From Acidobacteriota bacterium (GTDB lineage: Bacteria > Acidobacteriota > Terriglobia > Terriglobales > Acidobacteriaceae), in the NCBI GenBank assembly GCA_021805025.1, contig JAJZGF010000027.1, positions 1 to 32,626 of the forward strand: a DNA stretch of 32,626 bases, written 5' to 3'. The number at the start of each line of letters is the position of its first letter. Within the stretch, counting starts at the first letter, position 1. The translations under genes were made by a program, and so were the position numbers. This document shows positions 1 to 32,626 of this stretch, piece by piece. The notes below the pieces were generated by a model. The model worked only from the letters and a program-made list of their open reading frames with translations, was not told the DNA's origin and ran no database searches.

Positions 1-2
1 GC

Positions 3-80
3 TCCATCCTCCTCGATTACCGCACCGGAAATGCGGACGCATATGGCTCTCCGGATACCCTCGCCGCAACAGGACCATAG
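3..80 (+). CDS. Possible 3' end of a gene entering from the left edge
   Basis: From base 3 one frame is open for 25 codons and ends at TAG (78-80). The peptide has an ordinary protein-like composition (begins SILLDYRTGN, ends LAATGP), while another frame over the same bases runs on to a TAA just beyond. There is too little to name a family. It could also be a chance open stretch. A short imperfect repeat follows at about 90-114 (GGCTC then GAGCC) without a T-run, so it is not a convincing terminator. Confidence 0.3.
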   Translation, partial: SILLDYRTGNADAYGSPDTLAATGP

Positions 81-134
81 ATCGTAAACAGGCTCTGAGG
101 AGGCTCCGAGCCTGAGGCGTATAAGTGGCGGATC

Positions 135-767
135 TTACGCGCCGTGACATCGCTTGTACTTCCTACCGCTACCACAGGGGCACGGATCATTCCTGCCTAC
201 CTTGGGGGGAGTCCTCGGCTGCTGGGCTCGGTCCACGTGGCTGAGGAGCCGGGATGCCTCCTCCACGCAAGCCTGAATTTTGAACACCACATTTGGCGGC
301 ATGGCCACATTGACTCCCGGAATGTTGTTCATCAATCTCGTCTTTTCTGAAAAATAGTCGAGAGCCTGTTGAATTCTCGGATCAGGCTGGAGAGGAACGC
401 GGCAGTTGTCGATGAGGTCGGTGGACTGCAGATCGTATGTCGCCGTGGGATCAGGGATGAAGAGTATTTCTCCGAAGCGCATTTCCCTCGGTGTGTAGTC
501 GATCCATGGTTGCCCTTCGCCAGGGTCGTGCACAGCGTGAAATTCGCCTTCGATGAAAATGTTGCCGTGCTGCCAGACCGTCCAACCGATCCGCATCTGA
601 CCGCCCCTGCCCCGCACCCGCGCATCAACAATCTCAAAGCAGTTCCGCACCTTCGCCCCCGGCTCTGGAACACACCGCACTTTGATTGGGGTGGTGTCCA
701 AACGCAGGGCAGCTTTGAGCTTCTTGACGGCCTCAGATTCGGTTTGTGGCACGAACGGCGCGAACAT
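135..767 (-). CDS. SEC-C motif protein of unknown function
   Basis: This is a 210-residue soluble protein whose last 20 residues form a clear SEC-C zinc motif (C-P-C-G-S-G-x-K-Y-K-x-C-H), the small metal-binding tail known from the SecA C-terminus and from many accessory-genome proteins. The first 185 residues match nothing I recognise; they are mixed alpha/beta in appearance, with no signal peptide and no membrane segment. The ATG at 767 is preceded on the minus strand by GAGG four to five bases upstream, which supports this start. SEC-C tails often mediate protein or nucleic-acid contact; the role here is not known. A second SEC-C reading frame lies at 3034 on the other strand, so the island holds two unrelated proteins with this tail. 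Confidence 0.8.
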
Positions 768-780
768 TTTGCCTCGACGC

Positions 781-1080
781 TTACATCGTAGTGGGGGGAG
801 GCTCCGATCGTCGATGGAGTTTCGGGCCTGATATTCGGCCAGGACCGGCCAGCATGGTATTTCCCCTCAAGCACATTTGCGGTGAGGATGACCGTGTCGA
901 TCTCGGGCCGCACAAGCTCAGCAGTCTATTTGATTTCATCGTTTGGTCTGAACAGGTCCACCATAGCCGACGAAACTGTCCGGCCCGAGGGTCGCGCGGA
1001 ATGCTGTGGATCGTACCCCGTGGCTTGCACTTGTCGATGAAAACGAAGCCGCCTGGACGAAGGAGATCCTTTGAACAAGC
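781..1080 (-). pseudogene. Degraded coding remnant, minus strand
   Basis: No single long frame fits here, but conserved-looking protein segments continue across frames on the minus strand. One piece (about 936-1075) contains a stretch ending FVGYGGPVQTKR and closes at a stop. The next piece, in another frame (about 781-928), reads [19 protein letters not shown] and on to SPHYDV, with an in-frame TAG just before it. The order and the protein-like composition suggest one gene broken by at least one frameshift and one stop. I cannot name the family. The remnant lies immediately upstream of the SEC-C gene on the same strand, so the two may once have been an operon. The alternative is chance reading of noncoding DNA. 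Confidence 0.3.
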
Positions 1081-1182
1081 AATCCACTGAGACACCCACG
1101 GAAGCAGATAGCTCCCCAAGTCGGCAAGTGTCCTGCGAATTGGCGGCACCTGGTCCCCAGCGTGCCCGGCTGGTAAACCTTG

Positions 1183-1207
1183 GCAAAGGTAAGCATTGGC
1201 GGTCAAC
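1183..1207 (+). repeat. Imperfect direct repeat, left copy
   Basis: A 25-bp segment beginning GCAAAGGTAAG recurs in the same orientation at 2365-2389. By eye 21 of 25 positions match, including the first 11 without change and a shared GGCGGT. The two copies bracket the toxin-antitoxin pair at 1300-2270 and nothing else. This could be a scar of insertion or recombination. The GTAAG beginning recalls IS66-family termini, but those would be inverted, not direct. Confidence 0.5.
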
Positions 1208-1275
1208 CGGCCAATACCGACGGAACGGCCGAGATGGCGCCACCGAGAACTCCGATAAGTCGATATTGACAAGAA

Positions 1276-1290
1276 GTAGCATTATGCTAC
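1276..1290. promoter_or_regulatory. Palindromic operator of the toxin-antitoxin module
   Basis: GTAGCAT-T-ATGCTAC is a perfect 7+1+7 inverted repeat ending 9 bp before the antitoxin ATG at 1300. A consensus -35 box, TTGACA, sits just upstream at 1266-1271. No Shine-Dalgarno sequence precedes the ATG, so the message may start very close to the start codon. Position and symmetry fit an autoregulatory operator bound by the antitoxin dimer, as is usual for type II modules. The binding itself is inferred. Confidence 0.6.
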
Positions 1291-1299
1291 CATTCATAC

Positions 1300-1692
1300 A
1301 TGAGTCAGCCAGTCAAGCTCTCGGATGCTCTTGTCCTCGACGCCCGCATAACGGGCAAGATCGTTGAGCGCTCCATTGCCGGCCAGGTCGAATTCTGGGC
1401 ACGGCTCGGCCGGTCCATCGAACCGCTTCTCCAGGGCGACCAGGCTCTGACGCTATGTCGCAAGGCAGCGGCGCGCCCCTTGTCGGAATGCCTCAATTCG
1501 GCGGACAGCACGAAGGGGCGTAAACGGCTGAAGGCCTACCTCGAAAGCCAGCCGTTTCCCCATTACGAAGCGCACCCAGATATTGCCGGCTTGCTGGTTC
1601 GTATTGATGCGGACGGCCGCCGCACTATCGGCCGATTCATCAAGCGACAATTTCAACCGATTAGATCGGCAAAGAGGACGGCTGCAAAGTAG
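1300..1692 (+). CDS. ParD-like antitoxin
   Basis: This is a 130-residue protein resembling the ParD-like antitoxin family. The N-terminal part (about residues 5-60) reads as a ribbon-helix-helix-type DNA-binding region: VKLSDALVLDAR, then SIAGQVEFWARLGRSIEP. The basic C-terminal part (residues 95-130, rich in R and K) is the likely toxin-contacting arm. The gene ends one base into the toxin start (TAGTG), so the two are translationally coupled, antitoxin first, as is typical of type II modules. A perfect palindrome and a TTGACA box lie immediately upstream. Expected role: neutralise the kinase-like toxin encoded next and repress the shared promoter. The gene appears complete. I am fairly sure of the antitoxin call and less sure of the exact family name. 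Confidence 0.75.
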   Translation: MSQPVKLSDALVLDARITGKIVERSIAGQVEFWARLGRSIEPLLQGDQALTLCRKAAARPLSECLNSADSTKGRKRLKAYLESQPFPHYEAHPDIAGLLVRIDADGRRTIGRFIKRQFQPIRSAKRTAAK

Positions 1693-2270
1693 TGGATCTC
1701 CCGCTGGATCGCCGTCCGGTCATTGTGGCCCTTGCCGGACCCAATGGCGCAGGCAAATCGACCTTCTACCGCGCTCATCTTGAGGAAGCGGGCCTGCGCT
1801 TTGTCAACGCCGATGTGCTGTCCCGTGAACTGAGAATTGGCCCGTATGAAGCCGCAAAAGTGGCAGATTCGCTCCGGCGTGAGCTCGTAAAGCAAAGGGA
1901 GAGTTTCGTCTTCGAGACGGTCTTCTCCGATCCTGCCGGCGACAAGTTGGCATTCCTCAAGGACGCCGCTGCGGCAGGATACACGGTCATTCTTTGCTTC
2001 ATCGGCATTTCCGGCCCTGCAACCTCCGAGCAGCGAGTAGCAATGCGAGTCTCGCAGGGCGGCCATGACGTACCCACGGACAAGCTGCAGACCAGGTATC
2101 CACGGATATTGGCGAATCTCAGAAGCGCATTGCGCGAACTACCCCACGTTTGGGTGTTTGATAATGACGACTTGCGTCACCCCTTCCGGCTGGTTACCGT
2201 CTACGCGAACGGGCAACCGGTTCGTTCGCAAAAGCCGACTCCCCAATGGCTCGCGTCGGTGCTGGATTGA
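1692..2270 (+). CDS. Zeta-toxin family P-loop kinase
   Basis: This 192-residue P-loop protein resembles the zeta toxin / predicted ABC-type ATPase family. The Walker A motif GPNGAGKS is at residues 16-23. It is followed by the family's N-A-D segment (about 39-41), the phrase SFVFETVFSDPAGDK (about 71-85) that corresponds to the zeta substrate-binding region, and a C-terminal VFDNDD segment. Classical zeta toxins phosphorylate UDP-N-acetylglucosamine and so block cell-wall synthesis; the substrate here is not known. The start is GTG at 1692, overlapping the antitoxin stop by one base, so translation is coupled. Length and motifs look intact, so the module is probably functional. The usual epsilon antitoxin is absent; a ParD-like protein takes its place. 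Confidence 0.8.
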   Translation: MDLPLDRRPVIVALAGPNGAGKSTFYRAHLEEAGLRFVNADVLSRELRIGPYEAAKVADSLRRELVKQRESFVFETVFSDPAGDKLAFLKDAAAAGYTVILCFIGISGPATSEQRVAMRVSQGGHDVPTDKLQTRYPRILANLRSALRELPHVWVFDNDDLRHPFRLVTVYANGQPVRSQKPTPQWLASVLD

Positions 2271-2364
2271 TGGTGGATCGGGTGCCTAGCAGCGTGATTG
2301 ATTCGTGACGAATTGGCCTCGGTGGCCCCTCATCGGTCCTCTCAGGCCAAACAGGACGATTTCA

Positions 2365-2389
2365 GCAAAGGTAAGAGTGGGCGGTTAAC
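2365..2389 (+). repeat. Imperfect direct repeat, right copy
   Basis: This is the partner of the repeat at 1183-1207, lying 95 bp after the toxin stop in the same orientation. The bases that follow remain partly similar for another ten or so positions (AAC then a C/G-rich stretch) before diverging. It marks the right boundary of the toxin-antitoxin cassette. Confidence 0.5.
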
Positions 2390-2629
2390 TAGGCCCGTGC
2401 CCAAATTGAGAGCTCGCCCGCCGGCAGCGTCATTGATTGGCGACATGGCCGCTTTCGGGGACTAATCGTGGACATCGCGGCTCGCCTCCCAACCCATATC
2501 CGCGATAATGGCCTCATCACACTTGGGAGGGGCGGCTTGAAAAAGAACAACATCGGCCCCACACCGAATAGCTACCGTATTCGCGGGCAGGTCAGCGCGC
2601 CTACCAGCAAACCCGTACGTGAGCGCCAG

Positions 2630-2977
2630 ATGATCAAATGCGCGACCGCAGACAAGGCGGTCGATCTTTCGAAACCGGAGACTCGCCGCGCCCTGTCCCC
2701 GACCGCACTCCACGGCTTCTTCGACCAGGAGTGGCGCCTCGACGACGATCAGATGCGAGGTCTGCTCGGCGGGATCGCCCGGTCCACGCTACATTCGTGG
2801 AGACGCAGCGCCGACAAGCGCGTTCTCGGCCACGACACGATGACGCGCATTTCTCTTGTGGTCGGCATATACAAGGCCCTGCACACCTGCTTCGGAGACC
2901 CCGGAGATTACTGGATAACCAACCCGAACAACAGCCCGCTTTTCGGCGGAGCGGTTCCCATCGACTACATGAACTGA
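2630..2977 (+). pseudogene. Xre/MbcA/ParS-family antitoxin, C-terminally truncated
   Basis: The protein (115 residues from the ATG at 2630; the frame is open from 2468) matches the antitoxin family that partners RES-domain toxins. It has an Xre-like helix-turn-helix (PETRRALSPTALHGFF, then ARSTLHSWRR), then the start of the toxin-binding domain with its hallmark phrases (ISLVVGIYKALH, NNSPLFGGAVPIDYM). In intact family members this continues for about 25-30 residues, including a GG-x-P/L-x(4)-VR-x-YLDA-like segment that contacts the toxin. Here a TGA follows one residue after the IDYM segment. No RES toxin is found downstream; the next coding DNA is a SEC-C/nuclease gene. I infer a deletion or recombination junction near 2975 that removed the antitoxin tail and the toxin. 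The start at 2630 is a choice; upstream residues look non-coding. Confidence 0.65.
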
Positions 2978-3033
2978 TCTTCTCTGGCGAGGACAACTGC
3001 CCGCGCGACACGGTCTGGGAAGTTGGGGACGTG

Positions 3034-3426
3034 ATGCCGGGGCGCAATCGGAATACGGGAACTGAGGGTGTAATCGAAAACATCCTTCAGGGGCCTCCAG
3101 TACGCGAACGGTTTGGTTGCGACCTCGCCTTTATTCTCCGTCTCTACCCGCTCACAGGCGGGACTCTCGCGACGCCGCCGATTCCCCCGTTTGATCCCGC
3201 GAAGCCTTGTCCGTGCGGTCTTCACGGGAAATCCTACGGAGAGTGCTGCAGGGACAAAGGCATTCACGCCCCTGGGAACGAGATGCTGCGAGGAACCGCG
3301 CCAAAGCTGGTAGCGGGGGCGCCGACGGCATGGTCCAAGGTGATACCAGGTTTCGCTTCGTCTGGAACCACCTCTGGCACTATCCGCAGCACGAGACGTT
3401 TCATGAGTTCCTCGATGCGCTCGTAG
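3034..3426 (+). pseudogene. SEC-C motif reading frame, probable 5' part of the split nuclease gene
   Basis: In this frame, from GTG/ATG at 3031/3034, the protein carries a zinc-binding SEC-C motif at about 3208-3250 (C-P-C-G-L-H-G-K-S-Y-G-E-C-C). The frame then drifts into low-quality sequence and stops at 3426, while the downstream nuclease frame, shifted by one base, becomes protein-like from about 3330. SEC-C motifs commonly sit at one end of larger proteins, so I read the two frames as one gene, SEC-C plus nuclease, broken by a frameshift between about 3260 and 3335. A run of five G residues at 3314-3318 is a candidate position. The alternative is two overlapping genes, with the nuclease starting at ATG 3330. 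Confidence 0.45.
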
Positions 3427-4295
3427 TGAGTACTCTCGGCAAGGATTGGTTTGAACAGCAACTTCTCCTTCCGCTCAAGAATCAGAACGCGATTTTGAAG
3501 TGGCGCACGGCAATGCTTGAGCTGCTTCGCAGGCCGGGAGACGCAGACGACGGTGTCAGCGCGGGCCACACTCTGACCGGACCGGCCAAGGCCTACCAGT
3601 GTTTTGCCTACGATCTTTACTGGTTGCAGTTGTTTCATCGGCTGCCCGAAACGCTCATCGCGAGGCTGAAGGACTTTCGCGCGTTCCAGGGCGCACGTTA
3701 CGAGGTACTCGTAGCCGCCGTATTCGCGCGGGCGGGCTTCGAGATTGAATGGATTGACGACGACGCTGCGCCTGGGAAACATCCAGAATTTATTGCGACC
3801 CACAGGCGCACTGGCAAGAAAGTCGGTGTCGAAACTAAGAGCCGCCAGCGACCAGGTGCCATGAATTACATCGGCACGTTCAGTCGTGAGACCCACCTGA
3901 AAGGCGACGTCTTCGATCTCTACGATAAAGCGGTACAGCAAGCGCCCGAGGGCCAACTGCCGTTCCTGATTTTCATTGACGCCAACGTCCCGGATAGCCC
4001 TGAGAAGGGACTGCCATCGTACTCGGACATTCCCGTGGACACCGTCTCGTGGATGAAGGAGATTCGGGATCGCTTGTTGGAGATTTGGAGTGCAGCGACG
4101 GAATCAACTCCTGAGAGCGCCGTGTTCATCACCAACTTGGCGTATTACTATGGCGACAACGACAAGCCGTCTCCGGGAGGGATGGGATCATTCTTTCCAT
4201 CCACGAGACCGAGGGTTCCGATCCTCGAAGACCCGATGGTCGCCGATATCCTGTACTGCCTGCAGACTTACGACACGGTTCCACGTCAGATTTGA
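3330..4295 (+). CDS. Putative PD-(D/E)XK-type nuclease domain protein
   Basis: Counting from ATG 3330 the protein has 321 residues; the same frame is open from 3207, but the first 40 residues look non-coding. The middle part carries a pattern typical of PD-(D/E)XK endonucleases: a helix with Glu (ARYEVLVAAVFARAGFEIEW), then HPEF in the place of the PD motif, then VGVETKSR as the ExK motif. The Glu and Lys of that last motif, with the Glu of HPEF, would bind the metal. The C-terminal part has a conserved-looking ITNLAYYYGDNDKP segment. No DNA-recognition domain is visible. Together with the SEC-C frame just upstream this is a candidate defence or mobile-element nuclease, possibly inactivated by the frameshift. 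The target is unknown. Confidence 0.6.
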   Translation: MVQGDTRFRFVWNHLWHYPQHETFHEFLDALVVSTLGKDWFEQQLLLPLKNQNAILKWRTAMLELLRRPGDADDGVSAGHTLTGPAKAYQCFAYDLYWLQLFHRLPETLIARLKDFRAFQGARYEVLVAAVFARAGFEIEWIDDDAAPGKHPEFIATHRRTGKKVGVETKSRQRPGAMNYIGTFSRETHLKGDVFDLYDKAVQQAPEGQLPFLIFIDANVPDSPEKGLPSYSDIPVDTVSWMKEIRDRLLEIWSAATESTPESAVFITNLAYYYGDNDKPSPGGMGSFFPSTRPRVPILEDPMVADILYCLQTYDTVPRQI

Positions 4296-4616
4296 AAGGC
4301 GAGCTCTCCGATTTCTGTGTTCGACAAGCCCCTCGCGTCGCGCGGTTGGGGCAGAACTGCTTAGCGAGGCGTGACTTCTTTATAGAGTGCGAAAAGCACG
4401 CCAACTATCTAGGTGGGCGTTGCGGGCGGGAAAGGGCCGTTGAGGAGGGTAACGGAAGGCGCGAAGCCGGATGAAGACAGGAAGGATTCTCCTCGCTACA
4501 AAAAAGGTCCCTGCTGAACCCACGTAACCAGAAGGAGACGGTATTTCGCGAGGCAGTTGTTCTGTAGCCAGATATCAACAGGAGATGCTTTAGCCTTTAT
4601 TCATGAGGGATTTCTG
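4296..4616. other. Gap between nuclease and TIR gene, no gene supported
   Basis: About 320 bases contain a small imperfect hairpin (around 4370-4408, GGCGTG paired with CACGCC) and a purine-rich stretch at 4425-4490. Short open frames here are not protein-like. The only useful signal is GAGGGA at 4605-4610, a Shine-Dalgarno sequence placed for the TIR gene start at 4617. No remnant of a short Argonaute gene could be read in any frame. Confidence 0.5.
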
Positions 4617-5594
4617 ATGGCCAATGGCACATCGACGGACACGCGGCGGATGTTGTTCTTGAGCCATGCAACTCCAGAAGACAACAGTTTCGCTCGTTGG
4701 CTGGCACTTCAGTTGGCGAACGAGGGCTATCCCGTCTGGTGCGACCTGACAAAACCGCTCGGGGGCGAAGACTTCTGGAAGGACATCCAAGAGGCAATCC
4801 GGGAAGACTCCATTCGTTTCCTGTTTGTTCTTTCGCGGAGTTCCAATACAAAAGACGGGACATTGCAGGAACTGGCCTGTGCTAAGGGCGTAGCTTCCAA
4901 GCTCAAGAGTCAGATTCGAGACTTCATCATCGCCCTCAAGATCGATGATTTGCCTTATTCGGATGTCGATATCGAGATACAGCGTCTGAATCACGTCTCT
5001 TTCAATTCTTCGTGGGCCGCCGGCTTGCACCAGTTATTGAAGAAATTGGAGGAGGACGGCGTTCCGAAGCATTCGAACTTCAACCCCCAAGCCGTTTCGA
5101 CCTGGTGGAGCTCGCAGGCTGAATTCAGCGCTGAACACGGTGTCTCAGACGTGCCGGAGACAGAGATTTCCAACTGGTATCGAATAGCCTCGCTACCTGA
5201 AACACTCTGGTGTCACAACATTTCCCGCCGGACCTCGGGGAAATTGGAGTTCGATGTCTCTGGCCTACCTTGGCCCGCGGTCAAAGCTACAGACCTGAGC
5301 TTCGTCACATTCGCGCCAGCCGACGAAGTGGCCGCTTTTCTGGATGGGAGCATCTACATTCAGTCTTCGATTAAGCTTCCTGCGGCCGACATCGCGAAAA
5401 GAGGACATCCCCTGTCTCGCGAACTGGTGAGCCTATTGCGCCAGGGCTGGGACAAAGCGTCTGAGGGCCACGGCTTTTCGGTGCAACGAATGTCCCCTCG
5501 ACCGAACCGGTACTACTTACAAAAGGGCGCCAACGAACGTGTCTTCTTCGAAGGCGTAAGTAGCAAGCGGACATACCGGGATTTGGTTGGTTAA
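4617..5594 (+). CDS. TIR-APAZ-like protein (SPARTA-type effector subunit), C-terminally short
   Basis: This is a 325-residue protein starting at ATG 4617, with GAGGGA six bases upstream. Residues 11-150 form a TIR domain: LFLSHATPEDNSFARWLAL, GYPVWCDL, GGEDFWKDIQEAIRE, and TLQELACAK. The Glu of that last motif, residue 85, aligns with the NADase catalytic Glu77 of the Maribacter SPARTA TIR-APAZ subunit as I remember its sequence. The similarity continues past the TIR domain (DIEIQRLNHVSFNSSWAAGL, then SNWYRIASLPETLWCH, then a D-V-x(3)-W-P-A segment). This indicates an APAZ-type region that in SPARTA docks on a short Argonaute. The known subunit is roughly 450 residues; this one stops at a point equivalent to about two thirds of the APAZ region, 8 bp from the next gene's stop. 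No Argonaute gene is in the window. Expected activity of the TIR part is NAD(P)+ hydrolysis; without its partner it is probably inactive or a relic. Confidence 0.75.
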   Translation: MANGTSTDTRRMLFLSHATPEDNSFARWLALQLANEGYPVWCDLTKPLGGEDFWKDIQEAIREDSIRFLFVLSRSSNTKDGTLQELACAKGVASKLKSQIRDFIIALKIDDLPYSDVDIEIQRLNHVSFNSSWAAGLHQLLKKLEEDGVPKHSNFNPQAVSTWWSSQAEFSAEHGVSDVPETEISNWYRIASLPETLWCHNISRRTSGKLEFDVSGLPWPAVKATDLSFVTFAPADEVAAFLDGSIYIQSSIKLPAADIAKRGHPLSRELVSLLRQGWDKASEGHGFSVQRMSPRPNRYYLQKGANERVFFEGVSSKRTYRDLVG

Positions 5595-5602
5595 CCTGCA
5601 TC

Positions 5603-7444
5603 TCAATTCAGTTGTTCGGTGGAACCGGTAAGGATGGGGCCTTTCACGCTTTTGACTTGATCAGTTGAGACGCCCATCAGGTCAAAGTAGATGATTGTGT
5701 TCGGTCCCTGATGCAGCCAGGGCCCCGGTGCGTACAGCGCGTATTGCGGACCGATCGACCAGAACCGGCCAAGGGAGCGCGCGTTGAGCCACATCTCTCC
5801 TTTGTGAAGGCTGCGAGTATCGAGATAAGTATCGGCCGGGATATCGACGCTCATCTGCGTGCGATAGAAGCACGGCCCCGTGCAGGGCTCGAGGAGAAAG
5901 TGCAGCTTGTCGACGTGGTCCATGGGGAGAGAATAAATTTTCCAGTGCGCGGGTTCCTTCCCGGCGATGGTGACGCGTCCGGTGAGTCCCTTTCGTTCGC
6001 TGCGGAGTACGCGCGTGAAGTTCACGCGCCCGCTGTTTTCGACCAGTATGTCGAGAGTGCCGGATTGTTGCAGGATCGGCAGCATAAGGCTCGAAGTGTT
6101 GAGCCTGCGATCCAATGTGCCGATAAGGACACGGTCAACATAGATCTGCGCATAATCGTGCAGGCCATCCAGGACCAGTTCTCCCCCGTCGCCTTTTTCC
6201 ATGCGGGTGCGATAGAGTACATAGCCGTAGGACTGGTTCATGTCTTCCATGGTCAGCAGGGTGCTGGACTCGACAGGTTCGGGCAGATTGCGCCACAACG
6301 ACGCGGTTTCCACCGGCGGGCTGATCGGAAATGCGGCAAGCGGAATTGGCGGTAGCAATGCCGGCGGACGCTGGCCGGTGACACGCGCAATAACGTCGCG
6401 AAAGGCAAAGTACTTCTGCCTGGGCGTGCCCTGCTCATCGAGGGGCGCGTCGTAGTCATAACTGGTTGTGTCCGGCTGGTAGTTCTTGCCGTTGCTGTTC
6501 GCCCCATTCATCCAGCCAAAGCTCGTTCCGCCATGAAACATGTACATGCTTACGGAATAGCCGCGCTGCAGCATCCATTCGAGTTCCTGCGCTTCGCGCG
6601 CTCCATCGGTCCGATGATGCTTTTCGCCCCAATGGTCAAACCATCCCGCCCAATATTCGCCGCTCATGTCTGGACCATCCGGTCTCTGCGACTCGAGCAG
6701 AGCAAAGCTCTTCACTGCCTCGCCGGTGCCAAAGTTGATGACGGCAGGCAACTCGGGGAGCGACCCTTTCGCAATGAGGTCAGGACCATCGGCGGTGTAG
6801 AGGACATCCGCGCCCATGCCGCTTTTTTCCAATGCAGCCTTCACGGCTTGCATATAGGCATGGTCATCTCCAAAGGATCCGTATTCATTTTCAACCTGGA
6901 CGGCGATGATGGGACCGCCGTTCCGCAGAAGCAGAGGCTCAATCTCTTTGCCAAGCCGGGCAAACCAGGTCTGCATGGCGGCGATGTATTTCGGGTCGTT
7001 GCTGCGCAGGACCAGGCTGCGATCCTTGAGAAGCCAGGACGGGTAGCCTCCGAGATCCCATTCCGCACAAACGTACGGACCGGGGCGCAGGATCACATGA
7101 AGTCCCTCCTGCTGTGCTTCTCGAATGTACTCCGCAACATCGTTCTCTCCTGCAAAGTCGTAGACTCCCGGCCGCGGCTCATGAACGTTCCAGAAGACGT
7201 AGGTCGTAACCGTGTTCAGGCCCATGGCGCGCGCCTTTCGCAGGCGATCACGCCAGTATGCGCGCGGAATGCGGGTGTAATGCATCTCACCGGAGATGAT
7301 CTGGTAGGGCTTGCCATCGAGCAGAAACTGCTTTCCAGAGACAACGAAGCTATGTTGCGGGGGTGCGGCGGCACACGACGGAAGCACGATTGCGACAAAA
7401 AAGAACGCGCTCCACGCGACGCGAGGGAGCAATCTGCATTGCAT
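5603..7444 (-). CDS. Secreted GH35 beta-galactosidase
   Basis: The protein has 613 residues from ATG 7444, which has GAGGTGG six bases upstream; a TTG 15 bases earlier is also open but less likely. Residues 5-28 are a signal peptide, and the L-P-S-C at 21-24 could be a weak lipobox. The GH35 catalytic domain is complete: ISGEMHYTRIPRAYW near the N-terminus, the acid/base Glu in VENEYG (about residue 187), and the nucleophile Glu in SGEYWAGWFDHWG (about 263). The C-terminal beta-sandwich domains seen in the family follow. It removes terminal beta-galactose from plant galactans, xyloglucan or similar polymers in the periplasm or at the cell surface. It is convergent with the TIR gene, with 8 bp between the two stops and no terminator. 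It appears intact. Confidence 0.93.
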   Translation of the reverse strand: MQCRLLPRVAWSAFFFVAIVLPSCAAAPPQHSFVVSGKQFLLDGKPYQIISGEMHYTRIPRAYWRDRLRKARAMGLNTVTTYVFWNVHEPRPGVYDFAGENDVAEYIREAQQEGLHVILRPGPYVCAEWDLGGYPSWLLKDRSLVLRSNDPKYIAAMQTWFARLGKEIEPLLLRNGGPIIAVQVENEYGSFGDDHAYMQAVKAALEKSGMGADVLYTADGPDLIAKGSLPELPAVINFGTGEAVKSFALLESQRPDGPDMSGEYWAGWFDHWGEKHHRTDGAREAQELEWMLQRGYSVSMYMFHGGTSFGWMNGANSNGKNYQPDTTSYDYDAPLDEQGTPRQKYFAFRDVIARVTGQRPPALLPPIPLAAFPISPPVETASLWRNLPEPVESSTLLTMEDMNQSYGYVLYRTRMEKGDGGELVLDGLHDYAQIYVDRVLIGTLDRRLNTSSLMLPILQQSGTLDILVENSGRVNFTRVLRSERKGLTGRVTIAGKEPAHWKIYSLPMDHVDKLHFLLEPCTGPCFYRTQMSVDIPADTYLDTRSLHKGEMWLNARSLGRFWSIGPQYALYAPGPWLHQGPNTIIYFDLMGVSTDQVKSVKGPILTGSTEQLN

Positions 7445-7844
7445 TGAATTCCACCTCAATGCAAGTGTGTAGCATGGTCAGGCAGGTCTGCAAGGCGAGC
7501 CTTGCCGGTATCTCTGGACTGGTGCTGAATTGCCTGGTCTGCGCGGTCCTTCGGAGCAAGCCAGCGTGAGCTCTGCGCCGCGTCGCATCGCGTCTTGATG
7601 GCCCTGGTTGAACTCTGGTAGGGGCCGCAAAAGGCCAGATGGTCAAGCCCGTAACGTCCGCCTGGGCCATGGTTGATGCCAAAATCGGATCAGCCGATCT
7701 ACTTGGTCACAAGCGAGCTGCAAATTCTGTTTGGGATCGCCATGTTTTTTGACGCGTGCGTCGCAATCTTTTGACACACTGCTCATCGTGGCCGGTGAGC
7801 CGCGCGGATTGCACAGTGGCTGCGTCAATTGTTGCAAGCAAGGA

Positions 7845-7860
7845 TGGCCCATCGTGTGCT
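7845..7860 (+). promoter_or_regulatory. Candidate sigma-54 (-24/-12) promoter of the Cys-rich protein/ATPase pair
   Basis: TGGCCCATCGTGTGCT has GG (7846-7847) and GC (7858-7859) separated by exactly ten bases and agrees with the consensus TGGCAC-N5-TTGCW at most informative positions. It points toward the gene at 8019 and would give a leader of about 150 bases. The rest of the 7445-8018 gap holds no gene I can support; T-rich TTTTGAC segments lie at about 7745 and 7770. Confidence 0.45.
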
Positions 7861-8018
7861 TAGTCCTTTATGTCTTCGTGAGGCCGGCGATGCGCCTCGC
7901 GACCAATCTAAAGGTGGTTGGGCTTCTTCGGCGGGCACCTGTGACGGGGCGCACCTCTGCGCCAAAAGGGGACCAGCGGCCCGAAGCCAGAAATCGCCGC
8001 TACTGTTTGGGGAGTGAA

Positions 8019-8348
8019 ATGAACTGTGCCAATCCGAAATGCGGTGCCGTCATGCAGGAGATGCATGGTGGGACGATGCGTATGCTGGAACTCGAAGTGC
8101 CTCCAGAGGAGCGCATCGCGCGGAGTGAGTGGGGCTTTCCGATTCTCTGTGTACCAACCAGATACGTGTGGCTCTGCGCCTCTTGTTCTCGCGTTTTCAA
8201 GCTGCTGCGCTGGACAGCCGATGGGCTGATCCTCGAACCTCGGCTTGTGGATTGCAGGCCGGGCAAGTTGCCGCTCCGAATTCCCCCAAAGGAACCAGGT
8301 ACCGTGCGGCGTTTTGCTTACCCCATGGCGGCAGGCAAGTCGGCATGA
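8019..8348 (+). CDS. Small Cys-rich protein (zinc-ribbon-like), unknown function
   Basis: This is a 109-residue soluble protein. ATG 8019 is chosen because GGGGAG lies about five bases upstream; an in-frame ATG at 7731 has no such support and its extra residues look random. Two Cys pairs, C-A-N-P-K-C at residues 3-8 and C-A-S-C near residue 50, look like the two knuckles of a zinc ribbon or other metal site. A Met/His-rich stretch (MQEMHGGTMRM) lies between them. The stop is 19 bp before the P-type ATPase start, so the two are very likely co-transcribed, and a candidate sigma-54 promoter lies upstream. I do not recognise the family. A metal-sensing, chaperone or delivery role for the ATPase is possible but is only suggested by context. 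Confidence 0.75.
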   Translation: MNCANPKCGAVMQEMHGGTMRMLELEVPPEERIARSEWGFPILCVPTRYVWLCASCSRVFKLLRWTADGLILEPRLVDCRPGKLPLRIPPKEPGTVRRFAYPMAAGKSA

Positions 8349-8367
8349 CGTGAATGGTTTGGATCGA

Positions 8368-10299
8368 ATGAACGGCCATTTCTTAAAGCTCCGTACGCTG
8401 GCTCGATCTCCCTCCCACACGCTGGTTGCGGTTGTCATTCTTGCTGGCATGGCTGCAGCTGGAGTTGGCGCTTACATGCTCGGCGACCCCCGTTTGGCGC
8501 AGAGGGTGCTGCTGGGTGCGATTGTGGTCACGGGGTTGCCGCTGTGTGTGGAACTCGTCACGCAGATCGCCAAGGGCAACTTGAGCGTTGACATTCTGGC
8601 AATTCTTTCCGTCGTCAGCGCCATCGTGCTCAGGCAGTATTGGGTTGCTGCCATCGTGATCCTGATGCTCTCGGGCGGCAAGGCGCTGGAGGAATTTTCG
8701 ACACGGCGCGCGTCTACGGTGCTTCGTGCGCTGTCGCGCCGCATGCCGCAGATTGCCCATCGAATCGAATCGGAAGATCGCCAATCCGATGTTTCCATCG
8801 AGGTGGTTGCCGTAGGCGATAAGCTATCGATTCATCCGCATGAACTTTGCCCTGTGGATGGAGTGGTTCTGGCCGGGCTGGGAACGATGGATGAGTCTTA
8901 CCTCACCGGGGAACCTTTTCTGATCGCGAAGGCCCCAGGCGCAACCGTTCTCTCCGGATCGATCAATGGCGATTCTGCGCTGACGATTGAGGCTACGAGC
9001 GTTGCCAAGGATTCGCGATACGCAAAGATTGTTGAGGTATTGCACGCATCGGAAGAAAATCGCCCACGGATTCGTCGCCTGGGCGAACGGCTGGGCATAT
9101 GGTACACACCCACCGCCATTGCGATCGCATTGCTGAGCTGGGGGCTTTCGGGTGATCCCGTGCGCTTTCTTGCTGTGCTGGTTATTGCCACTCCGTGTCC
9201 TCTGCTGCTCGCAATTCCTGTCGCAATCATCGGCGCAGTTTCCGTCGCCGCGCGGCGTGGCATCGTCATCAAAGATCCCTCGATTCTGGAGAAGCTGGGC
9301 ACCTGCACGACATTGATTGTGGACAAGACAGGGACCCTGACTTACGGTCAGCCGAGCCTCAAAGAGGTGGTTGCCTCCGGCCGATGGACGAGGCGGAGCC
9401 TGATTCAGTGGGCAGCCAGCCTGGAAAAATACTCCAAGCATCCGCTCAGCTCCGCAGTGCTTAAAGCTGCTGAAGAGGAGGGGATCCCTCTCATCAGTCC
9501 TAGGACAGTTTCTGAAGCGCCGGGCCATGGGCTTGCGGGCGATCTTGACGGGCTGAGTATCCTGCTGACTGGGCGGGGCCGGATTCAGGAATCGATGCAG
9601 CACCAACTTGCGGAGGTGCAGCCAGGACTTGAATGTGTAGTACTGGTGAACGGACAACTCGGCGGAGTGATGCGCTTCCACGACCAGCCGCGCAGGGAAA
9701 GCAAGTCGTTTCTGAGCCATGTCGAGTCCCATCACGGGATTGAACAAATCGTGCTGCTCTCCGGTGATCGACAGGCCGAAGTTTCTCTGTTCGCGCAGGG
9801 CATGGGCATCTCCAACGTCCATGGCGGCAAGAGTCCCGAGGAAAAAGTAGCCATCGTCCGCGATCTCACGCGTAAGCAGAAGACGCTCTATCTTGGTGAC
9901 GGCATCAATGACGCGCCTGCCATGATGAATGCGACTGTAGGCGTCGCTCTTGGTGTCAACAGCGACATAACCGCAGAGGCTGCAGGGGCGGTCATTCTGC
10001 AGTCATCCCTCGCCAGCGTGGATGAACTGATCCACATCGGTACACGCATGCGGCGCATCGCCGTGACCAGTGCGTTAGGCGGCATGCTGCTGAGCATGAT
10101 CGGCATGGGAGCCGGCGCTCTAGGCCTGCTCGCTCCCATCGAAGGGGCCATTCTGCAGGAGTTCATCGATCTGCTGTCCATCCTGAACTCTCTGCGTATG
10201 ATTCTGCCCGTGAAGTCGATCGGCGACTTCGCCATGCCGGCGATTGTGCATCCTCCAGCGCCTGCCGCGTCGTCGAGCACTGCCTCGCTGCGTCCGTGA
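8368..10299 (+). CDS. P1B-type heavy-metal translocating ATPase (TPCP class)
   Basis: The protein has 643 residues from ATG 8368. It has the full P-type ATPase core: actuator TGE (180-182), membrane metal site T-P-C-P (275-278) in the sixth helix, phosphorylation motif DKTGT (Asp 319), the P1B-specific HP dipeptide (KHPLSS, about 358), and the hinge GDGINDAPAM. About eight membrane helices are predictable. There is no N-terminal metal-binding domain; the sequence goes almost straight into the first helix. The usual copper and zinc pumps have CPC, cobalt pumps SPC. TPC is a rarer class for which nickel or iron has been proposed, so the metal cannot be assigned. It ends in a short Ala/Pro/Ser-rich tail. 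It is second in an operon with the Cys-rich protein at 8019. Confidence 0.9.
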   Translation: MNGHFLKLRTLARSPSHTLVAVVILAGMAAAGVGAYMLGDPRLAQRVLLGAIVVTGLPLCVELVTQIAKGNLSVDILAILSVVSAIVLRQYWVAAIVILMLSGGKALEEFSTRRASTVLRALSRRMPQIAHRIESEDRQSDVSIEVVAVGDKLSIHPHELCPVDGVVLAGLGTMDESYLTGEPFLIAKAPGATVLSGSINGDSALTIEATSVAKDSRYAKIVEVLHASEENRPRIRRLGERLGIWYTPTAIAIALLSWGLSGDPVRFLAVLVIATPCPLLLAIPVAIIGAVSVAARRGIVIKDPSILEKLGTCTTLIVDKTGTLTYGQPSLKEVVASGRWTRRSLIQWAASLEKYSKHPLSSAVLKAAEEEGIPLISPRTVSEAPGHGLAGDLDGLSILLTGRGRIQESMQHQLAEVQPGLECVVLVNGQLGGVMRFHDQPRRESKSFLSHVESHHGIEQIVLLSGDRQAEVSLFAQGMGISNVHGGKSPEEKVAIVRDLTRKQKTLYLGDGINDAPAMMNATVGVALGVNSDITAEAAGAVILQSSLASVDELIHIGTRMRRIAVTSALGGMLLSMIGMGAGALGLLAPIEGAILQEFIDLLSILNSLRMILPVKSIGDFAMPAIVHPPAPAASSSTASLRP

Positions 10300-10458
10300 C
10301 GAAATGCCCGACGGCGCTCTATGGCCTGAGGATGCTCTGTCAGCCTGGAAATACTCTCCGATGTCGATAAGTTCTTACGCGGATGTCCCAGAATCTTGAC
10401 GTGCAGCCGAGGGAAGACGAGGGCGTGAAGCATCGACAGGCTTTAAGCCGAATGCAAC

Positions 10459-10474
10459 TGGCAACGCGCGTGCA
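10459..10474 (+). promoter_or_regulatory. Candidate sigma-54 (-24/-12) promoter of the periplasmic helical protein
   Basis: TGGCAACGCGCGTGCA carries GG (10460-10461) and GC (10472-10473) ten bases apart, with TGGCA and TGCA both matching consensus. It is the best of the four candidates in the window. It points toward the gene at 10674, leaving a leader of about 190 bases. I see no gene in the rest of the 10300-10673 gap. Confidence 0.5.
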
Positions 10475-10673
10475 TTAGGAGAGCAGTGCAGGGTTCGTCC
10501 GGTCGTCTCGGTCCGGGCGAGAGCTACTGTAGGCGTGCATAGCGGACGGTTAAGACTTCACTTCTACGCGGCTGCTTTTTTACGCTGGCGCAGTTCGCAA
10601 TCAGCCCCACGCAGAACCCCAGGTTGTAGGGCCCAGAGACAGGGGCCGAAAGCAAATCAAGAAGGAGGAAATC

Positions 10674-11237
10674 ATGAAAACACATCCAATGATTACCGTT
10701 GCCAGGAGAGCGGCATTCTGTGTATTTCTCCTGTCGATTCCCGTGCTCGGAACAGCGCAAGTCAAGGATTCCGAAGCCATCATGAGTACGCTGCAGGAAG
10801 TGAGATCACATGCTGCTTTGGCCCAGGACGATGCTGCAACGCTGGAAGCCTATGCGAGATCGCCGATGTCATGGGAATCTCATGCCAGGCAGCTGAATCT
10901 CATCAAAGAGCATGCAAACGACCTGCTCAGCGATTTCAACAAACTTACCAGCTTGCGGGCCGAGGGTTCACCTTGGCAGCAGCAAGCCATTGACGGGATC
11001 GATCCATTATTGAGGGACATGGCGGCCCATCTAACCAGCACCATCGAACACTTGAATGACAACAAGTCGCAGATTCAGATGAAAGCCTACAAGGACCTCG
11101 TTCGAGCTAACCTGGATCTGATGACCCGGGCGCACGAATCGATCTCCGACTTTGTTGACTATGGAACGGCAAAGGCGAAGGCTGACGATCTTGAACAGAA
11201 GCTTGCGTTACCTGATTTGTCCGCGCCTGGACTTTAA
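10674..11237 (+). CDS. Exported helical protein of unknown function
   Basis: The protein has 187 residues. A strong Shine-Dalgarno (AAGGAGGAAATC) precedes ATG 10674. Residues 1-28 are a Sec signal peptide (basic start, hydrophobic FCVFLLSIPVLG, cleavage near TAQ). The mature part is almost wholly helical and polar, with heptad-like spacing in about residues 40-170 (DLLSDFNKL, IDPLLRDMAAHLTSTIEHLN). This suggests a periplasmic four-helix bundle. No Cys and no His-rich metal site stand out. It stands alone between a candidate sigma-54 promoter and a long hairpin terminator, so it is probably a single-gene unit. Proteins like this are common next to stress genes in acidobacteria, but I cannot assign a function. 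Confidence 0.85.
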   Translation: MKTHPMITVARRAAFCVFLLSIPVLGTAQVKDSEAIMSTLQEVRSHAALAQDDAATLEAYARSPMSWESHARQLNLIKEHANDLLSDFNKLTSLRAEGSPWQQQAIDGIDPLLRDMAAHLTSTIEHLNDNKSQIQMKAYKDLVRANLDLMTRAHESISDFVDYGTAKAKADDLEQKLALPDLSAPGL

Positions 11238-11280
11238 TGCCTAGCACTGACGCGCCTTGAGCGCGCAGGAGTCAAGTGCT

Positions 11281-11351
11281 GCGCCATTGTTCGTTGCCTC
11301 ATCAGTCGGTGAAGATCGACTGGCGAGGCTAGAACAATGGCGCTCTTTTTT
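11281..11351 (+). terminator. Long nested hairpin terminator
   Basis: Three stems nest inside one another. GCGCCATTGTTC (11281-11292) pairs with GAACAATGGCGC (11332-11343), GCCTC (11296-11300) with GAGGC (11325-11329), and AGTCG (11304-11308) with CGACT (11317-11321). Six T residues follow at 11346-11351. It ends the transcript of the 10674 gene. It is longer than a usual intrinsic terminator, so it might also be a stable small RNA end. Confidence 0.75.
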
Positions 11352-11386
11352 GTATCTGCCCGCTGCGGATCAGGCGGCGTCCCTCT

Positions 11387-12862
11387 CTACTCCTGATCCA
11401 CTGTAGGATCGCGCAAGGGGGCTGCACATACATTCTCAATGGGCTGTCCCGGCTTGTATTCGAGTTTCTTCGGTGGTGTGCAGCCCTCTTCCTTTGTCAT
11501 GAGGAGGGTGGGCTTGCCAACCTCTTCCTTTTCGGCTTCCTGCGCAATCGGGGCCAACTGCTTTTTCATCTCTTCAAACTCTGATGTCTGCACAGTCTGA
11601 AGGCTCTGCTTTGGAAGGAACATGATCTCACGCTGTGCGTCCACCATTCTCTGATAGAACGGTGGGTGAGTGCGGAACCAACTCACTCCGTTCACGTAGC
11701 CTTCCTTCGTTGCCATCTTGTCAAAGAAACGGATGAAACCTGTTGTGTCGTATTCCGCATTCCACGCGTATTGAATCCCCAACTGATCCGCTTCCAGTTC
11801 ATAATCGCGGGTGATGCCCAGTAATTTGAGATCCAGCACCAGGCCAAGGCCGTAGTATCCATACTGCAGGGCGTAGTAGAGCCCGATTCCGGCCATGCCT
11901 CCGGTGAGCAGAATCGCAGCCATCTGAGCTGCCTGATAGAAGATGCTGGCGATGGTGGCGCGCTTCATCAGCTTGGCGCTGTGACGGGCCGTGTCATGCG
12001 CAATCTCATGGGCAATCACGCCGGCAAGCTGTGCCTCGTCATCTGCAGCTTCCAGCAGGCCGCGTTCGATGTAAAGATATCCGCCGGGCAGCGCGAACGC
12101 ATTAATTTCCCGTGACTGAAGCACGGCCACGTGCAGCGGCACCTTCAGGTCAGAGTGCTGCGCCACTCGATCGGCGACGGACTTCACATATTGCTGGATT
12201 GTCTTGTTCTCGACTTCGGGCGGCAGCATTCCGGCGCGCTTGAGTTGATCCACAGCCTCCTGGCCGCGCTTGATGTCGTCCCGCTGGCCCGGTGCGATAT
12301 CCCTGAAGCCGATGTCTTTCACGTCCGCCCAGCGTCGCTGGTTCTGTGCGCCGCTTGCGATCTCCGCAAAAGCGAGGCGACTCTGCTCAGGCCATTGGAG
12401 CAGCAGGTCCAGCTTGGCGTTCAGGTTGTCATAGGCGTTTGGAATCGCCTGTGCCGAAAGAACGTCAGACTCGCTTTTAAGCAACTCCAGATTCTGAATT
12501 CTGCAGTGCAGTATGTGCCGCTTCTGATCTTCCAGCTTTGCGCCACCCTTCTTCAGCTCGCTCCTTGCTGTCTCCAACTGCCTGCTATAAGTCTTGGCGT
12601 GTTCTTTGAATTTGTTGCGGCAGCTGCTCTCTCCGCTCTTCAACGCCTGCCTCTCACTTTCGACTTCTGAGGCACTGAAGGCGAGGGAGGGCGCAAGCTC
12701 GAAGAGATCAACATACGGCTTCTGTAGATACTGGTGGATCGGCAACGTCGTCCCGGCCGGAACTGAGGTTGCCTGGGGCTTTGCCGATGCGGGCGCACCC
12801 GGCAGCAGCGCCAGTAAAAAGCTGAGACATGCAGCAACACACTTGCGCAGGAATTCGCTCAT
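11387..12862 (-). CDS. M48-family zinc metalloprotease, exported
   Basis: The protein has 491 residues from ATG 12862, with AAGGGGA about four bases upstream. Residues 1-28 are a signal peptide (CLSFLLALLPGAPASA). Residues 60-210 are a helical, charged region unique to this protein. The peptidase domain follows: FALPGGYLYIERGLL, then the zinc site H-E-I-A-H (285-289), a hydrophobic segment, and the third ligand Glu 357 in YELEADQLG. This places it with the BepA/LoiP-type periplasmic M48 proteases that handle misfolded outer-membrane proteins. It ends with about 60 charged residues without TPR repeats that I can see. It is the second gene of an operon with the VWA protein, separated by 60 bp. 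All catalytic residues are present. Confidence 0.92.
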   Translation of the reverse strand: MSEFLRKCVAACLSFLLALLPGAPASAKPQATSVPAGTTLPIHQYLQKPYVDLFELAPSLAFSASEVESERQALKSGESSCRNKFKEHAKTYSRQLETARSELKKGGAKLEDQKRHILHCRIQNLELLKSESDVLSAQAIPNAYDNLNAKLDLLLQWPEQSRLAFAEIASGAQNQRRWADVKDIGFRDIAPGQRDDIKRGQEAVDQLKRAGMLPPEVENKTIQQYVKSVADRVAQHSDLKVPLHVAVLQSREINAFALPGGYLYIERGLLEAADDEAQLAGVIAHEIAHDTARHSAKLMKRATIASIFYQAAQMAAILLTGGMAGIGLYYALQYGYYGLGLVLDLKLLGITRDYELEADQLGIQYAWNAEYDTTGFIRFFDKMATKEGYVNGVSWFRTHPPFYQRMVDAQREIMFLPKQSLQTVQTSEFEEMKKQLAPIAQEAEKEEVGKPTLLMTKEEGCTPPKKLEYKPGQPIENVCAAPLRDPTVDQE

Positions 12863-12922
12863 AAAATCCCCTTTCTCTGGCTGCGACTGACTGTCAACGG
12901 GCAATGAGAAGCACGGTTGCCC

Positions 12923-13975
12923 TCACGGCGTTGTGTCGAGCGGAGCCGTGTATCCCTCACGCGCAAAAACCTCAATCTTCCGTCGCCGACCTTTGTCATC
13001 GGTGACCTTCAAAGGCTTGCCGTCGGGTCCCACAATCTCCACCTTAAGGCGGTGATAGAGGCCGTCGCGGCTCTGCTTAGGCGGTCGAAAGGTCAGCGTG
13101 TATTCGCCGCGCAAGAAACCGACAACACTACGGAAGATCGATGGCAACTCTGCGTCAAATCGCGGGAATAGTGCGAGACCTCCGGTTTGCTTTGAAAACG
13201 CGCTGAGCGTGTTCTTGCCTTGGATGTAGGAGACGTCAGAGCCGCTCCAGCGCACATATTCCGCCTCGGCCAATCCAATGCTGAAGATCACTGTGTCGGT
13301 GTTTCGCAGCCGAGCGCGAACTTCATCCAAGGTAGATTTGCTGAAGCTGTTCGCGCCCGTCGAGAGAAGCACAATCGATGTTCTGCCGCGAACCGTCTGC
13401 AGCTTGTCTAACGTGTCCATCAAGGCGTCGTAGAGATTGGCTTCACTGAACTGTGGCGCCCCCAGTGCATTTAGCGCATCCCGCACGTCGTAACGCCTAT
13501 GCGTAAAGTCGACGCGCACTTTTGCCTGCATGTCATAGGTGACAAGCGCCACCCAGTCTTGTGCTTCCAGATGATCAAGGAATCCACTCGCCCAGTCTGC
13601 AGACCTGCCTGCAAAGTAACCGTACGATGCCGCGCAATACTCCATCAGCACCACGACCGTGATCGGCGCAGCGGTTGGCGTAAAACTTTCAATGGTCCGG
13701 GCGGCTCCATTGTCGAGGACGCGGAAGTTGCCGGATTTCAGACCACTGAGTACATTCCCGTCCTCATCCGTGACCAGCACACCCAAGCGCACGAGGGGAA
13801 CATCGACTTTGAGTTGAACGCCTGACGGGCCTTCCTTGCTGGAGCCCGGTGTGGTTGCTGGCATGTTCCCGGGCTCCTGGGGTGCGGCAAAACACAACAG
13901 AGGCGAGGCCAACAACAAAGCGAGACACAGATTTGCGAGCGTCGCAAGCGCGCACAACCGGCAATGGCTCGTCAT
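12923..13975 (-). CDS. Exported VWFA-like domain protein (acidobacterial type)
   Basis: The protein has 350 residues from ATG 13975, which has GGGAGGT six bases upstream; longer in-frame starts have no such site. A signal peptide covers residues 1-30. A short segment (VPLVRLGVLVTDEDGNVLSGLKSGNFRVLDNG) typical of acidobacterial VWFA-related proteins is followed by a von Willebrand A fold. At the usual metal-site position (D-x-S-x-S) the sequence is MEYCAASYGYF, so the metal-ion-dependent adhesion site is not conserved; this is also common in the family. A C-terminal beta region (GEYTLTFRPPKQ, YHRLKVEI) completes it. A likely role is protein-protein contact in the periplasm. It is transcribed just ahead of the M48 protease, so it may be a partner or adaptor of that enzyme. 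Confidence 0.88.
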   Translation of the reverse strand: MTSHCRLCALATLANLCLALLLASPLLCFAAPQEPGNMPATTPGSSKEGPSGVQLKVDVPLVRLGVLVTDEDGNVLSGLKSGNFRVLDNGAARTIESFTPTAAPITVVVLMEYCAASYGYFAGRSADWASGFLDHLEAQDWVALVTYDMQAKVRVDFTHRRYDVRDALNALGAPQFSEANLYDALMDTLDKLQTVRGRTSIVLLSTGANSFSKSTLDEVRARLRNTDTVIFSIGLAEAEYVRWSGSDVSYIQGKNTLSAFSKQTGGLALFPRFDAELPSIFRSVVGFLRGEYTLTFRPPKQSRDGLYHRLKVEIVGPDGKPLKVTDDKGRRRKIEVFAREGYTAPLDTTP

Positions 13976-14112
13976 ATCGCACCTCCCAACGATCAGCCTC
14001 GCGATCCGCAGGGAACGGCGGATTAAGCGTGTCCAATGGGCAGGCAACGCACTTTCTGCAAGCCGTCTGGGCCGCCTTGCGCAGATGGACACCGCATTCA
14101 ACATGGACCGAA

Positions 14113-15231
14113 TCATCCTCCAATGCGCCTCATGCAGGCTGCATTCCCCGGTGCTCGATTTAGAATCTCTAGAGAAGTACCGGCAAGGTCTTCGTCTACT
14201 TCGGGATGCGCCTGTACGGTGTCTGACCCATGGCCGCGTTCGGATTCCGGATTGGCGTGCAGACGCAGGTCTCCAGAATTTGAATGAGCGATTGCGCTGC
14301 CGAGAATCAGCACCGGACAGGGGGCCTCGTTGACGAGCCTGTTCATCACACGCATCCCGTCAAAGGAATAGCCGGGAGTGATCCCCGGCGTGCCCAGAAT
14401 GATGAAATCCGGCTCCGATGTCGATGTCTGCGTCAGGATTTCCTGCGCCAGTTCTCCTTCACAAGACCGAGTCTCAAAAGGGAATTGCAATTCGGGTTCC
14501 CGCAGGGGCCATAGGAAATGCGGCAAGGGCTTACAGTCTGCGGACCTATCGGCCCCATTCGCGATCCTCTCGCCCGGAGGGAGGACGTGAAGGACCGTCA
14601 GAGTTGCATGGTGCTGCTCTGCAAAGCGGCATGCAAAACTGAGCAGTACCGCGCAGTTCATCTCCGGTGAAAGGGCGAGAGTCACGCGTCCAAGCGGCGC
14701 GGTGAACTGGGACGCGACGGGAAGGGATCCGCCGAGCAGGCAGACAGGCACGCCGACGCGCGGCAGGATCTGCTCGGCAATCGCGCGCGTCGCAATCCCC
14801 CTGGCACAGGGATCAATCTTCGTCGTCACAATGACCCGGTTTACACCGCGCAGCCGGACGAGCTGAGGAATCTCTTCTGCTGGCAGCCCCTGCAAGAGAA
14901 CGGGCTCGCTCGCAATGCCCGCCCAACGGAGCTGTCGGGCCATCCTTTCCAGCAGCAACTGCGCGCGATGCGCGGATGGGGATCTCCGCATGGGGCGAGC
15001 GCTGTGGCGGGAGCGTGACTCCGGATAGTATGGCCGGGTTACGTAAGCCAGAAGGATCTTCGCGGCACTTCCTCTGGCCTGTTTGACAGCCTCCAGGAGA
15101 AGCGTTTGTTCATCGGCAAAGTTGGTCACCATCAGGATCACTTCAGGTGCGCACCAGAGCCGGATTTGGCGAGGGCTTGCAGAGCACGGAATCGTCTCAA
15201 CGGGAATGCAATCAAGATAGGTGTCTTGCAT
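14113..15231 (-). CDS. Tandem universal stress protein (UspA-like)
   Basis: This protein of about 372 residues has two universal-stress-protein folds. The first runs from about residue 30 (VTNFADEQTLLLEAVKQARG) to 170 (VGVPVCLLGG), and the second from about 185 (VTLALSPEMNCAVLLSFACRFAEQH) to 330 (EAPCPVLILG). The ATP-binding G-x2-G-x9-G-S/T signature is only partly kept in the second (ILGTPGITPG), so nucleotide binding is uncertain. About 40 polar residues follow. The start is ambiguous: ATG 15231 has GGAGG eleven bases upstream, while ATG 15249 is also open. It is divergent from the rubrerythrin gene, with a candidate sigma-54 promoter on its own strand. It lies 137 bp ahead of the VWA gene on the same strand. 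Confidence 0.85.
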   Translation of the reverse strand: MQDTYLDCIPVETIPCSASPRQIRLWCAPEVILMVTNFADEQTLLLEAVKQARGSAAKILLAYVTRPYYPESRSRHSARPMRRSPSAHRAQLLLERMARQLRWAGIASEPVLLQGLPAEEIPQLVRLRGVNRVIVTTKIDPCARGIATRAIAEQILPRVGVPVCLLGGSLPVASQFTAPLGRVTLALSPEMNCAVLLSFACRFAEQHHATLTVLHVLPPGERIANGADRSADCKPLPHFLWPLREPELQFPFETRSCEGELAQEILTQTSTSEPDFIILGTPGITPGYSFDGMRVMNRLVNEAPCPVLILGSAIAHSNSGDLRLHANPESERGHGSDTVQAHPEVDEDLAGTSLEILNRAPGNAACMRRIGG

Positions 15232-15369
15232 GGATAACAATGCCTCCATTCTTTGCAAAGGAGCAGGTCAACGTTGCGGGCAGGTACGGCGGAACTCACC
15301 AGCCGTTCCAACATGCCTCCTCAGAGGTTGTCGCAAAGAGTGATTCGAGTGTCACGACAAGTGGAATCT

Positions 15370-15385
15370 TGCACGCAGTGGTCCA
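15370..15385 (-). promoter_or_regulatory. Candidate sigma-54 (-24/-12) promoter of the universal stress protein
   Basis: Read on the minus strand, TGGACCACTGCGTGCA has GG and GC separated by ten bases, with TGG and TGCA matching consensus. A start about twelve bases further along would leave a leader of roughly 110-130 bases before the stress-protein gene. Confidence 0.4.
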
Positions 15386-15593
15386 TTCCGGTTTGCCTAA
15401 CATGCTTGTACCCAGGAGATGAGACGCCACACCTCAATACAGCGGCGCAGGGCCGGAGCGTTGCCGGCGGAGGCGCCAATTGCATTGTGTTCATCGCTCC
15501 GGTGCGGTTTTCACGCCCTGGCGGAGAGACTGCCTGTGGCTTCGAGGAGTGGGACGGACGCTGCGCCGGCGGCAAACGGGCGTCGTGACCGCT

Positions 15594-15608
15594 GAATTGG
15601 TCCAATTC
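15594..15608. promoter_or_regulatory. Perfect 15-bp palindrome, candidate activator site
   Basis: GAATTGG-T-CCAATTC is a perfect inverted repeat. Its centre lies about 130 bp upstream of the transcription start expected from the -24/-12 element at 15708. That is the usual distance for an NtrC-type enhancer site. It lies between the divergent stress-protein and rubrerythrin promoters and could serve both. No second exact copy was seen in the window. Confidence 0.45.
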
Positions 15609-15707
15609 TTTTGACGGCATGTCCAATACTTTCTACCAATCCTCGATCCATGCCTCCCCCATTGATGCGAAACTCCGGCCTTGACGCCTCCGGCGCGTGG
15701 GCTGCAT

Positions 15708-15723
15708 TGGCATCGAACGTGCA
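15708..15723 (+). promoter_or_regulatory. Candidate sigma-54 (-24/-12) promoter of the rubrerythrin operon
   Basis: TGGCATCGAACGTGCA has GG (15709-15710) and GC (15721-15722) exactly ten bases apart, with TGGCA and TGCA conserved. The expected start is near 15734, about 40 bases before the ATG at 15775. The operon it would drive ends with an NtrC-type activator, so feedback control is possible. Confidence 0.5.
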
Positions 15724-15774
15724 TTGCAGGGCATGTATCCCTTACTTAAGACCGGGATATGAAAAGGAGATGTC

Positions 15775-16407
15775 ATGAATTACGCCAAGCTCGGATTGAG
15801 GCGCAAGATGAAGAGGCTGGTGGTTGCTTTAGCGCTTTGCGCATTCGCCGCTGGAGCACAGGCTGCAACGACCACACTGCAGAACATGCAGACGGCCTTC
15901 AACGGTGAAAGCAATGCACACGCGCGCTATCTGGCTTTTGCGCAGAAGGCAGACAGCGAAGGGTACGGTGAGGTGGCCAGTCTCTTTCGTGCCGCCGCAA
16001 GGGCTGAGCAGATCCATGCCGGCAATCATGCGGAGGTCATCAAACAACTGGGCGCAACTCCGCAGGCAAAAATCGAAACACCGGATGTGAAGTCTACCCG
16101 CGAGAATCTAGAGGCAGCCATCAAGGGCGAGACCTATGAGCGGGACACGATGTATCCGGAGTTTCTGAGCCAGGCAAAGAGGGATCGCAATACCGCGGCC
16201 GTGAAGAGCCTGAACTTTGCCAAGACGGCTGAAGCCGAACACGCAAAACTCTACTCCGCAGCGCTCACAAACCTGGACAGCCTGAAGGGGAGCAAGTCGA
16301 TGACCTTCTTTGTCTGCCCCAAGTGCGGCTTTACTGTGCGGGAGCTGAGTTTTGCCAAGTGCCCATCCTGCTTCACGCCGAAAGAAAAGTTTGAAAAGGT
16401 GTCGTGA
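15775..16407 (+). CDS. Exported rubrerythrin with C-terminal rubredoxin-like domain
   Basis: The protein has 210 residues; AAAGGAGA lies five bases before ATG 15775. Residues 1-30 are a Sec signal peptide (LRRKMKRLVVALALCAFAAGAQA), which is unusual because most rubrerythrins are cytoplasmic. Residues 34-170 are the four-helix ferritin-like diiron domain, with Glu and E-x2-H ligands (FNGESNAHARY, ARAEQIHAGNH, KGETYERDTMYPEF, TAEAEHAKLY). The C-terminus has a rubredoxin-type iron site with two Cys pairs (CPKC and CPSC). The family reduces hydrogen peroxide; an electron donor in the periplasm would be needed here. It is the first gene of a likely operon with the DUF2231 protein, kinase and sigma-54 activator (gaps of 58, 69 and 30 bp), and has a strong -24/-12 candidate upstream. 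Confidence 0.9.
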   Translation: MNYAKLGLRRKMKRLVVALALCAFAAGAQAATTTLQNMQTAFNGESNAHARYLAFAQKADSEGYGEVASLFRAAARAEQIHAGNHAEVIKQLGATPQAKIETPDVKSTRENLEAAIKGETYERDTMYPEFLSQAKRDRNTAAVKSLNFAKTAEAEHAKLYSAALTNLDSLKGSKSMTFFVCPKCGFTVRELSFAKCPSCFTPKEKFEKVS

Positions 16408-16465
16408 CCATGTTGTGTCCGACCCTGGCCGGCGGACGTAGAAGTCGCTCGCAGAAAGGGAAACC

Positions 16466-17014
16466 ATGTTGCATTTTCCACCCATTCCAACCTGGGAAGC
16501 GATGCATCCGCTTATCGTCCATTTTCCCATCGCGCTCCTTCTGCTGAGTCCGCTCTTCATCCTGATTGGTGCTGCGCTTTCTCCGTCCAGGGGGCAGCCC
16601 TACCGGATTGCCGGACTCATCATTCTTCTTCTTGGCACAGCCAGCCTATTTGTAGCGGCGTGGACTGGCGAGGCGGCCGGGGAGCTGGCAGAGCGGGGGG
16701 GGCCGGTGGATGCAGTACTGGCCGCACATGAGAGCCTCGCATCTCAAACCCGCATCCTTTTCCTGGTGCTCACGGTCATACTTCTCGGCATGACGCTTCT
16801 TCCCAAGGCCCTGCGACGGCAGGAGACGCGGCTCTCTTCCACGTTCATGCCCCTGGCATTCCTGGTTCTCTATTCCGTCGGCGCGCTGTTCCTTGTGAAC
16901 ACCGCGCATGCCGGAGGGCGCCTGGTGCATGAGTTCGGCATCCATTCCATGGTGCCGGAAGAGAGCGCGCCCGCCGCCGAGGATGCCTCCGCCGCGGGCG
17001 AACGGGATCATTAG
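16466..17014 (+). CDS. DUF2231-family membrane protein
   Basis: The protein has 182 residues. AGAAAGGGAAACC precedes ATG 16466. The family hallmark MHPLIVHFPIALLLLSPLF opens the protein, followed by three further membrane helices (IIILLLGTASLFVAAW, ILFLVLTVILLGM, FMPLAFLVLYSVGALFLVNTAHAGG). The conserved His and Gly residues in the first and last helices (HPLIVHFP, AHAGGRLVHEFG) have led to suggestions of heme or electron-transfer roles in this family, which are unproved. A short acidic/alanine-rich tail ends the protein. Lying directly behind a periplasmic rubrerythrin, it is a candidate to pass electrons across the membrane to it; this is inference from position. Confidence 0.85.
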   Translation: MLHFPPIPTWEAMHPLIVHFPIALLLLSPLFILIGAALSPSRGQPYRIAGLIILLLGTASLFVAAWTGEAAGELAERGGPVDAVLAAHESLASQTRILFLVLTVILLGMTLLPKALRRQETRLSSTFMPLAFLVLYSVGALFLVNTAHAGGRLVHEFGIHSMVPEESAPAAEDASAAGERDH

Positions 17015-17083
17015 CAACGCACACACTCGCGGAGTCTGGCGCATGAGGCGTACCATTGGGTATAGTTTCGGGCAATCAGATCG

Positions 17084-18361
17084 ATGATGCGCAAGATTCC
17101 ATCCATCGAGCGAATTGAGTCTCACGCCTTCAGGCGGCAGCAGCTTGCCTTCTGCGTCCTGGCACTGTTTGTGATCGCGGTGCTGCTGCTGATGCATACC
17201 CTTTTTGCGTCCCTGCTGGGAGAACCCTCGCAAGGGGTCATCTTCCTGCTCTGTCTCGGCTTCTCGCTCAAGGTTCTCGAAGTGATCTGGCTGCAAGGCC
17301 GGCGCGACGGAATCTCGGAACGCACGGCACGCATTGAAACAGAGGTGTCAACAGTCGGCATCTTTACTCTTGCCATCCTGCTGGCTGTCCTGACGAATCG
17401 TGACGATTCCCCGTACTTCGTTCTTCTGGCAATCCCCATCCTTCAATGTGCGTATCACTGCGGCCTTTTCCAGACGATTGTTGCCGTGATCACCGCCGTG
17501 AGCATGATTTTCTGGTGGAGCGTTCACTACTTTGCGATCCACCCTCCGCCGCGCCGCACGGAGTATCTCGAGTCCGGAATGATCGCGGTGATCTATTGCC
17601 TTATGGGTCCGCTGGTCTGGTACCTGGTCGACCAATTGAATCAGAAGCAGCTAAGGCTTTACGAAAAGATGGCCGAGCTCGAATTGGCACGGGAGTCGCT
17701 TATCGAAAAGGAGAAGTTGGCAGCGGTGGGCCGCTTCGCCAGCGGCATCGCGCATGAGATTCGCAATCCTGTCGCCATGATTTCCAGCGCACTGGCGACG
17801 GCAGCCTACCCCACGTCCGACAGCAGCGAACGGGAAGAGATGTTTGCAATCGCTGCACGGGAGGCCAAGCGGCTGGAAAAACTTACTGGGGACTTTCTCG
17901 TCTACGCGCGCCCTTCAAGGCCACAGCGTTCCGTCATTTTGCTGGGCGATGTGGTACGCCATGTTGTGGAGGCGTCCAGAGTGCGCGGCGCAGAGCATTT
18001 GATTGAAGTTGTGTGCGGCGCGGTTGACGAGAGCTCTGCGGAGGTGGATGCCGCGCAGGTGGAAGGCGCACTGCTGAACCTTGCGCTGAATGCTGTCGAT
18101 GCGACCCCTCCGGGCGGCCGTGTGGAAGTGCGCAGCCGGATCGAAGACCGCTGCGTGCGGATCGACGTTGAGGATAACGGAAGCATGATTTCTGAAGCGA
18201 ATCTTTCTCGCGTTTTTGAGCCTTTCTTCACCACTAAGCAAGGTGGCACCGGACTTGGACTTGCCATTGCAAGAGGCGTAGCCCTTGCGCACGGCGGCAA
18301 CCTCTGGGTCAGCTCAAATCGGGATGGTTCCGTGGTGTTTACCATGACGCTGTCGCAATAA
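17084..18361 (+). CDS. Membrane sensor histidine kinase
   Basis: The protein has 425 residues. The N-terminal half has about six hydrophobic helices (residues 22-42, 50-70, 92-105, 111-125, 130-145, 165-183) with very short loops, so the sensor is mostly buried in the membrane. A coiled linker leads to the H-box FASGIAHEIRNPVAMISSAL with the phosphorylated His at about 224. The N-box (LLNLALNAVDATPPGG) and G2 box (GGTGLGLAIARG) are intact. The G1 box reads VEDNGSMI, where the family normally has D-N-G-x-G. The H-box belongs to the NtrB/ZraS-like class that partners sigma-54 activators, and the matching regulator follows after 30 bp. The ligand is unknown. Confidence 0.93.
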   Translation: MMRKIPSIERIESHAFRRQQLAFCVLALFVIAVLLLMHTLFASLLGEPSQGVIFLLCLGFSLKVLEVIWLQGRRDGISERTARIETEVSTVGIFTLAILLAVLTNRDDSPYFVLLAIPILQCAYHCGLFQTIVAVITAVSMIFWWSVHYFAIHPPPRRTEYLESGMIAVIYCLMGPLVWYLVDQLNQKQLRLYEKMAELELARESLIEKEKLAAVGRFASGIAHEIRNPVAMISSALATAAYPTSDSSEREEMFAIAAREAKRLEKLTGDFLVYARPSRPQRSVILLGDVVRHVVEASRVRGAEHLIEVVCGAVDESSAEVDAAQVEGALLNLALNAVDATPPGGRVEVRSRIEDRCVRIDVEDNGSMISEANLSRVFEPFFTTKQGGTGLGLAIARGVALAHGGNLWVSSNRDGSVVFTMTLSQ

Positions 18362-18391
18362 CGAGCAAAGCTCGCAGCACGGAGGCTGCAC

Positions 18392-19846
18392 ATGGCAAAG
18401 ATTCTGGTAGTGGACGATGAAGCGGGCATGAGGAGAATTCTCGACGTCAATCTGCGCCGGGATGGGCATGTCGTTGTGCAGGCGCAGGGATGTCTGGAAG
18501 CGCTGGATCTGCTCAAGCGGGATGACTTTGACGTGGTGCTGACGGATCAGAAGATGCCGGACGGGAGCGGGCTTGAGGTTTTGCACGCGGCACTGGAGGA
18601 TGACCCGACGACGTCGGTTATTTTTCTCACCGCGGTGGCCACGCTTGAGCTGGCCGTAGAAAGCATGCGGGATGGCGCGTTTGACTTTCTAACGAAGCCA
18701 TTTGTGCCAGACGTCGTGCGCGCGGCGATTCGCAGAGCAGCAGAGCGGACAGCCCTGATGCGGGAGAATGCGGTTCTGAAGACAACGGTACGCAAGCTGG
18801 AAGGCGCAGATGACATTCTGGGGCATAGCGCATGCGTGCGTGCCGTGCGTGATCTGATCCGCCGTGTCGCGCCTACAAACACAACCGTACTGATCACCGG
18901 CGAGACCGGAACTGGAAAGGAGCTTGTAGCCAGGGCAATTCATCGCAATAGCCTGCGCGCCGGCAAGCCTTTTATTGCGATCAATTGCGCCGCGGTGACA
19001 GAGTCGCTGCTGGAGAGCGAACTGTTTGGCCACGAGCGCGGCGCCTTTACCGGGGCGGATAAGTCGAGAGCAGGCCTCTTTGAAGCGGCCCATGAAGGTA
19101 CGCTGTTTCTGGATGAGGTTGCTGAGATGTCTCCTGCCGCGCAGGCAAAGTTGTTGCGTGTTCTGGCCGATGGGGAGATTCAGCGCGTAGGCTCCACAGC
19201 CACGCGGCGGGTTGACGTCCGCGTCCTGGCTGCCACGCATCGCGACCTGAAAGATCGGGTCAGGAAGGCATCGTTTCGCGAGGATCTTTACTATCGCCTG
19301 GCGGTTCTTCCAATTGAGCTGGCGCCGCTGCGAGAGCGCCCGGAAGACATCGGCGAGATCTGCAAATCCCTCTGCTTCAGGATCGCCGAAGAGATCAAGA
19401 CGCCGGCAAGGCAACTGAGTCCCGCTGCACTGGAGAAGTTGTCTCTGTACGCATTTCCCGGCAACGTCAGAGAGTTGCGGAACCTGCTGGAGCGCGCGCT
19501 GATTCTGGGAAAGAGCCCTGAACTCGAGCCGGAAGACTTTATCCTGGAGGCCCCTCATCCTGCGTCGCAGGCGGCATCTGCTCATGCCGAGGTGGAAGCG
19601 CTTGCCGCCCAACTGCCTGCGGACCTGGATCTGCGCGAGACGATGATGCGGATGGAAAAATCTCTCATCGCGCGCGCGCTCGAACTGGCCAAGGGCGTGC
19701 AGGCTGAGGCGGCACGTCGGCTGGGCCTGTCGCGAAGCGATCTGGGATACAAGGTTGGAAAGTATAGCCTGACAGGATGGGTGGCTGAGAGGGCGACGAA
19801 CTCAGCAGCGGATCGGCAGCCCTCGGTTCCGCCCGTGCTTCCGTGA
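18392..19846 (+). CDS. NtrC-type sigma-54-dependent response regulator
   Basis: The protein has 484 residues, with GGAGGC before ATG 18392. The receiver domain (1-120) has its acidic pair D8-D9, the phosphorylated Asp 52 in VVLTDQKMP, and Lys 102. The AAA+ domain has Walker A GETGTGKE (170-177), the sigma-54-contacting GAFTGA loop (217-222) and Walker B LFLDEV (238-243). The Fis-type helix-turn-helix is near the C-terminus (LELAKGVQAEAARRLGLSRSDLGYKV). All the residues for ATP hydrolysis and sigma-54 activation are present. It is co-transcribed with the histidine kinase and probably with rubrerythrin and the DUF2231 gene. Four -24/-12 elements in nearby gaps suggest it drives the surrounding stress genes. 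Confidence 0.95.
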   Translation: MAKILVVDDEAGMRRILDVNLRRDGHVVVQAQGCLEALDLLKRDDFDVVLTDQKMPDGSGLEVLHAALEDDPTTSVIFLTAVATLELAVESMRDGAFDFLTKPFVPDVVRAAIRRAAERTALMRENAVLKTTVRKLEGADDILGHSACVRAVRDLIRRVAPTNTTVLITGETGTGKELVARAIHRNSLRAGKPFIAINCAAVTESLLESELFGHERGAFTGADKSRAGLFEAAHEGTLFLDEVAEMSPAAQAKLLRVLADGEIQRVGSTATRRVDVRVLAATHRDLKDRVRKASFREDLYYRLAVLPIELAPLRERPEDIGEICKSLCFRIAEEIKTPARQLSPAALEKLSLYAFPGNVRELRNLLERALILGKSPELEPEDFILEAPHPASQAASAHAEVEALAAQLPADLDLRETMMRMEKSLIARALELAKGVQAEAARRLGLSRSDLGYKVGKYSLTGWVAERATNSAADRQPSVPPVLP

Positions 19847-19927
19847 TGCCAATTCTTTCTCCGCAGTAGGATTGCGTGGCGGACCCGGCGTTGTGCACAA
19901 TAAGGCACAAGCTCTCAGGAGGTCCTC

Positions 19928-21796
19928 TTGCGCCGACGCACATTTCTTGCCTCTCTTCCTCTCGTTGCAGCCAGCGGTGTGCCGTTGTCGGGAACCCAGG
20001 CAGGCGCGCAAACGCAGGCGCCGATGGCATCCAGGGAAGGCGAAGCCGGGCAGTCTGCGCAGATGCTGCCGAAGTTTCAGCCGGCCGGAGCGGAACGATT
20101 TGTGCGGCCTGATGTTCATGCGGGTGACCGCATCTCTGGCGCGAGCTTTGCGAGCAGATCTGCGGCGATGGGCTGCAACGGCGCCGCGGGGACGGCTCAG
20201 CCGATTGCAACGCTGACCGCGATCGAGATTTTGAAGCGTGGCGGAACAGCGGCAGATGCGGCGATTGCCGCCAATGCGTGCCTCGGATTTCTGGAGCCGA
20301 CGAGTTCCGGCCTTGGCGGCGACTGTTTTGCCATGCTCTGGGATCCGAAGCTCGGCAAGGTGGTCAGCCTGGCGGGTTCCGGCCGCTCGCCCAAATCACT
20401 GAGCCTGAAGACCGTGCGGTCGCGCGCCAGCAATGGCGTGATCCCGAAGCTTGGCGCAATCTCAGTATCTACGCCCGGCGCGCTGGATGCGTGGTGGACG
20501 CTGCATCAACGTTACGGGCGGCTGAAGTGGGCGGAGCTGTTTGAGCCGGCCATTCATCTTTGCGAGATCGGTGTGCCTGTGCCGCAGATTATTGGCTTCT
20601 ACATCAAGCGCAACATGGCTATCTTTGTGCGGCCGGGCTCCGGCGTGGAAGAGACAGCCAACGCGCTGCACACCTATGCTTCCGGCGGCAAGGCTCCCGG
20701 CGAGGGCGATGTTTTTCGCAATCCCGACCTGGCGCATACCTACCGACTGATCGCAGACGGAGGCCGCGACGCATTCTACGACGGGCCCATTGCACGCACG
20801 ATTGACGCGTATTTCAAGCGCATTGGCGGATGGCTCTCCGCCGAAGACCTGCGCGATCAACATGCAGAGTGGACCGATCCGCTGGTCACCAACTATCGTG
20901 GTTTGGATGTCTATGGGATGGCGGCCAACACGCAGGGGCTTGCGACGCTGCAGATTCTGAACATCCTGGAGAACTTCGATCTGCGCGAGATGGGATTCCA
21001 GTCGACAGCGGCGATTCACACGCAGGTGGAGGCCAAGCGGCTGGCCTACGAAGACCGCGCGCGCTACTACGCCGATCCGCACTTCGCGAAAATTCCGATC
21101 GAGTGGCTGAACTCAAAAGAATATGCGCGGGAGCGGGCGAAGCTGATCCGACCCGACCGCATTTTGACCCCGGTGTATCCGGGACAAGCGCCCAGCCATG
21201 GCGACACAACCTATTTCACCACCGCGGATGCAGACGGAATGATGGTGTCCATGATTCAGTCGAACTTTCGCGGCATGGGATCGGGGCTCGTGGCGGATGG
21301 ACTCGGTTTCATGTTCCAGGATCGGGGCGAATTGTTTTCACTTCAGGATGGGCACCCGAACCTCTATCAACCGGGCAAGCGGCCTTTCCAGACCATCATT
21401 CCCGGCTTTGCCACTAAGGATGGAGAGCCCTGGATCTCCTTTGGCGTGATGGGCGGCGATATGCAGCCCCAGGGCCAGGTACAGATTGTGCTCAACCGCG
21501 TAGACTATGGGCTCGACGTGCAAGCCGCCGGGGACAGCCCGCGCTGGCACCACGAGGGCTCTTCGCAAAGCATGGGAGAAGACGCGCCGGGCATGGGCCC
21601 CATGGGAATTCTGCATCTGGAGGCGGGTATTCCGGTGGAGACACGCAAGGCATTGATTGAGCTGGGCTGGCCGATGGGGCCCTCCGATGGCGGCTTTGGG
21701 CGCTATGAGTGCATTGAGCCGCGCAAGAATGGCGCAGACCGTGTTTACCACGCAGCAAGCGAGATGCGGGCGGACGGCGTGGCGCTGGCCTACTGA
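19928..21796 (+). CDS. ggt: Gamma-glutamyltransferase family protein, Tat-exported
   Basis: The protein has 622 residues. It starts at TTG 19928, with AGGAGG five bases upstream. The first 28 residues are a Tat-type signal (RRRTFLASLPLVAASG). The body is the N-terminal-nucleophile hydrolase fold of the family: GNGAAGTAQPIATLTAIEILKRGG-like opening, SSGLGGDCFAMLW, then the autoprocessing site H-G-D-T-T-Y-F at about residue 420, whose first Thr would become the new N-terminus of the small subunit. GSGL and the C-terminal PRWHHEG segments also fit. It cleaves gamma-glutamyl bonds such as that of glutathione, or a related substrate such as a cephalosporin-like amide. A 10-bp palindrome (TTGTGCACAA, 19891-19900) lies upstream. 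It is 81 bp after the activator gene. Confidence 0.9.
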   Translation: MRRRTFLASLPLVAASGVPLSGTQAGAQTQAPMASREGEAGQSAQMLPKFQPAGAERFVRPDVHAGDRISGASFASRSAAMGCNGAAGTAQPIATLTAIEILKRGGTAADAAIAANACLGFLEPTSSGLGGDCFAMLWDPKLGKVVSLAGSGRSPKSLSLKTVRSRASNGVIPKLGAISVSTPGALDAWWTLHQRYGRLKWAELFEPAIHLCEIGVPVPQIIGFYIKRNMAIFVRPGSGVEETANALHTYASGGKAPGEGDVFRNPDLAHTYRLIADGGRDAFYDGPIARTIDAYFKRIGGWLSAEDLRDQHAEWTDPLVTNYRGLDVYGMAANTQGLATLQILNILENFDLREMGFQSTAAIHTQVEAKRLAYEDRARYYADPHFAKIPIEWLNSKEYARERAKLIRPDRILTPVYPGQAPSHGDTTYFTTADADGMMVSMIQSNFRGMGSGLVADGLGFMFQDRGELFSLQDGHPNLYQPGKRPFQTIIPGFATKDGEPWISFGVMGGDMQPQGQVQIVLNRVDYGLDVQAAGDSPRWHHEGSSQSMGEDAPGMGPMGILHLEAGIPVETRKALIELGWPMGPSDGGFGRYECIEPRKNGADRVYHAASEMRADGVALAY

Positions 21797-21952
21797 GGCA
21801 TGCGTCCAGAGGCGCGCAGGGCTGGGAGCGGTCCACTTCCGCGGCGGCCGCAGGTGCGGCGCCGGCTTCATCTCGCATGAAAGAGCCTGCGCACGCCAGT
21901 TGATGGGATGGAATGCCCATGCACCACAGGATGAATGGGTTGCATAAAATCA

Positions 21953-21980
21953 TTGCGTTTCTGCCGCTGCGTGTTATGTT
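21953..21980 (+). promoter_or_regulatory. Possible housekeeping promoter of the TonB-dependent receptor
   Basis: TTGCGT (21953-21958) and TATGTT (21975-21980) are separated by 16 bases in a locally AT-richer stretch and point toward the receptor gene. A start near 21988 would give a leader of about 310 bases that includes the hairpin pair at 22116-22164. From 21797 to here I see only GC-rich repeats and no gene. Confidence 0.3.
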
Positions 21981-22115
21981 ATGACAAATCCGTGAAGGGA
22001 CAGCAGTTTTCAGAAGGCGATGGATATGCCTCAGTTTCGCGAACCGCGCCAGCTCAGTTCCCACGGCAGTCAACCATTCCGTAGGCCTTTGAGGCGTCAC
22101 TGGCCACTCTGCGCT

Positions 22116-22164
22116 GATTCGGTGAATCTTCCCGCACCGAATCTTAACCATGCGGGAGTTTTTT
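22116..22164 (+). promoter_or_regulatory. Two mutually exclusive hairpins, candidate attenuator in the receptor leader
   Basis: Hairpin A pairs GATTCGGTG (22116-22124) with CACCGAATC (22135-22143). Hairpin B pairs CCCGCA (22131-22136) with TGCGGG (22151-22156) and is followed by TTTTTT (22159-22164). The two share bases 22131-22143, so both cannot form fully at once: A would free transcription, B would stop it. The receptor ATG is 137 bases further on. I do not recognise a known riboswitch class. Confidence 0.5.
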
Positions 22165-22300
22165 GACGGTGATTGAATTTCCCTGGCCTTTGCGCCAGGC
22201 ACTATGCATCACCGTAGATCGCTAGCTCACTGTCAACGACCGAACGGGACTCATGCTTGGGCGTTGACGGAGGCTGAGCTATATCCCCCTGGAGGCACAA

Positions 22301-25300
22301 ATGACTTTGACAACATCTAGACAGCTGCATCGGCTGTGCGGAATTTTGATTGTCGTTGGACTCGCTTTGGCGGCTTCCACAGCCAGGGCGCAATCGACAG
22401 CCAGTTTGCAGGGAACGGTCGCGGACAGCTCCGGCGCCGTGGTACCGAACGCGAAGGTTGTGGTGCGGGAGACATCGACCGGTGTGACGCGCACCGTAAC
22501 GACAGGCGCGAGCGGGAGCTATCAAATCCCCGCGCTCGCGCCCGGCCATTATGACGTGGAAGTCTCGGCGTCGGGCTTCGCGAGTACCAAGACGCAAGGG
22601 GTGGTTCTGCGTGTCAGCAGCACAGTTACCACGGATGTCACGCTCACCGTATCGAATGCGCAGCAAACGGTGCAGGTGAATGCTCAGGCGCCGGTGGTGG
22701 ATGAGACGGGTATCTCCGTGGGGCAGGTGGTGGACCAGGAGACGGTGCAGCAGGCGCCGCTGAACGGGCGTCACTTCGTCGATCTGGGTGCATTGATTCC
22801 CGGATCGGTGGCCGCACCTGCCAATGGCTTTCTGACGCAGCCGATCCGCGGCCAGGGTGCGCTGTCGTTTGATACGGCGGGCCAGCGCGAAGACACCGTG
22901 AACTTCATGATCAACGGCGTCAACCTGAACGACATGATCCAGAACCAGATCACCTTTCAGCCGGAGCTGAACACGGTTCAGGAATTCAAGGTGGACAATT
23001 CGACGTTCTCGGCCGAGTATGGCCGCAGTTCAGGCGCGATTGTAAACATCGCGACGCGCTCGGGCACGAGCAAGTTCCACGGGGAAGCGTACAACTATCT
23101 GCGCAACCAGTTTTTCGATGCGCGCAACTATTTCAATCGTCAGTTTACGGTGACGGGCACGCATGTACCGCAATCGCAGTTCATTCGCAACCAGTTTGGC
23201 GGCGATCTGGGCGGGCCGCTCTGGAAGGACCACACCTTCTTCTTTGGCAGCTATGAAGGGCTGCGGCAGAGGCAGGGGGAAGCGGTCAATACCGGTGTAC
23301 CGGCGAATGGCGCGGTCGGTGCGGACACGACGATCCAGAAGCTGCTGGCTCTGCTGCCGGGCCCGAACTCCGGCAACAGCTTTGTCGGTTCGGCGAGTGC
23401 GCTTGCCAACATCGATCAGGGAACGATTGACGTATCGCAGACGATCAGCGCGAAGGATCAGCTGCACGGTTTCTACGCGATTCAGGAAGACTCCCGCAAC
23501 GAGCCGCTGGCTCCCACCGTGGCTGATACGATTCCCGGTTACGGCGACACCAGGCCGGCACGACGCCAACTTTTTACCATTGCCGAGACGCACATCATCA
23601 GCTCCAATGCCGTCAATGAGGCGCGCTTGGGTTTGAACCGGATTCACATCACGTTTACGCCGTCGTTTACGGCCAATCCGGTGCAGTTCGGCATCAGCGA
23701 TGGCATCACAACCTCCATCGGACTGCCGTCGATCACCATCTCCAGTATTGGACTGAACTTCGGCGGGCCCGCGGGCGAGCCGCAGGGACGCGGCGATACG
23801 CTTGGCGTGCTCTCTGACACGTACAGCCTGCTGCACGGCAATCACTCGCTGAAGTTCGGCGGCGAGTACCGCCGCTTCATCAATTCAAACTTTGCCGGAG
23901 ATACGGGCTCGTTCGTCTTCAGCACGCTGAACAACTTCCTTGCCGACCATGTAAGCTCCTTTGCGGTAACTCCGGGATCACGGCCTAGCCGCGTGTTTGT
24001 GAATGCGCTGGGCGCCTATGCCGTGGACTCGTGGAAGGTGAATACGCGCCTGACAGCGGAACTGGGCTTCCGGTTTGAATGGAACGGCACGCCAAGCGAA
24101 GCAGAGAACCGCCTGGTCATCTTCCAACCATCCACGCAGTCGCTGGTGCGCGTAGGCAGCCCCGGCGTGGGCAGCGTCTATGGACAGAATTACGACTTCG
24201 AACCGCGACTGGGGTTTGCATGGGATTTAACGGGCAAGGGGGAGACCGTGCTGCACGCCGGCTACGGCATTTTGTACAACGAGCCGGAGACTAATCTTGT
24301 GACGCCTCTGAGTGTGAACCCGCCGTTTGCCGTGCCGGTATCGCTGACGACGAGCACACCCAGCTCTGCGCTGACGATGGAGAATGCCTTCTCGCAGTCC
24401 CAGGCCTCGAAGAGCATCGCCCCGATCACAGTAAACCAGGGGTTCAAGAATCCTCAAACGCAGTCCTACAACCTGGAACTGGAGCAGCGGCTGGGTGACA
24501 CGCTTGGCTTCAAGCTCGGGTACATCGGTTCAAAGGGCACTCACCAGCAGATGTTCCTGAACCTGAATCAACCGGTGAACGGTGTACGGCCCTACGCGGC
24601 TCTAGGCTCCGCAAGCCCGATCGATCCGGGACTCCCTTTGACGAACATTTACTCGAGCGCAAGCGTGGGGAACAGCAATTACAACGCGATGTTTGTGACG
24701 GTGAACAAGAGCTTCGGCAACAGCCTGCAGTTCAGCGGTTCCTACACTTGGAGCAAGGCGCTGGACTACAACTCCTATAGCCTTGCCACCACGTCGCAGA
24801 CGCCGCAGGACTCGACGAATCCGCGCGGGGACTATGGCCCTTCGGACTTCGATACGCGCAACCACTTCTCTCTGAGCGGAGTGTATGATCTGCCCTTCCA
24901 CCAGAACCGTTTCGTGGACGGATGGGAGCTCTCGACGATCACTGTGCTGCAGAGCGGCGACCCCTTCACGGTGAACACCACGCTGGCCAATGACGGTACG
25001 GTGGGTCGCACACGCCCTGACCTGCTAGGCAATGTGCAGACCTCCCGGACGTTGGCCTCGAACGGGAACATCCAGTACATTCCGCAGGCCATTTGCAACA
25101 CGGCGACGACGGGCTGCCTGTTCTCAAGCCCCGGCACCGGCTTTGGCAACATGGGTCGCAACGTCATCTACTATCCGGGCCTTGAGGATGTGGATTTGGG
25201 GCTTCAGAAGCAGACGAAAATCAGCGACAAGGTGAGCTTTAATCTGCGCACGGATTTCTTCAACATGATGAATCACCCCAACCTGGGCCAGCCCAATTCC

Positions 25301-25417
25301 ACCTTTGCGCCGGGCGGCGCCGCGGGAACCTTCGGTCAGATTGCCTCCACTCGCTTCCCGATCGGTGACTTCGGCTCATCGCGCCAACTGCAGGTCTCGG
25401 CGAAGATCGTGTTCTGA
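22301..25417 (+). CDS. Oar-like TonB-dependent receptor with carboxypeptidase-regulatory domain
   Basis: The protein has 1038 residues; CTGGAGGCACAA precedes ATG 22301. A signal peptide (1-31) is followed by a carboxypeptidase-regulatory-like beta domain (SLQGTVADSSGAVVPNAKV, SGSYQIPALAPGHYDVEV; about 35-115). Next is a TonB plug (QQAPLNGRHFVDLGALIPG, VNFMINGVNLND, VDNSTFSAEYGRSSGAIVNI; about 130-260). The rest is a large beta-barrel ending in Phe, as outer-membrane proteins do. Acidobacteria carry dozens of these, thought to import oligosaccharides or other large ligands with TonB energy; the ligand cannot be read from the sequence. No SusD partner is adjacent. A leader with two alternative hairpins precedes it and a strong terminator follows. 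Confidence 0.95.
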   Translation: MTLTTSRQLHRLCGILIVVGLALAASTARAQSTASLQGTVADSSGAVVPNAKVVVRETSTGVTRTVTTGASGSYQIPALAPGHYDVEVSASGFASTKTQGVVLRVSSTVTTDVTLTVSNAQQTVQVNAQAPVVDETGISVGQVVDQETVQQAPLNGRHFVDLGALIPGSVAAPANGFLTQPIRGQGALSFDTAGQREDTVNFMINGVNLNDMIQNQITFQPELNTVQEFKVDNSTFSAEYGRSSGAIVNIATRSGTSKFHGEAYNYLRNQFFDARNYFNRQFTVTGTHVPQSQFIRNQFGGDLGGPLWKDHTFFFGSYEGLRQRQGEAVNTGVPANGAVGADTTIQKLLALLPGPNSGNSFVGSASALANIDQGTIDVSQTISAKDQLHGFYAIQEDSRNEPLAPTVADTIPGYGDTRPARRQLFTIAETHIISSNAVNEARLGLNRIHITFTPSFTANPVQFGISDGITTSIGLPSITISSIGLNFGGPAGEPQGRGDTLGVLSDTYSLLHGNHSLKFGGEYRRFINSNFAGDTGSFVFSTLNNFLADHVSSFAVTPGSRPSRVFVNALGAYAVDSWKVNTRLTAELGFRFEWNGTPSEAENRLVIFQPSTQSLVRVGSPGVGSVYGQNYDFEPRLGFAWDLTGKGETVLHAGYGILYNEPETNLVTPLSVNPPFAVPVSLTTSTPSSALTMENAFSQSQASKSIAPITVNQGFKNPQTQSYNLELEQRLGDTLGFKLGYIGSKGTHQQMFLNLNQPVNGVRPYAALGSASPIDPGLPLTNIYSSASVGNSNYNAMFVTVNKSFGNSLQFSGSYTWSKALDYNSYSLATTSQTPQDSTNPRGDYGPSDFDTRNHFSLSGVYDLPFHQNRFVDGWELSTITVLQSGDPFTVNTTLANDGTVGRTRPDLLGNVQTSRTLASNGNIQYIPQAICNTATTGCLFSSPGTGFGNMGRNVIYYPGLEDVDLGLQKQTKISDKVSFNLRTDFFNMMNHPNLGQPNSTFAPGGAAGTFGQIASTRFPIGDFGSSRQLQVSAKIVF

Positions 25418-25438
25418 GTCTTCGCAACACCTGCAACA

Positions 25439-25479
25439 GGGGCTCCTCTTCCGGCAATCGGAATGAGGAGCCCTTTTTT
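25439..25479 (+). terminator. Intrinsic terminator after the receptor gene
   Basis: GGGCTCCTC (25440-25448) pairs with GAGGAGCCC (25465-25473), with a 16-base loop, and TTTTTT follows at 25474-25479. It closes the receptor transcript 22 bases after its stop. It also lies just beyond the 3' end of the minus-strand gene at 25520. Confidence 0.9.
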
Positions 25480-25519
25480 GTTGCATGTGCTGGAGCGCAG
25501 GACTGAGACCCGGCAGATG

Positions 25520-26041
25520 TTACCGGCTGAAGTGAATGTACTTTCTGCCTTCGTAGAGGCGGAAGCCGCCGGCTGGGTCGGCCAGCACCTGGAGAGGCAT
25601 TGGCCGCTTGAGGGCCTCGTCTTCCGCGTCGGGGACTGTGAGCACGTCATGCGCACCCACGTCCGTGACCACGAACTTGTTGCCTGGGATAAAGCCGACG
25701 CCGTAGACGCCCGCTGACAGACTCTTGTCGCCGATTTTGATGGGTACCTCGGTGATGAAGTAGGCCTGGTATTTCGACGACACATCGCTGGAGTAGCCGC
25801 TGGTGTCAACCAGGGTGGCGAGCACGTAGTATCCATCGGCGAACTTGACGCCGCCAGAGTTGCGCAACTGTGTGCTGGCCGATTGGGCCTTGTAGTAGAC
25901 GGCCGGGGGCAGCAGCTTCTGCGCGTCGGCAGCCTTGAGCACGGTGCCCGCATCCTGCGCCATCATCCGCGCCGGAGACGAGATCACGGCCAGAGCCAGT
26001 ACCGCAGCTCCGGCAAGGTTCCTTATCACTTGGAAACGCAT
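25520..26041 (-). CDS. Small exported protein of unknown function
   Basis: The protein has 173 residues from ATG 26041, with AAGGGGG about nine bases upstream. Residues 1-28 are a signal peptide (VIRNLAGAAVLALAVISSPARMMAQ). The mature part (LKAADAQKLLPPAVYYKAQSA, GGVKFADGYYVLATLVDTSGYSSDV, VPIKIGDKSLSAGVYGVGFI) reads as a beta-rich, single-domain periplasmic protein. It resembles small acidobacterial proteins of unknown role. There is no Cys pair, lipobox or catalytic motif. Its -10 box TATACT (minus strand, 26082-26077) would give a leader of about 30 bases. It is divergent from larE with only 83 bp between the start codons. Confidence 0.8.
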   Translation of the reverse strand: MRFQVIRNLAGAAVLALAVISSPARMMAQDAGTVLKAADAQKLLPPAVYYKAQSASTQLRNSGGVKFADGYYVLATLVDTSGYSSDVSSKYQAYFITEVPIKIGDKSLSAGVYGVGFIPGNKFVVTDVGAHDVLTVPDAEDEALKRPMPLQVLADPAGGFRLYEGRKYIHFSR

Positions 26042-26076
26042 GGAGATAACCCCCTTGAATTCATGACTTCGTCCGG

Positions 26077-26117
26077 AGTATACCGCATCGGGTCCGCAGC
26101 TGGTTGCGGGGTATAAT
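26077..26117. promoter_or_regulatory. Divergent -10 boxes between the small exported gene and larE
   Basis: On the plus strand TATAAT (26112-26117) is a perfect -10 box ending seven bases before the larE ATG at 26125, so the message would start at or next to the A of ATG. On the minus strand TATACT lies at 26082-26077. No good -35 box accompanies either. Confidence 0.5.
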
Positions 26118-26124
26118 CGCACCC

Positions 26125-26994
26125 ATGGCGGTTATTTCGCAAAGCGGGCTTCATGGAGCTGAGAGTGCGGAAGCGAAGTTGCATGCGCTGGAAGAAGCGC
26201 TGCGCGGGCTGGGCAGCGTGATGGTGGCCTACTCCGGCGGTGTGGATTCCGCGTTTTTGGCGGCGGCGGCGCATCGCGTGCTGGGCAACAGGATGCTGGC
26301 TGTGCTGGCCGACTCGCCGAGCCTGGCACGGCGCGATATGGAGCAGGCTGCGGTTTTTGCAGAAGGGCTGGGCATGCCTTTGCGCGTGATCCAGACCGAC
26401 GAGCTGGAGAAGCCGGAGTATGCGCGCAACGATGCGGATCGCTGCTTCCACTGCAAGACGGAGCTGTTTGACGGCATGAAGTCGCTGGGAGCAGAACTGG
26501 GATTCGCGCACATTGCCTATGGCATGAACGCGGACGACACGCGCGACTATCGTCCCGGACAGCGCGCGGCCGCGGAGCATGATGTGCTGGCTCCTCTGGC
26601 GGATGCAGGACTGACGAAGTTGGAAATTCGCACACTGGCAAGGGCGGCGGGCTACGCGCTGTGGGACCGTCCGGCGGCGCCGTGCCTGTCCTCGCGCGTG
26701 GAGTATGGGCGCACCGTGACGCGCGAGGTGTTGGACCAGGTGGAGCGCGGCGAAGAGAGCCTGCGGCAGTTGGGCTTTCGCGAGTTTCGCGTGCGCCACC
26801 ACGGCGAACTGGCGCGCGTGGAGATTGCGCGCGCAGAGCTGCCGCGCGCCCTGACGATGGAGATGATGGACGCGATGACCGCTGCGCTGCGCGGGGCGGG
26901 CTTCAAGTACATTACGCTGGATTGCGCCGGTTTCCGGTCCGGCTCAATGAACGCAATCCTGCCCGCCGAGATCCTGACCCGGCGCGGAGCCTAG
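26125..26994 (+). CDS. larE: LarE, ATP-dependent sacrificial sulfur transferase
   Basis: The protein has 289 residues from ATG 26125. The PP-loop ATP-binding motif is YSGGVDSAFLAAAA (about residues 36-49). The R-C-F-H-C-K-x-E-L motif lies at about 110-118, and the sulfur-donor Cys is in APCLSSRVEYG (about 190). LarE adenylates and then sulfurates pyridinium-3,5-biscarboxylic acid mononucleotide, giving up its own Cys sulfur, to build the nickel-pincer nucleotide cofactor of lactate racemase-type enzymes. A perfect TATAAT ends seven bases before the ATG and no Shine-Dalgarno site can be fitted, which suggests a leaderless message. larC and larB follow, giving all three cofactor genes in one operon. 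Confidence 0.93.
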   Translation: MAVISQSGLHGAESAEAKLHALEEALRGLGSVMVAYSGGVDSAFLAAAAHRVLGNRMLAVLADSPSLARRDMEQAAVFAEGLGMPLRVIQTDELEKPEYARNDADRCFHCKTELFDGMKSLGAELGFAHIAYGMNADDTRDYRPGQRAAAEHDVLAPLADAGLTKLEIRTLARAAGYALWDRPAAPCLSSRVEYGRTVTREVLDQVERGEESLRQLGFREFRVRHHGELARVEIARAELPRALTMEMMDAMTAALRGAGFKYITLDCAGFRSGSMNAILPAEILTRRGA

Positions 26995-27017
26995 CGGACA
27001 GTTTAAAATCAGGCTCG

Positions 27018-28388
27018 ATGCGAACTGGATACCTGGAGTGTTTTTCCGGCATCAGCGGCGACATGCTGCTGGGTGCGTTGGTGGATGCGGGCGTGGATTT
27101 TGCGAGCCTCCAGCGGACGGCTGCTGCGCTGAACGTGGGCGCTCGGCTGGAGATGCGCAAGGTGATGCGCGGCGGCATTACAGCGACCAAGGTGGATGTG
27201 CTGACACCGGATCATCCCGCGCCGGCGGTTGAGCACCGGGAGCACGAAGGGCACGCGCACGACCAACACCCGCTGCACAAGCACACATCGGACATGCACG
27301 CCCACGATGAACACGTGCATTCGCACGAGCACACGCAGGGGCATGAGGAACACACGGGTCACTCGCATACAACGTCCGCTCCGGCGCACTCCCACGCGCA
27401 CCATCGCTCGCTCTCAAACATCCTGGGCATCATTCGCAGTGCGCCGCTTGCCGACGGGGTAAAGGAGCGCGCGGCGCGCGCGTTTCAGTTGCTGGGCGAG
27501 GTCGAGGCCGCGATTCACAGTATTCCGGTGGAGAAGGTGCATTTCCACGAGGTGGGCGCGGTGGATACGATCGTGGACATTGTGTGCGCGGCGGCGGGCT
27601 GCGCGGCGCTGGGCGTGGACCGCTGGCTCGCTTCTCCACTGAATGTGGGTAGCGGGACTGTGGAGTGCGCACATGGAACGTTGCCGGTGCCTGCTCCGGC
27701 CACGCTGGCGCTCTTGGGCGATGCGCCGGTGTATGCGGCGGGCGCGCCGATGGAGCGTGTGACGCCGACGGGCGCGGCGCTGCTGCGTATGTTGGATGTG
27801 CAGTATGCGGCGCTGCCGGCGATGCGGGTGAGGGCGTCGGGATATGGAGCGGGCGGCCGTGACACGCCGGGGCAACCGAATCTGCTGCGGCTTCTGGTGG
27901 GCGAGGAAGCGACGCAGGAGACAGGTACGGAGCCGATCGCGATTATCGAGGCCGTGATTGACGACTCGACCCCGCAGTTGCTGGCTTACGTGAGTGAGTT
28001 GTTGCTTGAGGCCGGGGCGTGGGATGTGTATCGCGCAGCCGTGCAGATGAAGAAGGGACGCAACGGCGTGCAGATGACGGTGCTATGCCGTCCGGAACTG
28101 ACGCCGGCGCTGCGCGATCTGCTCCTGCGCGAGACGACGACGATCGGGCTGCACTGGCGCGTAGAGCAGAAGGTCTCATTGGCGAGGGAGTTTGCCGAGG
28201 TGCGGACCGAGTGGGGCGTGGTGCGCATCAAGATTGCGCGCTGGCCGGCGGGCGAGGTGGCCAACGCAGCGCCCGAGTATGAAGACTGCCGCAGGATTGC
28301 ACGGGAGCGTGCAATTCCGCTGAAGCGCGTGATGCAGGAGGCGATCCGCCTGTACGCAACACTGGACAAGAAGGAGACGCGCGGATGA
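27018..28388 (+). CDS. larC: LarC, nickel insertion protein for the pincer cofactor
   Basis: The protein has 456 residues from ATG 27018. The opening YLECFSGISGDMLLGALVDAG and later HFHEVGAVDTIVDIVCAA, GSGTVECAHGTLPVPAPA, TPTGAAL are family hallmarks. LarC uses CTP to insert nickel into the dithiolated pyridinium cofactor. The gene is one unbroken frame; in some lactobacilli it is split by a programmed frameshift. Residues 73-130 (27234-27407) are an inserted His-rich stretch with 21 His in 58 residues, probably a nickel store or chelator. TAAAAT at 27004-27009 lies just before the ATG, so it may also be read from its own leaderless start. The gap after larE is 23 bp, and it overlaps larB by four bases. 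Confidence 0.93.
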   Translation: MRTGYLECFSGISGDMLLGALVDAGVDFASLQRTAAALNVGARLEMRKVMRGGITATKVDVLTPDHPAPAVEHREHEGHAHDQHPLHKHTSDMHAHDEHVHSHEHTQGHEEHTGHSHTTSAPAHSHAHHRSLSNILGIIRSAPLADGVKERAARAFQLLGEVEAAIHSIPVEKVHFHEVGAVDTIVDIVCAAAGCAALGVDRWLASPLNVGSGTVECAHGTLPVPAPATLALLGDAPVYAAGAPMERVTPTGAALLRMLDVQYAALPAMRVRASGYGAGGRDTPGQPNLLRLLVGEEATQETGTEPIAIIEAVIDDSTPQLLAYVSELLLEAGAWDVYRAAVQMKKGRNGVQMTVLCRPELTPALRDLLLRETTTIGLHWRVEQKVSLAREFAEVRTEWGVVRIKIARWPAGEVANAAPEYEDCRRIARERAIPLKRVMQEAIRLYATLDKKETRG

Positions 28389-29131
28389 ATCGTATGCAGA
28401 TTGAATCGCTGCTGCTAGAAGTGAGCGAGGGCCGGACGGGTGTGGATGCGGCACTGGAGCGGCTGCGCCACCTTCCATTTGAGGACCTGGGCTTTGCCAA
28501 GGTGGATCATCATCGCGCGCTCCGGACGGGCATGCCGGAGGTGATCTTTGCCGAGGGCAAGACGCCGGAGCAGGTGGCACAGATTTTTGCGCGCATGGCG
28601 CAGGCGGGTGGCAATGTGCTGGCGACGCGCGCCTCTCGCGAGGCTTGCGAAGCGGTGCTCGCCGCGGAGCCGCGCGCGACGAGTCATCCCCTGGCTCGCA
28701 CCATTACGCTGGCGCAGGCGCCGACGCCGCCCGGTAATGGCACCATCTGCGTGGTCTGCGCAGGAACGAGCGATCTGCCTGTGGCCGAGGAAGCGACGGT
28801 GACGGCGCGGCTGATGGGCAACACAGTGGAACTGATTGCCGATGTGGGCGTAGCGGGTATCCACAGGCTGCTGGCGCAGAAGGAGACGCTGCAGCAGGCG
28901 CGCGTGCTGGTGGTGTGCGCGGGCATGGAGGGTGCGCTGCCCACGGTTGTGGCGGGACTGGTGCATGCGCCGGTGGTGGCCGTGCCGACGAGCATCGGCT
29001 ATGGCGCGTCGTTTGGGGGTATGGCGGCGCTGCTGGGCATGCTGAACTCCTGTGCGCCGAACGTGACGGTGGTGAATATCGACAACGGCTTTGGCGCGGC
29101 TTGCGTGGCTTCGCTGATCAATCACATCTAA
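28385..29131 (+). CDS. larB: LarB, pyridinium-3,5-biscarboxylic acid mononucleotide synthase
   Basis: The protein has 248 residues. Its ATG overlaps the larC stop (ATGA), so translation is coupled. The C-terminal two thirds resemble the PurE-type carboxylase fold: ICVVCAGTSDLPVAEEA, VELIADVGVAGIHRL, VVCAGMEGALPTVVAGLVHAPVVAVPTSIGYG. The N-terminal part (DLGFAKVDHHRALRTGMPEVIFAEGKT) is the LarB-specific segment. LarB carboxylates and hydrolyses nicotinic acid adenine dinucleotide, the first step of pincer-cofactor synthesis. The order here is E-C-B. No larA-type racemase is present in the window, so the enzyme using the cofactor must lie elsewhere. The gene looks complete. Confidence 0.95.
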   Translation: MNRMQIESLLLEVSEGRTGVDAALERLRHLPFEDLGFAKVDHHRALRTGMPEVIFAEGKTPEQVAQIFARMAQAGGNVLATRASREACEAVLAAEPRATSHPLARTITLAQAPTPPGNGTICVVCAGTSDLPVAEEATVTARLMGNTVELIADVGVAGIHRLLAQKETLQQARVLVVCAGMEGALPTVVAGLVHAPVVAVPTSIGYGASFGGMAALLGMLNSCAPNVTVVNIDNGFGAACVASLINHI

Positions 29132-29315
29132 AATTCAGAAGCGGCGACGGCGAATTGCCCGCACTGGAGTGCAGCCCGCGAGTTGTGAATTGCACGCCTT
29201 GATGGCTGGATTTGACGGGGTCCTGTGCTGAGAGATAACGTTTACCCAACTGATCGAATTGCCCTGCGGCAACGCGCTCCTGCAAAGATCCGCATGGCAA
29301 TCAGGTGAAGACCCT

Positions 29316-31160
29316 ATGGCTTATTCCCGCAGAAGCTTCCTCAAGACCAGCTCCGCAGTTGCATTTGCAACGATGGCGAAGGTTCGTTCGATGGCAGACC
29401 CTGCCACGCATCCGGCCGCGATTGTGCCGCAACTCGGCCAGTTCGGATATGGCGATGTAACGCTGTTGGAAGGGCCGGTGCGCGAGCAGTTCGACCGGAA
29501 TCATGCGTTCTATCTCGCGCTCGACGAAGATGCGCTTCTGAAGCCCTATCGCCAGCGGGCAGGGCTGCCTGCGCCGGGCGAAGACATGGGCGGCTGGTAC
29601 AGCTGGCAGCCGTTGAGCGATATCAACAAAAGCCCCAATAACGGGTTTGCGCCCGGCCACAGCTTTGGGCAGTATCTCTCAGGGCTGGCGCGGGACTATG
29701 CGGCGACGAGGGACCCGGCAACGAAGGAGAAGGTGCGTCGGCTGGTGCAGGGGTTTGGGCCGGCGATTACGTCGAATTTCTGGCGTGAGAACCGATTCCC
29801 GGCTTATACCTACGACAAGATTTCGATTGGGATGATCGATGCACACGAGTTTGCGGACGATCCGCTGGCGTTCAAGGCTCTGGATGCGGCGCTGGATTCA
29901 GTGAAGGATCATCTGCCGCCGGGACCACTGTCTCGTGCGGAACAGATTGCGCGGCCGCATACGGATATCTCGTTCTGCTGGGACGAGCCGTACACGCTGC
30001 CGGAGAACCAGCTTCTGGCGTGGCAGCGCGGCGCGGGCAGCCGCTATCGCGAGATGGGCCTTCACTATTTGGCCGATAGCTGGTACTGGGATCCGCTGGC
30101 TGCGGGCGAAAATGTGCTGCCCGGCAAGCACGCCTACAGCCACGTGAATGCGATGAGCAGCGCGATGCAGGCGTATTTTGTGCTGGGGAACGAAAAATAT
30201 CTGCGCGCGGCGAAGAATGGATTCGAGTTTGTGCGCACGACGCAGAGCTTTGCGACGGGCGGATGGGGTCCGAATGAGGAGTTTCGCAAGCCGGGGAGCG
30301 GGGACCTGGGCGAGAGCTTGACGAAGACACATGCGAGCTTTGAGACGCCGTGCGGGTCTTACGGGCACTTCAAGATCACGCGCTACCTGCTGCGAACGAC
30401 GAAAGACAGCCGGTATGGCGACAGCATGGAGCGGGTTCTCTACAACTGCATTCTGGGCGCGTTGCCGATCGAGAAAGATGGCTACGGCTTCTACTACTCC
30501 GACTACAACAACGACGGGACCAAGGTGTATCACCCGCAGACGTGGCACTGCTGCACGGGAACGTTCTCGCAGATTACGGCGGACTATGGGATCAGCGCGT
30601 ACTTCCACGATGCCGGGGGCGTGTACGTGAACCTCTACGTGCCATCGCGGGTGGCGTGGAATGGCGCCGGAGGGCGCGTGACGCTGACGCAGAAGACGAA
30701 TTTTCCGCACGAGCCCGCGTCGCAGATCGAAGTTGCGACGGAGAAGGATATGGCGTTTCCGGTGTATCTGCGCATTCCGGCGTGGGCCGGGGCAAAGACG
30801 GTTATCGCGGTGAACGGCAAGCTGGTGAGCTCGAGCCCTGCGCCGGGGCAATTTGCGCGGGTGGAACGGACATGGAAGAACGGCGACCGCATCGAGATCG
30901 AGTTTGAGATGGCGACGACGCTGGAGGCCGTGGACGCGCAGCATCCGGACCTGGTGGCCGCGGTGCACGGGCCGCTTGCGCTTTTCGCCGTCGGGGAGAT
31001 TCCGGCGACGGTGCGGCGCGCAGATATGCTGGCGGCGGCGCAGGTTGCGAAGGGCTCGACCGACTGGCAGGCGAAGATGGATACCGGCGTGCTGACGCTG
31101 CGGCCGTTTGCGGTGATCGAGAAAGAGAAGTACCGACTGTATCTGCAGACGCAGGCCTGA
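29316..31160 (+). CDS. GH127 beta-L-arabinofuranosidase, Tat-exported
   Basis: The protein has 614 residues from ATG 29316, with AGGTGA upstream. It begins with a Tat signal (YSRRSFLKTSSAVAFATMA). The (alpha/alpha)6 barrel of GH127 follows. The zinc-thiolate active site is complete: a Glu in GGWGPNEEF as the likely acid/base, Glu and Cys in SFETPCGSYG, and the pair C-C in TWHCCTG, the first of which would be the nucleophile. A C-terminal beta-sandwich runs from about residue 430. The enzyme removes beta-L-arabinofuranose from plant cell-wall glycans such as extensin-type side chains. Together with the GH35 gene it indicates plant-polymer use. It is 184 bp after larB, probably with its own promoter. 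It ends at a shared hairpin terminator. Confidence 0.92.
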   Translation: MAYSRRSFLKTSSAVAFATMAKVRSMADPATHPAAIVPQLGQFGYGDVTLLEGPVREQFDRNHAFYLALDEDALLKPYRQRAGLPAPGEDMGGWYSWQPLSDINKSPNNGFAPGHSFGQYLSGLARDYAATRDPATKEKVRRLVQGFGPAITSNFWRENRFPAYTYDKISIGMIDAHEFADDPLAFKALDAALDSVKDHLPPGPLSRAEQIARPHTDISFCWDEPYTLPENQLLAWQRGAGSRYREMGLHYLADSWYWDPLAAGENVLPGKHAYSHVNAMSSAMQAYFVLGNEKYLRAAKNGFEFVRTTQSFATGGWGPNEEFRKPGSGDLGESLTKTHASFETPCGSYGHFKITRYLLRTTKDSRYGDSMERVLYNCILGALPIEKDGYGFYYSDYNNDGTKVYHPQTWHCCTGTFSQITADYGISAYFHDAGGVYVNLYVPSRVAWNGAGGRVTLTQKTNFPHEPASQIEVATEKDMAFPVYLRIPAWAGAKTVIAVNGKLVSSSPAPGQFARVERTWKNGDRIEIEFEMATTLEAVDAQHPDLVAAVHGPLALFAVGEIPATVRRADMLAAAQVAKGSTDWQAKMDTGVLTLRPFAVIEKEKYRLYLQTQA

Positions 31161-31177
31161 GGATACAGGCAGCAACA

Positions 31178-31207
31178 AGCAGGCCGGAGCGGTTGCTCCG
31201 GCCTGCT
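31178..31207. terminator. Hairpin between convergent genes
   Basis: AGCAGGCCGGAGC (31178-31190) pairs perfectly with GCTCCGGCCTGCT (31195-31207) around a GGTT loop. The T-run is poor on both strands (GCGTTTC on the plus), so termination may be partial. It lies between the GH127 stop (31160) and the aldo/keto reductase stop (31229) and can serve both. Confidence 0.75.
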
Positions 31208-31228
31208 GCGTTTCATGCTGTGCGCAGG

Positions 31229-32302
31229 TCAGGGCCGGTCGTAGAAGCGGAAGAAGAGCGAGGGCTTGGCGACGGGCTCGGCTTTTGCGACCAGCTCAGT
31301 CTGCTGGCTCTTGTTGAGCGGCGTGAACGCGCGGGCGAGGTGCACGTTCTCTTCGAGCTGGGCGATGGTGTCGCAGCCGATGATGACGGTGCTGACGGGG
31401 CGCGAGAGGGTGTAGTACATGGCCTCGCGCATGGTGAGCGTGCCGGGCGTGGGCGCAGGCACCATGCCTTCCCACATGTGGGCCTGCACGGCGAGGGGTT
31501 GCGGGGTCCAGTTGGAGAGCAGGCGGCCGCGGCCGGGAATCTTCATGCCGATGATGCCCATCTGCTTTTCAACGGCCAGGGGCAACAGCTCCTGATTGAA
31601 GCTGTAGTGGTGCGGGTCGGCCGCGTTCATGGCCATCAGCACAGTATCGAAGGGATAGCGCTTGATGCCTTCGATAAGCGCGTCGGGGCGGTAATGGCCG
31701 GTGAGGCCGAGATAGCGGACGACCTTCTGCTGCTGCATCTCGATGAGCGCTTCCATGGCGCCGCCCTTGGCAAAGATCTCGTTGATGTCGGTCATGGTGC
31801 CGATGTCGTGTAACTGCCAGAGATCGACGTGGTCGGTCTGGAGAAGCTGCAACGACTTCTCGATCATGCGCATGGAGCCGTCGCGGGTGCGCTCCTTGGT
31901 CTTGGTAGCGAGGAAGGCCTCATTGCGGCGATGGGCCATGACCTTGCCGACGTACTGCTCGCTCCAGCGGTCGGGGCCGCCGTAGATGGAGGACGTATCG
32001 ATGTAGTTGACGCCGAGGTCGAGGGCGCGCTCGACGATGGGCACAGCGACGTCGAAATTATTCGGCTTTTCCAGCGAGGCCTGGCCACCGAGCGAGAAGA
32101 TGCCCACCTTGTAGCCGGTCTTGCCCAGGTTGCGCGTGGGCATGGCCTCTGGCGTGCGCGGGTTGGAGGGCAGTGCGGGCAGCGCTTTGTTTGCGGTGTC
32201 GGCAAAGACCGACGGCGTGAGCAGTGCGGCGGTGACGGCTCCGCCGGCTTTCAGGAAATCGCGGCGTGCCTGCTGGTGCGCGGATGGCTGCTTGTCGCTC
32301 AT
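31229..32302 (-). CDS. Aldo/keto reductase family protein with Tat signal
   Basis: The protein has 357 residues from ATG 32302, preceded on the minus strand by GGGAGCAACAGCC. The N-terminus is Tat-like (QQARRDFLKAGGAVTAALLTPSVFA), so it is probably exported; NADPH-using members of the family are mostly cytoplasmic. The (beta/alpha)8 barrel shows the catalytic tetrad: Asp in NYIDTSSIYG, Tyr of that segment, Lys in FLATKTKERT, and His in LWQLHDIG. The C-terminal part (STVIIGCDTIAQLEENVHLA) is the usual cofactor-binding end. It reduces or oxidises a sugar- or aldehyde-like substrate that is not readable from sequence. Together with the GH127 neighbour a sugar role is plausible. The two genes converge. 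Confidence 0.9.
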   Translation of the reverse strand: MSDKQPSAHQQARRDFLKAGGAVTAALLTPSVFADTANKALPALPSNPRTPEAMPTRNLGKTGYKVGIFSLGGQASLEKPNNFDVAVPIVERALDLGVNYIDTSSIYGGPDRWSEQYVGKVMAHRRNEAFLATKTKERTRDGSMRMIEKSLQLLQTDHVDLWQLHDIGTMTDINEIFAKGGAMEALIEMQQQKVVRYLGLTGHYRPDALIEGIKRYPFDTVLMAMNAADPHHYSFNQELLPLAVEKQMGIIGMKIPGRGRLLSNWTPQPLAVQAHMWEGMVPAPTPGTLTMREAMYYTLSRPVSTVIIGCDTIAQLEENVHLARAFTPLNKSQQTELVAKAEPVAKPSLFFRFYDRP

Positions 32303-32626
32303 GGCTGTTGCTCCCTATCGTGCCGGGGCGTTGGCCGGCAGAACTTCACGCGCTCCCATCATAAACCTCGAAGGCTTGTCTGCCTTGGCAGGGCGCATCG
32401 GGTAAAAGCGAAGACGGGACGAAAACCAATGGAGGCTTTCCTGCAATCTTTCTGTAGGGGAGAAAAATATTGGAGGGGGGGTGGGCATTTATTTGCGGTA
32501 GTGGGGTAGCTGCCTTAGTACAGTGACCACTACAGGTTGTGTTTTGCAATCAAATCGCGAGAGCGCGACGGTCTATACCGAGTTGGCGCGGTTACGACAG
32601 CATTTTGCAGTAGTCGGAGGAAGAGC
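32303..32626. other. Right-edge intergenic region, no gene supported
   Basis: About 320 bases. A purine-rich segment (GGAGGGGGGGTGGG, about 32471-32484) and a small imperfect repeat GCGAGAGCGC near 32558 are the only notable structures. No open frame with a start site and protein-like composition was found. The upstream region of the aldo/keto reductase and possibly of a gene beyond the edge would lie here. Confidence 0.5.

Follow-up and report, generated by a model that had tools for sequence, protein, structure and literature searches.

A default-open attenuator candidate in the leader of an Oar-like receptor gene from an acidobacterium

Introduction

Terminator/antiterminator riboswitches and leader-peptide attenuators employ two mutually exclusive helices, the later of which stands before a T tract. 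The same layout occurs ahead of an Oar-like receptor gene in the window, by which we mean the whole stretch of DNA analyzed here (32,626 nucleotides of contig JAJZGF010000027.1 from an Acidobacteriota bacterium, assembly GCA_021805025.1). Unlike riboswitches and leader-peptide attenuators, this leader contains no aptamer family at the Rfam gathering score, and the reading frame overlapping the element gives only weak matches.

CruR in Bordetella provides a described case of regulated early termination before a TonB-dependent transporter operon (PMC9426467). The window displays a similar arrangement in that its element precedes an Oar-like receptor gene, as early termination in the CruR case precedes a TonB-dependent transporter gene; the difference is that CruR acts via a nascent protein and Rho, whereas the window contains a T-tract terminator (PMC9426467). 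Premature 5′ terminators were predicted by Naville and Gautheret in 2010 and scored by synteny across species (PMC2965389). Their cases and the window both feature a terminator in the gap before a gene, but their approach used cross-species synteny, while the window's element is without a counterpart in the relatives searched (PMC2965389).

The first-pass annotation had considered regulated early termination of such a receptor gene to be undescribed. Given CruR (PMC9426467), the general idea is already published for a TonB-dependent transporter operon and is less unheard of than had been assumed. Within a partial coverage of the literature (titles and the beginnings of abstracts), no such element was found upstream of any Oar-like receptor gene, or anywhere in an acidobacterium.

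Genomic setting and geometry of the element

The element is located on the forward strand in the 504-nt intergenic gap between a gamma-glutamyltranspeptidase (GGT) gene (19928 to 21796, +) and the receptor gene (22301 to 25417, +). The receptor comprises 1038 aa, its ATG is preceded by GGAGG, and Pfam recognizes an OMP_b-brl_4 barrel (E 4.8e-179) together with a CarboxypepD_reg domain, which upholds the Oar-like assignment made at first inspection. Named relatives of the receptor in the genome contig collection derive nearly all from Acidobacteria records. On the 3′ side of the receptor gene, adjacent larC and larB genes (nickel pincer cofactor) occupy 26661 to 29131 (+).

Hairpin 1, the would-be antiterminator, spans 22116 to 22143 (+) and pairs GATTCGGTG (22116 to 22124) with CACCGAATC (22135 to 22143) around a 10-nt loop (22125 to 22134), with a predicted energy of −12.8 kcal/mol when folded alone. 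All nine of its nine pairs form, in agreement with the perfect 9-bp hairpin originally proposed. The terminator hairpin (22129 to 22158, +) joins TCCCGCA (22130 to 22136) to TGCGGGA (22151 to 22157) and is extended by a U22129–G22158 wobble. Its stem was first given as 6 bp and in fact contains 7 Watson-Crick pairs plus one G-U, while the six T residues reported with it are indeed present directly 3′ of the hairpin (22159 to 22164, +). Eight pairs in a G+C-containing hairpin followed by six T residues constitute the sequence signature of an intrinsic terminator, with a predicted energy of −11.4 kcal/mol for 22128 to 22166; the 14-nt loop is long for a terminator. As had been stated, 137 bases lead from the last T (22164) to the receptor ATG (22301), and this interval harbors a further imperfect inverted repeat with 22-nt arms of 73% complementarity (22166 to 22215, +).

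The coordinates also bear out the proposed base sharing and mutual exclusion. Only C22135 and A22136 are common to hairpin 1 and the terminator, and the terminator 5′ arm from 22129 to 22134 sits in the loop of hairpin 1. Since hairpin 1 thereby takes in the rest of that arm, the helices are mutually exclusive as ordinary nested helices; judged from the sequence, an H-type pseudoknot between the hairpin 1 loop and the terminator 3′ arm would be conceivable. An upstream strand (22106 to 22114, +; ACUCU and CGC) can additionally pair with the terminator 3′ arm at 22152 to 22159, enclosing hairpin 1. This second predicted antiterminator helix varies with the transcript modeled, the mean pairing probability of ACUCU ranging from 0.01 to 0.84 at length 22164 across six assumed starts upstream of 22116.

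Predicted energy balance

The terminator competes with a mutually exclusive helix of similar stability, as in a transcription attenuator. When either helix was forced in the isolated segment 22116 to 22164, the terminator fold reached −14.0 kcal/mol and that of hairpin 1 −13.6 kcal/mol. Starting the RNA at 22100 changed these values to −15.5 and −18.6 kcal/mol, and starting it at 21987 to −50.5 and −51.8 kcal/mol. These and the following probabilities come from folding under an equilibrium thermodynamic model, without simulation of transcription. In RNA extending to 22164, hairpin 1 prevails for all six starts upstream of 22116 (probability 0.73–1.0, against 0–0.26 for the terminator), whereas the seventh start tried, 22116 itself, yields a terminator probability of 0.73. 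The start at 22020 is an exception at two other lengths, the terminator being the likelier fold in RNA that ends at 22158 (0.64) or 22230 (0.57); which helix prevails therefore hinges on where transcription actually begins. Because hairpin 1 dominates modeled transcripts from upstream starts, the modeled default is mostly read-through.

Chance expectation

The overlapping pair is real and improbable by chance. When the 504-nt gap was shuffled 3000 times with dinucleotide frequencies preserved, the overlapping hairpin/terminator pair never arose, although 44 shuffles had any terminator of this grade (a stem of 6 or more, a loop up to 15, and six T) and 56 had a 9-bp perfect hairpin. Besides the structure at 22129 to 22164, neither strand of the window has a terminator of that grade. 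Scanning both strands of 158 other loci (2,143,746 bases in total) yielded 52 same-grade terminators, and 0 of the 52 are overlapped by a perfect hairpin of 8 bp or longer; this set excludes window-bearing loci, and its terminators are not all independent, because 7 pairs of the 158 loci overlap. Folding z-scores are −4.80 for hairpin 1 alone and −2.89 for the terminator alone. The fold energies of the whole 351-nt leader (z −1.40) and of a 71-nt piece (z −0.91) are ordinary. A stricter scan limited to loops of 3–8 omits the terminator at 22129 to 22158 and returned two terminator-like sites between 20000 and 27000, fewer than the shuffle mean of 6.5. The riboswitch or attenuator layout put forward in the first-pass annotation thus survives as an exclusive and improbable arrangement, while the regulation that the term implies is unsupported.

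Search for known regulatory elements

Rfam returned no match at gathering score anywhere in the window, and hence no riboswitch aptamer, consistent with the original remark that no known aptamer class fits. At E values up to 10, the segment 21790 to 22330 produced only the sub-threshold small-RNA families M23 (0.29) and NsiR1 (5.8).

Two leader frames were considered as possible leader peptides, and Pfam recognized nothing in either. A 48-codon frame (22020 to 22166, +) spans the whole element, its TGA stop beginning at the last T of the T tract. Its GC content by codon position (0.63/0.51/0.51) departs from the third-position values of 0.71–0.76 seen in three window genes, and it has no Pfam match at E up to 1. 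Matches to this frame occurred in 78 of 79 genomes at E up to 10, the best outside its own genome reaching only E 0.0019. Four were inspected: those at L162 and L163 lie out of frame in a 463-aa ORF, that at L164 lies opposite a 503-aa ORF, and L165 was viewed as sequence only. The frame was accordingly rejected as a leader ORF.

A 49-codon frame (21935 to 22084, +) begins MGCIKSLRFCRCVLCYDK and contains several cysteines. It was rejected as a cysteine leader, as it attains 3 Cys in 7 codons at most, a level reached by 12 of 112 leaders (window included) versus 7 of 112 reverse complements. Its distance to the ATG resembles that of the upstream Cys-rich ORF in the related receptor branch discussed below. 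Neither predicted frame looks like a translated leader ORF with a regulatory codon run upstream of the terminator.

Conservation in relatives

Searching 60 genomes with 21950 to 22330 at E 0.001 retrieved a match in one, the window's own, and a search of the plasmid collection with the leader gave none. The shorter query 22090 to 22330 yielded some match in 43 of 80 same-genus genomes at E up to 1, all of them short except self; the best non-self match (L096) covers 28 query bases at E 0.0015 and, on visual inspection, falls close to where a coding frame ends. A pattern combining the hairpin arm with the terminator was found in 1 of 79 genomes, the window itself.

Among orthologs of the receptor, the nearest (L004, 74–75% identical) has a leader whose similarity to that of the window (z 2.81) stands slightly apart from the others. 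The leaders of the 16 other orthologs, whose proteins are 43–53% identical and of which L005 and L038 are the same sequence, display no similarity to the window's leader (z −1.25 to 0.85). The best L004 leader alignment (1206 to 1258) falls on the element, at 22104 to 22153, with 35 of 53 columns identical, but it is not significant, being equaled by 48 of 500 dinucleotide shuffles over the whole gap. Under this non-significant alignment, 4 of the 9 hairpin 1 pairs are kept and the T run is absent, and the aligned L004 stretch folds no better than shuffles.

Proposed mechanism

Building on the helices, overlap, rarity, and predicted energy balance established above, we tentatively favor a lineage-specific, default-open attenuator-like element in the receptor mRNA leader, a reading to which we give somewhat less than an even chance. 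During transcription, hairpin 1 would be completed while 7 nt still precede the terminator 3′ arm, and it would sequester the terminator 5′ arm in its loop and 3′ arm; under this proposal, most polymerases would therefore read through into the receptor gene. If hairpin 1 were blocked by a bound protein or RNA, by a ribosome, or by folding of upstream RNA, the terminator would form, and an 8-bp terminator formed before the T tract would cut receptor expression. Three parts of this proposal are inferred: transcription of the leader starting upstream of 22116, activity of the terminator in living cells, and the existence of some factor able to tip the balance between the hairpins. The leader yielded no aptamer, leader peptide, or known binding site.

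Promoters, transcript boundaries, and competing explanations

The principal competitor, which we regard as unlikely though with a real share of the probability, is a plain intrinsic terminator for transcription from the GGT gene or the gap, with the receptor promoter downstream of 22164 and hairpin 1 incidental. The lack of any other terminator of that grade in the window would suit such a role, as would the same-grade terminators present in 3 of 111 other receptor leaders (L010, L052, and L058, read from leader tails; 120 receptor loci gave 116 with an N-terminal match and 111 with a leader of at least 250 nt). Two of these, in L010 and L058, directly follow the upstream stop (33 and 21 nt), and the third, in L052, resembles the window's in lying 312 nt from the upstream stop and has a TTGACA readable by eye on its 3′ side. 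Against a plain terminator, and for an attenuator, stands the distance of 332 nt from the GGT stop. The distance to the upstream stop was compared at 27 other terminators outside ORFs: 14 are within 100 nt, but 6 are 300 nt or more away, which tempers the argument. This comparison left out window-bearing loci, L096–L130, and L160 onward. Promoter placement points the same way. The best sigma70-like candidate in the gap (21953 to 21980, +; TTGCGT, 16 nt, TATGTT) is upstream of the element and predicts a start near 21987, 314 nt before the ATG. It scores 8.0, versus 4.9 for the best candidate between the T tract and the ATG. Neither score is significant on this scale, a sigma70-like frequency table applied to a comparison set of 104 leaders with the full 450 nt: the upstream value is lower than the best score of a typical shuffled leader (median 8.65), and a consensus promoter scan of the gap detected no promoter-like site. 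The terminator is moreover disfavored in most, though not all, models that include upstream RNA, which would be odd for a plain terminator.

Chance structure without function, in which an isolated hairpin and a T run coincide by accident within an intergenic region that is not conserved, is rather improbable. It agrees with the failure to find conservation in the genomes searched and with a whole-leader fold energy inside the shuffled range, and, since the window was first inspected for striking features, rare patterns would be favored to some extent; it is difficult to reconcile with the absence of such a pair from the 3000 shuffles and from the 52 terminators elsewhere. The terminator might instead be where an independent small RNA of ~180 nt ends, one that starts near 21987 and has the promoter candidate as its other boundary. 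We consider this very unlikely, as the promoter candidate is weak, no Rfam family matches at gathering score, and conservation was not found in the genomes searched; the sub-threshold match to NsiR1, a terminator-hairpin small RNA, does cover 22108 to 22165, but its E value is at chance level. Least probable by far is a DNA operator for a dimeric regulator in place of an RNA hairpin. The perfect 9-bp arms and their start-to-start spacing of 19 bp would be compatible with one, yet allowing up to 3 mismatches gave only 3 places in the genome (the repeat itself and two with 3 mismatches) versus 1 for the reversed control, with no sign of a regulon. The attenuator-like element thus remains our preferred reading of the window, as an orphan, default-open candidate that could act as an on/off switch.

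Cysteine-codon ORFs before related receptors

Attenuation at cysteine codons is known from mycobacteria. A short leader ORF with at least 4 Cys in 7 codons is present in 8 of 112 receptor leaders and in 0 of 112 reverse complements. The window's own leader, with 3 Cys in 7 codons at most, falls outside this group and lacks the arrangement. Six of the eight (L009, L013, L021, L022, L025, and L027) belong to one branch, whose receptors are 33–36% identical to that of the window; of the other two, L039 encodes an ortholog of the window's receptor (48%) and L082 a receptor of 28% identity. The L039 leader frame, MTALILSASEARGRWRSTGCVCCCRRSWG, has 4 Cys in 7 codons at about −270 to −180 from the receptor start.

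With L022 as query, the branch was extended to leaders of the same genus (L022, L025, L027, and L168–L197), in which a run of at least 4 Cys in 6 codons appears in 18 of 30 leaders versus 1 of 30 reverse complements. The proportion rises to 17 of 20 among the nearest orthologs (at least 68% identity to L022), a set that includes the query and five other loci that first drew attention. Two positions recur. In 17 of 30 leaders there is a downstream Cys ORF, located 96 to 184 nt upstream of the receptor start and in most cases terminating only a few codons from the Cys run. Ten of 30 have an upstream Cys ORF at a distance of 334 to 483 nt from the receptor start, and 9 of 30 have both. In L168, L172, and L182, a terminator-like hairpin (requiring only four T) separates the two Cys ORFs. 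A scan of 9 neighboring proteins at three loci revealed no recurring link to sulfur or metals. Near one of those loci is a gene for cytochrome c assembly of the CcmF type. By analogy, these leaders look like cysteine-codon attenuation of a TonB-type receptor, and they represent a stronger lead than the window's own element.

Implications

As a broader speculation, to which we assign little probability, the element would be a recent lineage-specific switch, open by default, in which an unknown signal disrupting hairpin 1 closes the Oar-like receptor gene by intrinsic termination, while another branch of the superfamily would apparently have come to use leader peptides with cysteine codons to the same end. 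The element is one candidate in one genome, and the cysteine-codon leaders of related receptors offer the better-supported route to the same question.
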